Source: Candidatus Rokuibacteriota bacterium
Lineage (GTDB): Bacteria; Methylomirabilota; Methylomirabilia; Rokubacteriales; CSP1-6
DNA length: 64,000 bases
NCBI GenBank assembly: GCA_016200085.1
Contig: JACQFL010000036.1
Span: forward strand, 124,001 to 188,000
Reading direction: 5' to 3'
The translations under genes were made by a program, and so were the position numbers. Positions 1 to 64,000 of this stretch are shown here, piece by piece (position 1 is the stretch's first letter; each line of letters starts with the position of its first letter). The notes below the pieces were generated by a model. That model saw only the letters and a program-made list of their open reading frames with translations. It did no database searches and was not told the origin of the DNA.

Positions 1-425
1 TCGACGACCTGCACGGCGGTGACGGGCTTCCAGTAGGACGCGCTCCAGTAGTGGCTCTTCGTCGCCGGGTTGGCCATGTACTCGTACGTCGCCTTGACCG
101 ACTCCGCCGTGAACGGCTCGCCGTTGTGGAACTTGACGCCACGGCGCAGGGTGAACTCCCAGGTGGTGTCGTTGATCACCTTCCAGCCGGTGGCCAGCAT
201 CGGCTTGGGCTTGAGGGTCTTCGCGTCGCGGTCGAGCAGGCGATCGTACATGTGCTCGAGCATGTTGTTCGTCGTCCAGTCCACGATCGTCACGCCGATC
301 AGGGTGCGCGGCTCGGCGCCGAGGCCGACCACGACCTCCTTGGTCCGCGCCCGGTCCTGCGCGGGGGCCGGGACGACGCCGGCGGCGATCAGGAGGATCA
401 GCGCGAGGGACAATGATCGGCGCAT
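1..425 (-). CDS. ABC transporter solute-binding protein, family 5 (partial, C-terminus beyond left edge)
   Basis: Reading from an ATG at 425 gives 141 codons with no stop before the window edge. Residues 1-23 form a Sec signal peptide (MRRSLSLALILLIAAG, then PAPAQ). The mature part matches the peptide/nickel/opine binding-protein family SBP_bac_5: a YDRLL segment near residue 60, W-F-TLR near 89-95 and the hallmark HNGEPFTAESVK at 100-111. A purine-rich ribosome site (AAAGGAG) lies 6 bases before the ATG. It would capture the substrate in the periplasm for the two permeases at 651-2374, which precede it in the same operon. The substrate cannot be told from sequence. Confidence 0.93.
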   Translation of the reverse strand, partial: MRRSLSLALILLIAAGVVPAPAQDRARTKEVVVGLGAEPRTLIGVTIVDWTTNNMLEHMYDRLLDRDAKTLKPKPMLATGWKVINDTTWEFTLRRGVKFHNGEPFTAESVKATYEYMANPATKSHYWSASYWKPVTAVQVV

Positions 426-605
426 GGCGGCTCCTTTGCTCGAAGCGGTCGATGACGGTGGAACGCGCGTCCCCGGAGGATACACGACCTCCCCGACCAC
501 CGGGAAGAGCGCCTCCGTCGCCAGCGCGCCCGTGAGCCGGGAACACCGCCCCGGCTTGGCCGGCGGAGCGTCCGGAACGCGGGTCGAAGGAACCGCGGAC
601 GCGGT

Positions 606-643
606 GGGGGGCATTCGGGGGGAGCGGCGTTCGCTCCCCCCGA
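606..643. repeat. Dispersed palindromic repeat, family P1, copy 1
   Basis: A 12-bp perfect stem (615-626 with 632-643, loop GCGTT) flanked by a C-rich tail when read on the minus strand. The same hairpin core and CCCCCACC tail recur at 6698-6741 and 34101-34141. It sits between the dppC-like stop and the binding-protein start. No T tract follows, so it is not a typical intrinsic terminator. Confidence 0.7.
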
Positions 644-650
644 TCTTCAA

Positions 651-1457
651 TCAGACGCGCAGCTTGGGATCGAGGGAGTCGCGGAGCCAGTCGCCGAGCA
701 GGTTCACGCCCAGCGCCGTGAGCGCGAGCGCGGCGCCCGGGAAGGCGGCGAGCCACCAGGCGACGTACAGGTAGTCGCGGCTCTCGGCGAGCATGTTGCC
801 CCACGCCGGCGTGGGCGGCTGCACGCCGAAGCCCAGGAAGCTGATGGCGGCCTCGGCCACGATGAACTGCGAGAACTGCAGGCTGGCCACCACGATGATG
901 GACGGCGCGACGTTGGGCAGGACGTGGCGGAACAGCAGGCGGGCGCGTCCCGCCCCGAGCGCCGCGGCCGCCTGGACGTAGTCGCGCTCCTTCACGGTGA
1001 GGACCTCGCCGCGCACCACGCGAGCATACACGACCCATCCGGCGGCCGAAAGGCTGAGGATGATGTTGCGCAGGCCGAGGCCGACGATGACGTTGATCGT
1101 CATCGCGAGCAGGATGAACGGGAACGACAGCTGCACGTCGGCGATGCGCATCAGCGCCGTCGACGGCCAGCCTTCCACGAAGCCGGCGACGAGGCCGAGG
1201 AGCCCGCCGGCCACCGCGGTGACCGCCACCGTGCAGGTCCCGATGAAGAGCGCCAGGCGCGCCCCGTAGATCACGCGCGCGAGCAGGTCGCGGCCGAGCT
1301 GGTCGGTGCCGAGCGGATGCGCGGCCGAGCCGGGCGGCTTCAGCATGGAGCCGAAGTCGCTCGTCACGGGATCCGCGGGCACGAGCCAGGGCGCGCCGAG
1401 AGCGGCCACGACGACGGCGAGCAGCACGCCCAGGCCGAGCCAGGCCTTGAACGTCAC
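651..1457 (-). CDS. ABC transporter permease, DppC/OppC type
   Basis: 268 residues starting at GTG 1457, which overlaps the upstream dppB-like stop by 4 bases. An N-terminal membrane helix is followed by the DPLGTDQLGRDL-like segment typical of DppC (here HPLGTDQLGRDLLARV, about residues 48-63). The BPD_transp_1 domain then runs to the end, with about six membrane segments in all and an EAA-type loop (ALGAGRARLLFRHVLPN, about 165-181) that docks on the ATPase. It forms the inner-membrane channel with the 1454-2374 product. No DppD/DppF ATPase gene lies inside the window; it may lie beyond the left edge. Confidence 0.93.
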   Translation of the reverse strand: MTFKAWLGLGVLLAVVVAALGAPWLVPADPVTSDFGSMLKPPGSAAHPLGTDQLGRDLLARVIYGARLALFIGTCTVAVTAVAGGLLGLVAGFVEGWPSTALMRIADVQLSFPFILLAMTINVIVGLGLRNIILSLSAAGWVVYARVVRGEVLTVKERDYVQAAAALGAGRARLLFRHVLPNVAPSIIVVASLQFSQFIVAEAAISFLGFGVQPPTPAWGNMLAESRDYLYVAWWLAAFPGAALALTALGVNLLGDWLRDSLDPKLRV

Positions 1458-2374
1458 GCGCGGAGCCTGACCCGGGGGTCGAGCCAGCCGTAGAGGAGGT
1501 CGACGGCGAGGTTGATGAGCGTGTAGGTCGTGGAGATCACGAAGACGGCGGCGAGGACGACGGGAAAGTCGCGGTTGAGCAGCGCCTGTACGGTCAGCCG
1601 GCCGAGCCCGGGCCAGGCGAAGACCGTCTCGGTGATCACGGCGCCGCCCAGGAGCTGGCCGATCTCGAGCCCGGCCAGGGTCACGATGGGCACCGCGGAG
1701 TTGCGCAGCGTGTGCTTGGCGATCACGCGGGTCTCGGCGAGGCCCTTGGCGCGCGCGGTGAGGACGTAGTCCTCGCCGAGCGACTCCAGCACCGCCGAGC
1801 GCGTCAGGCGCGCCACGCGGGCGGCGAAGAAGGCGGCGAGCACGATGGAGGGCATGACGAGGTGCGCGAGCCCGCCGCGGCCGCCCGTGGGCAGCCAGCG
1901 GAGCTGCACCGAGAAGAGGTAGATCAGCATGAGGCCGAGCCAGAAGCCGGGCACGGCCTGGCCGAGGACCGTGGCCACCGTGGCGGCGTGATCGACGGCC
2001 GTGTTGCGGCGCACCGCGGAGATCACGCCGAGCGGCACGGCCACCACGAGCGTCAGGAGCACGGCGGTGGAGGCGAGGAGCAGGGTGGCGGGCAGCCGCT
2101 CGATCACGAGCCCGAGCGCGCTCTGCCGGTAGCGCAGCGACTGGCCGAAGTCGCCGCGCAGCGCCCCGCCCACGAATCGGCCGTACTGCACGAGGAGCGG
2201 ATCGTTGAATCCCAGACGCTGGCGGAACTCGTTGACGTCCTTGGCCTGGATGTCCATCGGCATGAAGAAGAGCACGGGGTCGCCGCTGAGCCGCACCAGC
2301 CCGAAGACCGCCGTCAGGGAGAGCGCCACCACCAGCACGGTCTGCCCGAGACGGGAGAGCACGTAGGCGCGCAC
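1454..2374 (-). CDS. ABC transporter permease, DppB/OppB type
   Basis: 306 residues, starting at GTG 2374 as MRAYVLSRLGQTVLVV, the standard N-terminus of DppB-type permeases. About six membrane helices, with the EAA loop ARAKGLAETRVIAKHTLRN near residues 205-223. First gene of the peptide/nickel transport operon; its stop overlaps the start of the dppC-like gene. A TACAAC box ends 8 bases before the start codon, so the mRNA could be leaderless. Confidence 0.93.
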   Translation of the reverse strand: MRAYVLSRLGQTVLVVALSLTAVFGLVRLSGDPVLFFMPMDIQAKDVNEFRQRLGFNDPLLVQYGRFVGGALRGDFGQSLRYRQSALGLVIERLPATLLLASTAVLLTLVVAVPLGVISAVRRNTAVDHAATVATVLGQAVPGFWLGLMLIYLFSVQLRWLPTGGRGGLAHLVMPSIVLAAFFAARVARLTRSAVLESLGEDYVLTARAKGLAETRVIAKHTLRNSAVPIVTLAGLEIGQLLGGAVITETVFAWPGLGRLTVQALLNRDFPVVLAAVFVISTTYTLINLAVDLLYGWLDPRVRLRA

Positions 2375-2382
2375 GGGCTACT

Positions 2383-2388
2383 GTTGTA
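2383..2388 (-). promoter_or_regulatory. Candidate -10 box for the dppB-like operon
   Basis: On the minus strand GCTACAAC lies 8 bases upstream of the GTG start, so transcription would begin at or next to the start codon. No convincing -35 is seen. Similar boxes precede the genes starting at 14725 and 61483. Confidence 0.35.
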
Positions 2389-2519
2389 GCACGCGGCGGA
2401 TGCGCGCGGCGCGCGCGCGCCCGCTCCGCCCGCGCTTCGCGAGCGCTAGGCGTGGTCCTTCTGGGGCCGGGCGACGATGGGGACGACGGCGTACGAGGGG
2501 AACGTCACATCCTCGGCCG

Positions 2520-3470
2520 TCAGGCGATGACTTCCTCCAGCGTCCGGGCGTACCACGACGCGTCGGGGAACGTGATCGGGCGCACGGCGGGCAGCGTGAC
2601 CCCGGCCCGTCGGTAGCGCTCGATGTAGTCGCGGCCCGCGGCGGCCGTGCCGACGGCGCCGATGGCGTCGACGAGGACGGCCGGCGTCTTCTTCGTCCGG
2701 TCGAACTCGCGGATCGCCTCGCCGAGGCCGGCGCCCTCCATCATCGCCCGGTAGAAGGGCAGCATGAGATAGCGCGTGAGCTCCCCCGCGAACGCCTCCC
2801 GCGCCGCGGGGACGTCGTCGGTCATCGCGAGGGGCGCGGGGCAGACGATCTCGAAGCCCGTGAGGCTCTTGCCCGCGCGTTCGCGCCCGCGCTCGAGCGC
2901 CGGCACGGCCACGTCGGCGACGTAGGACGGCGGCGTCAGCCACAGCACGGCGCCGTCCGCGATCTCGCCCGCCAGCTCGCACATCTTCGGCGAGAGCGCC
3001 GCGAGGTAGATCGGCGGGCCCGGCGGCGCGTCGGGCACGGCGTAGGGCCAGCGCGCGGTGTAGATCCGTCCCTCGAAGGCCTGGCCGCCGAAGACGGCGC
3101 GCACGGCCGCGACGTACTCGCGCATGGCCTCGAGCGGCCGCGCCAGGGAGAGCCCGAGCATGCCCTCCATCGCCGGCTTGTGGCTGACCCCGATGCCCAG
3201 GCGGAAGCGGCCGCCGGTGGTCTCGGCCAGCGTCAGCGCGGCCTGGGCCATCGCCGCGGGGTGCCGCGGATAGATGGGGACGACGCCGTTGCCGAGGCCG
3301 ACCCGGCTCGTCGCCGCGCCGTAGGCCGCGAGGACGACGAAGGAGTCACGCCCCGCGCCGTGGGTCACCCAGACGCTCTCGTAGCCGAGCTCTTCGGCGC
3401 GGCGGGCCAGGCGGACGGCGGCGCCCAGGTCACGACCGGGATTGATGTAGGCGGCCACACGTGTCGTCAT
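2520..3470 (-). CDS. LLM-class (luciferase-like) flavin-dependent oxidoreductase
   Basis: 316 residues from ATG 3470, chosen because GGAGG lies 5 bases upstream; the GTG at 3482 precedes that site. Bacterial luciferase-like TIM-barrel features are visible: LARRAEELGYESVWVTHG near residue 22, the GNGVVPIYPRHPAAMAQ segment near 60-76, and GRFRLGIGVSH near 87-97, where flavin or F420 is bound in family members. Substrate and cofactor (FMN or F420) are not determinable here. It lies alone between the peptide transporter and the HTH gene. Confidence 0.9.
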   Translation of the reverse strand: MTTRVAAYINPGRDLGAAVRLARRAEELGYESVWVTHGAGRDSFVVLAAYGAATSRVGLGNGVVPIYPRHPAAMAQAALTLAETTGGRFRLGIGVSHKPAMEGMLGLSLARPLEAMREYVAAVRAVFGGQAFEGRIYTARWPYAVPDAPPGPPIYLAALSPKMCELAGEIADGAVLWLTPPSYVADVAVPALERGRERAGKSLTGFEIVCPAPLAMTDDVPAAREAFAGELTRYLMLPFYRAMMEGAGLGEAIREFDRTKKTPAVLVDAIGAVGTAAAGRDYIERYRRAGVTLPAVRPITFPDASWYARTLEEVIA

Positions 3471-3490
3471 CACGACCTCCACCGGCGGCT

Positions 3491-3562
3491 ATCGAGGAGC
3501 GCCGCGGGTTCCCCGCGGCGCTCCGAGCGTTGGGGGGTCTGGGGGGCGCCCGGAGGCCCCTC
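3491..3562. repeat. Dispersed palindromic repeat, family P2, copy 1
   Basis: A 13-bp perfect stem (3496-3508 with 3512-3524, loop TTC) followed by CGAGCGTTGGGGGG, then a GGGGGGCGCCCGGAG block. The same arrangement recurs at 5089-5161 in the same orientation. It lies between the HTH gene stop and the LLM gene start. Confidence 0.75.
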
Positions 3563-3568
3563 AGTCCA

Positions 3569-3817
3569 TCAATCGCGGATCCAGGTCTCGGCCAGCGGGA
3601 TCTCCCACGCGCGGCGCCGGGCGGCGGAGTCGGTGGGGGACACCCGCAACAGCTCCTCGACGTCGGTGCGGCGGTACAGCCGCTGGCGCTTGATGCCCTG
3701 GCGATAGCTGCGCAGGACACCACGGCTGACGTAGGCGTACAGCGTGGCCCGCTTGACGTTCAGCCGCCGGGCCGCCTCGCTCGCGCTCAGGAACTCCTCG
3801 CCCTCGACGGTGACCAC
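3569..3817 (-). CDS. Small excisionase/MerR-type helix-turn-helix protein
   Basis: 82 residues. The core SASEAARRLNVKRATLYAYV (residues 11-30) followed by SRGVL and a basic RLYRRTDVEELL wing is an HTH_17/excisionase-type winged helix that reads DNA. It is divergent from the citrate synthase gene, with 110 bp between start codons. From memory, a family of citrate synthases carries this same HTH (YAYVSRG core) fused at the N-terminus; here the two are separate and oppositely transcribed. Likely a local regulator acting on the shared intergenic region. A complete short protein is more likely than a fragment because it has a clean start and stop. Confidence 0.8.
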   Translation of the reverse strand: MVTVEGEEFLSASEAARRLNVKRATLYAYVSRGVLRSYRQGIKRQRLYRRTDVEELLRVSPTDSAARRRAWEIPLAETWIRD

Positions 3818-3857
3818 GGCTCCCAGCTTAGCAGCCGGCCGGTCGCCTGTTCAAGCC

Positions 3858-3892
3858 TGGTAATGTGAAATCAATATAAATCATGTATCATG
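3858..3892. promoter_or_regulatory. AT-rich divergent control region with direct repeats
   Basis: An unusually AT-rich island between the HTH gene and the citrate synthase. It contains two adjacent ATCATG units (3880-3885 and 3887-3892), an AATCA at 3869-3873, and a TATAAA that could serve as a -10. Probable promoter and operator shared by the two divergent genes; the link to the HTH protein is inferred from position only. Confidence 0.4.
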
Positions 3893-3927
3893 GTGAACCG
3901 TCGAACCCATACCACCAGGAGGGAGCC

Positions 3928-5073
3928 ATGGCCACGGAGTGGAAGTCGGGACTGGAGGACGTGATCGCGGCGCGCTCGGCGATCACGGCGATCGACGGCG
4001 CGGCCGGGCGCCTGTACTACCGGGGCTACGAGATCGGCGAGCTGGCGGGCGCCGTCCCGTTCGAGGCGGTGACGCACCTGCTCTGGTTCGGCGAGCTGCC
4101 CGCCAGGAGCGACACGGCCTTCGCGGACCGCCTGGCGGCCGCCCGGGGCCTGCCGGCGCCCGTGCGCGAGCTGCTCGAGCGGCTGCCGCGCACGTGCCAT
4201 CCCCTCGACGCCCTGCGCACGGCGCTGTCGCTGGCGGCGGCCTGGGATCCGGACACGCGCTCGAACGAGCCCGAGGCGAACCTCGCCAAGTGCGTCCGTC
4301 TCATGAGCCTCGTGCCCGAGACGGTGGCGGCCTGGCAGCGCCTCCGCACCGGCCAGGCGCCTGTGCAGGGCCAGGCCGGCGGCTCCCACGCGGCGCGTTT
4401 CCTCCAGCTCCTCACGGGCCGGGCGCCGACGGCCGAGGTGGCGCGCGTCATGGACGTCGTGCTCACCCTGCACGCCGATCACGAGCTCAACGCCTCCACC
4501 TTCGCCCTGCGGGTGGCCGTCGCCACCCTCGCCGATCTGCACGCCGCGACGGTCGCCGCCGTCTCGACCCTCAAGGGCCCTCGCCACGGCGGCGCCAACG
4601 AGGACGTCCTCGCGATGCTCCGCGAGATCGGCGATCCCGCGCGGGCAGAAGGGTTCGTGGCGTCGCGGCTCGACGCGCGGGAGGGAAAATCGAGGAGGGA
4701 GCGCGCCGATCCCCGCGCGCGGATCCCCGGCTTCGGCCATCGCGTCTACAGGGTCGACGACGCGCGCGCGAGGGTGCTGAAGTCCATGGCCAAGGAGATG
4801 GCGGACGCGACGGGCCGCGGGCGGCTCTTCGAGGTCGCCGAGCGGCTCTACGACGCCATGCGCGCGCGGACGAGCCTGCCGGTGAACGTGGACTTCTTCT
4901 CGGCCGTGGTCTACGACGCCCTCGACATCCCGCCGGACTTCTGCACGTCGATCTTCGCGGTGGGACGGGTGGCGGGCTGGTGCGGACACGCGCTCGAGCA
5001 GTTCGCCGACAACCGGCTCATCCGGCCCCGCGCCGACTACGTCGGACGGCCGCCGCGCCGGCTCGCCGGCTGA
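3928..5073 (+). CDS. Citrate synthase / 2-methylcitrate synthase family protein
   Basis: 381 residues from ATG 3928, preceded by AGGAGGGAGCC; the upstream in-frame ATG at 3883 lacks such a site. Condenses acetyl-CoA with an oxo-acid. Active-site landmarks are present: HELNAS near residue 189, GFGHRVYR near 270 (preceded by a small basic insertion compared with the copy at 46259) and VNVDFF near 325 with the catalytic Asp. Citrate versus methylcitrate specificity cannot be decided. Transcribed away from the HTH gene and followed by repeat P2, so it is probably monocistronic. Confidence 0.92.
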   Translation: MATEWKSGLEDVIAARSAITAIDGAAGRLYYRGYEIGELAGAVPFEAVTHLLWFGELPARSDTAFADRLAAARGLPAPVRELLERLPRTCHPLDALRTALSLAAAWDPDTRSNEPEANLAKCVRLMSLVPETVAAWQRLRTGQAPVQGQAGGSHAARFLQLLTGRAPTAEVARVMDVVLTLHADHELNASTFALRVAVATLADLHAATVAAVSTLKGPRHGGANEDVLAMLREIGDPARAEGFVASRLDAREGKSRRERADPRARIPGFGHRVYRVDDARARVLKSMAKEMADATGRGRLFEVAERLYDAMRARTSLPVNVDFFSAVVYDALDIPPDFCTSIFAVGRVAGWCGHALEQFADNRLIRPRADYVGRPPRRLAG

Positions 5074-5088
5074 GCAACGCTATCGTGT

Positions 5089-5161
5089 CGTCGAGGGGCG
5101 CCGCGGCTGCGCCGCGGTGCCCCGAGCGTCGGGGGGATTTGGGGGGCGCCCGGAGCCCCCC
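5089..5161. repeat. Dispersed palindromic repeat, family P2, copy 2
   Basis: A 13-bp stem with one mismatch (5095-5107 with 5111-5123), then CGAGCGTCGGGGGG and GGGGGGCGCCCGGAG, as in the copy at 3491-3562. It occupies nearly the whole gap between the convergent citrate synthase and O-methyltransferase genes. Confidence 0.75.
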
Positions 5162-5167
5162 AATGAG

Positions 5168-5725
5168 TCAAACCCGGACGCTGACCTCCATGGCGTCGTC
5201 GCCGAAGACGTGCTCGCGGGAGTCCCAGCCGCCGCCGGCCGCGCGGACGTACTCGAGGTAGGGGGCGACGGCCTTGCCGGCGATACCGGTGTTGTCGGCG
5301 ACCACCACGGCGCCCGCCGTCAGCTTGGGCTCCAGCTGGCGAAGGTAGTCGAGGTAGTCCTCCTTGACCGCGTCGAGGAAGACGAAGTCGAAGCGGCCGG
5401 GGAGAAACGGGATGGCGCGGAGCGCGTCGCCGCCAACGACCTTCACCCGCTTGCCGAGGCCGGCCTCGGCGACGTTGGCCTCGACCAGGCTCGCGAGGAA
5501 CGGGTTCACCTCGATACAGACGAGCCGGCCGCCCGCGGGCAGCGAGCCGGCGATGAGGATCGCCGAGTAGCCGAGCAGCGACCCGATCTCGACCGCTCGC
5601 CTCGGCCGGTGACGATCGATCAGGCGCCGGATGAGGCGGCCCTTGGCGCGCCCGACGACCGGGATGTGCCACGCGGCGACGGCTCGGTCCATCGTCGCCA
5701 GCATCCGCCTCGCGCCCTTCGTCAT
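5168..5725 (-). CDS. O-methyltransferase (family 3, SAM-dependent)
   Basis: 185 residues from ATG 5725, which overlaps the TGA of the HMG-CoA lyase gene (TGATG). SAM-binding motif I is EIGSLLGYSAILIAG near residue 47, followed by the acidic CIEVNP strand end, and FVFLDAVKEDYLDYL near 110 with the metal-binding Asp of catechol-type O-methyltransferases. The long in-frame extension upstream to 6259 is the lyase read in the wrong frame. Substrate unknown; translational coupling suggests it belongs to the operon with the lyase. Confidence 0.9.
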   Translation of the reverse strand: MTKGARRMLATMDRAVAAWHIPVVGRAKGRLIRRLIDRHRPRRAVEIGSLLGYSAILIAGSLPAGGRLVCIEVNPFLASLVEANVAEAGLGKRVKVVGGDALRAIPFLPGRFDFVFLDAVKEDYLDYLRQLEPKLTAGAVVVADNTGIAGKAVAPYLEYVRAAGGGWDSREHVFGDDAMEVSVRV

Positions 5726-6675
5726 CAGCCCGGCCGCGGCAGGCGCGCCGCCACGCCGTCGGGAAGCGGGTAGCGGCGGTCCGATTTCCCTGCCTTGACG
5801 ATCTGGCCCGGCAGCGGACGTCCCACGATCTCCTGCACGCGCCGCGAGGCGGCGAGCAGGGCCTCGAGGTCGATGCCGGTGGCCACGCCCATGGCGTGCA
5901 GGCAGTGGACGAGGTCCTCGGTGCACACGTTGCCCGAGGCGCCCGGCGCGAACGGGCAGCCGCCGAGCCCGCCGATGGAGGCGTCGACGTGCGTCACCCC
6001 GCACTCCATCGCGGCGAGGATGTTCGGGATCGCCATGGCCCGCGTGTCGTGGGTGTGCAGCGTCCACTCGATCCCCGGGAAGCGGGGCATCAGGTGCTCG
6101 AGGACGGAGGCCACCTGGCGCGGGTTCGCCATGCCCGTGGTGTCGGCGAGGCCGATCGCCGGCGCGCCGATGTCCACCAGCCGCGCCACCACCGACTCGA
6201 GCCGCGCCAGGGGCACCTCGCCCTCGAACGGACAGCCGAACGAGGTCGAGATCCCGCACGCGACCGCGACGCGCGCCCGCGCCGCCACCTGCATCACCGC
6301 GCGCAGCTTCTCGATGGACTCGGCGACGGTCATGTTGACGTTGGCGAGGTTGTGGCTCTCGCTCGCCGAGACGACCGTATGGATCTCGTCGACCCCGGCG
6401 TCCACCGCACGGACCGCGCCCTTGTCGTTCGGCACCAGGGCGGCGTACCGGGTGCCCGGCCGGCGGCGGATCTTCGCCATCACCTGCTCGGCATCACGCA
6501 GCTGGGGCACCGCCTTGGGGTGGACGAAGGACGTCGCCTCGATCCGGAGCAGGCCCGCCGCGCTCAGGAGGTCGATGGCCTCGATCTTCTGCTCCGTGGG
6601 AATGAACCCGGGCTCGATCTGGAAGCCGTCGCGAGGGCCGACCTCGCAGATCGTGACGCGTTCCGCCAGTTTCAC
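5725..6675 (-). CDS. Hydroxymethylglutaryl-CoA lyase
   Basis: 316 residues from GTG 6675, preceded by GGAGG at good spacing. The N-terminus TICEVGPRDGFQIEP carries the metal and catalytic GPRDG signature, THDTRAMAIPN holds the metal-binding histidine, and GGLGGCPFAPGASGN holds the catalytic Cys of the HMGL family. It splits 3-hydroxy-3-methylglutaryl-CoA into acetyl-CoA and acetoacetate, the last step of leucine degradation. The following acyl-CoA dehydrogenase, hydratase and CoA-transferase genes are on the same strand. Confidence 0.93.
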   Translation of the reverse strand: MKLAERVTICEVGPRDGFQIEPGFIPTEQKIEAIDLLSAAGLLRIEATSFVHPKAVPQLRDAEQVMAKIRRRPGTRYAALVPNDKGAVRAVDAGVDEIHTVVSASESHNLANVNMTVAESIEKLRAVMQVAARARVAVACGISTSFGCPFEGEVPLARLESVVARLVDIGAPAIGLADTTGMANPRQVASVLEHLMPRFPGIEWTLHTHDTRAMAIPNILAAMECGVTHVDASIGGLGGCPFAPGASGNVCTEDLVHCLHAMGVATGIDLEALLAASRRVQEIVGRPLPGQIVKAGKSDRRYPLPDGVAARLPRPG

Positions 6676-6697
6676 GGGCCCTCCGCGTGATCGATCG

Positions 6698-6741
6698 ACG
6701 TCGGGGGGAGCGGCGCCGCTCCCCCCGACGTCCCCCACCGG
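6698..6741. repeat. Dispersed palindromic repeat, family P1, copy 2
   Basis: A perfect 34-bp palindrome at 6698-6731 with no loop bases, followed by CCCCCACCGG. Same core as 615-643 (minus orientation) and 34103-34126. Located between two co-directional genes. Confidence 0.8.
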
Positions 6742-6754
6742 GATTCCGCGGCGT

Positions 6755-7921
6755 TCAGTACGATCTCGGCATCCCCAGGACGTGCTCGCCGACGTAGGCC
6801 ATCACGAGGTTCTGGTTGATGGGCGCGGTCTTGTAGAGCCGGCATTCGCGGAACTTGCGCTCGATGTCGTACTCCTCGGCGTAGCCGTAGCCCCCGTGAC
6901 AATCGATGCAGGCGTTCGCCGCCTCCCAGGCCGCCTCGGCCGCGAGGTACTTGGCCATGTTGGCCTCGGGGCCGCACGGCTGGCCCGCGTCGAAGAGGGC
7001 GGCCGCCTTGTTGCGCATGAGGGCGGCGGCCTCCACCGCCATGTACGCCTTGGCGATGGGGAACTGGACGCCCTGGTTGGCCCCGATCGGCCGGCCGAAG
7101 ATCACGCGCGCGTTCGAGTACGCCACGGCCTTCTCGGTGAACCAGCGGCCGTCGCCGATGGACTCCGAGCCCACCAGGATGCGCTCGGCGTTCATGCCGT
7201 CGAGGATGTAGGCGAAGCCGCGGCCCTCCTCGCCGATCAGGCTCGCCGCCGGGATCTCCAGGTTGTCGAAGAAGATCGCGTTGGTGGAGTGATTCATCAT
7301 CATGCGCAGCGGGCGGATGTCCAGGCCCTTGACGTGCCGGATGTCGACGAGGAAGACCGACAGCCCCTCCGTCTTCCGCTTCACCGTCTCCACCGGCGTG
7401 GTGCGGGCGAGCAGCAGCATCATGTCGGACTGCAGCGCGCGCGAGATGAACATCTTCTGGCCGTTGACCAGGTACCGGTCGCCCTGCCGGACCGCGGTGG
7501 TCTGGAGCTTCGTGGTGTCGGAGCCGGCGTTGGGCTCGGTGACGCCGAAGGCCTGCAGGCGCAGGTCCCCCGTGGCGATCTTCGGGAGGTAGGCGCGCTT
7601 CTGCGCCTCGCTGCCGTGGCGGAGCAGCGTGCCCATGATGTACATCTGGGCGTGGCAGGCCGCGGCGTTGCCGCCGAAGGCGTGGATGGTTTCCAGGATC
7701 AGCGCGCCCTCGGTGATGCCGAGCCCCGCGCCCCCGTAGGCCTCGGGGATGAGCGCGCCGAGATACCCGGCCTTGGTGAGCTCGCTGACGAAGGCCTCGG
7801 GATACTCGCGCTTGATGTCCAGGGCGCGCCAGTACTCGCCCGGGTAGCGCTTGCAGATGTCGGCGACGCCCTCGCGGAGAGCGCGCTGCTCGTCGGAGAG
7901 CGCGAGGGGGATGGACGCCAT
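6755..7921 (-). CDS. Acyl-CoA dehydrogenase
   Basis: 388 residues from ATG 7921. It oxidises an acyl-CoA to the 2-enoyl-CoA with FAD, passing electrons to ETF. Family signatures: AFGVTEPNAGSDTTKLQT near residue 125 (flavin loop), NGQKMFIS near 152, and the C-terminal HGGYGYAEEYDIERKFRE near 350, where many members place the catalytic glutamate nearby. Two bases separate its start from the hydratase stop, so it is translated with the hydratase and CoA-transferase. Confidence 0.93.
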   Translation of the reverse strand: MASIPLALSDEQRALREGVADICKRYPGEYWRALDIKREYPEAFVSELTKAGYLGALIPEAYGGAGLGITEGALILETIHAFGGNAAACHAQMYIMGTLLRHGSEAQKRAYLPKIATGDLRLQAFGVTEPNAGSDTTKLQTTAVRQGDRYLVNGQKMFISRALQSDMMLLLARTTPVETVKRKTEGLSVFLVDIRHVKGLDIRPLRMMMNHSTNAIFFDNLEIPAASLIGEEGRGFAYILDGMNAERILVGSESIGDGRWFTEKAVAYSNARVIFGRPIGANQGVQFPIAKAYMAVEAAALMRNKAAALFDAGQPCGPEANMAKYLAAEAAWEAANACIDCHGGYGYAEEYDIERKFRECRLYKTAPINQNLVMAYVGEHVLGMPRSY

Positions 7922-7923
7922 GG

Positions 7924-8718
7924 CTACTTCCCCTTGAACTGCGGCTTGCGCTTCTCGTTGAAGGCGCGCACGCCCTCGAGGCGGTCCTCGGTCTTCACGG
8001 TGACGTTGTAGGCCTCGACGGCGAGGATGAGCGCCGTCTCGAGGTCGGCGTCGAGGCCCTTCATGATCGCCCGCTTGGCCTGGCGCACCGCCACCGGCCC
8101 GTTCTCGGCGATCTGCGTCGCCGTGGCCAGCGCGCGGGCGCGCGCCTGGTTGATGCGCACCACCAGGTTGACGAGCCCGACCGCCTTGGCCTCCTCCGCC
8201 CGCATGCGGCGCCCGGTGAAGATCAGCTCCTTGGCCATGGGCGCGCCGATGATCCGCGGCAGCAGCTGGGAGCCGCCGATGCCCGGGAAGATCCCGAGCG
8301 TCGTCTCCGGCACGCCGAACTGGGCGCTCTCGCTCGCGATGATGAAGTCCGAGAGCAGGGCCAGCTCGCAGCCGCCGGCCAGCGCGAAGCCCTCCACCGC
8401 GGCGATGACCGGCACGGGGCAGTGCAGGATCGCGGCCGCCACCTGCTCGAAGATGCGGTGCTGGGCGAACCACGCCTCGTCCGACATCTCGTTGCGCTCC
8501 TTGAGGTCGCCGCCGGTGCAGAACGCGCGCTCGCCCGCGCCGGCCAGGATCACGCACCGCACGTCCGGATCGTCGTGGATGAGGCCGAAGCAGCGCAGGA
8601 GGTCCTCGCCCATCGCCGTGTTCATGGCGTTGAGCTGGTCCGGGCGGTTGAGGGTGACCGTGACGACGTAGCCGTCGGGGGACCGGGTGACGAGCAGGTG
8701 ACGGTAGTCCTCGATCAT
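7924..8718 (-). CDS. Enoyl-CoA hydratase/isomerase
   Basis: 264 residues from ATG 8718, overlapping the CoA-transferase stop by 4 bases. Crotonase fold: the oxyanion loop AFCTGGDLKERNEMS near residue 64, VEGFALAGGCELALLSD near 109 and PETTLGIFPGIGGSQLLPR near 137. Glu appears at the position after PE-T used for water activation in hydratases (PETTLG). Hydrates enoyl-CoA or isomerises it; substrate unknown. It belongs to the 5168-9905 catabolic operon. Confidence 0.92.
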   Translation of the reverse strand: MIEDYRHLLVTRSPDGYVVTVTLNRPDQLNAMNTAMGEDLLRCFGLIHDDPDVRCVILAGAGERAFCTGGDLKERNEMSDEAWFAQHRIFEQVAAAILHCPVPVIAAVEGFALAGGCELALLSDFIIASESAQFGVPETTLGIFPGIGGSQLLPRIIGAPMAKELIFTGRRMRAEEAKAVGLVNLVVRINQARARALATATQIAENGPVAVRQAKRAIMKGLDADLETALILAVEAYNVTVKTEDRLEGVRAFNEKRKPQFKGK

Positions 8719-9905
8719 CCGATCACCCCCTGGGCGCGCAGGCCGCGCACGTCGTCGAGTGTGTAGCCCAGCCACGTGAGGACGTCGGTGCTGTGCTCGG
8801 CGAGCGCCGGCGGCGCGCGTCGCACCTCGGGCCGCCGGCCGTTCCAGCGCACGGGCAGCCCCACGCTGCGATACTCGGGCAGGCGCGGATGCCGGCCGGC
8901 GACGACCATGCCGCTCGCGCGCGTCTGCGGCTCGTCGAGCACCGCGTCCAGCGTGAGGATCGGGGTGCTCGGCACGCCCGCTCCCCGCAGGCGCTCCACC
9001 AGCTCCCCGGCCTTGTGCCGGCGCGTGAGCGCCGACAGCGACTCCACGAGCGCGACGCGATGGCGCACGCGCGCCGGGTTGTCGGCGAAGCGCGGGTCCT
9101 GGGCCAGCGCGGGCGCGCCCAGCGCTTCCGCGAGCCGGGCGAACAGCGCGTCCGAGCCGGCCCCGATCATCACGTAGCCGTCGCTGGCGGGGAACGCCTG
9201 GTAGGGCGCGATCATCGCCGTGCCCGAGCCGGTCGGCTGCGGGACCTCGCCCGAGCCCCAGTAGCCCATCGCGTGATAGGACATCCACATCAGCGCGGTC
9301 TCGAAGAGCGCGGTGGTGACCTCGACGGGCCGGCCCGTCGCGTCGCGCTCGCGGAGGGCGCCCACCACGCCGAGCGCCGCCCACATGCCCGTTCCCATGT
9401 CGACCACCGAGGTGCCGAGCCGGGCCGGCTCCTGGCCCGGATGGCCGTTGACCGACATCAGGCCGGCATAGGCCTGCATGAGAGCGTCGTACCCGGGCTG
9501 CTCACGGAGCGGACCTTCGCTGCCGAATGCGGTCACCGAGCAGTACACGAGCCGCGGGTTGAGGCGCACGGCCTCCGCGAAGCCGAGGCCGAGCTCCTCG
9601 ACCACGCCGGCGCGGAGGCTCTGGACGAAGACGTCGGCGCGCGCGATCAGCCGGCGGAGGACTTGCAAGCCGCCGTCCCGCTTGAGATCGAGGGCCAGGC
9701 TGCGCTTGTTGCGGTTCATCGACAGGAAGGTGGCGCTCTCGTCGCCCCACGACGGGGGCGCCCAGGCGCGGGCATCGTCGCCACGGCCCGGGCGCTCGAC
9801 CTTGATGACGTCGGCGCCCATGTCGCCGAGGATCTGGGTGCAGAAGGGCCCGGCGACGTTCTGGGTGAGATCGGCGACGATCACGCCTTCGAGCGGCAGA
9901 CCCAC
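8715..9905 (-). CDS. CaiB/BaiF (family III) CoA-transferase
   Basis: 396 residues from GTG 9905. The N-terminus LPLEGVIVADLTQNVAGPFC, the KVERPGRGDDAR stretch near residue 36, and NRNKRSLALDLK near 64 are classic for the formyl-CoA transferase family. The catalytic Asp is expected near residue 168 (TSVVDMGTGMWAA). It moves CoA between organic acids, probably activating the acid degraded by the downstream dehydrogenase and hydratase. First gene of the unit. Exact donor and acceptor unknown. Confidence 0.92.
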   Translation of the reverse strand: MGLPLEGVIVADLTQNVAGPFCTQILGDMGADVIKVERPGRGDDARAWAPPSWGDESATFLSMNRNKRSLALDLKRDGGLQVLRRLIARADVFVQSLRAGVVEELGLGFAEAVRLNPRLVYCSVTAFGSEGPLREQPGYDALMQAYAGLMSVNGHPGQEPARLGTSVVDMGTGMWAALGVVGALRERDATGRPVEVTTALFETALMWMSYHAMGYWGSGEVPQPTGSGTAMIAPYQAFPASDGYVMIGAGSDALFARLAEALGAPALAQDPRFADNPARVRHRVALVESLSALTRRHKAGELVERLRGAGVPSTPILTLDAVLDEPQTRASGMVVAGRHPRLPEYRSVGLPVRWNGRRPEVRRAPPALAEHSTDVLTWLGYTLDDVRGLRAQGVIG

Positions 9906-9960
9906 GCGCAGAGTCTACCATCCGCGCGGGCGAGAACGCGCCCGGTCGACGACGCCCGGA

Positions 9961-9984
9961 GGAGAGGCGCGTGAGCGCCTCTCC
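9961..9984. terminator. Hairpin downstream of the prepilin gene
   Basis: A perfect 10-bp stem GGAGAGGCGC/GCGCCTCTCC with loop GTGA, 28 bases after the prepilin stop on the minus strand. No T run follows on either strand, so termination is plausible but unproven; it could also be a relative of the P2 repeat. Confidence 0.4.
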
Positions 9985-10011
9985 CCGTTGGGGGCGCGTC
10001 GCCGGATCGTC

Positions 10012-10428
10012 TTACGGGACCGAGGCGGTGGCGCCGTCGCCCGAGGCCGAGATCGTGAAGAAGCCGCCGGCGGCGGTGGCGAAGCCGTAGCCGCCCGCCG
10101 GGGTCCAGCCCGTCGGAACGGACGGGATGGCCGCGATGAAGGGACCGGCCGTCTGCCCCTGACCGTTGGAGGCGGTCGTGGTGAGCTGATCGAGCCCGGT
10201 CGCGGTGATGCCCGTGTGGGCCGAGTAGATCGTGATCGACGATGCCATCGACCGGACGTCCGCCTGGGCCTTGGCGATGCGCGCCCGGGCCTGGACGGCG
10301 TTGTAGAGCGGGATCGCGATGGCCGCGAGGATGCCGATGATGGCCACCACGATCATGAGCTCGACCAGCGTGAAGCCTCGCCCCCTGGTGAGCTCGTTTC
10401 TCGCCATCGACTCTGGCTCGTGCTCCAT
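10012..10428 (-). CDS. Type IV/type II prepilin-like protein
   Basis: 138 residues from ATG 10428; ATG 10407 is an alternative. A short basic leader ends in the prepilin peptidase site RG|FTLVELMIVVAIIGILA, with Glu at +5, followed by a hydrophobic helix, a charged coil (NAVQARARIAKAQADVR) and a small C-terminal domain rich in Gly, Thr and Ala. This is the PilA/GspG-like layout, though the body is short. Exported, cleaved and methylated by PilD, then assembled into a pilus or pseudopilus. No other pilus gene is nearby. A weak sigma-54-like site lies upstream. Confidence 0.9.
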   Translation of the reverse strand: MEHEPESMARNELTRGRGFTLVELMIVVAIIGILAAIAIPLYNAVQARARIAKAQADVRSMASSITIYSAHTGITATGLDQLTTTASNGQGQTAGPFIAAIPSVPTGWTPAGGYGFATAAGGFFTISASGDGATASVP

Positions 10429-10479
10429 GGAAACCCCCCGAGTCTTCAGGTTCAGAACAAACGCAAGTAACGAATTACA

Positions 10480-10494
10480 GCAGGCATTGGACCA
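10480..10494 (-). promoter_or_regulatory. Weak sigma-54-like promoter for the prepilin gene
   Basis: On the minus strand TGGTCC-N6-TGC keeps the invariant GG and GC with the 10-base spacing of -24/-12 promoters, but the rest matches poorly. Predicted start is about 40 bases before the ATG. pilA genes are often sigma-54 dependent, which adds plausibility. Confidence 0.3.
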
Positions 10495-10664
10495 CGGGCG
10501 CAAGAAAGGAATACGTAATAGTGAGAAGGACTTAGAGCCCGGTTCCCGGGCAATGCGCCCGAGGAAATGCCGCCTACCGGCGGCAGGGTGCCGCACCCGC
10601 AGGGCACCATATTTGGTGGTCGAGGCCGTCGGCCCGCCGGCCTGGGGGGCCTCCGGACGTCTGG

Positions 10665-11690
10665 TCAGCGGCCCGTGAGCTCGCGGCGGACGATCGCCGC
10701 GCCGGCCACCAGCCCGCGGATCTTCTGGTTGCACATGTAGCGGGGGCTCCAGCCGAAACCGCAGTCCGGGTTGACGGTGAGCTTGGGCGCCGGGCAGACC
10801 TCGAGCACCCGGCGGATGCGGCGGGCGACGTCCTCGCCGGTGTCGGGGTTGAAGCCCTTGACGTCGACCACCCCCGCCCCCAGCTCACGGCCGTCGCCGT
10901 ACTTCTTCCAGAGGTCGAGCTCGGCCAGCTCGCGCCCGGCGAACTCCAGCACGAACTGGTCGGCCCGCGCCTTGAGGACCCCCGGGAAGTACGGCTCGTA
11001 CGAGCGCAGGAAGCGCGAGCGGCCGAAGCGGTTGCCGAAGCAGATGTGGAAGCCAAGCCGCGCCTTCACGCCCTCGGTGGCCAGGTTGAAGAGCCGCGCC
11101 ATCTCCTCGCCGCTCACGTTGCCACGCGCGGGCTCGTCGAGCTGGATCCAGTCGGCGCCGGCGGCCACGAGCGCCTTGAGCTCCGCGTTGATCACCTCGG
11201 CGAACCGCTCGGCGACGTCGACCACGCCCTTGTACGTGTGGCCGGGATGGATGCGCGAGCCGAAGGTGAGGGGGCCCGCGCACGTCGCCTTGCTCCGGCG
11301 GGTGGTGTGGGCCTGGAGGTACTCGAACTCCTTGACGATGCCGAGCCCGCCGGGTGGGGTCTCGATGCGGCCGACGGCCTCGTAGCGCGTCTGCTGGTCG
11401 TAGCCCCACGGCCCGGCCTTCCGGCGCACGGCCAGCGGCTGGATGCCCTTGATGATGGCGTAGTACGAGTCCACGTAGCCGTCCAGCCGTCGCACCTCGC
11501 CGTCGGTGATGACGTCGAGCCCCGCGCCCTCCATGTCGCGGATGGCGGCGTCGGCCGCGTCGTCGAACATCTCCTCGAGGTCCGCCGGGCCGAACTCGCC
11601 GGCCTCGAAGGCCTTGACGGCGGCGAACCACCAGCCGGGCTTGCCGTGGGAGCCGATGACCGCGGTGGGGATCAGGGGCAGGGCTTGCAT
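10665..11690 (-). CDS. MetE-like short methionine synthase II (cobalamin-independent) family methyltransferase, copy 1
   Basis: 341 residues from ATG 11690, overlapping the livF stop by one base. It matches only the catalytic C-terminal half of MetE. Zinc ligands are in place: HICFGN (His and Cys) near residue 205 and NPDCGFGW (Cys) near 307, with DEPARGN near 169. Such short proteins transfer a methyl group to a thiol; without the N-terminal MetE domain the folate donor is uncertain and a corrinoid or other donor is possible. It is a paralogue of 13688-14725. It was probably cotranscribed with the neighbouring ABC genes. Confidence 0.88.
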   Translation of the reverse strand: MQALPLIPTAVIGSHGKPGWWFAAVKAFEAGEFGPADLEEMFDDAADAAIRDMEGAGLDVITDGEVRRLDGYVDSYYAIIKGIQPLAVRRKAGPWGYDQQTRYEAVGRIETPPGGLGIVKEFEYLQAHTTRRSKATCAGPLTFGSRIHPGHTYKGVVDVAERFAEVINAELKALVAAGADWIQLDEPARGNVSGEEMARLFNLATEGVKARLGFHICFGNRFGRSRFLRSYEPYFPGVLKARADQFVLEFAGRELAELDLWKKYGDGRELGAGVVDVKGFNPDTGEDVARRIRRVLEVCPAPKLTVNPDCGFGWSPRYMCNQKIRGLVAGAAIVRRELTGR

Positions 11691-12384
11691 CACACGCTTC
11701 CTCCGATGACGCGCTGCAGGCTCGCATCCCGCGAGGCCTCGCGCGGTGGGCCGGCGAAGACGATCTCGCCGCGCTCGATGACGTACAGCCGGCTCGCGTA
11801 CTCCGGCACGTGGTGGATGTTGGACTCCGCCATGAGGATCGCGTGGCCGAGCCGCGTGATCTCGGCGATCCCGTCGCTCACGGCGGGGATGATCGCGGGG
11901 GATAGCCCCTCGAACGGCTCGTCGAGGAGCAGGAGCTCGGCGTCCAGGGCCAGCGCCCGGGCCACCGAGAGCATCTTGCGCTCGCCGCCGCTCAGCTCGG
12001 GGCCGCGGCGCGCCGCGTAGCGCCGGAGGGCCGGGAACACGCGGTAGGCGCTCTCGATCCGCTCGGCGGCGGGCCGGCCGCCCGGCCGCGTCCACGTCGC
12101 GATCTCGATGTTCTCGGCCACGGTGAGGTCGGCGAAGATCGCGCTGTCCTCCGGGGCGAAGCCGAGGCCGAGCGCCGCGATCTCGAAGGTGCGGCGGCCG
12201 TGGATGGCCTCGCCCTTGAACGTCACCCGCCCCGCGTGGGGCCGATGGTAGCCCATGATCGTGCGCAGCGTCGTGGTCTTGCCGGCGCCGTTGCGTCCGA
12301 CCAGGCACACGACCTCGCGCGCGCCGACCTCGAGCGAGAGGGAGCGCAGGATGTGGCTGGCCTCGATGTAGACGTCGATGCGGC
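11690..12384 (-). pseudogene. livF-like ABC ATPase, 5' end lost at a deletion junction
   Basis: The ATPase core is complete: Walker A GRNGAGKTT, signature LSGGERKML, Walker B LLLLDEP. Homology begins abruptly at RIDVYIEASHILRSL, without the usual first few codons and without ATG or GTG near it. Immediately upstream the sequence is the N-terminal part of a binding-protein gene in a different frame. The frame stays open upstream to 12568, so a chimeric product is possible. The rest of the binding protein and the livH, livM and livG genes expected between them are missing. Either a genuine deletion or an assembly collapse. Confidence 0.8.
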
Positions 12385-12744
12385 CACCGGCGCCACCGCG
12401 AGCGTCACCCCCGTCGAGATGCCGCCGATGACGGCCTCGACCTTGTCCTGCAGCACGAGCTTGCGGTAGCGCTCGACGGTATCCTTCGGGTTCGATTCCT
12501 CCTCGACCACGAGCTGGATCGGGCGGCCGAGGATGCCGCCGGCCTTGTTCACGCGCTCCGCCCACCACTCGGTGGCGCGCAGCCCGGCCGCGCCGACGGG
12601 CGCCGCGATGCCGGCGCGGATGGCGAGGATGCCGAGCTTCACGGGCGCGCCCGCCTGGGCGAACGCGGGCAGGGCGTCGAGGCGGGTGGCGGCGGCGACG
12701 GCACCCCCGGCCAGCTTCATGAAGTTCCGACGTGTGACGGTCAT
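12385..12744 (-). pseudogene. Branched-chain amino acid ABC binding protein, N-terminal stub
   Basis: About 120 residues from ATG 12744. A twin-arginine leader (TRRNFMKLAGGAVAAA) is followed by PVKLGILAIRAG and EWWAERVNKAGGILGRPIQL, the start of a Peripla_BP_6 protein. After VIGGISTGVTLAVAPVA the frame runs into livF sequence in the wrong frame. Full-length homologues are about 400 residues, so two-thirds are missing. Confidence 0.85.
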
Positions 12745-12754
12745 CGTGGTCTCC

Positions 12755-13684
12755 TCATGCCGGTGGCGCGTTCGATCCCGCCAGCGTGCCGGTCTCCACC
12801 AGGTACCGCTTCGCTTCCACCATCGCCTCGTCGAACGTCACGCACGGTGCGTAGCCCAGATGCTGGCGGATCTTTTCGCCGCTCCACCGCCCCCGCCACC
12901 GGTAGCCGGGTGGCACCGCCTCGGGCGAGGACGACGGCACGCCCTGGAGACCCAGCCAGCCGAGATAGCGGTCCGTGAGCTCGCGCCAGGTCGTCTGGCC
13001 GTCGATGACGTTGTAGGCCTGACCGACCGCTCGCTCGGAGCGCGCGGCGAGCACGACGGCCTGGGCGAGATTGTCCACGTGGACATAGGGCAGGCTGTAA
13101 CGGCCATCGCCGTGGAGCGAAAACGTTCCCGCCGCCATCTGCTGCGGCCAGCGCACGGTCCAGTAGCAGGTGGGGTGCGCACCGAGGATCGCGGGCGGGC
13201 GCAGCACCGTGACCTCGAGGCCCCTCTCCGCGGCGGCCCACACGGCGCGCTCCGCCGCGGCCTTGCCCTCGGCGTACGCGTCGCTGTGCCCCACCAGCGG
13301 CGTGGATTCGTCGACGACGTCCCGGCCTTCGAGATCGTGGACGGAGATCGTCGAGATGTGGATGACTCGCCGGCAGCCGCCGGCGAGCGCGGCTTCGAGC
13401 ACGAGCCGTGTGCCCGCGAGGTTCACCGCCATCGCCTCGTCGCGCGTCGCACTGCGAAGCACCGCCGCGCAGTGCACGATCAGGCTGGCACCCCGGACGG
13501 CCTCCGCGACCGCCGCGGCATCCCGGACGTCGCCCAGGCAGATGGTCACGGCATCGCCGAGGTCGATGGGTCGGCGCGCCATCGCGCGCACCTTCACGCC
13601 CTCCGCCGAGAGACGTCGGACCACCCTGCTGCCGACGAGCCCGGCGGCACCGGTGACGAGAGCGACCTCGCCCGGGAGATTCAC
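12755..13684 (-). CDS. NAD-dependent epimerase/dehydratase (extended SDR)
   Basis: 309 residues from GTG 13684. Rossmann motif VTGAAGLVGSRVV at residues 9-21, an acidic GDVRDAAAV at 52-60, catalytic YAEGK near 137-141, and the SVHD-type active-site Ser region near 113. Closest in style to 3-beta-hydroxysteroid dehydrogenase/isomerase or dihydroflavonol reductase-like SDRs that act on sugars or polycyclic alcohols. Two to three bases separate it from the MetE-like gene stop, so the two are cotranscribed. Substrate unknown. Confidence 0.88.
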   Translation of the reverse strand: MNLPGEVALVTGAAGLVGSRVVRRLSAEGVKVRAMARRPIDLGDAVTICLGDVRDAAAVAEAVRGASLIVHCAAVLRSATRDEAMAVNLAGTRLVLEAALAGGCRRVIHISTISVHDLEGRDVVDESTPLVGHSDAYAEGKAAAERAVWAAAERGLEVTVLRPPAILGAHPTCYWTVRWPQQMAAGTFSLHGDGRYSLPYVHVDNLAQAVVLAARSERAVGQAYNVIDGQTTWRELTDRYLGWLGLQGVPSSSPEAVPPGYRWRGRWSGEKIRQHLGYAPCVTFDEAMVEAKRYLVETGTLAGSNAPPA

Positions 13685-13687
13685 GGG

Positions 13688-14725
13688 TCACGCGACGCCG
13701 AGGCGCTTGCGGGCCAGGCGGGTGCCCGCCACGAGGCGCTTCAGCTTCTCGGCCGCCACCCAGCGCGGCACGGGGAAGAATCCGCAGTCGGGGATCGCCG
13801 ACAGCCGCTCGACCGGGATGTACTTCGCGCACCGCTCCAGCCGGTCGGCGACGTCCTCGGGGCTCTCCATGTAGAAGGACTTCACGTCGACCACGCCGCA
13901 GGCCACGTCGCGGTCGACGCCGATCTCCTTCCAGTGCTCGATCTCCGCCATCTCGCGGTTGGCGTACTCGAAGACGAACTGCTGGCACTTGGCGGCGAGC
14001 AGCGCGGGAAACATCCAGCGATAGGACCGCTTGCCGCGGGGGCGCGAGAGGAGATTGCCGAAGCAGATGTGGTAGGCGATCCGCGCGCGCACGCCCTCGA
14101 CGCAGGCGTTGAACATCTTCACGTACTCGTCGATCTGCCCGGGCACGATCGCCGCGGAGGGCTCGTCGATCTGGATGTAGTCCGCGCCGGCCTCGACGAG
14201 CGCCTTCAGCTCGGCGTTGACCGCGGGGGCGAGATCCCAGCAGAGCGCGAGCCGATCGTTGTCGTAGGCGTCGCCCGGGCGCGTCTGCACGTGGATCGAC
14301 AGCGTGACCGGCCCCGGCACCGTCGCCTTCACCGGCCGGTCGGTCTGGCTCTTGAGGTACGTGAACTCGTCGACGACGCCGAGGCCGTGGGGCACCTTGA
14401 TGCGCGCCAGCGGGCGGTAGCGCGGCACGCTGTCGTAGGCGTAGAGCCCGGTCTTGCGCAGCGGCTCGATCTGCTCCAGGCCGTCCATGCGCCCGTAGAA
14501 CGTCTGCACGAAGAAGAAGCGGCGCATCTCGCCGTCGCAGATGACGTCGACGCCGGCGCGCTCCTGGTCGCGGATGGCGAGCTGGGTGGCGTCGTCGAAG
14601 GTCTCGCGCGCGTCGGTCTGGCCGTACTCGCCGGCCTTGATCCGGTCGAGCGCCGTCCAGAACCAGCCAGGGAAGCCGTGGCTGCCCATGACGTGGGTCG
14701 GGATCGTCGGAAGGGTCGCCGCCAT
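13688..14725 (-). CDS. MetE-like short methionine synthase II family methyltransferase, copy 2
   Basis: 345 residues from ATG 14725. Same architecture as 10665-11690: N-terminal PTHVMGSHGFPGWFW, zinc ligands HICFGNLL near residue 220 and IPDCGFFP near 312, and DEPSAAI near 184. It lacks the N-terminal domain of canonical MetE. The pair flanks the broken ABC locus and epimerase, which suggests that methyl transfer from an imported compound, rather than de novo methionine synthesis, is the purpose; this is inference. A good sigma-70-type promoter sits just upstream. Confidence 0.88.
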   Translation of the reverse strand: MAATLPTIPTHVMGSHGFPGWFWTALDRIKAGEYGQTDARETFDDATQLAIRDQERAGVDVICDGEMRRFFFVQTFYGRMDGLEQIEPLRKTGLYAYDSVPRYRPLARIKVPHGLGVVDEFTYLKSQTDRPVKATVPGPVTLSIHVQTRPGDAYDNDRLALCWDLAPAVNAELKALVEAGADYIQIDEPSAAIVPGQIDEYVKMFNACVEGVRARIAYHICFGNLLSRPRGKRSYRWMFPALLAAKCQQFVFEYANREMAEIEHWKEIGVDRDVACGVVDVKSFYMESPEDVADRLERCAKYIPVERLSAIPDCGFFPVPRWVAAEKLKRLVAGTRLARKRLGVA

Positions 14726-14735
14726 TGGCAGCGAC

Positions 14736-14765
14736 GTTGTAGCGTCCTCCCCGCCGCCGTGTCAA
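14736..14765 (-). promoter_or_regulatory. Sigma-70-type promoter of the second MetE-like gene
   Basis: TTGACA (14760-14765) and TACAAC (14736-14741), separated by 18 bases, on the minus strand. The -10 box ends 10 bases before the ATG at 14725, leaving a leader of only about 3-5 bases, so the transcript is effectively leaderless. Confidence 0.65.
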
Positions 14766-14773
14766 GGTAGGCC

Positions 14774-16048
14774 ATGCGCCTCGCCGCCCTCGCGGTCGCC
14801 GCGCTCTTGCTCGCGGGCTGCGGCGAGTCCGCCCGCCGCGACGGGCCCGTGACGGTCGTCTTCAAGCACGCGCGGATGTTCGGCGACGATCCGGTCCCCC
14901 GCCTCGTCGCCGCCTTCGAGGCGCGCCACCCGGGCATTCGCGTGAAGACGGAGGCCCTCGGCTCGGCGAGCGACGAGCAGCACCAGTTCTTCGTGATCAA
15001 TCTCGAGGGCTCGCTCGGCCCCGGGCGCGGGCCCGGCTTCGACGTCATGATGCTCGACGTCATCTGGGTGCCGGAGTTCGCGCGGGCGGGCTGGCTTCTC
15101 GATCTCACCACGTCGCTCGCGCCCGGCGAGCTCGACGGCCACTTTCCCGCCGCCGCCGCGGCGGCCCGTTGGAGCGGCCGCGTGTGGGCGCTGCCCTGGA
15201 ACTGGAACGTCGGCCTCCTCTACTACCGCGCCGACCTGCTGGAGCGCCACGGCCTGGCGCCGCCCGCGACCGACGTCGAGCTCACGCGCGCGGTGCGCCT
15301 CATCCAGGGCCGCGAGCGTGATCCGCGGCTCGAGGGCTTTCTCTGGCAGGGCAAGCAGTACGAGGGGCTCACCGTGAACGCGCTGGAGTCGTTGTGGGCG
15401 AGCGGCACCGATCTGCTCGGCCCCGACGGACGCGTGCTGCCGGATCCCGCCCGCGCCGAGGAGGCGCTCTACCGGTTGTACGACCTGATCCAGCGCGGGA
15501 TCAGCCCGGACTGGGTGTCCGCCGCGGACGAGGAGCTCTCGCGCCGCGCGTTCGGCGACGGACGCGCGATCTTCCTGCGCAACTGGCCGTACGCGATGGA
15601 TCTCTTCGAGGGGCCCGGCTCGCCCGTGCGCGGCCGGGTCGGCATCGCGCCGCTGCCGCGGCTTCGCGGCGACGTGGCCGCGCCCGGGGCGACGGGCGGC
15701 TCGTTGCTCGGGGTGAGCCGGGCGAGCCGGCATCCGGAGGCGGCCGTCGCGCTCGCGCGCTTCCTCGCGAGCGAGGAGGCCCAGCGCGTGCTCGCCGGCG
15801 GCTCGGTGCTGCCGACGCTGATGGCGCTCTATCACGATCCCGCGCTCCTCGCGAAGCGCCCGCACATGCCGGTGCTGCACGCGCTGTCCCTGGTGGCGCG
15901 GCCGCGACCGATCACGCCCGCGTACCTCATGCTCTCCACGAGCCTGCAGCCCGAGCTGTCCGCGGCCGTGGTCGGCGTGAAGTCGCCTGCGCGGGCCGTC
16001 GCCGACGCGCGCCGCGCCCTCGAGTACGCGCTGAGCGGGATCCGGTGA
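14774..16048 (+). CDS. Sugar ABC transporter binding lipoprotein (SBP family 1)
   Basis: 424 residues. Lipobox LLLAGC at 11-16 marks lipid attachment of the mature protein. The mature chain follows the maltose/trehalose-type binding-protein pattern: FEARHPGIRVKTEALG near 48-63, FDVMMLDVIWVPEFARAGWLLDL read as a split motif near 94-116, and ALPWNWNVGLLYYR near 142-155. It delivers a sugar or polyol to the permeases that follow with overlapping GTGA junctions. Closest in style to trehalose/maltose (ThuE-like) proteins, but the ligand is not determinable. Confidence 0.92.
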   Translation: MRLAALAVAALLLAGCGESARRDGPVTVVFKHARMFGDDPVPRLVAAFEARHPGIRVKTEALGSASDEQHQFFVINLEGSLGPGRGPGFDVMMLDVIWVPEFARAGWLLDLTTSLAPGELDGHFPAAAAAARWSGRVWALPWNWNVGLLYYRADLLERHGLAPPATDVELTRAVRLIQGRERDPRLEGFLWQGKQYEGLTVNALESLWASGTDLLGPDGRVLPDPARAEEALYRLYDLIQRGISPDWVSAADEELSRRAFGDGRAIFLRNWPYAMDLFEGPGSPVRGRVGIAPLPRLRGDVAAPGATGGSLLGVSRASRHPEAAVALARFLASEEAQRVLAGGSVLPTLMALYHDPALLAKRPHMPVLHALSLVARPRPITPAYLMLSTSLQPELSAAVVGVKSPARAVADARRALEYALSGIR

Positions 16049-16914
16049 CCGCGCGCGAGCGCGGGGAGCGTCGGGCGGCGCTGGGCTTCGTCGCCCCGGC
16101 CGTCCTCACCCTCGCGGCGCTGACCGCCGGTCCCGCGCTCTGGGTGTTCTGGCTCTCGCTCCGCCAGCGCCTGCCCGTGTTCGGCATCGACCGCTTCACC
16201 GGCCTCGCCCACTACGCGTTCCTCGCCACCGACCCGCGCTTCTGGAGCGCGACCCGCGTGACCGTGGTCTTCACGGTGGCGTCGGTGGCGCTCGAGCTCC
16301 TGCTCGGCCTCGGGATCGCGCTGGCCTTGCGCGGCCAGCGCGTCGGGCGGCGCAGCGCGCTGGCCCTCCTGCTGCTGGCCTGGGCACTGCCGGGCGTGGT
16401 GACCGCGCGGCTCTTCGAGTGGCTCTACCATCCCGCCGCCGGGCTCGTGAACGTGGTCCTCGGGCTGGGGCTCAACTGGCTCGGCGACCCATGCCTGGCG
16501 CTGCCCGCGCTCGTCCTCGCCGACGTCTGGCGCACGATGCCCTTCGTCGCGCTCTTCTGCTACGCGCGGCTGCTCACGATCCCGCCGGCCCTCTACGAGG
16601 CCGCCGCCGTGGACGGGGCCGAGCGCCTCGCCACCTTCCGCTTCGTCACCCTGCCGCTGCTGGCCCCGGTGCTGCTCGTGACGCTGCTCTTCCGTACCCT
16701 GGACGCGCTGCGCGCCTTCGACCTGATGTACGTCCTCACGGGCGGCGGGCCGGCCGGGATGACCGAGACCCTGACCGTCTACGCCTATCGCAGCCTGTTC
16801 CAGACGCTCCGCCTCGGCTTCGGCTCCGCCATCGGGGTCGTCGTCTTCACGCTCGTCATGCTCGTGGCCGCCGCGTACGTGATGGTGCTGCACCGCCAGG
16901 AGGCCGCGGCGTGA
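16045..16914 (+). CDS. Sugar ABC transporter permease, MalF/UgpA type
   Basis: 289 residues from GTG 16045, overlapping the lipoprotein stop (GTGA). Six membrane helices; EAA loop YEAAAVDGAERLATFRFVTL near residue 183. Ends with a helix and a basic tail. The upstream frame extension is out-of-frame lipoprotein coding sequence. Forms the channel with the next gene. Confidence 0.93.
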   Translation: MTARERGERRAALGFVAPAVLTLAALTAGPALWVFWLSLRQRLPVFGIDRFTGLAHYAFLATDPRFWSATRVTVVFTVASVALELLLGLGIALALRGQRVGRRSALALLLLAWALPGVVTARLFEWLYHPAAGLVNVVLGLGLNWLGDPCLALPALVLADVWRTMPFVALFCYARLLTIPPALYEAAAVDGAERLATFRFVTLPLLAPVLLVTLLFRTLDALRAFDLMYVLTGGGPAGMTETLTVYAYRSLFQTLRLGFGSAIGVVVFTLVMLVAAAYVMVLHRQEAAA

Positions 16915-17729
16915 GGCGCCGCCCGCTGATCGTCGACCTGGCCGTGCTGGCCTGCCTCGTCCTCTACGCGGTGCCCTTCCTCTGGCAGCTCGTGACGTCC
17001 TTCAAGCCCGAGAGCGAGCTGCTCCACGTGCCGCCCCTGCTGCCCTCGCGGCTGACGCTCGCGCACTACGGCGTCGTGTTCACCCGGAGCGCGATGCCCC
17101 GGGCGCTCGGCAACAGCCTGGGCGTCGGCGCGCTGACCACGCTGCTGGCCTGCGCCCTCGGCGTGCCCGCCGCGTACGCGCTGGCCACCCTGCGCGTGCC
17201 TGCGGCCGGCGCGCTCATGCTCGGCATCGTGGCGAGCACCGCGTTCCCGCAGATCGCGACGGTAAGCCCGCTCTACCTGGTCATGCGCGCGCTCGGCCTG
17301 CGGGACACGTGGGCCGCGCTCGTGCTCGCGGATGCCTCGTTCGCGCTGCCCTTCGTCATCTGGCTGATGACGCGCTTCATGCGGGAGGTGCCGCGCGAGC
17401 TGAGCGAAGCCGCGGCGCTCGACGGCGCCGGCCGCTGGCGCACGCTCGCCGCGATCCACCTGCCGCTCACGGCGCCCGGGCTGGCCTCCGTCGCGCTGCT
17501 GGCGTTCCTCTTCGCCTGGAACGAGTTCCTCTTCGCGTTCACGTTCACGGCCACGGAGGCCAGCCGCACCGTGCCGGTCGCCCTCGCGCTCTTTCCCGGA
17601 GTCTTCGAAGTGCCCTGGGGCGACATCGCGGCGGCGTCGATCCTCGCCTCGGTGCCGCCGGTGCTCATCGTCATCGGGCTGCAGCGCTGGCTGGTGCGAG
17701 GCCTGCTCGCGGGAGCCCTCAACGAATGA
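16911..17729 (+). CDS. Sugar ABC transporter permease, MalG type
   Basis: 272 residues from GTG 16911, again a GTGA overlap. Six membrane helices; EAA loop SEAAALDGAGRWRTLAAIHL near residue 164; FAWNEFLFAFTFT near 201, typical of MalG-like permeases. Last gene of the cassette: no ATPase follows, so the system probably borrows a MsmK/UgpC-like ATPase encoded elsewhere. Confidence 0.93.
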   Translation: MRRRPLIVDLAVLACLVLYAVPFLWQLVTSFKPESELLHVPPLLPSRLTLAHYGVVFTRSAMPRALGNSLGVGALTTLLACALGVPAAYALATLRVPAAGALMLGIVASTAFPQIATVSPLYLVMRALGLRDTWAALVLADASFALPFVIWLMTRFMREVPRELSEAAALDGAGRWRTLAAIHLPLTAPGLASVALLAFLFAWNEFLFAFTFTATEASRTVPVALALFPGVFEVPWGDIAAASILASVPPVLIVIGLQRWLVRGLLAGALNE

Positions 17730-17749
17730 GGCGACGAATCGCGCGAGTC

Positions 17750-18493
17750 TCAGGACCTCGCTCGGCCGACGGCCGCATGAAGACCGTCAACCCAGGCGAC
17801 GAGGCGCGATGACGAGGCGGGGACATCGACGAAGCAGGCGTGCAGGTCCTCGAGCCCGGCCTGCTCGACGAGCTTCTTCTCGTTGAGCACCCAGAGTCGC
17901 CGGCGGCACGCCAGAGCGTGGGCCATCTCGATGACTGCCTTGGCGGCCTGGCCGACGGCGCCGACGATATCGCCGCGCCCGGCTCGCGTCCGTGCGTGGG
18001 TCAGGCTGAAGTCGCAGTGCAGCGGCCATCGGCGCGCACCCGCTTCCGAGAGTGCCTTTGGGTACTCCCCGACCGCAGGCAGGTGGCCCTGCACGGTCCG
18101 GTTCAGCGCGAGCTCGGCCATCAGGCTGTACGTCGGGGCGCCCGCGAGGTAGCCGAGGAGCGCATCGACCTCGTACGTCCCGAGCCGCGCCTGGCCCGAC
18201 CAGTACAGAGCGACGTCGAGGTCGCGCAGCAGCACGTCCACCTTCGTTCCCTCGAGACTGAGCCATGCGCCGCCGTTCATGATCCGGCCCCATGAGCCGG
18301 GCGGGTGCACCTCCCCGTAGCGGGCAAGCGGCGCGAGGTCGATGCCGCCACGGTAGTAGACGCCGACGTCCCAGTCGCTGGTTTCGTCCGCCATCCCGGC
18401 TGCGCGGGAGCCGCCGATGGTCACGGCTTCGACACCGTCGATGCGACCCAGGCTCGCGCACAGCTCGGCGACAGGATCGGGCAGCTCGTTCAT
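17750..18493 (-). CDS. Nucleotidyltransferase-fold protein
   Basis: 247 residues from ATG 18493 (a GTG at 18511 is also possible; neither has a clear ribosome site). Polymerase-beta-like nucleotidyltransferase signature GGSRAAGMADETSDWDVGVY near residues 28-47, with the two metal-binding Asp in DWD and a third in KVDVLLRD near 94. A helical C-terminal half follows. Resembles aminoglycoside/lincosamide nucleotidyltransferase-like or MNT-like proteins; no toxin partner is adjacent. Function unknown. It converges on the sugar transporter. Confidence 0.8.
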   Translation of the reverse strand: MNELPDPVAELCASLGRIDGVEAVTIGGSRAAGMADETSDWDVGVYYRGGIDLAPLARYGEVHPPGSWGRIMNGGAWLSLEGTKVDVLLRDLDVALYWSGQARLGTYEVDALLGYLAGAPTYSLMAELALNRTVQGHLPAVGEYPKALSEAGARRWPLHCDFSLTHARTRAGRGDIVGAVGQAAKAVIEMAHALACRRRLWVLNEKKLVEQAGLEDLHACFVDVPASSSRLVAWVDGLHAAVGRARS

Positions 18494-18538
18494 GGTGGTC
18501 GACGATACCACCGAGGAATGGCGCCTCCGCGGCGGCGT

Positions 18539-20053
18539 CTAGAAGAGGTGCTTCTGGACCTTGCCGACGGACGTGCGCGGGAACGTCTCGAGGAACTCCA
18601 CGACCTCGGGGACCTTGAATGCCGACAGCCGGCTGCGGCACCACGCGATCAGCTCGTCGGCCTTGGTGCCCGTCGCCTCCGGCTTCAGGATCACGTAGGC
18701 CTTGATGGCCTGGTCGCGCACAGGGTCGGGGATGCCGACGACGGCGGCGTCGAACACGGCGGGGTGGGCCTTGAGCGTCTCCTCCACCTCCGACGCCGAG
18801 ACGTTCTCGCCGGCCCGCTTGATCATGTCTTTCTTGCGGTCGACGAAGAAAAAGTAGCCCTCCTCGTCCATCCACGCCTGGTCGCCGCTCCAGAGCCAGC
18901 CGTCGCGGAGCGTCTGGGCGGTCGCCTCCGGGTTCTTGAAGTAGCCCTTCATCAGCGAGACGCCGGGCTCGCCGCGGACGATCAGCTCGCCGATTGCGCC
19001 GGGCGGGACCTCACGGCCGCTCTCGTCGACCACGCGGCACTCGTAGCCGAGCACGGGCATGCCCATGGCCATCGGCTTGCGCGGCAGATCGAGCGGCTGC
19101 ATCAGCGGCAGCGACATCGTCTCCGTCATGCCCCAGATCTGCATCAGGGGGGCGCGGAAGCGCTCGTGCCACTCCGCGAACTGCCCGGGCGTGACGTTCT
19201 GCGCGTACGAGACGGCGCGGAGCGGCGTCGCGCCGTCGCGCTCGGTCCGCGGCTGGGCGAGGAGCATGCGGATCGGCGCAGCGAAGAGGGCGGCGAGGGT
19301 GGCCTTGTGGCGGATGGCCTGGTCGACGAAGCGCGAGGCGCTGAAGCGCTCCATCAGCGCGACGCGGCCGCCCGCCAGCAGCATGGGGAGGAAGGCGTGC
19401 AGCTGCGCGCCGGCGTGGAAGAGCGGCAGCACGATGAGGTGGCGGTCGTCAGGGCCGACGCGCATGGCCTTGGCCATGACCTCGCCGCCATAGAGGTAGT
19501 TGGCGTGCGTGAGCAGCACGCCCTTGGGCTTCGACGTTGTCCCCGACGTGTACTGCATCGAGACCTCGTCGGATGAGGTGACGCGCACGTCGGGCGCGAC
19601 GTCGCTCATTCCGGCGAGCAGCGAGACGCGCGAGCGGCACTCGACGACGCCACCGAGCGCGGGGCAGTCGGAGGCCACCGCGTGGCAGGCCGCCGCGTAG
19701 CGCGGCTCGGTGACGGACAGCCGGGCCTCGGAGTGCTGCAGGATGTAGCGCATCTCGTCGGCGGTGGAGGTCGGGTTCGTCGGCACCATCACCGTGCCCG
19801 TGCGCGCGGCGGCCAGCCAGAAGATCAGGAACTCCGGGCAATTCCCGAGGTGGAGGTTGAACGCGGCGCCGTGACGGAGGCCGCGCGAGAGAAGGAAATT
19901 GGCGGCGCGGTTCACGTCGCGGTCGAGCTCCGCCCAGGTCCACGCGCGCCCGGCGCCCTGCTCGTCCTCGGCGACGAGGAAGCGGCGGCCACCGAAGCGC
20001 GCGACCTTGTCCGCGAGCGCGCTGCCGAGCGTGCGCGTGCCGACGATGTTCAT
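18539..20053 (-). CDS. AMP-forming acyl-CoA synthetase
   Basis: 504 residues from ATG 20053 with GGGAGG immediately upstream. ANL superfamily: P-loop YTSGTTSKPKG near 170, MTETMS near 290, GELIVRG near 345, WLWSGDQAWMDEEGYFFF near 380 and the C-terminal lysine in GKVQKHLF. Close in pattern to crotonobetaine/carnitine- or benzoate-CoA ligase-like proteins. It activates a carboxylic acid to its CoA thioester. Immediately upstream of the livFGMH genes, which suggests that the imported compound is its substrate. Confidence 0.9.
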   Translation of the reverse strand: MNIVGTRTLGSALADKVARFGGRRFLVAEDEQGAGRAWTWAELDRDVNRAANFLLSRGLRHGAAFNLHLGNCPEFLIFWLAAARTGTVMVPTNPTSTADEMRYILQHSEARLSVTEPRYAAACHAVASDCPALGGVVECRSRVSLLAGMSDVAPDVRVTSSDEVSMQYTSGTTSKPKGVLLTHANYLYGGEVMAKAMRVGPDDRHLIVLPLFHAGAQLHAFLPMLLAGGRVALMERFSASRFVDQAIRHKATLAALFAAPIRMLLAQPRTERDGATPLRAVSYAQNVTPGQFAEWHERFRAPLMQIWGMTETMSLPLMQPLDLPRKPMAMGMPVLGYECRVVDESGREVPPGAIGELIVRGEPGVSLMKGYFKNPEATAQTLRDGWLWSGDQAWMDEEGYFFFVDRKKDMIKRAGENVSASEVEETLKAHPAVFDAAVVGIPDPVRDQAIKAYVILKPEATGTKADELIAWCRSRLSAFKVPEVVEFLETFPRTSVGKVQKHLF

Positions 20054-20077
20054 GCCTCCCGCCTCACGCCCTCTGAC

Positions 20078-20782
20078 TCATGCGCCGAGGTAGAGCCGCT
20101 TGACGACGTCCGTCTGCCGGAGCTCCGAGGCCTGGCCCTGGAGCGAGACGTGGCCGGATTCCAGCACGTAGGCGCGATCCGCCAGCTCCAGCGCCATCGC
20201 GGCGTTCTGCTCGACCAGGAGGATCGTGAGCCCGCGCGCCGCGAGGGCCTTGATCGTCCGCCCGATCTCGGCGACGACGATCGGCGCCAGGCCGAGCGAC
20301 GGCTCGTCGAGGAGCAGGCAGCGCGGGCGGCCCATGAGCCCGCGCGCGATGGCGAGCATCTGCTGCTCGCCGCCCGAGAGCGAGCCGCCCTTCTGGCCAC
20401 GGCGCTCGTGCAGGCGGGGGAACAGCTCGTACACGGTGGCGAGGTCGCGGTCGAGGTCGTGGCGGTCGGGGCGCTGGTAGGCGCCCATCAGGAGGTTGTC
20501 GAGCACGCTGAAGCGCGGAAAGATCTGGCGCCCTTCCGGCACCAGGATCAGGCCGCGCCGCACCCGCTCGAAGGCCGGCCGCCGCGTGACGTCCTCGCCC
20601 TCGTAACGGACGGCGCCGCCCGAGACGTCCTTGAGCCCGGCAATCACCCGCAGCGTCGTCGTCTTGCCGGCGGCGTTCGGCCCGATGACCGACACGATCT
20701 CGCCGGCGCCGACGGCGAGCGACACGCCGCGCAGCACGTGGACCTTCGCGTAGTGGCAGTCGACGGCGTCAAGCTGGAGCAT
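20078..20782 (-). CDS. livF: Branched-chain amino acid ABC transporter ATP-binding protein LivF
   Basis: 234 residues from ATG 20782, overlapping livG. Walker A GPNAAGKTT, Q-loop region, signature SLSGGEQQML and Walker B CLLLDEPSLGLAP, the order and wording typical of LivF. With LivG it powers import through LivH/LivM. Such systems in these lineages also carry aromatic acids or amides; the adjacent acyl-CoA ligase supports that possibility. Confidence 0.93.
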   Translation of the reverse strand: MLQLDAVDCHYAKVHVLRGVSLAVGAGEIVSVIGPNAAGKTTTLRVIAGLKDVSGGAVRYEGEDVTRRPAFERVRRGLILVPEGRQIFPRFSVLDNLLMGAYQRPDRHDLDRDLATVYELFPRLHERRGQKGGSLSGGEQQMLAIARGLMGRPRCLLLDEPSLGLAPIVVAEIGRTIKALAARGLTILLVEQNAAMALELADRAYVLESGHVSLQGQASELRQTDVVKRLYLGA

Positions 20783-21542
20783 GCGCTCGCCCGAGATAGG
20801 CCTCGATCACCGCGGGGTTCTCCAGCACGGCCTCCGGCGGGCCCTCGGCGATCTTCTCTCCGTGGTCCAGCGCGATCACTCGCCGCGCGATGCCCCGCAG
20901 GAAGCCGACCTTGTGGTCCACGATGCAGAGGGTCGCGCCCGCCGCGTGCACCTTGGTGAGCACCGCCACGAGGTTGTCGATCTCCTCGCGGCCCAGCCCC
21001 GAGGCCGGCTCGTCGAGCAGGAGGAGCCGGGGCCGGCACATGAGCGCCATCGCGAGCCCGAGCATCTTCTCCTCGCCGTAGGAGAGGTTGCCCGCGAGCT
21101 GCCGGGTGGCGCCCCCGAGGTTGCAGAGTGCGAGGGCCTCGGCGACCTGGCCCGCGAGCGTCCGCTCCGCGGCGCGCCCGAGGCCGACGAGCTCGCCGAG
21201 GCGTCGCGCGCCACGGCTCCGCTTGAGCGCCAGGTGGGTCGCAACCATCGCGTTGTCGAAGACCGTCAGCTCGGCGAACACCTGGGGGTTCTGGAAGGTC
21301 TTGACGATCCCCCGCGCGGCGATGACGTCGGGACGCAGGTGCTGGATCTCCTCGCCCTGCCACCGGACCGCGCCGGCCGTCGGCGCGAGCAGGCCCGCCA
21401 TCATGCTGAGCAGCGTGGTCTTGCCCGAGCCGTTGGGGCCGATGATCCCCATGATCTCGCCCGGCTCGACCGTGAACGAGACGTCCGAGACGGCCGTGAG
21501 CCCCATGAAGCGCTTGGTCAGCCCGCGCACCTCAAGCAGCAC
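20769..21542 (-). CDS. livG: Branched-chain amino acid ABC transporter ATP-binding protein LivG
   Basis: 257 residues from GTG 21542, overlapping the livM stop by 11 bases; the longer frame to 21644 is livM read out of frame. Walker A GPNGSGKTT, KTFQNPQVF Q-loop, signature LSYGEEKML and Walker B LLLLDEPASGL, followed by the LivG/BCA C-terminal tail ending GRAHAPA. Second ATPase subunit of the livFGMH system. Confidence 0.93.
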   Translation of the reverse strand: MLLEVRGLTKRFMGLTAVSDVSFTVEPGEIMGIIGPNGSGKTTLLSMMAGLLAPTAGAVRWQGEEIQHLRPDVIAARGIVKTFQNPQVFAELTVFDNAMVATHLALKRSRGARRLGELVGLGRAAERTLAGQVAEALALCNLGGATRQLAGNLSYGEEKMLGLAMALMCRPRLLLLDEPASGLGREEIDNLVAVLTKVHAAGATLCIVDHKVGFLRGIARRVIALDHGEKIAEGPPEAVLENPAVIEAYLGRAHAPA

Positions 21543-22476
21543 GCCGCGCCCTCCACGCGTTGAAGGTCCCGACGATGCCGCGCGGCATGACGAGGATCGT
21601 GAAGATGAGGATGGCGCCGTACAGGATGGCCCGCGCCTCGGCACGGAGGTCGATCACGTGGGGCAGGCTCGTGAGCACGAGCGAGCCGACGATGGGCCCG
21701 ATGAGCGTGCCCTGGCCGCCGAGCAGGACCATGGCGAGGACGTCCATCGACTGGTTGATCGAGAGGTAGCCCGGGTCGATGTAGGCGGTGTAGTAGCCGT
21801 AGAGCCCGCCCGCGAACGAGGCGAGCGCGTTGCCCACCGCGAACGAGGCGAGCTTGTAACGGAACACGTCGATGCCGAGGGTGCGCGCCAGGTCCTCGTT
21901 GAGCCGGATGGCGCCGAAGCAGCGCCCCATCCACGAGCTGAGGCAGCGGGCGCAGACGATCACCGTCAGGGTGAGGCTCACGAGGGTCAGGTAGTACCAG
22001 GCCACGGGGCCCTTGATCGCCACCACGCCCATCCCCGGCAGCCACACCGTGGGCCGGCCCGTCACCACGAGCCCGAGGGTGCCGTTGGTGACGCTGTTCC
22101 AGTTGAGCACGACGAGCCGGATGACCTCCGCGAAGGCCAGGGTGACGACGGCGAAGTAGAAGGTCTTGAGCCTGAACTTGAAGCAGATGCTGCCGACGAT
22201 CATCGCGAGGACGACGGCGGTCAGCGCCGAGGGGATCGTGGCGAGCCAGAACGGCAGGCCGGCCTTCGAGGCCAGCAGGTACGTCATGTACGCCGAGACC
22301 CCGAAGACGGCGGGATGGAACATCGACAGCTGCCCGGTGAAGCCGAAGATCAGGTCGAGGGTGACCCCGAGCATGCCGTAGATGAACGTGAAGATGAGGA
22401 TGGTGAGGAGGAAATCGCTGCGCACGAAGATCGGCAGCGCGTAGAGCGCGCTCCAGAGCACCAGCCGGAGAATCAT
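21532..22476 (-). CDS. livM: Branched-chain amino acid ABC transporter permease LivM
   Basis: 314 residues from ATG 22476, about nine or ten membrane helices, with the LivM motif GLYGYYTAYIDPGYLS near residue 225 and MVLLGGQGTLIGPIVGS near 250. Its ATG is the last element of dispersed repeat R copy 1 (GCTACAATG). Inner-membrane channel subunit with LivH. Confidence 0.93.
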   Translation of the reverse strand: MILRLVLWSALYALPIFVRSDFLLTILIFTFIYGMLGVTLDLIFGFTGQLSMFHPAVFGVSAYMTYLLASKAGLPFWLATIPSALTAVVLAMIVGSICFKFRLKTFYFAVVTLAFAEVIRLVVLNWNSVTNGTLGLVVTGRPTVWLPGMGVVAIKGPVAWYYLTLVSLTLTVIVCARCLSSWMGRCFGAIRLNEDLARTLGIDVFRYKLASFAVGNALASFAGGLYGYYTAYIDPGYLSINQSMDVLAMVLLGGQGTLIGPIVGSLVLTSLPHVIDLRAEARAILYGAILIFTILVMPRGIVGTFNAWRARRAA

Positions 22477-22541
22477 TGTAGCGGGGGCCGCGGGGTCGGC
22501 GCGGACCGTGGGTGGCCTGCTGTGGGTGCGACCCGGCTGCG
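22475..22541. repeat. Dispersed intergenic repeat R, copy 1
   Basis: About 67 bp filling most of the livH-livM gap. On the plus strand: ATTGTA, 15 variable bases, then TCGGCGCGGACCGTGGGTGG and CCTGCTGTGGGTGCG with a 14-base internal direct repeat of GTGGGTG. The same layout with identical 15-base spacing occurs at 31152-31220 and 35274-35340, always in this orientation. Confidence 0.8.
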
Positions 22542-22558
22542 TACGTCTATGCTGGGGC

Positions 22559-23416
22559 TCATTCCGTTCCGAACAGGCCGGCGGGGCGGAAGAGGAGGAT
22601 GGCGACGAGGATGGCGAGGCCGTAGGCGTCGCGGAAGGCGGTGGGCAGGAAGATGGAGCCCACGCCCTCGATGACGCCGAGGATCACGCCGCCCCACAGC
22701 GAGCCCATGAGGCTGCCGATGCCGCCGAGGATCGCGGCCTCCATCCCCTTGAGCACGTAGACGCCGCCCATCGCCGGCTCGAGCGAGTAGAGGCTCGCAT
22801 ACAGGGCGCCGCCGAGACCGGCCAGGCCGGTCGAGTAGAGCATCACGGCTGTCTCCAGCCGCGGCGTGTGCACGCCCATGAGCATCGCGGCCTCGGGGTT
22901 CTGGGCGTACGCGAACGCCGCCCGACCGAGCCAGGTGCGCGCGAGGCCCAGGTACGTCAGCACGATCACCGCGAGGATCACCGCGAAGACGACCAGCTTC
23001 ATCTTCGGCAGGCCCACCTCGCCCAGGCGCAGGGCGCCGGGCAGGACGAAGTGCATCTCCAGCGGCGTCGCCGTCCAGAAGAGCAGCGCCGCGGACTCGA
23101 GGATGGAGATGAGCCCGATCGACACCAGCAGGCCGTTGACGAGGTTGTTGCGGGTGAAGCGGAAGAAGGCCTTGTTGGCGAGATAGCCGGCGGCGGCCGC
23201 GATGAGGCACGCGGGCACCACCGCCACCGGGTACGGCCAGCCGAAGCGCTCGGCGAGCGCGTACGTCGCATAGGCGCCGATCATCATGAACTCCCCGAGG
23301 GCAAAGTTCACGATGCCGGTGATCCCGAACGTCAGCGTGATGCCGAGCGCGATGATGCCGTACATGGCGCCGATGATGGCGCCGTTGAGCACCTGCCCGA
23401 GGACGAGCTGCGTCAC
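22559..23416 (-). CDS. livH: Branched-chain amino acid ABC transporter permease LivH
   Basis: 285 residues, about eight membrane helices. N-terminal LNGAIIGAMYGIIALGITL and GEFMMIGAY near residue 40 are the LivH hallmarks; GGIGSLMGSLWGG near 238. Its start overlaps the stop of the truncated binding-protein remnant at 23413. Ends in LFGTE just before repeat R. Confidence 0.93.
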   Translation of the reverse strand: MTQLVLGQVLNGAIIGAMYGIIALGITLTFGITGIVNFALGEFMMIGAYATYALAERFGWPYPVAVVPACLIAAAAGYLANKAFFRFTRNNLVNGLLVSIGLISILESAALLFWTATPLEMHFVLPGALRLGEVGLPKMKLVVFAVILAVIVLTYLGLARTWLGRAAFAYAQNPEAAMLMGVHTPRLETAVMLYSTGLAGLGGALYASLYSLEPAMGGVYVLKGMEAAILGGIGSLMGSLWGGVILGVIEGVGSIFLPTAFRDAYGLAILVAILLFRPAGLFGTE

Positions 23417-24040
23417 CCGGCGGCTACTTCGGTGCCGCGTGGGGAGCCTGGAACTGGCCGGATGGCTTCTGGCACGGAGTCTCGCTGAGCACGGCGCGAC
23501 GGCGGGATCGTCAGCCCCAGCGCCTTGGCAGTTTTGAGGTTGATGACCAGCTCGAACTTCGTCGGCTGCTCGATGGGCAGGTCGCCGGGCTTGGCACCCT
23601 TGAGAATCTTGTCCACGTAGGTTGCAGCACGTCGAAAGCCGTCAGGCATGGACGGCCCATACGCCATGAGACCGCCGGGATCCACGGGCTCGCTCGTTCC
23701 ATACATCGTCGGCAGCCGGTGTTTCGCCGCCCGCTCGACGATCCGCGTCCGGTGAAGAAGGAGCATGCCGTCCGTGAAGACGAACGGAGCACCGGCGTGC
23801 TCCCTGGTCGCGGCTGTAAATGCCGGCTCGAAGTCATCTGGCCTGCGCGCGTTCCGAATTTGCAGCGACATCCCCAACGACCTCGCCACGGGCTTCAGCG
23901 CCTTCAGCACGCGCGCGTACCCGTCATTGGCTGGATTCCCGAGGATGGCCACGCGGGAGATCCTGGGGCCGATCTCCTTGAGCAAGGCGAGTCCCGCGTG
24001 CATCCTGGGCAATAGACCTGTGCGCCAGCTGCCGTAGTTG
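23413..24040 (-). pseudogene. ABC binding protein (ABC_sub_bind, pfam04392-like), 5'-truncated
   Basis: About 210 residues covering only the C-terminal two-thirds. It begins at ALLKEIGPRISRVAILGNPA, which is mid-protein in this family, and continues through ATYVDKILKGAKPGDLPIEQ and FELVINLKTAKALGLTIP, the conserved end. The signal peptide and first lobe are missing, and the 3' end of hipA overlaps its beginning in another frame. The first available start is a TTG at about 24040. Probably inactivated when hipBA arrived. Confidence 0.85.
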
Positions 24041-25240
24041 AGAATCAAGGACTCCTACAATGGTGGCGGGAACGCCATCGGTCTCATCGCGAGCGGCTAG
24101 CGCTGCAGCCGGAGTGCGGTCGAAGATGTCCGTGATGAGGTCGGAGGCGTGGCGCCTAGACAGTCCCCATCGGGCGGCCTCGTTGATGATCCGATCCGCA
24201 GTAACGCGGTCGGTTCGGTGAACGGCATCGATGTACATGGCGAGGCGATCGTCGCTGTACGCCAGAGTGGACAGCAGATCGTAGAGTGGAGCCATCCTGT
24301 GCGAGCCCGATCGGTCGTGGACGAGAGAGAAGTTCTTCGCGTGGGCGTCGCCGTTTCCGATGAGCACGTTCAGGGTTATTGCCCCCAGCAGGGTCTCCAA
24401 CGCATCCGGCCCCGCGACCGCGTGGAGGATCGCGGCGATTTGTCGAAGGGACGGACCCCCATCCTCTTCGTACTTCTTCTCGGGAGGAATGGCGGTGGCC
24501 TGGCAAAAGTCCTCCTGGTGTATGCGTTCGACGGTTCCGTCGGGGTGCACGATTCGGTCGTAGCGCTCGACGATGAGTAGCCGCCGACCACCGATCATCG
24601 CCGTCTCGATGTTTGCGACCGACAGGCCGAGGTGCTTCGCCAGACGCATGCAGAAAGCTTCGTTCTCGACGGTGTTCGGATACTCGGCGATCTCGGGCTT
24701 CAGGATGTGTGTGGACGGTGTGCCCTGAACGGGTCGGCCCCACGATCCGGAACTCATGCGAGTGAGCAGCAGCTTTTCATGGACGCCGGCAAGCGATATG
24801 CGAACGCGACTACTGACGCCAAGCGGGGCGCTACGGAGATTGGCCACGAGTTCACCGATCTCGGCTTCGTCGAGAGATTCGGCGGTCACTGTCGTGGGGT
24901 GCGGAGGTGCGGGCGCGTCATCGGGCTGAATCACGAGGGCGCCTGCGCAGTCGCGCCCAAGGTCTCGAATGAGGCCATAAGTGTCACTGGCGCGGAGGTC
25001 GAGCTCGTCCGCCACGGCGCGGCGCGGGGCTCCCTCGGGGAGCAGTCCGTCGAGGAAGGGACAGACCACACCGTGTGGATAGCGGCGAGAGCTGAGCGGA
25101 AGGGATACCGAGAGCAACGGTACGCCCAACGGAAACCTCGCGAGGGCCTCCTCCGTGTACAAGAGGCGAAGCCTTCCCCGCTCCTCCTCGACGTGCGCAA
25201 CCCTCATGCCGTAGAGCCAGATGGCGAGGCGGCCGGCCAT
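23924..25240 (-). CDS. hipA: HipA-type serine/threonine kinase toxin
   Basis: About 438 residues from ATG 25240 (GTG 25243 is equally close to the hipB stop). N-terminal Couple_hipA domain (VCPFLDGLLPEG near 61), then HipA_C kinase features: SLAGVHEKLLL near 149, HILKPEI with the ATP-binding Lys near 178, ENEAFCMRLA near 192, VERYDR near 225, NVLIGNGDAHAKNFSL near 288 and PLYDLL near 317. HipA kinases phosphorylate a tRNA synthetase or similar target and cause dormancy. The last 28 or so residues read into the truncated transporter gene, so the native stop was lost. GC content is lower than the surroundings, which suggests transfer. Confidence 0.92.
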   Translation of the reverse strand: MAGRLAIWLYGMRVAHVEEERGRLRLLYTEEALARFPLGVPLLSVSLPLSSRRYPHGVVCPFLDGLLPEGAPRRAVADELDLRASDTYGLIRDLGRDCAGALVIQPDDAPAPPHPTTVTAESLDEAEIGELVANLRSAPLGVSSRVRISLAGVHEKLLLTRMSSGSWGRPVQGTPSTHILKPEIAEYPNTVENEAFCMRLAKHLGLSVANIETAMIGGRRLLIVERYDRIVHPDGTVERIHQEDFCQATAIPPEKKYEEDGGPSLRQIAAILHAVAGPDALETLLGAITLNVLIGNGDAHAKNFSLVHDRSGSHRMAPLYDLLSTLAYSDDRLAMYIDAVHRTDRVTADRIINEAARWGLSRRHASDLITDIFDRTPAAALAARDETDGVPATIVGVLDSQLRQLAHRSIAQDARGTRLAQGDRPQDLPRGHPRESSQ

Positions 25241-25500
25241 CACCAGTCAGCTTTCTGGAGAGTGATCCGCACGCGGAGATGCCTGAGAACTCGGAGTAAG
25301 CGACGCAATTGCTCGGTCTCCTTCCCTCGTTCAAGGTCGGAGAGATAGGTTCGATTGAGGCCAGAGCGCTCAGCCAGTGCGGCCTGCGAAAGCCCCGCCT
25401 GCTGCCGGTAATGCTTGACGGCGGCTCCGAGGGAACCCGCTGTGTAGATGCGGAACGGAGCGTCGGGGTTGGCGGCACTGGTGTCGGAGGATGTCTTCAT
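25240..25500 (-). CDS. hipB: HipB-type antitoxin (Xre-family HTH)
   Basis: 86 residues from ATG 25500. HTH_3 domain LSQAALAERSGLNRTYLSDL near residues 36-55, followed by ERGKETEQLRRLLRVL. Stop overlaps the hipA start, the usual antitoxin-first order. It binds and neutralises HipA and represses its own promoter. An AT-rich upstream region with repeated AGGACA elements is a likely operator. Confidence 0.92.
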   Translation of the reverse strand: MKTSSDTSAANPDAPFRIYTAGSLGAAVKHYRQQAGLSQAALAERSGLNRTYLSDLERGKETEQLRRLLRVLRHLRVRITLQKADW

Positions 25501-25506
25501 TTGAGG

Positions 25507-25583
25507 ACATTATATCATCCGAGAGCAATGTCTGGATTATAGGACATAAGTGTTCTGAGGTAATAAGTCTGGAAATCAGGACA
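25507..25583 (-). promoter_or_regulatory. hipBA promoter and candidate HipB operators
   Basis: An AT-rich stretch with TATAAT (minus strand, 25508-25513) 7 bases before the hipB ATG and a second TATAAT at about 25537-25542. Two direct repeats GTCTGGAWWATMAGGACA-like at 25530-25546 and 25567-25583, a third AGGACA at 25504-25509, and an ATGTC-N10-GACAT inverted repeat at 25528-25547. The layout fits autoregulation; binding is inferred. Confidence 0.5.
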
Positions 25584-25597
25584 ACCGGATCCGCCGG

Positions 25598-26767
25598 CTA
25601 CTTGGGGTTGATGTGCGTCACCTCGATGGCGCCTCCCTTTTTCAGGCGCACCACGTCGAAGTTGAAGATCTCCTCGCCCTTGTCGTCGAAGCGGAGCGTC
25701 CACATGCCTTCGTAGGTCATCGACTGCAACGCCTTGCGCACCGCCACCGGGTCGTCCACCGTGCCCGCCTTTTTCATGGCCTCGACGAGCATGTAGACGT
25801 GGTCGTAGCAGGACGACGAGCAGAGCGGCGCCTGGTCGTAAGGGAAATCGCGCTTGTGGAAGTCCTTGTAGGCCTTGATGAACTTCTGGACCTTGGGATC
25901 CTTCTTCTCCGCCTCCTCGAAGTACTTCGGCACGTAGACCACGTACTCGTCGATCCCATCCTTGTTCTTGAGCCCCGGGCCGAGCGAGCCGCGCACGAGG
26001 AAGAACTTCTTGAGCTGGCCCGCCTCGGTGGCCTGGCGCACGATGTCGTAGAGGTAGGAGTCGGCGTAGGACGGGAACAGGACGTCCGGCTTCCAGGCGG
26101 CGATCTTGGCCAGCACCGCGGAGAAGTCCTTGGTGCCGGGCTCGAAGTAGTCCAGCCGGTACTCGATGCCCTTCTTCTTGAACATGGGCACGTAGATGTC
26201 TTCGAGCACCTTGCCGCCCTGGTCGTTCTGGAAGAGCATCGCGATCTTCTTGACGCCCGCCGTCTTGACCAGATTGTCGACCATCAGCTCGCCGAAGCCG
26301 TTCGGACCCGCGTCCCAGTTCCACGTCCGCATCAGGAAGTCGTGGCCCGCCGTGCCGACGTAGTCGTGGATCCGCGTGGCCCCGCCCCACATGAGGATCT
26401 TGCCGTTGAACTCGGCGGCGTAGGGGCGGATGGCCAGGAACACGTTGGAGAGAAAGGGCCCGAAGACGAACTTCACGCCGTCGACCTCGACGAGGCGCTT
26501 GAGCTGGACGGTGGCCTCCTTCGGCTCGCCCCGGGTGTCGAGCGCGATGAGCTGGATCCGGTAGGTCTTGGCGCCGACCTTGAAGCCGCCCGCCTTGTTG
26601 ATCTCGTCGACGGCCAGCGCGGTGCCCTGCGAGGACATCCAGCCGTAGATGGCGTTGGCGCCCGTCTGCGCCTCGATCTGCCCGATCTTCAGGACGTCCT
26701 GCGCGAGCGCGGGCGCGGCCGCGAGGAGCGAGGCGGCCAGCAGCACCAGCGTGACGACGACGTTCAT
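25598..26767 (-). CDS. Branched-chain amino acid-type ABC binding protein (Peripla_BP_6)
   Basis: 389 residues from ATG 26767 with GGAGG at good spacing. Cleavable signal peptide (MNVVVTLVLLAASLLAAA, then PALAQ). Mature part: IGQIEAQTGANAIYG, AVDEINKAGGFKV, then LDTRGEPKEATVQLKRL and FGPFLSNVFLAIRPY, the family's ligand-binding lobe. Probably the working binding protein of livFGMH, separated from it by the hipBA module and the truncated gene. The next gene downstream on the strand is hipBA, so the original operon is interrupted. Confidence 0.92.
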   Translation of the reverse strand: MNVVVTLVLLAASLLAAAPALAQDVLKIGQIEAQTGANAIYGWMSSQGTALAVDEINKAGGFKVGAKTYRIQLIALDTRGEPKEATVQLKRLVEVDGVKFVFGPFLSNVFLAIRPYAAEFNGKILMWGGATRIHDYVGTAGHDFLMRTWNWDAGPNGFGELMVDNLVKTAGVKKIAMLFQNDQGGKVLEDIYVPMFKKKGIEYRLDYFEPGTKDFSAVLAKIAAWKPDVLFPSYADSYLYDIVRQATEAGQLKKFFLVRGSLGPGLKNKDGIDEYVVYVPKYFEEAEKKDPKVQKFIKAYKDFHKRDFPYDQAPLCSSSCYDHVYMLVEAMKKAGTVDDPVAVRKALQSMTYEGMWTLRFDDKGEEIFNFDVVRLKKGGAIEVTHINPK

Positions 26768-26790
26768 GGAGCCCTCCTTCATTGGAGCGC

Positions 26791-27897
26791 TTACTCGAAG
26801 ATTCGCCTGGCGATGATCTCGCGCATGATCTCGGATGTGCCCGACGCGATCGTCCAGAGGCGGACATCGCGCGCGAAGCCCTCGACGGGAAACTCGCGCA
26901 TGTAGCCGTACCCGCCGTGCATCTGCACCGCCTGGTAGGCGACGCGGTTGGCGACCTCGGTGGCGAAGAGCTTGGCCATCGAGACTTCCTTCACGCACTC
27001 CTCGCCGGCGGCGTAGAGCATCGCGGCATGATACACGAGCGCCCGCGCCGCCTCCAGATCGGTGGCGAGGTCCGCGATGCGATGACGGAGCGCCTGGCGC
27101 TGCGCCAGCGGCTCGCCGAACGCGTGGCGCTCGCGCAGGTACGCCACCGTGTCCTCCAGCGCCTGGCTCGCGGCCGCGAGCGCGAGGACGGCGGCCATGG
27201 TGCGCTCGCGCTGCAATCCCGCCGCGAGCTGCTGGAAGCCGCGGCCCTCGACGCCGAGCAGGTTCTCGGCGGGCACGGGGCAGTCCTGGAACGCGAGCTC
27301 CGCGGTATCCGAGGCGCGCATGCCCGTCTTGTCGAGCTTGCGGCTCACCGTGAAGCCGGGCAGCCCGCGCTCGACGAGGAACATCGAGATGCCCTCGTGC
27401 CGCCGCTGGGCCGTGCCCGATCCGGTGCGCGCGGCGAGGAAGTAGAGGTCGCCGTAGACGCCGTTGGTGATGAAGGTCTTGCTGCCGGTGATCCGGTAGA
27501 CGTCACCGTGGCGCACGGCGCGCGTGGTGAGCGCGGCCATGTCCGAGCCCGTGCCCGGCTCGGTGATCCCGAGCGCGCAGACGGTCTCGCCCGCGACGAT
27601 CCCCGGCAGGTACTTCCGCTGCTGCGCCTCGGTGCCGTAGCGCGTGAGCCACGGCGAGGACATGTCGGTGTGCACGAGGACGGAGAACGCCACGCCGCCC
27701 GACCGGCAGCGCGCCATCTCCTCGCCGAGCACGATACTGGCGAGGAAGTCACCCCCGGCGCCGCCGAACTCGGTGGGGAACTCGAGCCCGAGGAAGCCCA
27801 GCTCGCCGAGCCGCTTCCAGAAGGATCGCGGGATGCGCCCGGCGGCTTCCCATTCCGCGACGTGCGGGGTGACCTCCTTGTCGACGAAGGCGCGCAC
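26791..27897 (-). CDS. Acyl-CoA dehydrogenase
   Basis: 368 residues from GTG 27897. Homology (FTAEHEALRRS) continues about a dozen codons further upstream without a standard start codon, so the true start is uncertain. Family signatures: [16 protein letters not shown] near 110, GSKTFITNG near 137, [20 protein letters not shown] near 185 and [20 protein letters not shown] near 333. C-terminal [13 protein letters not shown] is standard. FAD enzyme of acyl-CoA beta-oxidation or a branched or short-chain acyl-CoA. Same strand as the binding protein that follows. Confidence 0.92.
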
Positions 27898-27959
27898 CGA
27901 GCGGCGCAGCGCCTCGTGCTCGGCGGTGAACGCGGCAGCCTCGCTCGTGCCCCGAGCGA

Positions 27960-28265
27960 CTATGCGCCGACGTCGGTGTACTTCACGTCGCAGCGATAGG
28001 TCTTGTACTCACCCACGAAGAACGGCTGGAGCGGTGTCATGATCTCCCGATAGAGGGCACTCTGTTCGTAGGCCTGCATGTCCGCGGGGTTGTCCCACAG
28101 GCTCACCGCGAATCCCGTATCCTTGTCCGCCGCATCCTGGGCCAGCCAGCGGCCACGCAGCCCCTTGAGGTTCTTGCCCTTCGTGAGGACGTTCTCCCGG
28201 TAGGTACGCTCGAACTCGCCCCACGCGCCCGCCCGAAGCTTGCCCCAGGTAACGCGGATCACCAT
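27960..28265 (-). CDS. Small antibiotic biosynthesis monooxygenase (ABM)-like dimeric barrel protein
   Basis: 101 residues from ATG 28265, preceded by GGAGG. IRVTWGKLRAGAWGEFERTY, GLRGRWLAQD and FAVSLWDNPADMQAYEQS follow the ferredoxin-like alpha-beta barrel of ABM/NIPSNAP-type domains. Members bind heme or small aromatics, or act as cofactor-free oxygenases. Sits between the acyl-CoA dehydrogenase and an acyl-CoA synthetase on the same strand. Function here unknown. Confidence 0.75.
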   Translation of the reverse strand: MVIRVTWGKLRAGAWGEFERTYRENVLTKGKNLKGLRGRWLAQDAADKDTGFAVSLWDNPADMQAYEQSALYREIMTPLQPFFVGEYKTYRCDVKYTDVGA

Positions 28266-28346
28266 GGCTGGCCTCCTTGTCGACGCCACTCTCTACCCGG
28301 CGTGCACTGCGCTGATTAGACGCCTGTCGCGCCGGCTTCGCCAGCG

Positions 28347-29990
28347 CTACTTCTGTGAACGGGCCCGCTCCAGCTGCCGGAGCTCCGTACGCCTGATCTT
28401 GCCGCTGATGGTCTTGGGCAGATCGGGCACGAACTCGATCTCGCGCGGATACTTGTACGGCGCGGTCACCGTCTTGACGTGCTCCTGCAGCTCGGCGGCG
28501 AGCGCATCGGAGGGCGCGTATCCGGGCGCGAGGACCACGAAGGCCTTCACGATCTCGCCGCGCAGCGCGTCGGCCTTGCCGATCACCGCGGCCTCGGCGA
28601 CGGCGGCGTGCTCGACGAGGACGGACTCGACCTCGAAGGGGCCGATGCGGTAGGACGCGCTGTTGATCACGTCGTCGGCGCGGCCCACGAACCAGAGATA
28701 GCCGTCCTCGTCCATCGAGGCGCGGTCGCCCGTGAGGTACCAGTCGCCCCGGTGGCACTTGGCGGTGGCCTCGGCATTCCTCCAGTACTCCTTGAACATC
28801 CCCACCGGCCGCTCGGGCTTCACGCGGACGGCCAGCTCGCCCTCGGTGCCGCCCGGCAGCTCGTGGCCGTCGTCGTCGACGATGCCGATGACGTGACCGG
28901 GCGAGGCCGGGCCCATCGAGCCCGGCTTCCACGGCGTGGCGGGGAAGGTCGCCGCGAGCAGCACGCTCTCGGTCTGGCCGTAGCCCTCGTAGATGTGGTG
29001 GCCCGTGCCCTCGCGCCATGCCTCGATGACCTCGGGATTCACCGCCTCGCCGGCGCCGAGACAGTGGCGCAGCGTCGGGAACTTGTACTTGGCGAGCGGC
29101 TCCTGGACGAACATGCGATACGCCGTCGGCGGCGCGAAGAACGTGGTGATCGGGAAGCGCTCGAACATCTCGAGGGTCTCGCCGGGCTCGAACTTCTTGC
29201 CGCGCGCGTCCCACACGAAGAGCGCGGCCCCCATGTTCCAGGGGCCGAAGAGGCACGTCCACGCCGCCTGCGCCCAGCCCGTGTCGGAGATCGTCCAGTG
29301 CAGGTCTTCCGGCGTGTTGTCGAGCCAGAACTTCCCGGTGATGACGTGGCCGATCGGGTAGGAGGCGTGCGTGTGCAGCACCATCTTGGGATACCCGGTC
29401 GTCCCCGAGGTGAAGTAGATCATCATCGGGTCGCCGCTCGCGTTGTCGGGGTGGGCGAGCGTGCCCGAGGCGCGCTGCATCAGGGCCTCGTACTCCAGCC
29501 AGCCGCCGCCCGCGCGCCCCACCACGATGCGACGCTTCACGCTCGGGCACGCCGCCAGCACCTGGTCGATCTTGAACGCGTTGTCCTCGTCGGTGATCAC
29601 GACGGAGGCCTCGGAGACGTTGAGCCGGTACTCGAGGTCCTTCGTCGTCAAGAGCGTGGTGCCGGGCGACGACACCGTGCATGAGCGCAGGCAGCCGAGC
29701 ACGATCTCCCACCACTGGAACACGCGCGGCAGCATGATGAACACGCGCTCGCCCCTGGCGACGCCCAGCCCCGCGAGCACGTTGGCGAAGCGCCGCGAGC
29801 GCTCCGCCAGCTCGGCGTAGGTGAAGCGGCGGGCCTGGCCGTCGGGCGAGACCCACAGCAGCGCGAGCTTGCCCGGATCGCGCGCCCAGCCGTCGAAGAC
29901 CTCGAAGGCCCAGTTGTAGCGGGCGGGCACGTCGAGACGGAACGTGCGGCACGTCTCGGCGTAGTCGGTCATGTTTCGCGCCATCGCCAT
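28347..29990 (-). CDS. AMP-forming acyl-CoA synthetase (medium-chain/acetyl-CoA synthetase-like)
   Basis: 547 residues from ATG 29990, with ATG 29984 also possible. ANL motifs: YFTSGTTGYPKMV near residue 193, GYGQTESV near 335, YLTGDRASMDEDGYLWFVGR near 415-434 and the catalytic lysine in SGKIRRTEL near 533. The GYGQTE wording is typical of the ACSM and phenylacetate/benzoate-related subgroup. Activates an unknown acid, presumably feeding the dehydrogenases nearby. Confidence 0.92.
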   Translation of the reverse strand: MAMARNMTDYAETCRTFRLDVPARYNWAFEVFDGWARDPGKLALLWVSPDGQARRFTYAELAERSRRFANVLAGLGVARGERVFIMLPRVFQWWEIVLGCLRSCTVSSPGTTLLTTKDLEYRLNVSEASVVITDEDNAFKIDQVLAACPSVKRRIVVGRAGGGWLEYEALMQRASGTLAHPDNASGDPMMIYFTSGTTGYPKMVLHTHASYPIGHVITGKFWLDNTPEDLHWTISDTGWAQAAWTCLFGPWNMGAALFVWDARGKKFEPGETLEMFERFPITTFFAPPTAYRMFVQEPLAKYKFPTLRHCLGAGEAVNPEVIEAWREGTGHHIYEGYGQTESVLLAATFPATPWKPGSMGPASPGHVIGIVDDDGHELPGGTEGELAVRVKPERPVGMFKEYWRNAEATAKCHRGDWYLTGDRASMDEDGYLWFVGRADDVINSASYRIGPFEVESVLVEHAAVAEAAVIGKADALRGEIVKAFVVLAPGYAPSDALAAELQEHVKTVTAPYKYPREIEFVPDLPKTISGKIRRTELRQLERARSQK

Positions 29991-30070
29991 TCTCCCGCGG
30001 GGGCCGATTCTAGCACCGGCAGGCTGCCGCGCCGTGGTCCTCGGAGACTTGAGGGCAGCCAGGGTTGTGA

Positions 30071-30220
30071 CTATATGGACTGAGTCAGCCGCAGGATCGA
30101 CTCCGGGTCGGGGAGGTGCGGGTGTTCCATGACGTCACCACTGAAACCGTCGAGGTCCTCGCGATCGTCACGAAAGCCGAGGCGACGCGCTGGCTCACCG
30201 AATACGGAATGCTCGAGGCG
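30071..30220 (+). pseudogene. RelE/ParE-type toxin remnant (C-terminal part)
   Basis: The frame reads DRLRVGEVRVFHDVTTETVE followed by VLAIVTKAEATRWLTEYG, the conserved last strands of RelE/ParE toxins. A TGA at about 30068-30070 closes the frame upstream, so the first half is absent. The frame carries on into unrelated sequence. Decayed copy. Confidence 0.6.
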
Positions 30221-30227
30221 CCGGGTG

Positions 30228-30350
30228 GCGCCGGACGACTGGTTCGATTACCGCCTCGAGCACCATCCCGAGTTTCTAGGGCGCGTGGCGACGGCGCGGG
30301 AGGCGCTCAGGGCTGGCCGCGGTGTTCGACTGGAGGACTTGCACTCGTGA
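30228..30350 (+). pseudogene. Phd/RelB-like antitoxin remnant (C-terminal part)
   Basis: In a second frame just after the toxin remnant: DDWFDYRLEHHPEFLGRVAT then AREALRAGRGVRLEDLHS and a stop. The pattern of an acidic helix followed by GRGVRLEDL is typical of antitoxin C-termini paired with RelE/ParE. The DNA-binding N-terminal half is missing, so a deletion has probably fused the two genes. Confidence 0.5.
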
Positions 30351-30384
30351 CGGGCGATCATCGACCGCCTCTGGTCCCGCCGTT

Positions 30385-31125
30385 CTACCTCGGGCGCTTG
30401 CGCTCCGCGAACGCCCGGATGCGGTCGCGCGCGGCCTGGCTCGTCCTGAGGATCTCGGCGTAGGCGGCGGGCTCCCCGCCGTCGCCGGCCCGGAGCCCGG
30501 TGACGATGCGCTTGGTCGCCGCGAGCCCCTCGCGCGGCGACTGCGCGATCTCCGCCGCCCACGCCGCCGCGCTCGCCTCGAGCGTCGGCGCCGCCACCAC
30601 GCGGTTGACCAGGCCCATCCTGAGCGCGTCGGCCGAGCGCACCGAGCGGCCGGTGAGCATCAGGTCGCGCGCGTGGGCGCCCCCGACGACGTCGAGCAGG
30701 CGCGCGATGCCGTAGCCCGGGTTGAAGCCGAGGGTGACCTCGGGCAGCCCGAAGCGCGCGCGGTCGGACGCGATGCGCAAGTCCTGGGCGACGGCGAGCA
30801 TGAGCCCGCCGCCGAGCGCGTAGCCGTCGATCATCGCCAGCGTCACCTGGGGCAGCCGCGCGAAGCGTTCCATGAGCGCGGCCTGCCGCGTGGCCAGCGC
30901 CTGGACCTCGTCGGGCGCGAGAGCCAGCATCTCGCGGATGTCGTTGCCCGCGCAGAACGCGCGCCCGCGCCCGGCCACCACGAGCACGCGCGCGTCGTCC
31001 ATCGCGGCGACGCGATCGAGCGCCTGCTCGACCGCGGACGTCAGCGCGCGGTTGAGCGCGTTGAGGGCGTCCGTCCGCGTCAGCCACAGCCACGCGACGG
31101 CGCCGCTAGACGTGAGGTCGATCAT
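30385..31125 (-). CDS. Enoyl-CoA hydratase/isomerase
   Basis: 246 residues from ATG 31125. Crotonase fold: RAFCAGNDIREMLAL near residue 54, MIDGYALGGGLMLAVAQDLR near 97 and PEVTLGFNPGYGIARLLD near 125. Alone on its strand with repeat R just upstream. Acts on an acyl-CoA; substrate unknown. Confidence 0.9.
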   Translation of the reverse strand: MIDLTSSGAVAWLWLTRTDALNALNRALTSAVEQALDRVAAMDDARVLVVAGRGRAFCAGNDIREMLALAPDEVQALATRQAALMERFARLPQVTLAMIDGYALGGGLMLAVAQDLRIASDRARFGLPEVTLGFNPGYGIARLLDVVGGAHARDLMLTGRSVRSADALRMGLVNRVVAAPTLEASAAAWAAEIAQSPREGLAATKRIVTGLRAGDGGEPAAYAEILRTSQAARDRIRAFAERKRPR

Positions 31126-31151
31126 CGCGCGGGGCGCGACGTACGTAATCT

Positions 31152-31220
31152 GTTGTAGCGGGCTCGGCGAGATCGGCGCGGATCGTGGGTGGCCTGCCGT
31201 GGGCGGATCGTGGCTCCGAG
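31152..31220. repeat. Dispersed intergenic repeat R, copy 2
   Basis: GTTGTA, 15 bases, then TCGGCGCGGATCGTGGGTGG, CCTGCCGTGGGCGG and GGCTCCGAG on the plus strand. Lies between the hydratase start and the creatininase-family stop. Here the ATTGTA end does not carry the next gene's ATG, which is about 27 bases further on. Confidence 0.8.
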
Positions 31221-31228
31221 GCGTGCGA

Positions 31229-32152
31229 TCATTGGCCGGAATTCTTCTTGCGGCGGCCGAGCGTCAGCGCGGTGAGCGCGACGCCGGCCGCGAAGGCTCC
31301 GGCGCCGGCGGCCGCGCGCCAGAAGTTCGTACGGAAGAACGGCACGGCGAAGAAGGGAGAGCGGCGGTCGGATGGCCGCAGGGTGCCGTCGATCAGCTCG
31401 TCCACCAGCTCCAGCGTCGCCCCCAGCAACGCCTCCGACGTGGCCTTGGCGAACACGGGATCGCCCATCGCGGGATGGCCGACGTAGCCCTGGCCGCCGC
31501 CGCGCAGCGGATAGTTCGGCACCACGCGTGCGGCCATCGGGTACGTCGCCGACGGCAGCGTCCGCCAGGCCTCGTGCACGAGGTCGGGACGGAGCATCAG
31601 CATCATCGACGTCTCCCACCAGCCCGCGTGGGCGTCCTCGGTGAACGCGCGGTGCTCGTCGTCGGTGAGGGCGCGGCCGAGCGCGCGCTCGACGTCCTGG
31701 AGGAAGCGCCCGTTCCGGAAGCCCCAGGCGAGATGGCCGCTCAGCGACGCCATGGTCACGCCGTGACGGCGCGAGACGATCTGGGAGGCCTCGTCGAGCG
31801 CGGTCAGATGCGTGGGCCCGGCGTGGCCGTTGGAGACGAGGATGAAGCGGAAGCCGGCGCGGGCGAGCGCGTCGCCGTAGTCGACGAGCGCGTCGCGCAC
31901 GACGCGCTGGCGGACGTTCACCGTGCCCACGGCGTCGAAAGTAAAGGAGCCGAGCCACAGCGTGGGGGCGAGCACGGCCGACCAGCCCGGGCGCTCCTTC
32001 ACCAAGCGCTCCGCGAGGGCCTCGGCGAAGTACCGCGCGGTGAAGGCGTCCACGCCGAGGGGCAGGTGGGGGCCGTGCTCCTCGAGCGGGCTCGCCGTCA
32101 GCACCACGACCGTGCGCGCGCGATCCAGCGCGTCGAGCGCGGCCATCGTCAT
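31229..32152 (-). CDS. Creatininase-family metallohydrolase with C-terminal membrane segment
   Basis: 307 residues from ATG 32152; homology (HRLEE) reaches a few codons upstream where only CTG is available. Metal ligands: E24 and H26 in LEEHGPHLPLGVD and D35 in the same motif, SNGHAG near 103, HAGWWETSMML near 165. The family hydrolyses cyclic or linear amides (creatinine, formamides, mycofactocin precursor peptide). Unusual: the last 45 residues contain a hydrophobic stretch (AAAGAGAFAAGVALTALTL) and a basic end, a likely tail anchor. Overlap and spacing link it with the acyltransferase gene. Confidence 0.85.
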   Translation of the reverse strand: MTMAALDALDRARTVVVLTASPLEEHGPHLPLGVDAFTARYFAEALAERLVKERPGWSAVLAPTLWLGSFTFDAVGTVNVRQRVVRDALVDYGDALARAGFRFILVSNGHAGPTHLTALDEASQIVSRRHGVTMASLSGHLAWGFRNGRFLQDVERALGRALTDDEHRAFTEDAHAGWWETSMMLMLRPDLVHEAWRTLPSATYPMAARVVPNYPLRGGGQGYVGHPAMGDPVFAKATSEALLGATLELVDELIDGTLRPSDRRSPFFAVPFFRTNFWRAAAGAGAFAAGVALTALTLGRRKKNSGQ

Positions 32153-32172
32153 CTCTTCCAGCCGGTGGATGC

Positions 32173-33552
32173 TCAGAAGCTCTGCCCCCTGGTCTCCGTG
32201 AGGTACTCGTCCTTCGCGCGCTCGAGCTCGGCCATCAGCACCTGGCGCTCGGCGACCAGCCGCCGCGCGTCCGCGCCGTGGCGGACCGCCAGGGCGCCGA
32301 ACCTGAGCTGGCTGCGGATCCGCCCCGCCCCGACCAGGTATCGGAACGCGAGCAGCCCGCTGAGCGGCAGCGTGAGCGCGAAGAGGAGCGCGGCCCGCCC
32401 CCCGAGCAGGCGCCAGACGAGCGCGCTCTCGAGCCCCCAGAATAATGGAAAGGCGACCACGGCCGCGAGGAATCGCGTGGTGGCGTAGTCGGTCTCCTTG
32501 CGCGCGATGCGCCGGGCGATCCAGCGCGGCACGTAGTACGGCAGCCCGTTGACCACGATGCCCCAGGCGAAGACCGGGAAGCCGAGCACCGCCTCCCAGC
32601 CCGTCAGGAGGCGCCGCCGCGCGCGTGGTCGCCGGAGCCGCGCCAGCACGGCCTCGTCGCGCACGTGATGCTCGGCGAGGAGGGCGCGGTAGCCCTGGAT
32701 CCGCTGCCACAGGCGCTCCACCCGCGCCGGATCGCGGCGCTTGAAGTGCTCGACCGCGTCCACGATCGAGCGGGAGAGGCGGAACATGTCGATCTGCTGG
32801 GCGCCCAGCCCGCGCGCCTCGCGCAACTCGCGCGCCAGCTCGCCGCGGTAGAGATCCTCCACCGCGCGCACCAGGCGGGCCTCGTCGATCCGGTCGACGT
32901 GGACGACCTCCGCTTCCATGGCGAGCTGGATCACCGTGGTCACCGCGTCGACCGCCTTGGCCGGATCCTCGCGGTACGCGGCGAGGTAGGCGCTCACCGG
33001 CACGAGCGGCCCGAACGACACCAGCACGCGCCCCCGGAACGACTTGCGCGCCTCGAACGTGAGGCCGACGGGGATCACCGCGAGGATGCCCGCCCGGCGC
33101 GCCTCGTACTCGAGGGCCAGCCGGGCGGCGCCCGTCTTGATGCGCTGCACGCGCGCCTCCGAGTGGGTGGTGCCCTCGGGGTAGATGGCCACGAGCCCGC
33201 CCTCGTCGAACCCGGCGTAGCACGCCGCGAAGGCGTCCACGTTCCTGTCCATCTTGTCGGGATCGTCCTGCTTGCGGTACACGGGGATGGCGCCCACGGC
33301 GCGCAGGAAGCGCGCGGCCAGGGCGTTGCGGAAGAGGGCCGCCGTCGCGAGATAGTGGACCTTGCGCGGCATCACCGCGCCGACGAGCAGCGAGTCGATC
33401 AGGTTGTTCGGATGGTTGATGCAGAGCAGCACGGGCCCGTCCGCGGGCACGCGCTCGGGGTGGCGGACGTCGACGGCCTTGAAGAAGAACCAGAGCCAGA
33501 AGCGGCCGACAGCCCGGACGGCGGCGTAGAACCGGTCGGCTGACCCCGTCAC
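32173..33552 (-). CDS. PlsC-type acyltransferase, large Gat-like form
   Basis: 459 residues from GTG 33552, overlapping the upstream stop (GTGA). N-terminal acyltransferase domain: INHPNNLIDSLL near 44-55 is an H-x5-D variant of the H-x4-D motif, as in glycerol-3-phosphate/DHAP acyltransferases of the Gat1/Gat2 kind; YPEGTTHSE near 126 is the acceptor motif. The C-terminal half carries several membrane segments (GFPVFAWGIVVNGLPYYV, FPLFWGLESALVWRLLGG). It transfers a fatty acyl group to a glycerophosphate-like acceptor in the membrane. Confidence 0.85.
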   Translation of the reverse strand: MTGSADRFYAAVRAVGRFWLWFFFKAVDVRHPERVPADGPVLLCINHPNNLIDSLLVGAVMPRKVHYLATAALFRNALAARFLRAVGAIPVYRKQDDPDKMDRNVDAFAACYAGFDEGGLVAIYPEGTTHSEARVQRIKTGAARLALEYEARRAGILAVIPVGLTFEARKSFRGRVLVSFGPLVPVSAYLAAYREDPAKAVDAVTTVIQLAMEAEVVHVDRIDEARLVRAVEDLYRGELARELREARGLGAQQIDMFRLSRSIVDAVEHFKRRDPARVERLWQRIQGYRALLAEHHVRDEAVLARLRRPRARRRLLTGWEAVLGFPVFAWGIVVNGLPYYVPRWIARRIARKETDYATTRFLAAVVAFPLFWGLESALVWRLLGGRAALLFALTLPLSGLLAFRYLVGAGRIRSQLRFGALAVRHGADARRLVAERQVLMAELERAKDEYLTETRGQSF

Positions 33553-34088
33553 CGCGCGCCGGCCTGCCTGACGAGATCGTCCCAGTCGTCGCGGGGCAAG
33601 GCCGCGACCCAGGCCAGGCCCTCGTCGTCGTCGCCGTGGTGCTCGGCCATGAACGCCCGGGCCTCGTCGCGGCTGGCGAACAGACGCCAGAGGTGCGCGG
33701 CGCCGCCGCCGATGCGCCGCAGGTAGAACAAGGGGTCCGTGGGCCGCTGGGGCTGGTGATCGTGGCGCCGCCCCTCGCGGTCGACCGTCGCCCACGCCGC
33801 GGCGATGCCGTGGCCGGACAGCACGCGCGCCTTGAGCGACGCCTCGCGCGGCAGCGAGTCCACGTCGGTGAGCCGCCGGCCGTAGAAGATCGGCACCAGC
33901 GTGTCGTCGACGCTCATGTGCGCCGTGAGCGCCTCGCCCACGCCGTCCAGCGCAGCCTTGGCCTCCTCGCCGAGCCAGTAGAGCCCGGGGAGGTAGAGGT
34001 CGGGCCAGGCCTCGACGGTCTGATCCTTCGGCAGCAGCGAGCGGCGGCGGGCGATCTCATCGCCGTCGGCGACCATGAGCAGCCGCAT
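33549..34088 (-). CDS. Hypothetical protein of unknown family
   Basis: 179 residues from ATG 34088. Not recognised. Soluble and acidic, with no signal peptide or membrane segment. Notable stretches: MVADGDEIARRRSLLPKDQT near the start, LWRLFASRDEARAFMAEHHG near 132 and a Trp-rich acidic end (RDDWDDLVRQ). Stop overlaps the acyltransferase start, so the two are translationally coupled. The upstream frame extension passes through repeat P1 and is not coding. Confidence 0.7.
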   Translation of the reverse strand: MRLLMVADGDEIARRRSLLPKDQTVEAWPDLYLPGLYWLGEEAKAALDGVGEALTAHMSVDDTLVPIFYGRRLTDVDSLPREASLKARVLSGHGIAAAWATVDREGRRHDHQPQRPTDPLFYLRRIGGGAAHLWRLFASRDEARAFMAEHHGDDDEGLAWVAALPRDDWDDLVRQAGAR

Positions 34089-34100
34089 TGTTATTCGACG

Positions 34101-34141
34101 CAGGGGGCAGCGGCGCCGCTCCCCCCATGCCCCCCCCCACC
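34101..34141. repeat. Dispersed palindromic repeat, family P1, copy 3
   Basis: GGGGGCAGCGGC/GCCGCTCCCCCC with one mismatch at 34103-34126, then a C-rich ATGCCCCCCCCCACCGG tail, same order as at 6698-6741. Lies between the unknown gene and prpF. Confidence 0.7.
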
Positions 34142-34177
34142 GGTTACCCGGTGCGACGAGACGACGCCACTCCCGGA

Positions 34178-35275
34178 TCACGGCACGCGAACGAAGCCTT
34201 CCATCAACCGGCGCGCCGTGCGGTAGACCGTCACGCGCTCGGCGAACGGCGCGCCTTCGCGCGTGGTGACCGTGGCGGCGATGGGGAGCACGCCCGATGG
34301 ATGGCCCAGGCGCACGTCGCCCACGCGCGAGGCGCACGCCTCGCTCACCACGGTGCCGCCGATGCGCGCCGCGACGGCCAGGCACATCGCCGCGGTCAGC
34401 GCGAAGGCGCGGTGGCAGTTGCCCATCGACATCACGCGCGCCACCAGGTCGACCGCGTCGGGCGCGTAGGCGATGCCGTCGAGCGCCGTGAACGCGGCCG
34501 GCGGGGCGACGAGCGCGATCTTCGGCACCGCGGTGCTGCCGGTCAGCCCCATGCGGGCGCCGGCTTCCACGCGCAGCGCCTCCAGGCGCTCGGTGAGCGC
34601 GCGGTCGGCGTCGATCTGCTGAGGCGTCTCCGTGCCCGTGAGCCCGAGATCGCGCGCGCGGACGAAGACGAGGGCGTTGGTGGCATCGACGAGGGAGGCC
34701 TCCAGGCCCCCGAGCGTCTCCCGCGTCTGCCCCGTGGGCAGCAGCCGGCCGGTGCCCGCGCCGCCGGGCTCGAGGAAGTCGAGCGCGATGCGCGCCCCCT
34801 TGCCGGGAACGCCGGCCAGCTCGAAGTCGCCCTCGACGGCGGCCTCGCCATCCCGCACGGGCACGTGGGCGACGATGATCTTCCTCGTGTTGGTGTTGTG
34901 GATGCGCACGACCGTCTCCGGCGCGACGGCGTCGACGAGCTTCTCGTCGATGGCGAACGGCCCGACGGCGGAGGAGCAGTTGCCGCAGTTGCCGCGGTAG
35001 TCGACCACGGGCGTGCGGACGTCCACCTGCGCGAACGTGTAGTCGACGTCGGCGTCCGGGTGGCTGGGCGGGCCGATGATGCAGGCCTTGGAGAGCGACG
35101 AGATGCCGCCGCCGAGGCCGTTCAGCTGGCGGCCGTAGGGGTCCGGGCTGCCGAGGGCGAGCGAGAGGATCCGATCGCGCTCCGGCCCCGCCTTCGGCAG
35201 GTCCTCCTCGTGGAAGAAGACGCCGCGGCTGGTGCCGCCCCGCATGTAGACCGCGCGCACGCGCCGCTGGGTCAT
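34178..35275 (-). CDS. prpF: PrpF-family isomerase (AcnD-accessory/4-oxalomesaconate tautomerase-like)
   Basis: 365 residues from ATG 35275, overlapping the aconitase stop (ATGA). YMRGGTSRGVFF near residues 10-21 is the PrpF signature; NGLGGGISSLSKACII near 50 and GNCGNCSSAVGPFAI near 95 carry the two active-site Cys region of this diaminopimelate epimerase-like fold. PrpF isomerises trans- and cis-aconitate or 2-methylaconitate, helping an aconitase that makes the trans form. Coupling with the aconitase gene fits that role. Confidence 0.9.
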   Translation of the reverse strand: MTQRRVRAVYMRGGTSRGVFFHEEDLPKAGPERDRILSLALGSPDPYGRQLNGLGGGISSLSKACIIGPPSHPDADVDYTFAQVDVRTPVVDYRGNCGNCSSAVGPFAIDEKLVDAVAPETVVRIHNTNTRKIIVAHVPVRDGEAAVEGDFELAGVPGKGARIALDFLEPGGAGTGRLLPTGQTRETLGGLEASLVDATNALVFVRARDLGLTGTETPQQIDADRALTERLEALRVEAGARMGLTGSTAVPKIALVAPPAAFTALDGIAYAPDAVDLVARVMSMGNCHRAFALTAAMCLAVAARIGGTVVSEACASRVGDVRLGHPSGVLPIAATVTTREGAPFAERVTVYRTARRLMEGFVRVP

Positions 35276-37263
35276 TGTAACGGTGCCCTCCTGCCCGGCT
35301 CGGACCGCGGGTGGCGTGCCGCGGGTGCGGCCTGGCTCCGTTGTTCCTGCTGTTGTCTGGTCAGGGCGAGGATCCCGCCCGACAATAATATCTCGCGCTC
35401 GCGCGGGGTGAGCACGCACGAGGCCGTGAACGTGGCCCCCGTCCTGGTGTTGACGACCTGCACGCGCGCGCCGGCCTCGAGCGACGAGCGCAGGTGCTCG
35501 AGGCGCAGCGGGTCGTCACGCTCGATCGTCTCCCACGCGGCCGGGTCGTCGAAGGTGAGCGGCACGATGCCCCAGTTGATCAGGTTGGCGCGGTGGATCC
35601 GCGCGAAGGACTTCACGATGACCGCGCGCACCCCGAGGTACATGGGCGCGACGGCCGCGGACTCCCGCGAGGAGCCCTGGCCATAGATCTCGCCGCCGAC
35701 GATGACGCCGCGCCCGGCCGCCCGGGCCCGGGCCACGAAGTCCGGGTCCGTGTTCTTGAAGGAGAACTCGGCGATGGCGGGCACGTTGGAGCGGAACATC
35801 AGCACGGCGGCGCCGGCGGGGGAGATGGCGTCGGTCGAGACCTTGTCGCCGAGCTTGATGAGCACCGGCGCCTCGAGGGTCTCGGCCACCGGCTCGCCGA
35901 TCGGCGCGGGCTTGATGTTCGGCCCGCGCGTGACCTCGCCCTCGTGGTCGGGCGCCACGAAGCCGACGTCCGTGGTGGCGAACTTCGCCGGCAGCGCGAC
36001 GGGCGTCTCGGCCCCGAGCGTGCGCGGGTCGGTGATCACCCCCGTGAGCGCAGAAGCCGCCGCGGTCACCGAGGAGCAGAGGTAGATCTCGTCGTCCTTC
36101 ACCCCGCTGCGCCCGGGGAAGTTGCGGTTGAACGCGCGCAGGCTCTTCGTCCCCGCGGCGGGAACGTGGCCGATGCCGGCGCACGCGCCGCACGAGGGTT
36201 CCGAGACGAGCGCGCCGGCGGCGAGGAGATCGGCGAACAGGCCCTCGCGCGCCATGGTCTCGAGGATCCGGTGGCTGCCGGGGAAGAGCACGAAGGACAC
36301 GGACGGATGCACGCGCTTGCCGCGCAGCACCCCGGCGACGGAAGACATGTCGTGCCACGAGCCGTTGGTGCAGGAGCCGACCATCACCTGCTCGACGACG
36401 GTGCCCGCCACCTCGCCGACGGGCACGACGCGGTCGGGCGAGCCGGGCAGCGCGACCAGGGGCTCGATGGCGTCGAGATCGAGCTCGATCTGGTCGTCGT
36501 ACGTCGCGTCGTCGTCGGCCACCGCGGGCCGCCAGTCGTCGGGCCGGCCGAGCCGCGCGAGGAACGACTTGGTCACGTGATCGCTCGGGAACACGCTGCT
36601 CGTCAGGGTCAGCTCGGCGCCCATGTTGGCGATCGTCATCCTCTGGGCGGCGAGCAGGGTCGCCACGCCCGGGCCCGCGTACTCGAAGATCTTGCCGCTG
36701 CCGCCGCGCACGCTCAGCCGCCGCAGCAATTCGAGGATGACGTCCTTGGCCGTGACCCACGGCCGGAGCGCGCCGGTGAGCCACACGCGCACGACCGCGG
36801 GCATGGTGAAGAAGTAGGGCCCGCCGCCCATCGCCACCGCCACGTCGAGGCCGCCGGCGCCGATCGCCAGCATGCCCGCCGCGCCGCAGAGCACGGTGTG
36901 GCTGTCGCAGCCGAGCAGGCTCTGGCCCGGAATGGAGAAGGTCTCCATGTGCACCTGGTGGCAGATGCCGTTGCCCGGTTTGGAGAAGGTCGCGCCGTAC
37001 TTGCGCGAGGCGGTCTGGAGGTAGCGGTGGTCGTCGGAGTTGCGCGAGTCCACCTGGAAGACCTGGTGATCGATGTAGCTCACCACGCGGCCCGGGACCA
37101 CCCGCGGGAAGCCGAGCGCCTCGAACTGCAGCCAGGCCTGGGTGCCGTTGGTGTCGGTGAGCAGGACCTGGTCCACGGAGATCCCGACTTCCTCGCCGGC
37201 GACCGGCTTGCCGGCGACGAGGTGGCTCTCGATGAGCTTTTGCGTCAGGCTGCGTCCCGCCAC
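35272..37263 (-). CDS. Aconitate hydratase
   Basis: 663 residues from GTG 37263. Fe-S cluster cysteines in VGSCTNGSW near 302 and SEPSCGACAGIG near 360; swivel domain with GEIYGQGSSRESAAVAPMYL near 549. Size and order resemble the compact Aquifex-type aconitases. The conserved part ends around LLSGGILALTRQQ; the final 25 residues are encoded by dispersed repeat R copy 3. Isomerises citrate or methylcitrate-derived tricarboxylates. Coupled to prpF. Confidence 0.92.
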   Translation of the reverse strand: MAGRSLTQKLIESHLVAGKPVAGEEVGISVDQVLLTDTNGTQAWLQFEALGFPRVVPGRVVSYIDHQVFQVDSRNSDDHRYLQTASRKYGATFSKPGNGICHQVHMETFSIPGQSLLGCDSHTVLCGAAGMLAIGAGGLDVAVAMGGGPYFFTMPAVVRVWLTGALRPWVTAKDVILELLRRLSVRGGSGKIFEYAGPGVATLLAAQRMTIANMGAELTLTSSVFPSDHVTKSFLARLGRPDDWRPAVADDDATYDDQIELDLDAIEPLVALPGSPDRVVPVGEVAGTVVEQVMVGSCTNGSWHDMSSVAGVLRGKRVHPSVSFVLFPGSHRILETMAREGLFADLLAAGALVSEPSCGACAGIGHVPAAGTKSLRAFNRNFPGRSGVKDDEIYLCSSVTAAASALTGVITDPRTLGAETPVALPAKFATTDVGFVAPDHEGEVTRGPNIKPAPIGEPVAETLEAPVLIKLGDKVSTDAISPAGAAVLMFRSNVPAIAEFSFKNTDPDFVARARAAGRGVIVGGEIYGQGSSRESAAVAPMYLGVRAVIVKSFARIHRANLINWGIVPLTFDDPAAWETIERDDPLRLEHLRSSLEAGARVQVVNTRTGATFTASCVLTPREREILLSGGILALTRQQQEQRSQAAPAARHPRSEPGRRAPLQ
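35274..35340. repeat. Dispersed intergenic repeat R, copy 3 (within the aconitase 3' end)
   Basis: ATTGTA, 15 bases, then CCGGCTCGGACCGCGGGTGG, CGTGCCGCGGGTGCGG and CCTGGCTCCG on the plus strand. Unlike the other copies it is read as the last codons of the aconitase gene, and its ATTGTA end supplies the prpF start codon and the aconitase stop. Confidence 0.75.
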
Positions 37264-37309
37264 GGACCCTCGCTGGTGAGCATTCGCGCCGCTGCGCGTC
37301 GCGTTACGA

Positions 37310-37321
37310 CGGTATATACCG
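37310..37321. promoter_or_regulatory. Perfect 12-bp palindrome upstream of aconitase
   Basis: CGGTATATACCG, 47 bases before the aconitase GTG. Could be an operator or contain a -10 (TATACC/TATATA). It lies between the acn-prpF pair and the 3' end of the biosynthetic operon at 37358. Confidence 0.4.
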
Positions 37322-37357
37322 GTGGATCAGCGGGCGCAAGCGCGGCCCGCGCGCCGC

Positions 37358-38425
37358 TCAGCGCGCAGGCGGGGCGACGGCGAAGACGTCGCCGAGCGGC
37401 CGCCGCGGCGCGCGGGGGGGTGGCGGGGCGACGCCGACGCGCACGAGGCTGGCCGGGACCTCGCCCGGCTGGAGCAGGAACACCGCCTCGATCTCACGCT
37501 GTGCCGCCTCCAGCAGACGGCGCTGACCGGCGTCGAAGTCCCCGGGGCACACCCGGTGACGCAGCACGAGGAGGACGATCGCGGTCAGCGGGTGGAACGC
37601 GAGACCGCGCGCGGCCGCCACCAGCCAGAGCCGCTGCATCAGGCGTCCAGCCTCCACCCAGCGCTCGGGCGTATCGTCACGGGCGACGAGCAGGCCGAAC
37701 GCCCCGGAGCGGCGGAGATTCGTGCCGGATCGGAAGCGGACGAAGCGGGCGAACCCGACCGCGTTCGCCGCCCGGGCCACCGGCCAGCGCGCGACGGCTC
37801 GGAGCATGGTCTGCTCGAGGCGCCCGATCCCCAGGGTCCCCAGCGGCAGGCCGTCCCGCCGCGCCGCGCTCTCGCCCTGGCTCCAGCGCAGCCACCGCAC
37901 GAGGCCCGCGTGCAGCTCGTGGTGGGCGAAGAGCAGCTGCTCGTTCACCGCGGCCGCCCGCGCGGCGCGCGCGATGCCGTCCGGGTCCTCGGTCCATCGC
38001 ACGGTCACGCCGGCCGCCTGCACGGCGAGGAGGTCGTCTCGCGCGCCCGGCGGCCACGGCGCGTCGCGGTAGGGCGCCCGATTCGTGCAGCGCCGCGCGA
38101 GCGCCGCCTGCAAGGGATGCGGCGTCGGCACCGCGCGCTCGACCCGCACCTGCGCGACGACGTCGGCGTCGTGGCCGTGCGGGAAGACCTCGGGGGCCAG
38201 GCTGAGGCCCGCGGGGCCCGCCGCGACGTCCATGTTCTCGAGTGCGGCGCCGAGCGCCATCCAGCTCCCACGGTGAGCGACGTCGAGCAGGGACGCCGCC
38301 CGCGGCCGGTCGAAGAGCACGCTCAGGCCGTGGCCGTCCCAGGCGAAGCGCCAGGGCTGGCAGTTGTTGCCCGACGGGGCGGCGACCGCGGCCTCCACCA
38401 GGCAGCGCACGGCGGAGGCGTGCAT
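37358..38425 (-). CDS. Acg-like nitroreductase-fold protein, copy 1
   Basis: 355 residues from ATG 38425. SGNNCQPWRFAWDG near 18-31 and RRCTNRAPY near 111 are the FMN-site and dimer-interface motifs of the Acg/Rv3131 branch of the nitroreductase superfamily; GAFGLLVARDDTPERWVEAG near 239 and MQRLWLVAAARGLAFHPLTA near 260 complete the pattern. Members bind FMN and may be redox enzymes or flavin-storage proteins. Last gene of the nine-gene operon; paralogue of 41531-42628. Confidence 0.82.
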   Translation of the reverse strand: MHASAVRCLVEAAVAAPSGNNCQPWRFAWDGHGLSVLFDRPRAASLLDVAHRGSWMALGAALENMDVAAGPAGLSLAPEVFPHGHDADVVAQVRVERAVPTPHPLQAALARRCTNRAPYRDAPWPPGARDDLLAVQAAGVTVRWTEDPDGIARAARAAAVNEQLLFAHHELHAGLVRWLRWSQGESAARRDGLPLGTLGIGRLEQTMLRAVARWPVARAANAVGFARFVRFRSGTNLRRSGAFGLLVARDDTPERWVEAGRLMQRLWLVAAARGLAFHPLTAIVLLVLRHRVCPGDFDAGQRRLLEAAQREIEAVFLLQPGEVPASLVRVGVAPPPPRAPRRPLGDVFAVAPPAR

Positions 38426-38437
38426 CGACCGTCCCCG

Positions 38438-39748
38438 CTACCGCCGGCGGCCGCGCCCGCCGAGGACGACGGGCTCGCCGGCGGTGAGTCCGCTCAGCAC
38501 TTCCACGTGGACGTCGTCGCGCGCGCCGAGCCGGACGTGGCGCGACTCGATGCCCCGCGCGCCGGCGACCCGGAGCGTCGCCTCGACCGCGCCATCGGGC
38601 ACGAGGATGCGCGGCACGAGCAGCACCGCGTCCTTGTGGGCGACCACGATCCTGACGTCCACCGTCATGCCGAGCTTCAGGTCCTGGGCGCCTTCGAGGA
38701 CGTCGATCTTCGTCTCGAGCACTTTCATGTCCTGGATCCGAGCGGGGTCGTCGGGCCGGACCTTCCGCTTGCCGACCGCCTGGCCGATGTCGGCGACCCG
38801 GCCGGGAAAGACGCGGCCGGGGTAGGCGTCGGCCGTGATCTCCACGGTCTGGCCGACGGCCAGCTTGCCGACGTCCGTCTCGTCGACCTCGGCTCGGACG
38901 CGAGTCTGGGCGACGTCGGCGAGCACGAGCAGGGGCATCCCGATGTTCACCGCCTCGCCGGGCTCCACCATGCGCTTGGTCACCCGCCCGGTGACCGTGC
39001 TCCGGACCACCATGTTCGCGAGCACGGCGCGCGCGTGCTCCAGTGCCGCCCGCGCCAGGGCCACCTGGCTCTCGGCCCGCCCGAGCTCGGCCTGGGCCTG
39101 CCGCACGCCCGCCCACGCGGCCTGCACGGTCTCCGGCTTCGGTCCGGCGAGCACCAGGTCCAGCGCCTCGCGTGCCGAGCGCGCCCGCGTCATCGCCACC
39201 TCGGCCTCGGTGTCGGCGGCGTCGAACTGCGAGCGCGCGACGTGGCCCTCGTCGACGAGCCGGCGGAACCGCTCACGCTCGCGCCCGGCGAGGCTGGCGC
39301 GACGCTCGGCCTGCTGGACATCGGCGCGGGCCCGCTCGATCTCCTGGGGTCGCGCCCCGCTCTTGACCTCCGTCCAGCGGGCCTCCGCCGTCTCGAGGGC
39401 GCGCTCGGCGAGCCCCACGCCGGCCTCCGCGGTGCGCACGCTGGCCTCGGCCATCGCGACCTGCGCGGCGAGCTCCGCATCGTCGAAGAGCACCAACGCC
39501 TGTCCCTCGGTGATCGTGTCGCCCTCCTCGACCGCCACCTGCTTGATCCGTCCGGGGACCTTGTTGGCGAGGACGATCTCGGTGAGGGGCTCCACGCGAC
39601 CGGTGGCGACGACGACCTGGTGGATGCTGCCCGCGACGGCTGCCGTCGTGGGCTCGCTCCGCCACGGCGTCCAGGCGCCGATGCTCAGCGCAGCCCCGGC
39701 GGCGAGGAGGAGCAGTGGCGCGACGGTCCAGCGAGTCCGGCGGCTCAT
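38438..39748 (-). CDS. Membrane-fusion adaptor, DevB/HlyD family
   Basis: 436 residues from ATG 39748, overlapping the ATPase stop. One N-terminal membrane helix (WTVAPLLLLAAGAALSIGAW), then the first lipoyl half (GRIKQVAVEEGDTITEGQAL near 76), a long alpha-hairpin coiled coil (residues about 95-225), the second lipoyl half (VTGRVTKRMVEPGEAVNIGM near 242) and beta-barrel and membrane-proximal domains. Periplasmic bridge of a three-part exporter with 39745-41534; the combination looks like cyanobacterial DevBCA, which exports glycolipids. Confidence 0.9.
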   Translation of the reverse strand: MSRRTRWTVAPLLLLAAGAALSIGAWTPWRSEPTTAAVAGSIHQVVVATGRVEPLTEIVLANKVPGRIKQVAVEEGDTITEGQALVLFDDAELAAQVAMAEASVRTAEAGVGLAERALETAEARWTEVKSGARPQEIERARADVQQAERRASLAGRERERFRRLVDEGHVARSQFDAADTEAEVAMTRARSAREALDLVLAGPKPETVQAAWAGVRQAQAELGRAESQVALARAALEHARAVLANMVVRSTVTGRVTKRMVEPGEAVNIGMPLLVLADVAQTRVRAEVDETDVGKLAVGQTVEITADAYPGRVFPGRVADIGQAVGKRKVRPDDPARIQDMKVLETKIDVLEGAQDLKLGMTVDVRIVVAHKDAVLLVPRILVPDGAVEATLRVAGARGIESRHVRLGARDDVHVEVLSGLTAGEPVVLGGRGRRR

Positions 39749-40413
39749 GCCACCAGCCGGCCGTCCTCGAGCAGCACCGTCCGGTCCACCCACGGCGCGA
39801 CCCGGTGATCGTGGGTGACGATGACCACCGACCGCCCCTGCGCGGCCGCCTCGCGCAGCAGGCGCATGACTTGCTCGCCGTTGCTCGCGTCGAGGTTGGC
39901 GGTCGGCTCGTCGGCGAGGATGAGCGGGGGATCCCCGGCGAGCGCCCGCGCGATCGACACGCGCTGCTTCTCGCCGCCCGAGAGGTCGCGCGGGCGGAAG
40001 TCGAGCCGGGGCGCCAGCCCCACCCGCTCGAGCAGCCGGCCCGCCTCCCGGCGCGCCGCGCGGCCGTCGAGGCCCTTGAGGTTGAGCACGACCTCGACGT
40101 TCTCCGCCGCGGTGAGGGCGGGAAAGAGGTTGAAGCTCTGGAAGATGAAGCCCACGTAGCGCCGTCGCAGGCGCGGCAGGTCCCGCTCGTCGGAGTCCCA
40201 GACGCGCTGGCCGTCGATCGTCACCGTGCCGGTCGTCGGTCGCAGGATGCAGCCGAGCATCGACAGCAACGTCGTCTTTCCGCTGCCCGATGGGCCCATG
40301 ACGGCGACGATCTCACCCGCCGCCGTCGCCAGGCTCGCGTCCCGCACCGCCACCACGTCGGTGGTCGCCTCCCGGTAGACCTTGGTCAGCGCGGTGGCCT
40401 CGATCGTCGTCAT
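39745..40413 (-). CDS. Exporter ATP-binding subunit, DevA/LolD/MacB type
   Basis: 222 residues from ATG 40413. Walker A GPSGSGKTTLL near 40, Q-loop GFIFQSFNLFPALTAAENVE near 88, signature LSGGEKQRV near 139 and Walker B LILADEPTANLD near 160, the wording specific to the LolD/MacB/DevA branch. Supplies ATP energy to the FtsX-type permease upstream. Overlaps both neighbours by 4 bases. Confidence 0.93.
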   Translation of the reverse strand: MTTIEATALTKVYREATTDVVAVRDASLATAAGEIVAVMGPSGSGKTTLLSMLGCILRPTTGTVTIDGQRVWDSDERDLPRLRRRYVGFIFQSFNLFPALTAAENVEVVLNLKGLDGRAARREAGRLLERVGLAPRLDFRPRDLSGGEKQRVSIARALAGDPPLILADEPTANLDASNGEQVMRLLREAAAQGRSVVIVTHDHRVAPWVDRTVLLEDGRLVA

Positions 40414-41534
40414 GCGCGGAACACCATGACCGGATCGACCTGCAGCGCCTTGCGCACGGAGATGACCGCGGCGCCCAGGCACATGGCGACGGCGACGATG
40501 AAGACGGCGAGCATCACCGGCGGGCGCACGACCATGACGACACCGGTCAGCGACGAGGAGTGCACCGCCAGCAGGGTGATGAGCAGCCCGGCGGCATACC
40601 CGACGACGGCGTTGATCACCGCCTGCTCGACGATGATCCCGTAGACCATGCGGTTGGTGGCGCCGATCGCCTTGAGGGTGCCGAACTCCCGGAGGTGCTC
40701 GATGGTGGCCGTGTAGATCGTCTGCGCCACCACGACGGTGCCCACGACGACCGCCATCAGCGCGGTCAGGGCGAAGCCGACGCCGAGGCCGGTCTGCAAG
40801 GTCCAGTACAGGCGCGTCTTCAGGCTGTACTCGTCGCGCGTGTGCACGTCGAGGTACGGCAGCGCGCGCAGCCGCTCGGCGACCTGGCTTGGGTCGTGAC
40901 CGGGGACGACGCGCGCCACGATGAACACCGTCCGGTCGCGGAACCGGGGGTCGACCTCGCGCGCGGTGCGCAGGGAGGTGAAGACGTAGGGCGCCGTCGT
41001 GAAGCCGCGCACGCCCCGGCTGATCCCCACCACGCGCAGCCGCGTCTCGTCCACCTCGACGAGGTCGCCGACGCGCAGCGCGCCGAGCTTGGGGAAGGCC
41101 GACTCGTCCACGATGAGCCCGTGGCCGGCCTTGAGCGCCTGGACCGAGCCCTCGACGAGCTGCCAGGGCCCGCCGACCCCGGTGTGAGGGTTGAAGCCGA
41201 TGAGCTCCACCGCCTCGGAGCCGCCGTCGGCGAGGCGCATGCTGAGCCACGTCAGGATGAGGTAGTCGGCGTCCGCGACCCCGGGGACCTCCTTGACCTT
41301 GGCGAGTCGCCGCTCGTCGAAGGCCAGCGGGAAGTCGAAGTTCGCCGAGCTCTTCGAGGTGATCCAGATCTCGGCGTCGGTGTTGTCGATGATGATCGAG
41401 GCGTTCTCGATGAAGCCGAGGTAGATGCCGACCTGGGCGAAGATCAGGACCACGGAGAACGTCACGCCCACCACCGTGATGAGGAAGCGCGTGCGGTCGT
41501 GGAAGAGGTTCTTCCGCGCGATGTCGACGCTCAC
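40410..41534 (-). CDS. Exporter permease, DevC-like (FtsX/MacB fold)
   Basis: 374 residues from GTG 41534 (GTGA overlap). First membrane helix at about 17-40, a large periplasmic domain (41-250) starting IIIDNTDAEIWITSKSSANF, then three helices (about 250-365) with the FtsX motif EHLREFGTLKAIGATNRM near 278. The N-terminal ARKNLFHDRTRFLITVVGV is the DevC pattern. Mechanotransmission permease of a lipid or small-molecule exporter. Confidence 0.9.
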   Translation of the reverse strand: MSVDIARKNLFHDRTRFLITVVGVTFSVVLIFAQVGIYLGFIENASIIIDNTDAEIWITSKSSANFDFPLAFDERRLAKVKEVPGVADADYLILTWLSMRLADGGSEAVELIGFNPHTGVGGPWQLVEGSVQALKAGHGLIVDESAFPKLGALRVGDLVEVDETRLRVVGISRGVRGFTTAPYVFTSLRTAREVDPRFRDRTVFIVARVVPGHDPSQVAERLRALPYLDVHTRDEYSLKTRLYWTLQTGLGVGFALTALMAVVVGTVVVAQTIYTATIEHLREFGTLKAIGATNRMVYGIIVEQAVINAVVGYAAGLLITLLAVHSSSLTGVVMVVRPPVMLAVFIVAVAMCLGAAVISVRKALQVDPVMVFRA

Positions 41535-42628
41535 GCCGTCACCTCGGGCGCCTCCACCCGCGCGCGGGTCACGACCGCGTGCAGCGGACGCCGCCCGGTG
41601 CGGCCGCCGGGCGCCGGCGCGACGCCGAAGCGCAGCAACGCCGCCACGCGGCGACCGCCCAGCTCGGGAAGCGCCGCGGCGAGCTCGCTCGTGAGCGTCG
41701 CCGCGGAGGCGCACGCCGCGTCCGACAGCACGCCGTGGCGCGCCGCGCTCGCGAGCACGGGCAGCGACATCATCGGCTGGGCCGAGAGTCCGCGCGCGGT
41801 GAGCGCGAGCCAGGCCCGCTGCATCGCGCGGCCGACCTGGACGTCCCTGGCGGCGGCGTCGTCCGCGGCGGCCACCACGCAGACGCCCGAGGCGCTCCGC
41901 ACGAGGCGTCGCGCCCTCGCGGCGAGCAGGCGCGCCGGGCCGGCTCGCCGAACCACGAAGTCCGGCAGGCGTCCCATCACCCGGAGCGCCAGCCCCTCCG
42001 CCGCCGACGCCTCGATGGCTCCCAGCGAGAGCCCGTCCTCGACGGGCGCCTCGGCAGGCGCGTCGAACCTGACGCTGGCCACGAACGCCCGCCGCATGGC
42101 GCCCTCGCCGAACATCACGCCGTCGGCGCATCCGATGAGGCCGGCGAGCCGCGCGAGACGGGCGGCGCCCCCGATCCAGTGCGTCCCGACCTCGCCGATC
42201 GGCGACGTCTCGGCGGCCAGCTCCGCCAGCACGGCGGGGGCGAGCGCGCGGGCGTCGTACGGCCGGCGATTCGTCGTGCGCGCGGCGATCTCGTCCGGCG
42301 GCGGCCCCGGCGTTCCGGGGCCCTCGAGGCGGATGACGGCCGTCAGCGCGGTGCCGGGCGCCAGCTCGGCGCGCCAGCCAGCCGCCGCGGCGGCGTGCAG
42401 GAGGTTCTCGAGCGCGGCGCCGAGCGCGAGGCGGGCCATCCGCTGACCGGCATTCATCGGTGACCGGTCCCGGAGAACGTCGAGACAGAGGGCGACGAGC
42501 CCGGCCTCGTCGTCGACGATGAACCGCCAGGGCTGGGTGTTGTCCCCGGAGGGCGCGCGGATCGCCGAGGCGAGCAGCGCGTCCAGCCCGCTCGCCGCGG
42601 GGCTACGACGTGGCGCGGACGGCGTCAC
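41531..42628 (-). CDS. Acg-like nitroreductase-fold protein, copy 2
   Basis: 365 residues from GTG 42628, overlapping the thiF-like 3' end by 26 bases; the frame stays open further upstream but is not homologous there. RAPSGDNTQPWRFIVDD near 24-40, RTTNRRPYDARALA near 120, VGRAMQRAWLALTARGLSAQ near 285. About 30% similar by eye to 37358-38425. In this operon it directly follows the E1-like gene, mirroring single proteins (such as the mycobacterial Rv1355c/MoeY type, from memory) that fuse an E1-like domain to a nitroreductase domain. Confidence 0.82.
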   Translation of the reverse strand: MTPSAPRRSPAASGLDALLASAIRAPSGDNTQPWRFIVDDEAGLVALCLDVLRDRSPMNAGQRMARLALGAALENLLHAAAAAGWRAELAPGTALTAVIRLEGPGTPGPPPDEIAARTTNRRPYDARALAPAVLAELAAETSPIGEVGTHWIGGAARLARLAGLIGCADGVMFGEGAMRRAFVASVRFDAPAEAPVEDGLSLGAIEASAAEGLALRVMGRLPDFVVRRAGPARLLAARARRLVRSASGVCVVAAADDAAARDVQVGRAMQRAWLALTARGLSAQPMMSLPVLASAARHGVLSDAACASAATLTSELAAALPELGGRRVAALLRFGVAPAPGGRTGRRPLHAVVTRARVEAPEVTA

Positions 42629-43517
42629 GGAGCTCGGGACTGGTGCGCAGCACCCACCACTTCTTCGCCCGCTGGAGGGGATGGCGGTTGCCGCGCGCGA
42701 GGCGGCCGGTCTTGTACGTCTGGGCGAGGGCGTCGAACTGGAAGTAGTGCGGCGCCGCACGCACGGGCCGCCGGCGGAGCACGAGGTTGGCCACCTCGCT
42801 GGCCACGATCCCGGCCGTCAGGAAGCATCCGGGCGCCAGGGACGGCGCCCGCCGGGCGGAGACGTCGACGGCGGAGGACGGGAAGTACGACTTGTGGGCC
42901 CGCTTGGGCGCCAGCCCGAGGGCGAAGTTGAGCAGCTGCTCGCCGAGGCCCATGCCCTCGCGGAAGTCGAAGTACTCGTCGAAGGCCATGCCGTCCGGCG
43001 CGAAGACGTGCAGGGTGGCGCCGAAGCCGACGGGCGCGGCGGTGAGCGCGTGGACGCCGCGGCCGCGCGCGGCGCGGAAGAGCAGGCGGCGCGCCGCCAT
43101 GTTGAAGAAATCGATGCCGTCGATGGCGGCCACGGCGCCGTCGAGGAAGGCGGCCACGTTGTCCCCGGCGAGGCCCGCGGGGAAGAGCCGCAGGTCCACC
43201 GCTGGGTTGATCGCGGCCGCCATCTCCGCCATCACCTCGACCTTCGGCCGTCCGAGGGTCTCGATCGTGGCGCCGGCCTGGCGGTTCATGTTCGCCAGCT
43301 CGAAGCGATCGAAATCGGCCAGCGCGAAGCCGCCGATGCCGAGCCGGACCAGCGCGAGCACGTAGGCGCCGCCCACGCCGCCCAGGCCCGCGATGGCAAC
43401 CCGGGCGCGCCGCAGCCGCGCCTGCTCCTCGCCGGTGACGAGCCCCAGGTTGCGCGAGAACGCCTCGGCGTAGTCGAAGGCGGCGCCGAACGCGGGCCGG
43501 TCACGCGCTGGCGACAT
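42603..43517 (-). CDS. ThiF/E1-like adenylyltransferase
   Basis: 304 residues from ATG 43517. Nucleotide-binding GLGGVGG at 44-50, Asp68/Asp70 in ALADFD, the conserved MNRQ at 77-80 with the catalytic Arg, and Lys92 in GRPK, all hallmarks of ThiF/MoeB/E1 enzymes that adenylate a carboxylate. No paired CxxC zinc motifs are present, unlike MoeB or ThiF, and no ThiS/MoaD-like partner is nearby, so its substrate is probably a small molecule or the carrier-bound product of the neighbouring genes. Overlaps its neighbours at both ends. Confidence 0.88.
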   Translation of the reverse strand: MSPARDRPAFGAAFDYAEAFSRNLGLVTGEEQARLRRARVAIAGLGGVGGAYVLALVRLGIGGFALADFDRFELANMNRQAGATIETLGRPKVEVMAEMAAAINPAVDLRLFPAGLAGDNVAAFLDGAVAAIDGIDFFNMAARRLLFRAARGRGVHALTAAPVGFGATLHVFAPDGMAFDEYFDFREGMGLGEQLLNFALGLAPKRAHKSYFPSSAVDVSARRAPSLAPGCFLTAGIVASEVANLVLRRRPVRAAPHYFQFDALAQTYKTGRLARGNRHPLQRAKKWWVLRTSPELRDAVRATS

Positions 43518-44409
43518 GTCGCGTCCTCGATTCGCGGGCCAGGCCGTGGAGGATCGCCCCAAGCTCGTCCGCCGTCGCGCTCGCGAGGACGTCGTGGCCG
43601 GCGAACAGCCGGGCGAAGCGGTCGAACGGATCCTCGGCCCGGCGGGCATCGCGCCGCAGCGCCGCCCGCCCGGCGGCCACGTGGGCGGGACCGAAGAAGA
43701 AATCGTGCGGGAGGCCGAGGCTCGTCCGGCCCTGGCTCAGCATGGCGATCCAGTGCCGGGCCGCCCCGACGTCGAAGCGCAGCGCCACCGCGGGCGCCCC
43801 GTTGACCTTACGGTAGTCCCGGCGCTCGCCGAGCGGCGAGAAGCGAAGGAATTCCAGATAGAAATCCACGTGGTGCGGGTTGACGGCCACGCAGGTGTCG
43901 TCGACGCCCGCCTGCTCGGCCGCGATGATCGCGAGCCGCACCATTCGCACGATGATCGCGACGCCCGCCGCCCGGTAGGCGGGGTCGAGGGCGAAGGCGG
44001 AGACCTCGGCGATCGCGCGCGCCTGGCGCCGCAGGCCGTCGAGCTCGACGCCGTAGATCTCGTCCATCGGCAGCCGGAGGGGCGAGTCCGGGATGAGGGT
44101 CAGCGTTCCGACGACGCGCCGGGCGTCGGCGGCGACGAAGACGCGCGTCGACGGCAGCGCGTGCTGCAGGGAGAGCCGGCGGCCCGTCGGGTGCCGGCTC
44201 ATGTAGCCGTGCGCGACGTACTGGTCGTGCACCAGCCGCAGGGCCGCGGCCACCTCGTCCGTGCTCGCCGCCGGCCGGACCTGCAGCGAGGAGGGCAGCG
44301 CCTCGGGCGCGTGCCAGGCCGGGCGCGGTCGCGGGCGCGCGCGCCCCGTCGCCGGTGCCGGGGATCCGTCGGCGGTGATGCCGACGCCGGCGGGGTCGAG
44401 GGGGCCCAT
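43501..44409 (-). CDS. FeeM-type N-acyl amino acid synthase
   Basis: 302 residues from ATG 44409. After a Pro/Ala-rich 40-residue lead, VRPAASTDEVAAALRLVHDQ (44-63), STRVFVAADARRVVGTLTLI (87-106), PDSP and LRRQARAIAEVSAFALDP (127-144) match the FeeM catalytic core, a GNAT-like relative of LuxI synthases. FeeM takes a fatty acyl group from an acyl carrier protein and joins it to an amino acid such as tyrosine. The ACP gene lies 17 bases upstream, as feeL pairs with feeM. A C-terminal helical extension (about 220-302) has no assigned role. Confidence 0.85.
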   Translation of the reverse strand: MGPLDPAGVGITADGSPAPATGRARPRPRPAWHAPEALPSSLQVRPAASTDEVAAALRLVHDQYVAHGYMSRHPTGRRLSLQHALPSTRVFVAADARRVVGTLTLIPDSPLRLPMDEIYGVELDGLRRQARAIAEVSAFALDPAYRAAGVAIIVRMVRLAIIAAEQAGVDDTCVAVNPHHVDFYLEFLRFSPLGERRDYRKVNGAPAVALRFDVGAARHWIAMLSQGRTSLGLPHDFFFGPAHVAAGRAALRRDARRAEDPFDRFARLFAGHDVLASATADELGAILHGLARESRTRHVASA

Positions 44410-44426
44410 CGTCCGCCGCCCGGCCG

Positions 44427-44687
44427 TCAGACCGTGACGCCCTGCTCGCTGCGCAGCCGCTCCAGGAGCGCCACGACCTCCGCCACCGTGCCGACGTCGC
44501 GCAGGGCGTCCTCCTCGATCGAGATACCGAACTCGCGCTCCATCTGGATGGCGAGCTCCACGGCGTCGAGCGAGTCCATCTCGAGGTCCTCGACGAGCCG
44601 GGCGTCGCTCGTGATCGCTTCGGCGGGCAGGCCGAGGCGCTCGGTGAGGATGCTCTTCACCTGGGTGTCCAGCTCCATGGTCGTCAT
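44427..44687 (-). CDS. Acyl carrier protein
   Basis: 86 residues. LVEDLEMDSLDAVELAIQME (31-50) carries the phosphopantetheine Ser39 in the DSL motif; length and acidity are standard for an ACP. Not next to the usual fabD/fabG genes, so it is probably dedicated to this pathway. It would present the acyl chain to the FeeM-like synthase, as FeeL does. Confidence 0.95.
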   Translation of the reverse strand: MTTMELDTQVKSILTERLGLPAEAITSDARLVEDLEMDSLDAVELAIQMEREFGISIEEDALRDVGTVAEVVALLERLRSEQGVTV

Positions 44688-44718
44688 CGTCTGTCTCCCT
44701 GGCTGGCCGGTGTGGCGT

Positions 44719-45948
44719 TCACTCGGACGCCCGCCGCAGCACGAGCGTCGCGTTCATCCCGCCGAAGGCGAACGAGTTCGAGAGCGCGACCCGCACCGCG
44801 GCCGGCCGCGCGTGGCCGGGGACGACGTCGAGGTCGCACGCGGGGTCGGGGGTACGGTAGTTGATCGTCGGCGGCAGCAGCCCGCGCTCGATGGCCAGCG
44901 CCGTGGCGATGGCCTCCACCGCGCCGGCCGCGCCGATGAGGTGGCCGGTCATCGACTTGGTGGAGCTCACCGCGAGGCGGCGGGCGTGCGGTCCGAACGC
45001 CGCCTTGATGGCCGCCGTCTCGTTGGCGTCGTTGTGCGGCGTCGACGTGCCGTGGGCGTTGATGTAGTCGACGTCTTCCGGGCGTACTCCGGCGTCCGCC
45101 AGGGCGAGCCGCATGCCGCGGGCGGCGCCCTCGGTCGAGGAGGCCGTCAGGTGGTGCGCGTCAGCCGTCATCGCGTAGCCGACGACCTCGGCGTACACGT
45201 GCGCGCCCCGCGCGCGGGCCGCCTCGAGATCCTCGAGCACCACCATGCCCGCGCCCTCGGCGAGCACGAAGCCGTCGCGGTCCCGGTCGAACGGGCGGCT
45301 CGCCGTCGCGGGGTCGTCGTTGCGCGTCGAGAGCGCGCGCAGCGCGCCGAAGCAGGCGATGACGAGCGGCGTGAGCAGGGCGTCGGCGCCGCCCGCGAGC
45401 ATCGCGTCGGCGTCACCGCGCTGGACGAGCCGGAAGGCGTCGCCGATCGCCTGGGTGCCTGCCGCGCACGCCGTCGTCGGCGCCGCGATCGGGCCGCGCG
45501 CGCCGGTGCGCATCGAGACCCATCCGGCCGCCATGTTCGGCAGGCAGCCGGGCAGCGCGTACGGGCTCAGAGCCGCCGGGCCCTCGGCGCGCAGCGTGCC
45601 GTCGGTCGCGAGGATCAGCGGGATGCCGCCGAAACCGGTGCCGACGCTCACGCCGACGCGCTCGGGCTGGCGCTCGATGTCGAGCTTGCTGTCGCCGAGC
45701 GCTTCCTGCGCGGCGACGAGGGCGTACTGGATGAAGGTGTCGGTGCGGACGACGTCGCGGCGTGGCAGGTGGTCCGTGGGCGTGAAGCCCTTCACCTCCG
45801 CGGCGATCCGCGTCGGCAGGCCCGAGGCGTCGAAGCGCGTGATCGGCCCGACGCCGTTCGTGCCCGCGGCCAGCGCGGCCCAGAAGGTCTCCGTGCCGAT
45901 CCCGATGGGGGTGACGGCCCCGAGCCCCGTGATTCCCACACGTCGCAT
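44719..45948 (-). CDS. fabF: Beta-ketoacyl-ACP synthase II (FabF-type ketosynthase)
   Basis: 409 residues from ATG 45948, preceded by GGGGGGAGAG. Catalytic Cys161 in PTTACAAGTQAIGDA, His in NAHGTSTPHND near 300 and KSMTGHLIGAAG near 335, and the C-terminal NSFAFGGMNATL. Elongates ACP-bound acyl chains. As first gene of the operon with an ACP and an N-acyltransferase it is probably a pathway-specific ketosynthase rather than the housekeeping copy. The longer upstream frame is not homologous. Confidence 0.93.
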   Translation of the reverse strand: MRRVGITGLGAVTPIGIGTETFWAALAAGTNGVGPITRFDASGLPTRIAAEVKGFTPTDHLPRRDVVRTDTFIQYALVAAQEALGDSKLDIERQPERVGVSVGTGFGGIPLILATDGTLRAEGPAALSPYALPGCLPNMAAGWVSMRTGARGPIAAPTTACAAGTQAIGDAFRLVQRGDADAMLAGGADALLTPLVIACFGALRALSTRNDDPATASRPFDRDRDGFVLAEGAGMVVLEDLEAARARGAHVYAEVVGYAMTADAHHLTASSTEGAARGMRLALADAGVRPEDVDYINAHGTSTPHNDANETAAIKAAFGPHARRLAVSSTKSMTGHLIGAAGAVEAIATALAIERGLLPPTINYRTPDPACDLDVVPGHARPAAVRVALSNSFAFGGMNATLVLRRASE

Positions 45949-46258
45949 GTCTCTCCCCCCGGCCCACCGGTGCCGCCACGGGCCGATCCTGGGTCCGCCG
46001 GATTCCGGCAGGCGTGAGGTGGGGTGCAAAAAATGTGACACCCCTCGGGCACCGGCGCCAAGCGCGCGCCAGCGCTCAGGAAAACTAAGGGTGGCGAATA
46101 TCGGGGCCCGGGGACAGGGCGGAGGAACCGCGGAACAGTGACGAATTGCGGCATGTGGAGAGAGCCAGGTTGACATTTTTTGGCGGCGCGCCTCGCGCAC
46201 CGCCAGGGGAAGGAATCGCGCCGGCGCGACGCGAGTCGCAGCCCGCGCGAGGAGGGGG
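45949..46258. other. Intergenic control region upstream of the ketosynthase operon
   Basis: 310 bp with no gene. It holds a GGGGTG-N12-CACCCC hairpin at 46021-46044, an A-tract element CAAAAAATGTGACA (46027-46040) and its inverted relative TTGACATTTTTTGG (46170-46183), and a run of imperfect GC palindromes near 46185-46250. The citrate synthase stop at 46259 closes the region, so the operon promoter must lie here. Confidence 0.6.
46025..46040 (-). promoter_or_regulatory. Candidate sigma-54-like promoter of the ketosynthase operon
   Basis: Minus strand TGTCAC-ATTTT-TTGCA matches the TGGCAC-N5-TTGCA consensus except for one of the two invariant G bases at -24. Predicted start is about 65 bases before the ATG, leaving room for the GGGGGGAGAG ribosome site. 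The -24 mismatch makes it uncertain. Confidence 0.35.
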
Positions 46259-47389
46259 CTACCGCTTCTCCAGCGCCATCCAGGCCCGCCGCGTGGGCCC
46301 GATGTACTCCCCGCGCGGCCGGATCAGCCGGTTGTCGTCGTGCTGCTCGACGATGTTCGCGGACCAGCCGGCGATGCGCCCGGCCGCGATCACCGGCGTG
46401 AAGAGGTCCACGGGGATGCCCAGCGAGTAGAAGAGCGGCGCGGAGTAGAAGTCCACGTTGGGGATGAGCCCCTTGGCCTTGTTGATGCGGTCGTGGAGCG
46501 CCACCGCCATCTCGTACCACTTGAACTGGCCCGACTGGCGGCAGGCGTCCTCGGCCATGCCGCGCAGGATGGCCGCGCGCGGATCGCCCGCCTTGTAGAC
46601 GCGATGGCCGAATCCCATGAGCCGGCGCTTCTCGGCCAGCGCCTTCTCGGTGAAGGCGTCGACGTTGGCGACCTCGCCGATCTCCATCAGCGTGCGCATC
46701 ACCGCCTCGCCCGCGCCGCCGTGCAGCGGCCCCTTCAGGGCGCCCACGCCACCGGCCACGGCCGAGTGCATGTCGGACTGGGTGGAGACGATGACCCGCG
46801 TGGTGAAGGTCGAGGCGTTGAGCTCGTGCTCGGCGTAGAGCGTCAGGCTCCCGTCGAAGGCCTTGGTGACGACGGGGGAAGGGCGCTGGCCGGTGAGCAT
46901 GTAGAGGAAGTTGGCCGCGTGCCCGAGCGTGGTGGCCGGGGCGATCGGCTCCTGGCCGCTCCGGATCCGATGATGCGCGCAGATCGCCGTGGCCATCTGG
47001 CTGGTCAGCCGCGCCGCCTTGCGCACGTTCGCCTCGTGGGAGTTGTCGGTCGTCTCGGGATCGGACATCCCGAGGATAGCCACGGCCGCCTGCAGCGCGC
47101 GCATGGGATCGGTGTCCTTCGGCATGAGGCGAAAGGCGTCGACGAGCGCGGACGGGATCGGCCGCGCGGCGATCAGCTCGACCGAGAGCCGGTCGAGCTG
47201 GCCGGGCTTCGGCAGCTCGCCCCGCCACAGCAGGTAGCAGACCTCCTCGAAGGTCGCCTGGCGCGCAAGGTCGGCGATGTCGTAGCCGCGGTAGGCCAGA
47301 CGTCCGTTGGCGCCGTCCAGATCGCAGAGCTGGGTCTCGGCGGCGACGACGCCCTCGAGACCGCGGATGAGCGCACTCGACTCCGTCAT
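46259..47389 (-). CDS. Citrate synthase
   Basis: 376 residues from ATG 47389. TQLCDLDGANGRLAYRGYDI near 18, AEHELNASTFTTRV near 190, GFGHRVYKAGDPRA near 263 and NVDFYSAPLFYSLGIP near 317 provide the two active-site His and the Asp. Second citrate synthase of the window; more canonical than 3928-5073, without its insertion. It could be the 2-methylcitrate or the TCA-cycle enzyme. Followed downstream by the intergenic control region. Confidence 0.92.
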   Translation of the reverse strand: MTESSALIRGLEGVVAAETQLCDLDGANGRLAYRGYDIADLARQATFEEVCYLLWRGELPKPGQLDRLSVELIAARPIPSALVDAFRLMPKDTDPMRALQAAVAILGMSDPETTDNSHEANVRKAARLTSQMATAICAHHRIRSGQEPIAPATTLGHAANFLYMLTGQRPSPVVTKAFDGSLTLYAEHELNASTFTTRVIVSTQSDMHSAVAGGVGALKGPLHGGAGEAVMRTLMEIGEVANVDAFTEKALAEKRRLMGFGHRVYKAGDPRAAILRGMAEDACRQSGQFKWYEMAVALHDRINKAKGLIPNVDFYSAPLFYSLGIPVDLFTPVIAAGRIAGWSANIVEQHDDNRLIRPRGEYIGPTRRAWMALEKR

Positions 47390-47411
47390 GGCTCGGCCTC
47401 CCGACTGTCTC

Positions 47412-48194
47412 CTACCGCAGGCTGGCGTTGTTCGTGGTGATGGTGAGGCCGGCGTCGACGACGAGGGTCTGGCCGGTGACCCAGCGGGCCTCGTCGCTGG
47501 CGAGGTAGACGGCGGCCCAGCCGACGTCCCAGCCCTCGCCCTCGGTCCCGAGCGGCGTGGCCGCGCGGCGGCGCTCGCGCGCGGCCTCGCCCAGGCCCGC
47601 GACCATCGGCGTCCACACTGCGCCGGGGGCGATGGCGTTCACGCGGATGCCCTTGGGGCCGAGCTGCGCGGCGACGCTGCGGACGAAGCCGATCACCCCC
47701 GCCTTGGCCGTCGCGTACGCCGTGCGGCCGTGGCCGCGCATCGCCGCGACCGACGAGACGCACGTGACGGAGCCGCGTCCACGCTCGGCCATCACGAGGG
47801 CGGCGGCCCTGGTGGCGAGGAACATCGATTTCAGATCAACGGTCATCACCCGGTCCCAGTCCTCTTCCGTCGTGTCGAAGAGATCGTGGCGGGACTCGAT
47901 GCCGACGTTGTTGTGCAGGATGTCGAGGGCGCCCCAGCGGCCGACCGCGGCGGCGACCATCTCGCGGCAATCGGCGGCGCGCGTGACGTCGGCGGCAACG
48001 GCCTCGGCCTCGCCGCCTTCCGCGCGGATGAGGCCGACGGTCTCCTCGGCGCGCTCCTTGGCGAGATCCACGCAGAGCACGCGCGCGCCCTCGCGCGCGA
48101 AGAGGATGGCCGTGGCCTTGCCGTTGCCGAGCCCAGGCCCGCGCGAGCCGGCGCCCGTGACGATCGCCACCTTGCCCCCGAGCCGCCCGGCCAT
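47412..48194 (-). CDS. Short-chain dehydrogenase/reductase
   Basis: 260 residues from ATG 48194. Cofactor loop TGAGSRGPGLGNGKAT near 14-29, DVTRAAD near 67, NNVG near 92, catalytic Ser in CVSSVAAM near 141 and YATAKAGVIG near 155. The glycine loop is longer than usual. Reduces or oxidises a carbonyl or alcohol; a 3-oxoacyl or polyol substrate is likely. The ThDP enzyme gene lies 20 bases upstream on the same strand, so the products may be consecutive steps. Confidence 0.9.
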   Translation of the reverse strand: MAGRLGGKVAIVTGAGSRGPGLGNGKATAILFAREGARVLCVDLAKERAEETVGLIRAEGGEAEAVAADVTRAADCREMVAAAVGRWGALDILHNNVGIESRHDLFDTTEEDWDRVMTVDLKSMFLATRAAALVMAERGRGSVTCVSSVAAMRGHGRTAYATAKAGVIGFVRSVAAQLGPKGIRVNAIAPGAVWTPMVAGLGEAARERRRAATPLGTEGEGWDVGWAAVYLASDEARWVTGQTLVVDAGLTITTNNASLR

Positions 48195-48213
48195 GGCCCG
48201 CCGCTCCGGCGGC

Positions 48214-49896
48214 CTACTTGAACGCGGGGTCGATGCGGACGTCGAGGAGGTACGGCGCCCCGCTGGCCAGCCCGCGGCCGAGCGCGGCGGCGACGTCGCC
48301 CGCCTTCTCCACGCGCTCGCCGCCGACCCCGAGGGACTTCGCGAGCCCCACGAAGTCGATGTGCGGCCGCTCGAGGTCCATGCCGACGTAGCGGTCGTCC
48401 TCGGCCGAGAAGCCCTTGAGGGCGAGCGTGCGCTCCTTGAGGATCCGGTACGACGCGTTGTTGAAAATGACGTAGACGATGGCCAGCCGCTCGTGGGCGG
48501 CCGTCCACAGCGCCTGGCACGTGTACATGGCGCTGCCGTCGCCGATGAGGGCGACCACCGGCCGCTGGGGCAGCGCGAGCTTGACGCCGACGGCGGCGGG
48601 CAGGCCCCAGCCGATGCCGCCGCCGCGGAGGCCGAAGAAGCTCTTGGCGTCGCGGCAGCGGAAGAGATCGCGCACGCCGGGCGCGGACGAGATCGACTCG
48701 TCCACGATCGTCGCTTCCTCGGGCGTGGCCGAGGCCAGCGCGTGCACGAGGGCCAGCGGCGACATCGGGACCTCCCGCGCCCCGCGCGCGGCGCGGTCGA
48801 CGAGGTCCTGCCGCATCTGCTCGCCCGCGGCGCGCACGGCGTCGCGGCGCTGCGCGGCCTGAGCATGCCCGCTCTTGCCCGTGAGACGGCGAACCGCCTC
48901 GCTCAGCTCGGGCAGCGTGGCCTTGGGGTCGCCCTGGATGGCCACCCGGGCCGCGTAGTTCTTGCCGAGCTCCCAGGGATCGACGTCGAGGTGAACGATC
49001 GTCACGTCGTGGGGCATGGGCTCGACGTCCGACGGCAGGGATAGCGTGAAGAGGTCGCCGCCGACGGAGAAGAGCAGGTCGTGGCGCATCAGGAGCGCGC
49101 GGATCCCCGGCGCGACGCGCGGCATCCCCCCGGCGCACTGCGGGTGGGTGAACGGGAAGCTGCACGTGCTCGCCACGCCCTCCGAGCGGACGGGGCAGCC
49201 GATCAGCTCGGCCAGCTCGATGAGCTCGGCGATGGCGTCGCCATGGGCCACGCAGTCGCCGGCCACGATGAGCGGGCGCTCCGCCCTGGCGAGCAGGGCC
49301 GCGGCTTCCTGGACGGCGGCCCGGTCGCCGACCATCCGGCGCGCGATGCGCGTGGCGGCGCCGAGGTCGATGTCGCGCTCGGCGTTCAGCACGTCGACGG
49401 GCAGCGAGAGGAAGACGGGGCCGGTGGGATACGCCATCGCGGTCTTGGTGGCGCGCCGCACGATCCGGGGCAGGTCCTCGAGCCGTCGCGCCTCCGTCGA
49501 CCACTTCACGAAGGGCCGCGCGATGGGGGGAAGATCGGACCAGAGGATCGGCTCCGTGGTGGTGAAGGACTGGTCGTGCTGCCCTGCGGTCAGCAGCATC
49601 GGCGCGCCGGACTTCTGGGCGTCGTAGAGCATGCCCATGGCGTTGCCGAGGCCGGGCGAGACGTGGACGTTGACGGCGCCGAGCCCGCCGCTCGCCTGGG
49701 CATACGCGTCGGTCATCGCGATGGCGGCCGCCTCCTGCAGCGCCAGCACGTAGCGGATGCCGGGCTCGCGCGCCAGGCCGTCCATGAGCGGCAGCTCGGT
49801 GGTGCCCGGGTTGCCGAACATGACGGAGACGCCTTCCTGCCTCAGGATCTCGAGGAACGCTTGCTTGCCAGACGTGAAGGGCATGGCGCGGATCAT
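48214..49896 (-). CDS. ThDP-dependent decarboxylase/lyase, benzoylformate decarboxylase-like
   Basis: 560 residues from ATG 49896 (ATG 49884 is equally possible). N-terminal pyrimidine-binding domain with the catalytic Glu in FGNPGTTELPLM near residue 26; central domain; C-terminal pyrophosphate-binding domain with GDGSAMYTCQALWTAAHERL near 432 and VIFNNASY completing the GDG-X-NN motif. Ends DVRIDPAFK. Acts on a 2-oxo acid, giving an aldehyde or acyloin. Distinct from anabolic acetolactate synthase by its context with an SDR rather than ilvN. Confidence 0.88.
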   Translation of the reverse strand: MIRAMPFTSGKQAFLEILRQEGVSVMFGNPGTTELPLMDGLAREPGIRYVLALQEAAAIAMTDAYAQASGGLGAVNVHVSPGLGNAMGMLYDAQKSGAPMLLTAGQHDQSFTTTEPILWSDLPPIARPFVKWSTEARRLEDLPRIVRRATKTAMAYPTGPVFLSLPVDVLNAERDIDLGAATRIARRMVGDRAAVQEAAALLARAERPLIVAGDCVAHGDAIAELIELAELIGCPVRSEGVASTCSFPFTHPQCAGGMPRVAPGIRALLMRHDLLFSVGGDLFTLSLPSDVEPMPHDVTIVHLDVDPWELGKNYAARVAIQGDPKATLPELSEAVRRLTGKSGHAQAAQRRDAVRAAGEQMRQDLVDRAARGAREVPMSPLALVHALASATPEEATIVDESISSAPGVRDLFRCRDAKSFFGLRGGGIGWGLPAAVGVKLALPQRPVVALIGDGSAMYTCQALWTAAHERLAIVYVIFNNASYRILKERTLALKGFSAEDDRYVGMDLERPHIDFVGLAKSLGVGGERVEKAGDVAAALGRGLASGAPYLLDVRIDPAFK

Positions 49897-49946
49897 AAAC
49901 CCGCGTCGCGGTTGATTCCAGGGGGGGGCTCCCGTAGGCTGGACGG

Positions 49947-50978
49947 GTGTCCGGCTCGGAGTCGGTGTTTCTCAAGGCGGTCCGTCGCGAGCCGACGCCC
50001 TGCACGCCGATCTGGCTGATGCGGCAAGCGGGCCGCTACCTGCCCGAGTACCGCGCGATGCGGGCGCGCCACTCCTTCCTCGAGCTCTGCCGGAACCCCG
50101 ACGCCGCCGCCGAGGTGACGCTGCAGCCCGTGGAGCGCCTCGGCGTCGACGCGGCGATCCTCTTCGCCGACATCCTGCTCCTGCTCGAGCCGCTCGGCGT
50201 GGGCCTCGAGTTCGCCAAGGGCGAGGGGCCGGTGATCCACCGCCCCGTGCGCACCGCCGCCGACGTCGCGCGCCTGGCGCCCATCGACGTGGACGCCGCG
50301 GTGCCGTTCGTGTTCGAGACCGTGCGCCGCGCGCGGCGGGCGCTCGCCGGCCGCGTGCCGCTGATCGGCTTCGCGGGCGCGCCGTTCACGGTGGCGTCCT
50401 ACCTCGTCGAGGGCGGGGCCTCGCGCGAGTTCCTGCACACCAAGCGGCTGATGTACGACGAGCCCGAGGCCTGGCACCGCCTGATGGACCTCCTCGCGGA
50501 CGCGACGGCGCGCTACCTCAACGGGCAGATCGCGGCGGGCGCCGAGGCCGTGCAGCTGTTCGACTCCTGGGTCGGCGCCCTCGGCCCCGACGACTACCGG
50601 GCCTACGTGCTGCCGCACTCCCGCGCCGTGATGAAGGCCGTCACCGGCGCGCCGGTGATCCACTTCGGCACGGGGACCGCGGCGCTCCTGCCGCTCATGC
50701 GCGAGGCGGGCGGGGAGGTCATCGGGCTGGACTGGCGCGTCGACCTCGACGCCGGCTGGCGCGCCGTGGGCCTCGACGTGGCCGTGCAGGGCAACCTGGA
50801 CCCCGCCGTGCTCCTGGCCTCGCCGGCGATCATCCGCGAGCGGGCGCGCGCGGTGCTCGAGCGGGCCGCGGGCCGCCCCGGCCACGTCTTCAACCTCGGC
50901 CACGGCGTCCACCAGGCCACGCCGGTGGAGCACGTGAAAGCGCTCGTGGACATCGTCCACGAGCTGTCGGCCCGGTGA
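49947..50978 (+). CDS. hemE: Uroporphyrinogen decarboxylase HemE
   Basis: 343 residues from GTG 49947. IWLMRQAGRYLPEYR near 23-37 with the substrate-binding Arg residues, FADILLLLEPLG near 74, GFAGAPFTVASYLVEGG near 123, and the C-terminal HVFNLGHGVHQATP. Decarboxylates uroporphyrinogen III to coproporphyrinogen III in the cytoplasm. First gene of hemE-hemH-hemY, overlapping hemH by 4 bases. Confidence 0.95.
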   Translation: MSGSESVFLKAVRREPTPCTPIWLMRQAGRYLPEYRAMRARHSFLELCRNPDAAAEVTLQPVERLGVDAAILFADILLLLEPLGVGLEFAKGEGPVIHRPVRTAADVARLAPIDVDAAVPFVFETVRRARRALAGRVPLIGFAGAPFTVASYLVEGGASREFLHTKRLMYDEPEAWHRLMDLLADATARYLNGQIAAGAEAVQLFDSWVGALGPDDYRAYVLPHSRAVMKAVTGAPVIHFGTGTAALLPLMREAGGEVIGLDWRVDLDAGWRAVGLDVAVQGNLDPAVLLASPAIIRERARAVLERAAGRPGHVFNLGHGVHQATPVEHVKALVDIVHELSAR

Positions 50979-51895
50979 GCCCGGCGGCGATCGACGCGGT
51001 CCTCCTGGTGGCGTTCGGGGGTCCGACGGCGCCCGAGGAGATCGGCCCGTTCCTCGACAACGTCACGCGGGGCCGGGGCATCCCGCCCGCGCGCATCGAG
51101 GAGGTGGCGCGCCACTACGAGCGGATGCCGGGCAGCCGCTCGCCCCTCAACGACCTCACCGTGGCCCAGGCGCGCGCGCTCGAGCGGGCGCTCGCGGCGC
51201 GCGGCCGCCCGCTCCCCGTGCACGTCGGCATGCGCAACTGGCATCCCTATCTCGCCGAGACGCTCGCCGAGATGACGAGGGCGGGACGGCGGCGCGCGCT
51301 GGCCGTCATCATGTCCTCGCTGCGCACCGAGGCCTCGTGGGAGCGCTACCAGCAGGACGTGCGCGACGCGCAGGCTGGGGTCGCCGGCGCCCCGGCCATC
51401 GAGTTCGCGCCGGGGTGGTTCGAGCGGGCGGGGTTCCTCGACGCGGTGGCCGACCGCGCGCGCGCGGCGCTGGACGAGGTGCCCGCCGACATCAGGCGCT
51501 GGACGCCGCTGATCTTCACCGCCCACAGCGTGCCGGTGGCCATGGCCGAGGGCTCGCCGTATGTGACGGAGTTCGCGACCGCCGCGCGCGCCGTGGTGGA
51601 GCGGCTCGGCCATCCGCGGTTCAGCCTCGCCTACCAGAGCCGGAGCGGGTCTCCGCACGAGCCCTGGCTCGGTCCGGACGTCACCGAGGTCCTGAAAGGC
51701 CTGGCGGGCGCGCCTCACGCGGTCGTGGTCCCCATCGGCTTCGTCTGCGATCACGTGGAGATCCTCTACGACCTCGACGTCGAGGCCCGCGCCCGCGCGG
51801 GAAGCCTCGGCATCGCGTTGCATCGCGCGCGCGCCGTGAACGACCATCCGGCCTTCATCGCCGCGCTCGCCGATCTGGTCGGGGAGGCCCCCTGA
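50975..51895 (+). CDS. hemH: Ferrochelatase HemH
   Basis: 306 residues from GTG 50975. LLVAFGGPTAPEEIGPFLDN near residue 9-28, MRNWHPY near 87, FTAHSVPVAMAEGSPYV near 182 with the metal-inserting His, and QSRSGSPHEPWLGPDV near 221. Inserts iron into the porphyrin. With a HemY-type oxidase next to it, the substrate could be protoporphyrin IX or coproporphyrin III; sequence reading alone does not settle this. Confidence 0.95.
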   Translation: MSPAAIDAVLLVAFGGPTAPEEIGPFLDNVTRGRGIPPARIEEVARHYERMPGSRSPLNDLTVAQARALERALAARGRPLPVHVGMRNWHPYLAETLAEMTRAGRRRALAVIMSSLRTEASWERYQQDVRDAQAGVAGAPAIEFAPGWFERAGFLDAVADRARAALDEVPADIRRWTPLIFTAHSVPVAMAEGSPYVTEFATAARAVVERLGHPRFSLAYQSRSGSPHEPWLGPDVTEVLKGLAGAPHAVVVPIGFVCDHVEILYDLDVEARARAGSLGIALHRARAVNDHPAFIAALADLVGEAP

Positions 51896-51912
51896 GCGCG
51901 CCGGGGTCCACG

Positions 51913-53310
51913 GTGAGGCTCGTCGTGGTCGGCGGCGGCATCGCCGGGCTGGCGGCCGCGCATCGCGCCACCGAGCTCGCCCGCGAGCGCGGCGTGGCCG
52001 TCGAGCTCACGCTGCTGGAAGCGCGCGATCGGCTCGGGGGGACCATCGAGACCGAGCGGGTCGACGGCTTTGTCGTGGAGGCGGGCCCGGACTCGTTCCT
52101 CTCCGAGAAGCCGGCGGGGCTCGCGCTGTGCCGGCGGCTCGGGCTCGAGGAGCGGCTGGTGCGGACCGACGACCGCTTCCGGCAGGTCTGGGTGTGGCAT
52201 CGCGGCCGGCTCCACCCGCTGCCCGACGGATTCCAGCTGCTCGCGCCGACCCGGCTGGCGCCGTTCCTGGCCTCGTCGCTCTTCTCCTGGCCCGGCAAGG
52301 CCCGCATGGCCCTCGACCTCGTGCTGCCCCGCGGCGGCGGCGGCGACGAGAGCCTGGGCGCGTTCGTGCGCCGGCGGCTCGGGCGCGAGGCCCTCGAGCG
52401 CGTGGCGCAGCCGCTCGTGGCCGGCATCTACACCGCGGATCCCGACGAGCTGAGCCTCGCCGCCACCATGCCGCGCTTCCTCGAGGTCGAGCGCGCGCAC
52501 CGGAGCATCATCCTCGGGCTCTGGCACGCGAGCCGTCGCGCGCCCCAGCCCGGCACCAGCGGCGCGCGGTGGAGCCTGTTCGTGACGTTCGCGCGCGGCA
52601 TGAGCGAGCTGGTCGAGGCGCTCGCGGGCCGGCTGCCCGCCGGCGCCGTGCACGTCAAGCGCCGCGTGACGGGGATCGAGCGCGCCGGGGAGGCGTGGCA
52701 CGTCACCACGGACGCGGGCGATCGCCTCACCGCCGATCGCGTGCTCCTCGCCGCCGAGTCGCACGCCGCCGCGCGGCTGCTGCGCTACGTCGACCCGTCG
52801 CTCTGCACACTGCTCGGCGAGATCACGTACGCGTCGTCGGCGACGGTCTCGCTCGGCTACGGGCGCGCCGACGTCCGTCATGCTCTCGACGGGTTCGGGT
52901 TCGTCGTCCCGCGCGGCGAGGGCAAGGCCCTGCTCGCCTGCACCTTCTCGAGCGTGAAGTATCCGGGGCGCGCGCCCGAGGGCGCCGTGCTGTTGCGGGG
53001 CTTCCTCGGCGGCGCGCTCGGCGGCGCGGTGCTGGACGAGGACGACGGCGCGCTCGTCGCCCGCGTCCGCGCCGAGCTCGCGCAGGCCCTCGGGATCACG
53101 GCGGAGCCGCGGCTGGTCCGGGTGCGCCGCCATCCCGCGTCGATGCCGCAGTACGCCATCGGCCATCCCGCGCGCATCGACACGATCGACCGGCGGCTGG
53201 CCTCGGTCCCCGGCCTCGCGCTGGCCGGGAGCGCCTACCGCGGCGTCGGCATCGCCGATTGCGTCGCCTCGGGGGAATCCGCCGCCGAGCGCGTGCTCGG
53301 CGCGTCCTGA
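51913..53310 (+). CDS. hemY: Protoporphyrinogen/coproporphyrinogen oxidase, HemY type
   Basis: 465 residues from GTG 51913; a CTG at 51892 overlapping the hemH stop and following GGGGAGG is a possible alternative start. FAD-binding VVVGGGIAGLAAAHRA near residue 4-19, EARDRLGGTIETERVDGF near 42, VEAGPDSFLSEKPAGL near 60, and the C-terminal GLALAGSAYRGVGIADCVAS. Oxygen-dependent flavoenzyme that aromatises the porphyrinogen. Completes the hemEHY operon. Confidence 0.94.
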   Translation: MRLVVVGGGIAGLAAAHRATELARERGVAVELTLLEARDRLGGTIETERVDGFVVEAGPDSFLSEKPAGLALCRRLGLEERLVRTDDRFRQVWVWHRGRLHPLPDGFQLLAPTRLAPFLASSLFSWPGKARMALDLVLPRGGGGDESLGAFVRRRLGREALERVAQPLVAGIYTADPDELSLAATMPRFLEVERAHRSIILGLWHASRRAPQPGTSGARWSLFVTFARGMSELVEALAGRLPAGAVHVKRRVTGIERAGEAWHVTTDAGDRLTADRVLLAAESHAAARLLRYVDPSLCTLLGEITYASSATVSLGYGRADVRHALDGFGFVVPRGEGKALLACTFSSVKYPGRAPEGAVLLRGFLGGALGGAVLDEDDGALVARVRAELAQALGITAEPRLVRVRRHPASMPQYAIGHPARIDTIDRRLASVPGLALAGSAYRGVGIADCVASGESAAERVLGAS

Positions 53311-53436
53311 CCGCGCAGCGCCACCTCGCGAGGGTCGGGGTCGAGGTCGACCTGATCGCCCAGCCCGGGAATGCCCGCCGGAGGCGGATCTTTTCCGGCT
53401 GACGCTCCGGCATGTGAGGCATAGTGTACGACGCCC

Positions 53437-53928
53437 ATGACGACCGCTCGTTCCGCCCCGCTGAGCCCGAGCGCGCAGAAGGTCCAGGACACGCTCGCCG
53501 CGCGGGGTTTCGCGTATCAGGTCACCGAGTCCGCGCAGCCCACCGGCACCTCGGCCGAGGCCGCGCGGCTCGTGGGCTGCGAGGTCGGGCAGATCGCCAA
53601 GTCGCTCGTCTTCAGGACCGTGACGACCTGGCGGCCCGTGCTCGTCATCGCCAGCGGCGCCAACCGCGTGAGCGAGCCGCGCGTGGGCGCGATCGTGGGC
53701 GAGGCGATCGGGAAGGCGGACGCCGACTTCGTCCGCGCGGCGACGGGCTTCGCCATCGGCGGGATCCCGCCGCTCGGCCACGCCCGCGCGATGGAGGTCC
53801 TGGTCGACGAGGATCTCCTGCGCCACGACGCGGTCTGGGCCGCGGCGGGGACGCCCCACTCGCTCTTCCGGCTCGCGCCCTGCGACCTCGTGCGGATGTC
53901 GGGCGGGCGCGTGGCGAGGATCACCTGA
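53437..53928 (+). CDS. YbaK/EbsC-family aminoacyl-tRNA deacylase
   Basis: 163 residues from ATG 53437. GQIAKSLVFRT near 51 with the catalytic Lys, VLVIASGANRVSE near 68, and GFAIGGIPPLGHA near 105 are the YbaK/ProX editing-domain motifs. Hydrolyses mischarged tRNA, typically Cys-tRNA(Pro). The next gene begins at the base after its TGA. Confidence 0.92.
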   Translation: MTTARSAPLSPSAQKVQDTLAARGFAYQVTESAQPTGTSAEAARLVGCEVGQIAKSLVFRTVTTWRPVLVIASGANRVSEPRVGAIVGEAIGKADADFVRAATGFAIGGIPPLGHARAMEVLVDEDLLRHDAVWAAAGTPHSLFRLAPCDLVRMSGGRVARIT

Positions 53929-54963
53929 ATGCCGACGCTCCCCGCCGCGCGCCTGGAGGAGGTCACGCGCAACATCTTCACCGCCCATGGGCTGCCGTCC
54001 GAGGACGCCGCGCACGTCGCCACGCTGCTGCTGCGCGCCAACCTGCGCGGCCACGATTCCCACGGCGTGATCCGCATCCCGCAGTACGTGGACGCGCTCC
54101 AGAAGGGCTACGCCCGGCCGCGCCCCCACATCCGCGTCGAGAGCGAGACGCCGACCACGGCGCGCCTCGACGGCGACCTCGGCTTCGGCCAGGTCGTCGG
54201 GTGCCGCGGGACCGAGCTCGCCATCGCCAAGGCCCGGGCGCACGGGATCTCGGCGGTGACGTTCGTGCGCACCAACCACCTCGGCCGTCTCGCCGACTAC
54301 GCCGAGATGGCGGCGGCGGCGGGCCTCATCGGGCTCCTGTGGGCGAACGCGCCGACGGCGCTCAACGTCGCGCCCTGGGGCGGGGCCGCGCGCCGGCTCG
54401 GGACGAATCCGCACGCGGTGGCCATCCCCGGGCCGGACGGGACCGTCGCGCTGTCGCTCGACTTCGCGACCAGCGTGATCCCCGAGGGCAAGATGCGCGT
54501 GCGCTTCAACCGGGGCGAGACGGTGCCGCCCGGGATCATGCTCGACGGCGCCGGACGGCCCTCGACGGATCCCCGGCAGTACTACACGACGCCGCCGGGC
54601 TCGCTCTTGCCGGCGGGCCAGCACAAGGGCTACGGCCTGGCCCTCGCCATCGAGATCCTCGGCGGCATCCTGTCGGGGACGGGCGCCGCGCGCGCCGAGC
54701 AGGGCCCCGTGCACAACGGCACGCTGGTGGTCTGTCTCGACGTGGAGCGCTTCCTGCCCCTCGAAGACCTGCACCGCCAGGTCGCCGACCTCTTCGGGTG
54801 GGTCAGGTCGGCGCCGCTCGCCGAGGGCGCGACGGAGATCCTGATCCCCGGCGAGCCCGAGGCGCGCACGGCGCGCGAGCGGCTGGCCACGGGCATTCCC
54901 GTGGAGGACGAGACGTGGCGGCAGATCCAGGCCTGCGCGGCCGCGGTCGGCGTGCCGGCCTGA
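53929..54963 (+). CDS. Ldh-family (MDH2/LDH2) NAD(P)-dependent oxidoreductase
   Basis: 344 residues from ATG 53929. HDSHGVIRIPQYVD near 43-56, FVRTNHLGRLADYAEMA near 107 with the catalytic His, LGTNPHAVAIPGPDG near 158 and GHKGYGLALAIEILGG-like QHKGYGLALAIEILGG near 228. This family (malate, lactate, ureidoglycolate or sulfolactate dehydrogenases) differs from classical LDH. Cotranscribed with the YbaK and small downstream genes. Confidence 0.92.
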   Translation: MPTLPAARLEEVTRNIFTAHGLPSEDAAHVATLLLRANLRGHDSHGVIRIPQYVDALQKGYARPRPHIRVESETPTTARLDGDLGFGQVVGCRGTELAIAKARAHGISAVTFVRTNHLGRLADYAEMAAAAGLIGLLWANAPTALNVAPWGGAARRLGTNPHAVAIPGPDGTVALSLDFATSVIPEGKMRVRFNRGETVPPGIMLDGAGRPSTDPRQYYTTPPGSLLPAGQHKGYGLALAIEILGGILSGTGAARAEQGPVHNGTLVVCLDVERFLPLEDLHRQVADLFGWVRSAPLAEGATEILIPGEPEARTARERLATGIPVEDETWRQIQACAAAVGVPA

Positions 54964-54979
54964 GGCGGGGAGCCGGCGC

Positions 54980-55204
54980 ATGCTCGAGGTCGTGACCATG
55001 ATGGAGATCGACGCGATCTTCGCGGTGACCGATGCCCTCGGCATCCACCGCGAGATGCTCGTCATCCCGCTGGGGCCGGCGTCGCCCGGGCGCGTGCGGA
55101 AGCTGTCGAGCGGCAAGCTGGAGATCGTGGTCGAGGCCGCGCGCCCGCTCGATCAGTGGCTGGGCGAGCTGCCCGGGCTGATCGCCGCCGCCCAGCAAAG
55201 GTGA
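54980..55204 (+). CDS. Small conserved-looking hypothetical protein
   Basis: 74 residues from ATG 54980, 16 bases after the dehydrogenase stop, with GGGGAG upstream. MMEIDAIFAVTDALGIHREM is followed by LVIPLGPASPGRVRKLSSGK and an acidic-hydrophobic end with DQWLGELPGLIAA. Not recognised. No signal, membrane segment or metal motif. Probably a soluble alpha/beta protein; position implies cotranscription with the dehydrogenase. Confidence 0.6.
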   Translation: MLEVVTMMEIDAIFAVTDALGIHREMLVIPLGPASPGRVRKLSSGKLEIVVEAARPLDQWLGELPGLIAAAQQR

Positions 55205-55226
55205 GCGCGCGTCCGCCCGCCGCCCC

Positions 55227-56531
55227 GTGACCGCGCGCCCGCTCACGCTCGCCCCGCTCGCGGCCATCGTCTTCTTCAACGTCAGCGGGGGGCCGTACGG
55301 GATCGAGGACATGGTGCCGTCGTTCGGCCCCGGCCTCACCCTCCTGCTCCTCGTGCTCACCCCCCTCGTGTGGAGCCTGCCCGTGACGCTCGCCATGGCC
55401 GAGCTCGCCTCGGCGATGCCCGACGAGGGCGGCTACGTCGTCTGGGTCGAGCGCGCGTTCGGACGGTTCTGGAGCTTTCAGGTCGGCTGGTGGAGCTGGA
55501 TCGACAGCTTCATCGACGTCGCGATCTATCCCGCGCTCTTCGTCGAGTACCTGCGGTTCTGGCTGCCGGCCATGACGCCGGGCCAGCGCTGGCTCGCCGC
55601 GCTCGCCTTCATCGCCGTGCTCACGGGACTGAACGTGGTCGGCGTGCGGCCGGCGGGACGCGCCGCCATCGCGCTGGCGATCGCCGCCCTCGTGCCCGCC
55701 GCGCTGCTCGTGCTGGCGGGCCTGCCCTCGCTCTCGGCGGCGGCGTGGACCCCGCTGCTCGCCCCCGGCCGCTCGCTCGGCGCCGGGCTCGGGCTCGGCC
55801 TCGCCGTCGTGATGTGGAACTACTCCGGCTGGGACACGGCCTCCACCTGCCTGGGCGAGACGGCGGCGCCCGAGCGCGCCTTCCGCCGCGCGCTGCTCGT
55901 CGCCCTGCCGGTGATCACGGCGGCGTACGTCGTGCCCATGGCCGTCGCCCTCGGGAGCGCGGCGGCGCCGTGGACGGCCTGGAAGACCGGCTTCCTGCCC
56001 ACCGTCGCCGAGCGCATCGGCGGCCGCGGGCTCGGCGCGCTCGTGGCGCTGGGGGCGGTGGTGAGCACGGCGGGACTGTTCCTCTCGCTGCTGCTCACGA
56101 ACTCGCGGCTGCCGTTCGTGCTGGCGCGCCAGGGCCAGCTGCCCGCCGCGCTCGGGCGCGTGCACCGGCGCTTCGCCACCCCGTGGGTGGCCGTCGTCGT
56201 CTCCGCAGCCTGCTACGGCGCGCTCGCGGCCTTCTCCTTCCGCGAGCTGATCGTGCTCAACGTGTGGCTCTACTCGCTGACGATCCTGGTCGAGCTGGCC
56301 GCCTTTCTCCGCTTGCGGCTGGCCGCGCCCGCGCTCGCGCGCCCGTGGCGCGTGCCGGGCGGCGCGGCCGTGGCGTGGGTGGTGACGGTGGTGCCGTGCG
56401 CCCTGGCGCTGCTCGCCATGAGCACGGCCGGCTGGTGGAACACCGTCGCCGGCGTGCTGGCGGCGCTCACCGGGCCCGCGATCTACGCCGCCTGGCGGCC
56501 TCGCGCGGCGGCGCCAGGTTGTCCTCGATGA
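55227..56531 (+). CDS. Amino acid permease, APC superfamily
   Basis: 434 residues from GTG 55227, about twelve membrane helices. N-terminal FFNVSGGPYGIEDMV is the unwound helix-1 region where substrate binds; MAELASAMPDEGGYVVWVER near 55 is the helix-2 signature of the family. WDTASTCLGE near 205 lies in helix 6. Imports an amino acid or polyamine with cation coupling. Its 3' end overlaps the convergent small gene by 65 bases. Confidence 0.9.
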   Translation: MTARPLTLAPLAAIVFFNVSGGPYGIEDMVPSFGPGLTLLLLVLTPLVWSLPVTLAMAELASAMPDEGGYVVWVERAFGRFWSFQVGWWSWIDSFIDVAIYPALFVEYLRFWLPAMTPGQRWLAALAFIAVLTGLNVVGVRPAGRAAIALAIAALVPAALLVLAGLPSLSAAAWTPLLAPGRSLGAGLGLGLAVVMWNYSGWDTASTCLGETAAPERAFRRALLVALPVITAAYVVPMAVALGSAAAPWTAWKTGFLPTVAERIGGRGLGALVALGAVVSTAGLFLSLLLTNSRLPFVLARQGQLPAALGRVHRRFATPWVAVVVSAACYGALAAFSFRELIVLNVWLYSLTILVELAAFLRLRLAAPALARPWRVPGGAAVAWVVTVVPCALALLAMSTAGWWNTVAGVLAALTGPAIYAAWRPRAAAPGCPR

Positions 56532-56853
56532 CGGCGGCCAGGCAGTCGAGCGTGGCCAGCGAGTAGACGTAGGTCTTCCAGCCGATCGCGATCGAGTCCG
56601 GGCGCTCGCCGGCGACCACCGGGGCCAGGATCGACACGCTGACGTTCGGGCCCGCGGCGGAGCAGCCGCCCGCGCACGCCTCGCGGACCCGCACCACCGG
56701 CTCGAGGTGCCGCTCCGCGATCAGCCGCCCGAGCTCGGCCGCGACGCGCCGCGCGTCGAGACGCTCGGCGCGCCCGCCCCGCCGCACCGGCAGCACCACC
56801 GTCCCCCGCTCGCGCGGGCACACGCTGATCTCGAGCCGCCGCGCCGCCGTCAT
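56467..56853 (-). CDS. Hypothetical Cys-containing protein
   Basis: 128 residues from ATG 56853. Not recognised. CPRERG near 12 and EACAGGCSAAGPNVSVSILA near 58 give three Cys that could bind metal or form disulfides, followed by WKTYVYSLATLDCLAAVIED and a basic tail. Resembles small predicted metal-binding or ferredoxin-like proteins (DUF1636 style) only loosely. Starts 3 bases into the kinase stop region, so it is coupled to the sugar kinase upstream on the strand. Confidence 0.5.
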   Translation of the reverse strand: MTAARRLEISVCPRERGTVVLPVRRGGRAERLDARRVAAELGRLIAERHLEPVVRVREACAGGCSAAGPNVSVSILAPVVAGERPDSIAIGWKTYVYSLATLDCLAAVIEDNLAPPREAARRRRSRAR

Positions 56854-57704
56854 CGCCCGCCTCGCGCGAGGTCGGCGGCGAGCCGGGCCGCCGCCTGGAC
56901 GGTCGAGCGCGCCGGCGGCCGCCAGCGCACGCGCACGCCGGCGCGCCGCATGGCGCGCGCGACGCCGGCGCGGAAGACGGCATCACCGATCACGCCGCCG
57001 CTCCAGCTCGCCTGCACGCCCGCGCGCGCCCCCAGGCGGCGCGCCACGGCGACGGCGAGCGCGGCGAGGTCGGACTGAGCCTCGGCGACGATGTGCCCGG
57101 CGTGCCGATCGCCGCGCCGGGCCCTCGCGAGCACCGCCGGCGCGCGGGCGGCGATTCGCCCGACGGCGTCGGGCGCGACGGCGATTGCGCGCAGCCCGGG
57201 GTGGCCCTGGGGGTGCGTCCGGCGGAGCCACGCGCGCCCGATCCAGAACGCCGAGCCTTCGTCGCCCAGGAGCGGGCCGAGTCCCCCGGCGCGCACCCAG
57301 TGTCCGGCGACGCGCCCGAGGACGATGGACCCCGTGCCGGCGATGAGGAGCAACCCCGGCCGCGGGTCGTCGCCCAGCGCGCCGAGCAGGCCCGCCTGCG
57401 CGTCGGACAGGGCGGTGACGCGGAGGGCGAGGCCTCGCAGGGGCCGCGCGGCGGCCCTGCGCTCGGCGGCGGTCCACACCCCGCGAGAGGCCAGCACGAG
57501 CGCCGCGACCTGCGCGCGTCGCCACCCTCGACGTCGCCACAAACGGGTCAAGAAGTTCGTCAGATCGGGGATCGTTGACACTCGTGCACGGACGCGTGCC
57601 ACGGTGCGGCCGTGGTCCAGGGCCAGGAGCCTGAGCCACGTGCCCCCACGGTCGATGCCGACCGCCAGCCGAAACGAGTGTCGGGCGCGTGACAGAGCGT
57701 TCAT
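56850..57704 (-). CDS. BadF/BadG-type N-acetylhexosamine kinase (MurK/GlcNAc kinase-like)
   Basis: 284 residues from ATG 57704. ASKHA ATPase fold: GIDRGGTWLRLLALD near 16-30 (phosphate 1), LLIAGTGSIVLGR near 118 and GGLGPLLGDEGSAFWIGR near 138, the pattern specific to GlcNAc/MurNAc kinases of the BcrAD_BadFG family. Phosphorylates an amino sugar with ATP. The nearby SSS symporter, NagZ and NamZ genes favour a role in recovering MurNAc and GlcNAc. GATAATAC lies 9 bases before the ATG, another short-leader start. Confidence 0.85.
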   Translation of the reverse strand: MNALSRARHSFRLAVGIDRGGTWLRLLALDHGRTVARVRARVSTIPDLTNFLTRLWRRRGWRRAQVAALVLASRGVWTAAERRAAARPLRGLALRVTALSDAQAGLLGALGDDPRPGLLLIAGTGSIVLGRVAGHWVRAGGLGPLLGDEGSAFWIGRAWLRRTHPQGHPGLRAIAVAPDAVGRIAARAPAVLARARRGDRHAGHIVAEAQSDLAALAVAVARRLGARAGVQASWSGGVIGDAVFRAGVARAMRRAGVRVRWRPPARSTVQAAARLAADLARGGR

Positions 57705-57778
57705 TCCGCGAAGTATTATCGTGCGCCCCCGCAGGCGCGAGGACCACGAAATCGCCGCCTTGACCACCACGTGCTCGC

Positions 57779-57794
57779 TGGCACGACTCCTGCT
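57779..57794 (+). promoter_or_regulatory. Sigma-54-like promoter before the MlaC-like gene
   Basis: TGGCAC-GACTC-CTGCT: perfect -24 hexamer, GG and GC 10 bases apart, -12 box with one mismatch. The start point would be within about 6 bases of the ATG at 57810, which is close. Confidence 0.45.
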
Positions 57795-57809
57795 GTCTAA
57801 ATCGCCACC

Positions 57810-58430
57810 ATGGGAAACGCAGCGCTCGCGCTCCTCATGCTGGCCGCGGTCTCCGTGGGATCGGGCACCCCTCGCGAGGTGGTGCAGGCCTCCGTCGGCC
57901 GTGTCCTCACCGCCGCGCAGGAGGCGCGTGTCACCTCGACCGAGGGCGCCCCGGCGCGGGGCGAAGCGCGCGCCGAGCTCCGGCGCGTCTCGACCGACCT
58001 GTTCGACTTCAACGAGATGTCCCGGCGCGCGCTGCCCCGCCAGTGGCCGCGGCTCGGCGCCGGCGAGCGCAAGGAGTTCGTCGATCTCTTCACCGACCTC
58101 CTCGCGCGCGCCTATCTCGGCCGCATCGAGGGCTACGCCGGCGAGCGCATCGCCTACCTCGGCGAGACGATCGACGGGTCGTTCGCCGCCGTCCGCTCGC
58201 GCATCACCTCGCGCCGCAACACCGAGACCGGGCTCGAGTACCGCCTGCACCTCGTGGACGGCCGCTGGCGCGTGTACGACGTCGTCGTCGACGGCGTCAG
58301 CCTGGTGGCCACCTACCGGGACCAGTTCACCCGCGTCATGCAGGCCGCTTCCTGGGGCGGGCTGCTCGACGCCCTGCGCCGGCGCCAGCTCGAGAGCCGC
58401 CCGCTCGACCAGCACGCCGAGCGCCGCTGA
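57810..58430 (+). CDS. MlaC/Ttg2D-family periplasmic phospholipid-binding protein
   Basis: 206 residues from ATG 57810. Short signal peptide (about 1-20), then VQASVGRVLTAAQEARV, FDFNEMSRRALPRQWPRLGA near 70-89, FTDLLARAYLGRIEGYAGER near 93 and GRWRVYDVVVDGVSLVATYR near 148, the conserved MlaC motifs including the VDGVSLV strand. Carries phospholipids between the membranes in the Mla pathway. No mlaD/E/F genes are adjacent, so it is an orphan copy. Confidence 0.88.
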   Translation: MGNAALALLMLAAVSVGSGTPREVVQASVGRVLTAAQEARVTSTEGAPARGEARAELRRVSTDLFDFNEMSRRALPRQWPRLGAGERKEFVDLFTDLLARAYLGRIEGYAGERIAYLGETIDGSFAAVRSRITSRRNTETGLEYRLHLVDGRWRVYDVVVDGVSLVATYRDQFTRVMQAASWGGLLDALRRRQLESRPLDQHAERR

Positions 58431-58464
58431 TCCCTCCCGCCTGACGCGTCGAGTATGATGGGGC

Positions 58465-59991
58465 GTGCCCGCCGCGGCGAGCGCGCTCACCTGGCCGGAT
58501 TACGTCGTCCTCGTCGGTTCCCTGGCCGTCCTCGTCGGCATCGGGCTGTTCTTCGGCCGCCGCCAGCACGACACGGCCGATTTCTTTCTCGCGCGCCGCC
58601 GGGTGGCCTGGTGGGCGGCGTGCCTGTCGTTCCTGGCCACGGAGATCAGCGCGGTCACCATCATCTCGGTGCCGGCCGTCGCGTACAAGGAGAACTGGGA
58701 GTATCTGCAGTTCTTCGTCGGCTCCAGCCTCGCAAAGTGGGCGGTCGCGTTCCTCTTCATCCCCGCTTTCTATCGGCACGACGTCACCACGATCTACGAG
58801 TTCCTGCACGACCGGTTCGGGCGGGCGAGCCAGGTCACGGCGTCGATCTTCTTCTTCGTCACCCGCCTGCTCGGCTCCGCCGTGCGGCTCATGGTGGCGG
58901 CGCTCGCAGTGTCGATCCTGCTCGGCGTGCCGCTCGGCCCGACCATCGCCGTGTTCATCGTGGTGTGCATCATCTACATCGGCGTCGGGGGGGTGAGCGC
59001 GGTCGTCTGGACGAACGTGTTCCAGGCGGCGATGTTCCTCGTGGCCGGGGCGGCGACCCTGGCGTTCCTCGTCTGGCACATCGACGGCGGCCTCCTCGCG
59101 GTCGTCACGGAGGCCGGGCGGGCCGGGCGCCTCGACGTCGTCAACTGGGGCCCGTCGATCGGCGCGCCGGGGTTCCTGCACCGCGCGCTCACCGATCCCA
59201 ACATCGTCTGGGTCGCGATCCTCAACGGGTTCTTCGGCTCGATGGCCGCCTTCGGCACCGACCACGACCTGATGCAGCGGCTGCTGACGGTCGAGACCCG
59301 CCGCGAGAGCCAGGTCACCCTGTCGCTGACGCCGCTCGGCACGCTGCTCACGCTCGCGATCTACCTCGGGCTCGGCGCGGCGCTGTTCACGTTCTACGCC
59401 CAGCACCCGGGCCTGCCGGTCTCCCGCCCCGACGACATCCTGCCCCATTTCGTGCGTCAGGCCATGCCGGCGGTCCTGCGCGGCTTCATGCTGAGCGCGA
59501 TCGTGCTGGCGTCCATCGACTCGCCCCTCGGCTCGCTGGCCGCCTCGTTCGTGACCGACATCTACCGGCCCCTCGTCGCGCCGCGGTCGAGCGAGCGGCA
59601 CTACCTCCTGGTCTCCCGGCTCAGCGTGGTGGTGTTCGGCGCCGTGCTCGGCGTGCTGGCGGGGTTTTTCTCGGCGTTCGACAACATCCTCTGGCTGGCC
59701 TTCAAGATCGCCGGCGTGACGTTCGGCTCCCTGCTCGGCGTGTTCCTGCTCGGGCTGCTGACCCGCCGCCGGGTGAGCGACACGGCGAACGTCGTCGCCA
59801 TGGTGGCGATGGCCGTGGTGAACGTCCGGCTGCTGTACCTCTCCGAGACCCACGTCCTCGATTTCGCGTGGTCGTGGCTGGTGATCCTCGGCACCGCCGG
59901 CACCATGGTCCTGGCCCTGGCGCTGTCGCCGATCCTCGACCGCTGGTCGGCGCGGCCGGCCGGCGTCAGGGATACGCCAGGCGGGCGATGA
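58465..59991 (+). CDS. Sodium:solute symporter (SSS family)
   Basis: 508 residues from GTG 58465, about thirteen membrane helices. FFGRRQHDTADFFLARRRVA near 30-49, FLATEISAVTIISVPAVAYK near 58 with the Na2-site region, and GVGGVSAVVWTNVFQ near 172 match SGLT-like symporters. Shares the locus with the kinase, NagZ and NamZ; in Tannerella an SSS transporter (MurT) next to MurK imports MurNAc, a useful parallel. A TATGAT box ends 6 bases before the GTG. Its 3' end overlaps the convergent nagZ. Confidence 0.9.
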   Translation: MPAAASALTWPDYVVLVGSLAVLVGIGLFFGRRQHDTADFFLARRRVAWWAACLSFLATEISAVTIISVPAVAYKENWEYLQFFVGSSLAKWAVAFLFIPAFYRHDVTTIYEFLHDRFGRASQVTASIFFFVTRLLGSAVRLMVAALAVSILLGVPLGPTIAVFIVVCIIYIGVGGVSAVVWTNVFQAAMFLVAGAATLAFLVWHIDGGLLAVVTEAGRAGRLDVVNWGPSIGAPGFLHRALTDPNIVWVAILNGFFGSMAAFGTDHDLMQRLLTVETRRESQVTLSLTPLGTLLTLAIYLGLGAALFTFYAQHPGLPVSRPDDILPHFVRQAMPAVLRGFMLSAIVLASIDSPLGSLAASFVTDIYRPLVAPRSSERHYLLVSRLSVVVFGAVLGVLAGFFSAFDNILWLAFKIAGVTFGSLLGVFLLGLLTRRRVSDTANVVAMVAMAVVNVRLLYLSETHVLDFAWSWLVILGTAGTMVLALALSPILDRWSARPAGVRDTPGGR

Positions 59992-61483
59992 CGGCGTCGA
60001 GCTGGCAGCGGCGGAAGCCGAACGCGGTGACGCCGAGGACGCGCGGCGCCAGCAGCGACGCGTCGTAGGGATCGCGCAGCAGCACCACGGCCAGCGCGCG
60101 CGCCCGACGTTGCACGGCGTCCAGGAGCGTGCGGTTCGACGGGTAGAGGTGCGCGTCGAAGAGGAACAGCACGGCCGCGTCGGCGCCCTCGGCGAGCGCC
60201 GCGGCGCCCTCGATCTCCGCCGCGGTCGGCTCGATGCCGACGAGCGCGGTGCGGGGCGCGATGCCGGCGCGCCCGAACGCCCGCGCGAGGTAGGCCTTCT
60301 CGTCGCAGAGCTCGGGCTCGATGGTGATGCGGGGCGCGAGGTCCGAGAAGCGCGGGAAGATCACGGCGACGGCGCCGTTGAGGGCGCGCGTGAAGCCGGG
60401 CGGCCCCGGGGCGATGGTGGTGACGGCCCGTGCCGCCATCGCCATGGCCAGGGCGCCGCCGTCGCGCTCGGCGGCCGGCGGCCCGCCCTCGAAGCGCGCC
60501 GTGCGCGACGTGCGCGGCCGCCGCACGCGCTCCGCCGCGCGCTCGAGATCGCGCAGGGGGAGCGCGCCGCGGCGATGAGCGGCGACGAGGGCGGCCGCCG
60601 CGGCGCGCTGGGCCGCCGCGGTGTGACAGACGAGCAGCAGGTCGTGGCCGGCCGCCGCGGCGCGCACGGCCGCCTCGCCGATCGGGCAGGCCTCGCTGAC
60701 CGCGCCCATCTCGAGGTCATCCGAGACGATGACGCCGCGGAAGCCGATCTGCCCGCGCAGGTACTCCTCGACGATCAGCCGCGAGAACGTGGCCGGGACC
60801 CCGGACGGATCGAGGTTCGGGTACACGGGGTGCGAGGTCATGACGCACTCGACCCCGGCGGCGATGGCCTCGAGGAACGGCACGAGGTGGACGGCGTGCA
60901 TCTCGTCCCACGTGGACTCGATGGTCGGCAGGCGCAGGTGGGCGTCCAGCGGTGAGTGGCCCTTGCCGGGGAAGTGCTTGGGACACGCGGACAGCCCGCC
61001 CCGCATCGCGCCCTTGATCCGCGCGACTCCGTAGCGCGCGACGAGGTGCGGGTCCTTGCCGTACGAGCGGATGCCGATGTTCGGGCTGTAGCGCTCGGTC
61101 AAGACGTCCAGGCAGGGGCCGAGGGTGAGATCCACGCCCAGGCGCCTGAGCTCGCGCGCCTCGATCAGCCCCTGGCGCGCGGCGAACGCTTCCTCGCCGG
61201 CCGTGCCGACGGCGAGGTTGTCCGGGAAGATCGTGACCCCGCGCCCGAGCATCACGATGCGCCCGCCCTCGTGGTCCGTCGCCACCAGCAGCCGGCGGCC
61301 GAGAGCCTCCTCCAGCCGGGCGAGCAGCGTGACGAGCTGGGTGGGGCTCTCGAAATTCCGCCGGTAGAGGATGAGGCCGGCCGCGCGCGTGTCGCGGAAG
61401 AGGGCGACGTCGTCGTCGCCGAGCGTGGGCCCCGGCAGGCCGATCATCAGGCGCTCGCCGACCAGGTCCTCGACGTCGATCAC
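59966..61483 (-). CDS. nagZ: Beta-N-acetylhexosaminidase NagZ (GH3)
   Basis: 505 residues from GTG 61483. LLVATDHEGGRI near 64, CPKHFPGKGHSPLDAHLRLP near 163 (substrate-binding KH and the acid/base His region), HPVYPNLDPSGVPATFSR near 217 and nucleophile Asp in VSDDLEMGAV near 250 are the NagZ set. A C-terminal domain of about 170 residues follows, as in the longer Gram-positive-type NagZ. Releases GlcNAc from muropeptide fragments. A TAGAAT box stands 6 bases before the start. Confidence 0.92.
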   Translation of the reverse strand: MIDVEDLVGERLMIGLPGPTLGDDDVALFRDTRAAGLILYRRNFESPTQLVTLLARLEEALGRRLLVATDHEGGRIVMLGRGVTIFPDNLAVGTAGEEAFAARQGLIEARELRRLGVDLTLGPCLDVLTERYSPNIGIRSYGKDPHLVARYGVARIKGAMRGGLSACPKHFPGKGHSPLDAHLRLPTIESTWDEMHAVHLVPFLEAIAAGVECVMTSHPVYPNLDPSGVPATFSRLIVEEYLRGQIGFRGVIVSDDLEMGAVSEACPIGEAAVRAAAAGHDLLLVCHTAAAQRAAAAALVAAHRRGALPLRDLERAAERVRRPRTSRTARFEGGPPAAERDGGALAMAMAARAVTTIAPGPPGFTRALNGAVAVIFPRFSDLAPRITIEPELCDEKAYLARAFGRAGIAPRTALVGIEPTAAEIEGAAALAEGADAAVLFLFDAHLYPSNRTLLDAVQRRARALAVVLLRDPYDASLLAPRVLGVTAFGFRRCQLDAVIARLAYP

Positions 61484-61489
61484 GCGGTG

Positions 61490-61495
61490 ATTCTA
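61490..61495 (-). promoter_or_regulatory. Candidate -10 box of nagZ, leaderless
   Basis: TAGAAT on the minus strand, 6 bases before the GTG start, so the message would begin at or very near the start codon. No clear -35. Confidence 0.35.
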
Positions 61496-61530
61496 CCGGA
61501 GGGGCGCTGGAAAAAGTTACACGCTCCCGC

Positions 61531-61546
61531 CGGCACGCCGCTTGCT
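61531..61546 (+). promoter_or_regulatory. Sigma-54-like promoter of the glycine-zipper gene
   Basis: CGGCAC-GCCGC-TTGCT differs from the TGGCAC-N5-TTGCW consensus at one base only. The predicted start is about 45 bases before the ATG at 61602, leaving a leader with GGAGG. Confidence 0.6.
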
Positions 61547-61601
61547 AAGCTTCTTATCGGTTCCTGCGGAGCGACCGCATCCGTCCGAGTGGAGGATACC
61601 C

Positions 61602-62120
61602 ATGAACCAGTGGAATCCCTGGAAGCTGACCGCGATCGGCTTGGTGTTGGTGGTTGCGACGGCCCTCATCACCGGGGTGGTCGTCGCGCGCTGGTTCGGC
61701 GATCGTGCGCCCGAGGTCTCGGGAGCATCCTCGCCTTCGACGTCGGTCGCGACCCGGTCGACGCCGGCGCCCGTCGCCACGCAACCGGCTCCGCCTCGCG
61801 TGGTCGCCCAGGCCGGCCCGCCGCCCGAGAGCGTGGTGCAGGACTGTAACCGCAAGGCCGCGGAGGAGAGCGGCGTGCGCGACAAGACGTGGGACACCGC
61901 GAAGGACGCCGGGATCGGCGCGGTGGCCGGCGCGGCCGTGGGCGCGGCGACCGGCGCCATCGCGGGCGGCGGCAAGGGCGCGGGCAAGGGCGCCGCGATC
62001 GGCGGCCTGGTGGGTGCCGGCGGCGGGACGCTCTACGGCCTCAACGAGAACCACAAGCACGACGAGCGCTACCGCGCGGCCTACTCGGCGTGCATGCACG
62101 CGCGCGGGTATACCGGCTAG
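61602..62120 (+). CDS. Membrane-anchored glycine-zipper protein
   Basis: 172 residues from ATG 61602 with GGAGG 6 bases upstream. One N-terminal membrane helix (AIGLVLVVATALITGVVVAR), a Ser/Thr/Pro-rich linker (about 40-75), and a Gly/Ala zipper GAVAGAAVGAATGAIAGGGK near 108-127 continuing to about 145, with two C-terminal Cys. Such zippers insert in or associate with membranes, as in envelope-stress lipoproteins. Exact role unknown. Confidence 0.8.
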   Translation: MNQWNPWKLTAIGLVLVVATALITGVVVARWFGDRAPEVSGASSPSTSVATRSTPAPVATQPAPPRVVAQAGPPPESVVQDCNRKAAEESGVRDKTWDTAKDAGIGAVAGAAVGAATGAIAGGGKGAGKGAAIGGLVGAGGGTLYGLNENHKHDERYRAAYSACMHARGYTG

Positions 62121-62132
62121 TCTCCTAGCCTC

Positions 62133-62197
62133 GAGGGGGCCGTGGGCGCGCGCCGGGCCGCCGCGGCACCACACTTGCCGTGCGCCACGGCCCCCTC
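62133..62197 (+). terminator. Long GC hairpin between glycine-zipper and secreted-protein genes
   Basis: A 13-bp perfect stem (62133-62145 with 62185-62197) enclosing 39 bases with a smaller CGGCA/TGCCG hairpin (about 62164-62180). No T tract follows. May terminate the upstream gene or act as a structured RNA element. Confidence 0.4.
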
Positions 62198-62234
62198 CAG
62201 AACCGCTCCCCGTGATTCACAGTGGGGTCCACTC

Positions 62235-62250
62235 CGGCAGACTCTTTGCA
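62235..62250 (+). promoter_or_regulatory. Sigma-54-like promoter of the small secreted protein genes
   Basis: CGGCAG-ACTCT-TTGCA: GG and GC 10 bases apart, perfect TTGCA at -12. Predicted start about 55 bases before the ATG at 62316. Confidence 0.55.
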
Positions 62251-62315
62251 TCCTGCCTACACGGTTACCAACGCCGCAGCGTGTCACTTGAGGCGCGGCG
62301 AAACGGGGAGGGACG

Positions 62316-62639
62316 ATGAGAACGCGAGCACTCGTATTCTCGGCGGCGGCCGTGTTGCTCGTGGCGATCACGGCGCCGGCTCTGGCCGGTCCGGGCGGGC
62401 ACGGCGGTGGGCCGGCCGCTGGGGGACCGCCGCCCGGCGCGGGGACCAACAGCGACCGCGGCGGCGCGGTGCGCGGACTGGACCGCGCCGACCAAGTGGC
62501 GGGCGAGCACGGAGACAAGGGCCGCGACCTTGCCGAGACGCGCAGCAACAAAGGCGGCAAGCGGCGCGGTCCGAATCGCGCGACGGACGTGGCCGGCCAG
62601 CACGGCGCCGACGGACGCGCGGAGAAGCCGGCCAAGTAA
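62316..62639 (+). CDS. Small secreted Gly/Arg-rich protein
   Basis: 107 residues from ATG 62316 with GGGAGGGAC upstream. Clear signal peptide (ALVFSAAAVLLVAITAPALA), then a low-complexity Gly/Pro stretch and a charged tail in which RGLDRADQVAGEHG and RATDVAGQHG form a degenerate repeat. Not recognised; exported, probably disordered. Confidence 0.65.
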   Translation: MRTRALVFSAAAVLLVAITAPALAGPGGHGGGPAAGGPPPGAGTNSDRGGAVRGLDRADQVAGEHGDKGRDLAETRSNKGGKRRGPNRATDVAGQHGADGRAEKPAK

Positions 62640-62699
62640 GCCGCACCAGCGGTAGCGGCGACAAGTTCGTTGACGGCGGTCGAAGAAGGAGGTGTCGTC

Positions 62700-63029
62700 A
62701 TGAAGATGATGCTGCTCGTGCTGCTGGCGCTGGCGCTCGCCGCCTCTCCGATCGGTCCCGCGGAGGCCGCCGACGACAGCAAGGTGAAGGAAGGGACGAG
62801 CCGTGTCGAGTCGGGCGCGGGCAAGATCGGCGAGGGCGTGAAGGAGGCGGCCAAGGGGGTCGGCACGACGGTCTCCGAGGGCGCGAAGTACACCGGCGAG
62901 AAGCTGAAGGAGAGCGGCCACGCCGCGGAGCCGGAGGCGCGCAACGCCTGGGAGCATCTCAAGCAGAGCGCCACCCACGCCGGCCACAGCGTCAAGAAGT
63001 TCTTCACCGGACTCTTCGGCGGAGACTGA
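62700..63029 (+). CDS. Small secreted amphipathic LEA/apolipoprotein-like protein
   Basis: 109 residues from ATG 62700, with AGGAGG 7 bases upstream; an earlier in-frame start at 62670 lacks a site. Signal peptide (MLLVLLALALAASPIGPAEA), then Lys/Glu/Gly-rich repeats (KVKEGTSRVESGAGKIGEGV, KEAAKGVGTTVSEGAKYTGE) forming amphipathic helix like late-embryogenesis-abundant proteins, and a C-terminal VKKFFTGLFGGD. Possibly a membrane- or desiccation-protective protein; function inferred from composition. Confidence 0.7.
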   Translation: MKMMLLVLLALALAASPIGPAEAADDSKVKEGTSRVESGAGKIGEGVKEAAKGVGTTVSEGAKYTGEKLKESGHAAEPEARNAWEHLKQSATHAGHSVKKFFTGLFGGD

Positions 63030-63030
63030 T

Positions 63031-64000
63031 TCAGTACATCAGGTGACGGGCGCGGCGGCGGCGCCAGGCGCGGAGCGCGGGCCCCCACTCCGGCGCGATC
63101 TCGCTGACGGGGCGGCGGCGCTCGATGGCGCGTCGGATCCGGTCGGTGCCGCAGAGGATGTCGATCGGCAGCCGGCGGCGCTCGAACTCGTACGGCGGGC
63201 GGCGCCACGCGAAGGCGCGCGGGGCCAGCCGCCGGGCCGTCGCGATCAGCGTGAGGTACGCGGCGTAGGGCTCGAAGCGGCGCGGGTCGGTCACGTGCAC
63301 CTGGACCCCGCCGCAGAGGCGTCCCGCCCACTTGTGGAACGTCGGGGTGAAGCGGGAGGGCCGGAATCTCACGCCGGCCAGCCCCGCCTCTTCCAGCGCG
63401 GACGCGAACCGGTGAGCGTCCAGGAACGGCGCGCCCACCCACTCGAAGGGGCGCGTCGTGCCCCGTCCCTCGGACAGGTTCGTGCCCTCGAGGAGGCACG
63501 CGCCCGGATAGACGCGCGCGGTGTCGGGCGTGACCATGTTGGGCGACGGCGCGACCCACGGTAGGCCCGTGTCCTCCCACACCATCGCGCGGCGCCAGCC
63601 GCGCATCCTCACGATCGTGAGCCGGCAGCCGAGCGCGTGCTCCGCGTTGAGGTACGCCGCCACCTCGCCGATCGTCATGCCGTGGCGCGCGGGCAGGGGA
63701 TAGAGCCCCACGAACGACGCGAACTCGGGATCGGGGACGTTGCCCTCGACGGTCAGGCCGCCGAGCGGGTTCGCGCGGTCGAGCACGATGACCTCGACGC
63801 CCGCGCGGGCGCACGCCGCCATGGCCAGCGCCGTGGTCCACTGGAAGGTGTAGTAGCGCGAGCCGACGTCCTGCAGGTCCACCACGAGCGCGTCGAGCCC
63901 GCGGAGCATCGCCGGCGCCGGCGCGCGGCGCGCGCCGTAGAGGCTGGTGACGGGCAGCCCGGTGACGGGATCGCGCGTGGCGCGGATGGCCGCGTGATCC
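63031..64000 (-). CDS. namZ: Exo-beta-N-acetylmuramidase NamZ (DUF1343, GH171), N-terminus beyond right edge
   Basis: At least 323 codons, open to the window edge. PVTSLYGARRAPAPAMLRGL followed by DALVVDLQDVGSRYYTF is the DUF1343 signature; RANPLGGLTVEGNVPDP near the middle and GTNLSEGRGTTRPFEWVGAP further on are equally conserved. NamZ removes terminal MurNAc from peptidoglycan fragments. It faces the same direction as nagZ and supports a muropeptide-salvage role for the region. Confidence 0.9.
   Translation of the reverse strand, partial: DHAAIRATRDPVTGLPVTSLYGARRAPAPAMLRGLDALVVDLQDVGSRYYTFQWTTALAMAACARAGVEVIVLDRANPLGGLTVEGNVPDPEFASFVGLYPLPARHGMTIGEVAAYLNAEHALGCRLTIVRMRGWRRAMVWEDTGLPWVAPSPNMVTPDTARVYPGACLLEGTNLSEGRGTTRPFEWVGAPFLDAHRFASALEEAGLAGVRFRPSRFTPTFHKWAGRLCGGVQVHVTDPRRFEPYAAYLTLIATARRLAPRAFAWRRPPYEFERRRLPIDILCGTDRIRRAIERRRPVSEIAPEWGPALRAWRRRRARHLMY

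Follow-up and report, generated by a model that had tools for sequence, protein, structure and literature searches.

The reactions leading to bacterial acyl-oxazolones, namely, acylation, ATP-dependent cyclisation, and O2-dependent desaturation, have been shown by others for OxzAB, TyzABC, and TrzAS (PMC10404671, PMC12856293). TyzABC of Mycobacterium tuberculosis (Rv2336, Rv2338c, and Rv2337c) consists of a separate FeeM-fold acyltransferase, ThiF cyclase, and Acg-type oxidase, and the genes of the cyclase and oxidase are adjacent and unfused (PMC10404671). TrzAS (Rv1356c and Rv1355c) and OxzAB of Pseudoalteromonas rubra perform the same reactions with the same domain set, with the cyclase and oxidase fused in TrzS and OxzB; the fusion protein Rv1355c is TrzS, an oxazolone synthetase (PMC10404671, PMC12856293). 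In Thalassotalea, Massilia kyonggiensis, and Stieleria, an N-acyl amino acid synthase (NAS) gene lies beside separate ThiF and nitroreductase genes in operon-like order with overlaps, and open-chain dehydrotyrosines are the known products (PMC12479983). The biological purpose of bacterial acyl-oxazolones is a major unresolved question for the field (PMC12856293).

The window analysed here, a stretch of 64,000 nucleotides from Candidatus Rokuibacteriota bacterium (GCA_016200085.1, JACQFL010000036.1:124001-188000), encodes a FeeM-type acyltransferase, a ThiF cyclase, and an Acg-type oxidase in overlapping succession. The E1/ThiF-like protein (E1) and the adjoining flavin-dependent oxidase (FDO1) probably serve as cyclase and desaturase in a pathway to an acyl-oxazolone (N-acyl-azlactone), encoded by an operon of nine genes acquired horizontally. 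As in TyzABC, the cyclase and oxidase genes are adjacent and unfused, and they correspond to the two halves of TrzS and OxzB, where the domains are fused. The locus differs from TyzABC in that TyzA takes acyl-CoA and tyzA lies on the opposite strand; an ACP, a FabF, a second oxidase, and an ABC exporter are not described for TyzABC, although mmpL9 is nearby. An exporter is likewise not described for TrzAS and OxzAB, and neither an exporter nor a second oxidase is reported for the Thalassotalea, Massilia, and Stieleria loci (PMC12479983). Since TyzB/TyzC and Zoogloea-type loci are already split, the two-gene form was dropped as a novelty. The new content is the assembly, i.e., a dedicated ACP/KAS pair, an exporter, and a second oxidase in one gained island.

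The cyclase and oxidase genes

The E1 gene (42603..43517, minus strand; OxzB-N/TyzB/TrzS-N type) runs from an ATG at 43517 to a TAG at 42603 and encodes 304 aa, while the FDO1 gene (41531..42628, minus strand; TyzC type) runs from a GTG at 42628 to a TGA at 41531 and encodes 365 aa; neither contains internal stops. The two genes overlap by exactly 26 bases, which agrees with the initial annotation. The interval 41531-43517 given there was right and covers two genes of the nine-gene unit. As the homologues keep 50 invariant columns, the pair is not a chance open reading frame.

Family assignments were made with Pfam and NCBIfam models. E1 matched ThiF (PF00899, 135.6 bits) and FDO1 matched nitroreductase (PF00881, 38-39 bits). 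E1 passed the cut-off of PRK08223 (365.5 bits; cut-off 266) and aligned to the ThiF part of PRK14851, a ThiF-oxidase fusion family, and of PRK14852, an acyltransferase-ThiF-oxidase fusion family. FDO1 aligned to the oxidase halves of PRK14851, PRK14852, and the Rv1355c family (PRK07877, C-terminal half). The proposal that the pair is a split form of an Rv1355c-type fusion was therefore borne out, with E1 and FDO1 matching the halves of PRK07877, PRK14851, and PRK14852. In the natural triple fusion PRK14852, FeeM matched the N-terminus, E1 the middle, and FDO1 and the second oxidase, FDO2, the C-terminus. Because FeeM, E1, and FDO1 each fit one segment, the three neighbours represent three parts of one natural fusion.

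The residues expected of an adenylating enzyme were followed through 13 homologues, as the initial annotation had suggested. G44, G46, G47, V48, G49, R79, Q80, and K92 were invariant, and D136 was conserved in at least 90%. A phmmer alignment to E. coli ThiF placed R79, K92, and D136 opposite its Arg, Lys, and Asp, D136 being a presumed equivalent. Along with the GxGGxG motif, E1 retains these three residues, which serve ATP-dependent adenylation. An AlphaFold2 model of E1 (pLDDT 85.5) showed a ThiF fold, with ThiF 1ZUD as the best match (E 1.6e-16), followed by AclA (9EGB), the nearest non-canonical E1 structure, for which a literature search found no paper.

FDO1 and FDO2 scored 149 and 183 bits against the Acg family NF047509, both below its cut-off of 199. 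FDO1 also matched the Acg structure 2YMV. The FDO2 model (pLDDT 80.7) had Acg (2YMV, E 1.2e-15) as its best PDB match; with their scores under the cut-off, the FDO oxidases are thus related to the Acg family without being strict members. Judging by its match to the Rv1355c oxidase half, FDO1 would be an FDO-A rather than an FDO-B. It retains the conserved Arg and Gln positions, which are candidate equivalents of TrzS Arg540 and Gln651. FDO2 shares 33% identity with FDO1. At the 'QP' motif position, Gln is present in FDO1 and all other homologues and His in FDO2 alone, and FDO2 may accordingly have a different activity from FDO1.

A nine-gene island between citrate synthase and aconitase

The nine genes occupy 37358-45948, all on the minus strand. 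Upstream of E1 are a FabF (beta-ketoacyl-ACP synthase II; 44719..45948; TIGR03150, 574 bits, over the cut-off), an acyl carrier protein (44427..44687; PF00550, 52 bits), and a FeeM-type N-acyl amino acid synthase (43501..44409; PF21926, 145 bits against a cut-off of 27), which aligned to the FeeM structure 2G0B with an E value of 3.8e-15. FeeM of an uncultured soil bacterium (2G0B) belongs to the same acyltransferase family at low sequence identity; it is ACP-dependent, and the adjacent ACP gene suggests the same for the island enzyme. Downstream of FDO1 are a MacB-like ABC permease (MacB_PCD and FtsX in Pfam; 40410..41534), an ABC transporter ATPase (39745..40413; PF00005, 116.6 bits), a membrane fusion protein of the HlyD/MacA/DevB-like type (38438..39748; PF16576, TIGR01730), and FDO2 (37358..38425; PRK07877, 172 bits). 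These flanking FeeM/ACP/FabF and exporter genes, absent from the initial annotation, give the pathway.

Intergenic distances are short throughout. In the first half, FabF-ACP and ACP-FeeM are separated by 31 and 17 bases, and FeeM-E1 and E1-FDO1 overlap by 17 and 26 bases. In the second half, FDO1-permease, permease-ATPase, and ATPase-fusion protein each overlap by 4 bases (GTGA for the first, ATGA for the other two), and 12 bases separate the fusion protein gene from FDO2. By this structure, the nine genes are inferred to form one transcription unit. The gap of ~310 bp between citrate synthase and FabF contains a terminator-like hairpin (46037..46053, minus strand; 1 found vs 0.2 expected).

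FeeM has a single copy in the genome, and a genome search placed the two Acg-type (NF047509) oxidases solely in the island. Two other fabF genes over the cut-off were found on C52 and C6, each adjoined by an additional ACP; thus, the island FabF/ACP pair is an extra one, and the idea that these were the sole copies in the genome was dropped.

The island (37264..46258, minus strand) lies exactly between citrate synthase (46259..47389, minus strand; TIGR01800; 76-85% identity and synteny in 8 relatives) and aconitase (35272..37263, minus strand; PF00330; with matches, largely at 70-82% identity, in 48 of the 56 genomes of the family), both native and outside the pathway. In all eight relatives examined from the same family, heme genes, a TPP enzyme, (an SDR), citrate synthase, aconitase, and PrpF follow in this order, some of the relatives' stretches stopping short of the heme genes. 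Citrate synthase and aconitase adjoin in these relatives, with a spacing of a few to ~200 bases, and the island genes are absent. As the edges of the island are those of the operon, all nine genes are jointly absent from the relatives' site. Among 95 genomes from the phylum, a single one had an E1 family member over the cut-off. Because of the exact insertion at a junction that is closed in 8/8 relatives and this rarity in the phylum, the island is a gained, self-contained cassette. Its GC and GC3 match the flanks; thus, the gain was not very recent, or the donor genome was similar. A search for mobile-element signs found no tRNA in the window, and none of the repeats listed pairs the island edges.

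A connection between the product and the genes for citrate synthase, aconitase, and PrpF was considered and dropped, since relatives that lack the island have these genes side by side. The type II citrate synthase, aconitase, and PrpF are a conserved block in the relatives (34178-37263 and 46259-49896 in the window), with the TPP enzyme and SDR upstream, and may belong to a methylcitrate-type pathway rather than being the main TCA genes.

Related loci in other bacteria

The nearest E1 proteins, at 40-51% identity, are from Alpha-, Beta-, and Gammaproteobacteria and a Parachlamydia MAG. The fusion mapping proposed initially was carried out on these loci. E1 is fused to the oxidase at L009, L010, L014, and L017, split and adjacent at L012, L013, and L018 (Zoogloea) and at L016, and split and divergent at L015. 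No oxidase was found in the fetched stretches of L011, L020, and L019, the last being incomplete. The acyltransferases are mostly of the exosortase-associated type TIGR03694 (over the cut-off at L009, L010, L012, and L017); that of L015 is FeeM, and L020 has a GNAT acyltransferase directly upstream whose FeeM match is below the threshold. These varied neighbours indicate one cyclase-oxidase module combined with different acyltransferases. In a poorly resolved E1 tree, the fused and split forms were interspersed, and the E1 of the window paired with that of Methylobacter (L011) with a support of 83/80, which is not strong. An OEP/ABC/fusion-protein set is encoded at the Methylobacter locus, along with a PEP-CTERM protein.

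Several further observations were made on these loci. In Proteobacteria, the cyclase-oxidase module lies beside TIGR03694 acyltransferases (the four loci above and possibly L020 and L011). Together with the PEP-CTERM protein of L011, these neighbours connect PEP-CTERM loci with oxazolone-type chemistry. A literature search found no paper stating this; the single one to combine oxazolone and exosortase had, judging by its title, another subject. In Zoogloea (L012:6877-7695), a further ordinary nitroreductase (PF00881) lies beside the exosortase-associated acyltransferase. In the Parachlamydia MAG (L016), the split oxidase-E1 pair adjoins a PF01553-type acyltransferase, not a FeeM-type one, and the pair in this chlamydial bin could be genuine or mis-binned.

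Proposed pathway and alternative readings

Three features of the locus agree with the described oxazolone systems. The N-acyltransferase gene adjoins and overlaps the cyclase gene, the ThiF-type cyclase has intact adenylation residues and falls outside the ThiF/MoeB families, and an Acg-type oxidase gene is adjacent to the cyclase gene. Judging from characterised homologues, the chemistry in the Candidatus Rokuibacteriota host is inferred to proceed as follows. FeeM would use the acyl chain to N-acylate an amino acid, most likely an aromatic one, the sequence specifying neither the residue nor the chain length. E1 would then adenylate the carboxylate with ATP; the amide oxygen would attack it, and the five-membered oxazolone ring would form without a sulfur carrier. 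FDO1 would subsequently desaturate the Calpha-Cbeta bond using O2. From gene order, FabF and ACP may supply a dedicated fatty-acyl-ACP at the start, the MacB-type permease, ATPase, and membrane fusion protein may export the product, and FDO2 may perform a second oxidation or act on another substrate.

The own acyl supply, second desaturase, and exporter point to a secreted product. None of the known oxazolone clusters found has an exporter of its own, and export of this product thus lacks support from precedent. A more specific version is speculative and rather unlikely: the island would make a new, doubly oxidised acyl-oxazolone, with FDO2 introducing another unsaturation or targeting the acyl chain, and would secrete it through the dedicated MacAB-like exporter to act outside the cell. 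If true, the island would be the first example of an oxazolone system made for export. The compact, self-contained operon allows the secreted-product idea to be tested. Moreover, the putative pathway is extended to a lineage with one positive among 95 sampled genomes, and it moves as a cassette.

One alternative concerns the product. The same enzymes could yield an open-chain N-acyl-2,3-dehydroamino acid of the stieleriacine, thalassotalic acid, or kyonggic acid type, with the oxazolone being a transient that is hydrolysed before the acid is exported. The Stieleria, Thalassotalea, and Massilia producers have the same trio of NAS, ThiF, and nitroreductase, and the oxazolone was not found there (PMC12479983); oxazolones are readily hydrolysed (PMC12856293), and a soluble acid suits an exporter of the ABC/membrane-fusion-protein kind. 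However, the oxazolones that TyzB/TyzC and TrzS yield with this domain set are sufficiently stable in cells. We consider the open-chain product unlikely, although sequence does not decide between an oxazolone and the opened dehydro acid (PMC12479983) as the final product.

Under the acyl-oxazolone reading, the transporter and FDO2 are parts of the pathway, but they could instead have been merely co-transferred and serve another function, e.g., the handling of lipoproteins or drug efflux. Transporters of the MacB/FtsX type are common and have broad roles, and OxzAB, TyzABC, and TrzAS do without one. Nevertheless, overlaps of 4 bases join the transporter genes to FDO1 and to one another, and the set is enclosed by the two oxidases within the island. 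Moreover, the E1 of Methylobacter, the nearest partner in the tree with the modest support given above, is likewise near an outer-membrane/ABC/fusion-protein set. A separate function is accordingly judged quite unlikely.

A role of E1 as a true activating enzyme for a sulfur carrier or ubiquitin-like protein, with an unrelated nitroreductase and an incidental overlap, is very improbable. E1 shares its fold and adenylation residues with E. coli ThiF/MoeB, its model is nearest to ThiF, and the genome encodes seven ThiS/MoaD-like proteins. However, E1 scored 52-81 bits against true ThiF/MoeB models with cut-offs of 152-449, far below all of them, and passed the cut-off of PRK08223 instead. The refuting outcome named initially, best matches to genuine ThiF or MoeB with a sulfur-carrier partner elsewhere in the genome, thus did not occur. 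As the initial annotation had noted, E1 has no CxxC zinc pairs, with a single Cys in 304 aa. No ThiS/MoaD gene is present in the operon; the seven found in the genome lie on other contigs. In addition, E1 is recurrently fused or adjacent to an oxidase. Since the genome has its own rhodanese-MoeB-type E1 with CxxC (L001) and the seven carrier-like proteins, sulfur-carrier activation is provided for without the island E1. A role of E1 in thiamine or molybdopterin synthesis, doubted from the outset, is thus unlikely, and a sulfur-carrier role is strongly disfavoured; on the scores, the missing CxxC, and the separate MoeB-type gene, it was ruled out as a candidate.

An assembly chimera with the island from a contaminant, to which the single positive genome in the phylum might point, is scarcely credible. 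The island is flanked on either side by native syntenic genes within a contig of at least 188 kb, its composition matches the flanks, the estimated contamination is 0.33%, and its FeeM is 39-47% identical to the relatives' FeeM vs 32% to that of Roseateles.

As a separate observation, four loci of relatives in the same family (L062, L064, L065, and L067) encode FeeM homologues without E1 or the oxidase. In these loci, the gene immediately downstream of the FeeM homologue encodes a membrane histidine kinase (5TM-5TMR_LYT, PAS, and HisKA), and an N-acyl amino acid is perhaps made and sensed by the two as a pair.

Follow-up and report, generated by a model that had tools for sequence, protein, structure and literature searches.

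A conserved sigma-54-type promoter with an upstream dyad before mlaC, and its possible place in an NtrYX-driven envelope regulon of Rokubacteria-like bacteria

Do several envelope genes of a Rokubacteria-like bacterium share sigma-54 promoters and a common activator? The question is raised by a 64,000-nucleotide stretch of contig JACQFL010000036.1 (the window; 72% GC; nearest named relatives, Candidatus Rokubacteria), for which the original prediction placed putative sites before an mlaC-like gene, a glycine-zipper gene and secreted-protein genes, and weaker ones before a prepilin gene and a ketosynthase operon. All five were found where announced, at 57779, 61531 and 62235 on the forward strand and at 46025 and 10479 on the reverse strand. 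Scored over both strands of the window with a sigma-54 matrix, they ranked 1, 2, 4, 3 and 8, respectively. The exact GG-N10-GC core was present at 57779, 61531 and 62235, but not at 46025, where GG reads GT. The comparison with shuffled sequence did not bear out an excess of matches. Sites scoring at least 12, a threshold picked once the scores were known, numbered 4 in the window, compared with 2.47 on average in shuffles (4 was reached in 19 of 100), sites scoring at least 13 numbered 3 against 1.06 (11 of 100 shuffles reached 3), and TGGCAC-N5-TTGC with up to two mismatches occurred 41 times, with 48 expected. Since the site counts were no better than those of shuffles, conservation was used as the deciding criterion. 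No Rfam match was obtained within the window at gathering score.

The site with the top score, TGGCACGACTCCTGCT (57779..57794, + strand), lies 31 bp upstream of the mlaC ATG. This gene (57810..58430, +) encodes a MlaC/HpnM-like protein of 206 aa (PF05494, E 2.1e-37), which reaches 89.2 bits against HpnM TIGR03481, under the cut-off of 160.1. A sodium:solute symporter gene (58465..59991, +; PF00474) follows after a 34-bp gap and is probably co-transcribed with mlaC. The divergent gene on the other side (56850..57704, -) encodes a BadF/BcrA-type ATPase (PF01869, E 1.8e-17), perhaps an amino-sugar kinase. A site of at least 12 was present within 120 bp in 29 of the 30 orthologous mlaC loci, where shuffles led us to expect 0.25, and in 0 of 120 pieces of coding sequence used as a control. 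These 29 promoters were aligned on the site, the thirtieth locus (L051), without a site, being excluded.

The second-scoring site, CGGCACGCCGCTTGCT (61531..61546, +), is placed 71 bp before the glycine-zipper gene (61602..62120, +), whose 172-aa product matches Gly-zipper_Omp and YMGG slightly under their cut-offs; a match to this protein exists in 54 of 57 family genomes, paralogues counted. Using 29 of 30 loci (L044, cut by a contig end, was left out), the site was recovered within 420 bp in 14, with 0.25 expected, and within 1,400 bp in 25, with 0.93 expected. The putative site at 62235..62250 (+), CGGCAGACTCTTTGCA, stands 81 bp before a gene (62316..62639, +) for a small protein of 107 aa, which has a signal-peptide-like start by eye and belongs to no Pfam family. 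Matches to it were found in 9 of 57 genomes, and were mostly short and poor. A weaker putative GG-N10-GC site, CGGCACCACACTTGCC (62164..62179, +), ranked 17 in the window.

On the reverse strand, TGTCACATTTTTTGCA (46025..46040) precedes a fabF-like gene (44719-45948). It was seen in this genome only: of 30 fetched loci, 18 were examined, and it did not recur among them. The test is weak, since fabF genes in another context make up most of the set and a single locus is close (68% identical); the site is probably not a sigma-54 promoter. The prepilin site, TGGTCCAATGCCTGCT (10479..10494, -; score 10.8), is placed 66 bp ahead of a gene for a type IV prepilin (10012-10428, -). Among the family pilin loci, 26 of 30 were examined, one with a guessed offset, and 15 of these 26 scored at least 12.

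Both components of a sigma-54 system that had been proposed for inspection are present in this genome. The rpoN gene encodes the DNA-binding domain (PF04552, E 1.2e-61), and its translation holds ARRTVAKYRE. As to enhancer-binding proteins, the sigma-54 activator domain was matched at 14 places; 10 matches span the full domain, and 7 of these 10 have a GAFTGA or GSFTGA loop. One activator gene is found in the order lpxC, small gene, ntrY-like, ntrX-like, both in this genome and in relatives. The best NCBIfam match of the NtrX-like protein is NF051870 NtrX, with 509.8 bits, under the cut-off of 600, and the kinase ORF upstream was called NtrY-like by eye and from its position. In relatives, where the activator gene examined was the one beside lpxC alone, the operon encodes a GAFTGA protein in 5 of 6 cases, the sixth contig stopping inside the kinase.

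The mlaC and glycine-zipper families were found to share one dyad, TGTC-N8-GACA, some 90-110 bp further upstream of the site. In a de novo dyad search it ranked first for mlaC (13 of 29 loci) and second for the glycine zipper (10 of 27), the shuffle maximum being 5 in each case; for the glycine zipper the 27 loci having a site of at least 11 were searched and the top dyad was the nested GTCA-N6-TGAC (11 of 27). With at most one mismatch allowed, 21 of 29 mlaC loci and 20 of 27 glycine-zipper loci have the dyad, where shuffles give 1.3 and 1.0, respectively. It also occurred before glmU in 9 of the 19 loci, out of 30, that have the site, with 0.45 expected. The window copy, TGTCGGGCGCGTGACA (57679..57694, +), has no mismatch and starts 100 bp before the -24 element; it extends into the opening codons of the kinase-like gene on the other strand, so that coding constraint could contribute to its conservation. 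Between dyad and promoter, the columns of the 29 aligned mlaC promoters display a partly conserved, AT-richer element (57748..57761, +), of which some relatives' copies resemble an IHF site. The mlaC promoter has the GG-N10-GC core and a putative UAS in the range of roughly 80-150 bp upstream, in a genome with rpoN and GAFTGA proteins; the glycine-zipper copy of this genome has no such UAS in that range.

Eight promoters of this genome were checked for the dyad (mlaC, glycine zipper, 62164, 62235, lpxC, lptC-like, response regulator and glmU), and the mlaC promoter alone had it intact at the usual distance. The best copy at the glycine-zipper promoter had 3 mismatches, and no dyad was found upstream of the 62235 site. 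At lpxC none was found at the usual place; a copy with 1 mismatch lies at -155, followed by one with 2. Across the family, the composite of dyad and -24/-12 site gave 51 matches in 34 of 56 genomes, the exact composite being absent from 22, and its backwards control gave 0. This and the other pattern searches use no matrix, yet their patterns derive from sites found with one. The matches precede mlaC (14), the glycine-zipper gene or its operon (10), lpxC (6), a Pal-like gene (4), PilZ (3), a Mur ligase (2), bactofilin (1) and glmU (1), and the remaining 10 fall outside the envelope groups or could not be assigned. The 24 matches at mlaC and the glycine zipper are not independent, because the composite was built from those promoters. 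In the present genome the mlaC promoter was the sole match, and eight stretches, including lpxC-ntrYX, held no composite at up to one mismatch. In another of the pattern searches, 60 among the matches listed were fetched, omitting those already known before mlaC and mreB. A sequence that recurred in that search, TGGCACATCGAGTGCT, was set aside because its copy in this genome is within what reads, by eye, as cysS.

These results bear on whether chance in a GC-rich window could have produced the sites. The counts, which do not exceed shuffles, and the failure to recover the 46025 site in relatives speak for chance, which may account for 46025 and 62164. The conservation of the mlaC and glycine-zipper sites, and a composite with no match at all in its backwards control, contradict it for 57779 and 61531, and as a general explanation we give it almost no credence. 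Another reading is that TGGCA...TGC belongs to an ordinary factor's palindrome (GCA-N7-TGC), or is part of a sigma-70 extended -10. The mreB sites lend themselves to it: in the 28 of 30 loci aligned (L135 has no site and L150 is too short), a well placed extended -10, TGNTANNNT, overlaps the site in 28 of 28, and we make no claim of a clean sigma-54 promoter there. Of 20 mreB upstream regions from other lineages than the family, one of the 20 only 134 bases long, 2 scored at least 12, and neither resembles the family site. TAGAAT likewise occurs near the glmU site in many relatives. At mlaC, however, an overlapping extended -10 was found in 0 of 29 promoters, and the site is asymmetric: all 29 share the first G, and GC is followed by T or A in 28 of them and by G in the remaining one, whereas a palindrome would call for C, which never occurs there. 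The same motif moreover stands before a pilA that comes after an activator gene in this genome. We regard this second reading as very improbable.

A more serious alternative accepts the sigma-54 promoters and assigns the dyad to another enhancer-binding protein, GlrR/QseF-like or another with GAFTGA, the NtrX-like gene being merely a target within the lpxC operon. The QseF consensus, TGTCN10GACA, shares these half-sites but spaces them two bases wider (PMC8745638), seven GAFTGA or GSFTGA proteins are available in this genome, only 3 of its 10 activators were compared with NCBIfam, and no activator gene lies beside its intact composite. Against this, the spacer is 8, not 10, in both the mlaC and glycine-zipper sets, and in relatives the composite heads the lpxC operon that contains the NtrX-like gene. 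We consider such another activator possible, though rather unlikely, and retain the NtrX-like GAFTGA protein of the lpxC operon as the candidate.

With activation by an NtrX-like protein as the model, positions 57679-57794 are likely to constitute an enhancer-dependent sigma-54 promoter of mlaC and probably of the symporter gene that follows. The NtrY-like kinase would phosphorylate the NtrX-like response regulator of the lpxC operon, which would then bind the TGTC-N8-GACA dyad and loop to RNA polymerase carrying sigma-54, so that the promoter opens. Lipid A synthesis, peptidoglycan precursors, the link between outer membrane and wall, and lipid transport would rise jointly on an envelope signal, and the regulator would control itself via its own operon. 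The glycine-zipper promoter of this genome would be a sigma-54 site whose dyad was lost or displaced.

How far does this extend? The common sigma-54 envelope regulon first suggested holds for mlaC and, by its relatives, for the glycine zipper, since both families share an upstream dyad that relatives also carry ahead of lpxC, Pal-like, Mur ligase and glmU genes. It is unsupported for 46025, and the prepilin promoter is of another type. A single regulon for all sites was rejected, as mreB and pilA each have another dyad: GAAAA-N5..9-TTTTC in 17 of 28 mreB loci, and TGAC-N7-GTCA, from the de novo search, in 9 of the 19 pilin loci (of 26) chosen for having the site. We lean, by a little, towards one sigma-54 regulon for outer-membrane and wall building in Rokubacteria-like bacteria, driven through TGTC-N8-GACA by the NtrYX-like pair of the lpxC operon. 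If this is true, lipid A, peptidoglycan and lipid transport are tied to one signal. The targets on this reading are the pair's own operon, mlaC and the glycine-zipper operon, with Pal-like, Mur ligase, glmU and bactofilin genes in various members. As the signature suggests an activator and lists targets, the question is open to binding and reporter assays.

The system is of a known kind; its composition and upstream sequence are new. PilR, sigma-54 and pilA exemplify the same promoter class as the sites reported here, but the dyad of the family pilA genes differs. In enterobacteria, the sigma-54 activator QseF/GlrR acts in envelope homeostasis through glmY (PMC8745638, PMC6075780); TGTC...GACA half-sites are common to both systems (PMC8745638), but there the spacer is 10 and the target a small RNA, whereas here the spacer is 8 and the targets are structural genes, and the dyad does not match the GlrR/QseF site TGTC-N10-GACA. 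In the alphaproteobacterium Rhodobacter sphaeroides, NtrX occupies sites ahead of envelope genes and of the operon that encodes it, with a motif described as a direct repeat, which speaks against NtrX as the reader of the present dyad (PMC7240162); that study identified no NtrX site upstream of lpxC, and its main text does not name RpoN, whereas here lpxC is within the ntrYX-like operon and the promoters are sigma-54-like. Comparative genomics has linked sigma-54 to the synthesis of peptidoglycan, LPS and lipoproteins (Francke et al. 2011, PMC3162934), in a main text without mention of mreB or glmU; in the family studied here, mlaC, lpxC, Pal-like and Mur/glmU genes are brought together by a single dyad and a single candidate activator. 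A defined DNA signature in a distant, uncultured lineage unites the idea of sigma-54 as a regulator of the cell exterior with that of NtrYX as a regulator of the envelope.

All window positions were scored on both strands with a literature-based sigma-54 matrix. The five sites of the original prediction are present, and those at 57779 (mlaC), 61531 (glycine-zipper gene), 46025 (ketosynthase) and 62235 (small-protein gene) rank first to fourth, that at 10479 (prepilin) eighth. Their number does not stand above shuffled background, the check suggested with the original prediction: 4 sites score at least 12, versus 2.47 in dinucleotide shuffles, and 19 of 100 shuffles reach that number. A consensus scan of the window with up to 2 mismatches showed no excess either (41 matches, 48 expected). 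Taken alone, the shuffle test on counts leaves the sigma-54 claim open; conservation settles two of the sites as predicted promoters.

Across the whole genome, YGGCAYRNNNNNTGCW was found in 10 copies, versus 62 for the backwards pattern (about 6 fold rarer), a gap to which codon usage may contribute. Two copies are the mlaC and glycine-zipper sites of the window, three lie upstream of mreB, glmU and a pilA located after an activator gene, and one is directly upstream of a lipoprotein-like ORF without Pfam match; the remaining ones fall in an apparent 16S rRNA at a contig end (1) and in apparent coding regions (3). Among the matches listed, the sigma-54-like pattern was rarer than its backwards control in most family genomes, and more frequent in a few (e.g. 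G022 and G055).

The rpoN gene and the enhancer-binding proteins that the original prediction had named are both encoded in this genome, a 94.6% complete assembly of 3.57 Mb in 57 contigs. There is one rpoN match, in a neighbourhood read by eye as lptC-lptA-lptB-rpoN-rapZ, and 14 sigma-54 activator domain matches, 10 of them full-domain, with a GAFTGA or GSFTGA loop in 7 and GAFTDA in 3. A site, TGGTACCGAAATTGCA, is found on contig C51 (L456:3914-3929), either immediately upstream of an lptC-like gene or at its very beginning. This gene is the first of the series that includes rpoN, and autoregulation of rpoN through the site is possible. Two large open frames on contig C2 (L010 and L011), located some 20-28 kb ahead of the window, start with an activator-type AAA+ domain having GAFTDA in place of GAFTGA, followed by what appears by eye to be a cyclase and another ATPase domain.

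Conservation was surveyed in 57 genomes of the family. When named contigs are compared by mlaC, almost all of the nearest carry the label Candidatus Rokubacteria, the probable taxon of the window. A site scoring at least 12 was present within 120 bp of mlaC in 29 of the 30 fetched loci, 31-90 bp from the expected start, versus 0.25 expected from shuffles of the same DNA and 0 of 120 coding-sequence pieces; all counts come from a single family, with genomes that are not independent of one another. Across these 29 sites TGGCA and TGC never change, and the intervening bases vary. For the glycine-zipper gene, a site lies within 420 bp in 14 of 29 loci and within 1,400 bp in 25; in several relatives a short gene precedes it, and the site is upstream of that short gene. 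Sites were also found at mreB (29/30 family loci), glmU (18/30) and the pilin (15/26). The ketosynthase site at 46025 was seen in the own genome only, among 18 of 30 loci examined. The proposal of sigma-54 promoters before envelope genes is supported by conservation for 57779 and 61531, and not for 46025.

The stretch from 45 to 170 bp ahead of the -24 element was searched for dyads, with 20 shuffles per set. TGTC-N8-GACA was the top dyad of the mlaC set (13/29, shuffle maximum 5), and in the glycine-zipper set it came with GTCA-N6-TGAC (10/27 and 11/27, shuffle maximum 5), the two motifs being nested. With up to 1 mismatch, TGTC-N8-GACA was present in 21 of 29 mlaC loci (1.3 in shuffles) and 20 of 27 glycine-zipper loci (1.0), at 87-111 bp and, one locus excepted, 88-100 bp from the -24 element. 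It was found at glmU in 9 of 19 loci versus 0.45. The window mlaC dyad (57679-57694) is an exact match, and the best candidate at the window glycine-zipper site has 3 mismatches. No exact copy was found at mreB (0/28) or pilA (0/19), whose promoters have distinct dyads of their own.

At mreB, the site (TGGCA[CT]...CTGTGCTA; L126 in the own genome, C3:41217-41232, minus strand, and L127-L155 in relatives) overlaps an extended -10 in all 28 aligned family loci, and GAAAA-N-TTTTC dyads lie upstream of it. This cell-shape gene possibly has a dual sigma-70/sigma-54 promoter.

A composite pattern (TGTC-N8-GACA, gap 68-98, TGGCA-N7-TGCW), which misses sites whose first base is C, the glycine-zipper site of the own genome among them, gave 51 matches across 34 of 56 family genomes and 0 for the backwards pattern; 22 genomes had no exact composite, and the single match in the own genome is the mlaC promoter. 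Targets were mlaC (14), the glycine-zipper gene or its operon (10, by position and reading), lpxC (6), an OmpA/Pal-like lipoprotein (4), PilZ (3), Mur ligase (2, both by Pfam), bactofilin (1), glmU (1, by position and reading) and other or unassigned genes (10). The 24 mlaC and glycine-zipper matches depend on how the pattern was made; the other 27 are independent of it. Matches lacking a locus of their own were placed by gene positions obtained in other searches. A single LpxC, bactofilin, OmpA and PilZ protein was checked with Pfam as representative of its group; the remaining lpxC, Pal-like and PilZ genes, with 11 of the 14 mlaC genes, were compared by pairwise alignment.

The lpxC operon brings in a candidate activator. 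On contig C4 of the own genome, a sigma-54-like site (score 14.3) lies 35 bp upstream of lpxC, followed by a 188-aa gene, which we take to be DUF4390, an NtrY-like kinase and activator L002. In an NCBIfam scan covering 3 of the 10 activators, L002 matched NtrX best, at a score under the cut-off. The 6 relatives with an exact composite at lpxC keep this order as far as their contigs extend; a GAFTGA protein is present in 5, the sixth contig stopping within the kinase, and the 4 that were aligned are 74-80% identical to the own-genome protein. Because an activator gene within an operon carrying its presumed binding site is a common sign of autoregulation, the NtrX-like protein is our candidate. 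A different enhancer-binding protein, GlrR/QseF-like or another with GAFTGA, might instead act on the dyad at real sigma-54 promoters, the NtrX-like gene being merely one target. That the composite, even with 1 mismatch allowed, is absent from eight own-genome stretches, among them that with lpxC and ntrYX, speaks for this alternative, which we regard as possible but rather unlikely. The own-genome glycine-zipper and lpxC promoters have no intact dyad at the usual place. We consider it quite probable that mlaC is driven by an enhancer-dependent sigma-54 promoter with the NtrX-like protein as its candidate activator. With less assurance, we lean slightly towards one sigma-54 envelope regulon in Rokubacteria-like bacteria, run by the NtrYX pair of the lpxC operon through TGTC-N8-GACA.

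Around mlaC (window 56850-63909) lie genes for a BadF-type ATPase, a sodium symporter, a GH3 protein, presumably NagZ-like, and NamZ, surroundings that look like a peptidoglycan-recycling cluster. At two loci of relatives (L291 and L298), a TGGCAC...TGC site stands 42 and 66 bp upstream of a bifunctional transglycosylase gene (Transgly and UB2H by Pfam in L291, alike by eye in L298). At two others (L299 and L308), the site-bearing genes resemble, by eye, those for secreted or PEP-CTERM proteins, which as a class are under a sigma-54 activator.

A description of such a regulon was not found among the papers listed in the literature searched, most subscription journals being outside its scope. 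In the accessible part of a 2025 survey, COG0774 (the LpxC group) is enriched in Myxococcia, and the main text, to that extent, makes no mention of mreB or Methylomirabilota. In R. sphaeroides, envelope regulation by NtrYX is described, and in the portion available lpxC is not given an NtrX site (PMC7240162). In what is accessible of a Desulfovibrio study, cell-exterior functions form the largest group, and a link of sigma-54 to the bacterial exterior appears as a proposal in the available sections of Francke 2011 (PMC3162934).
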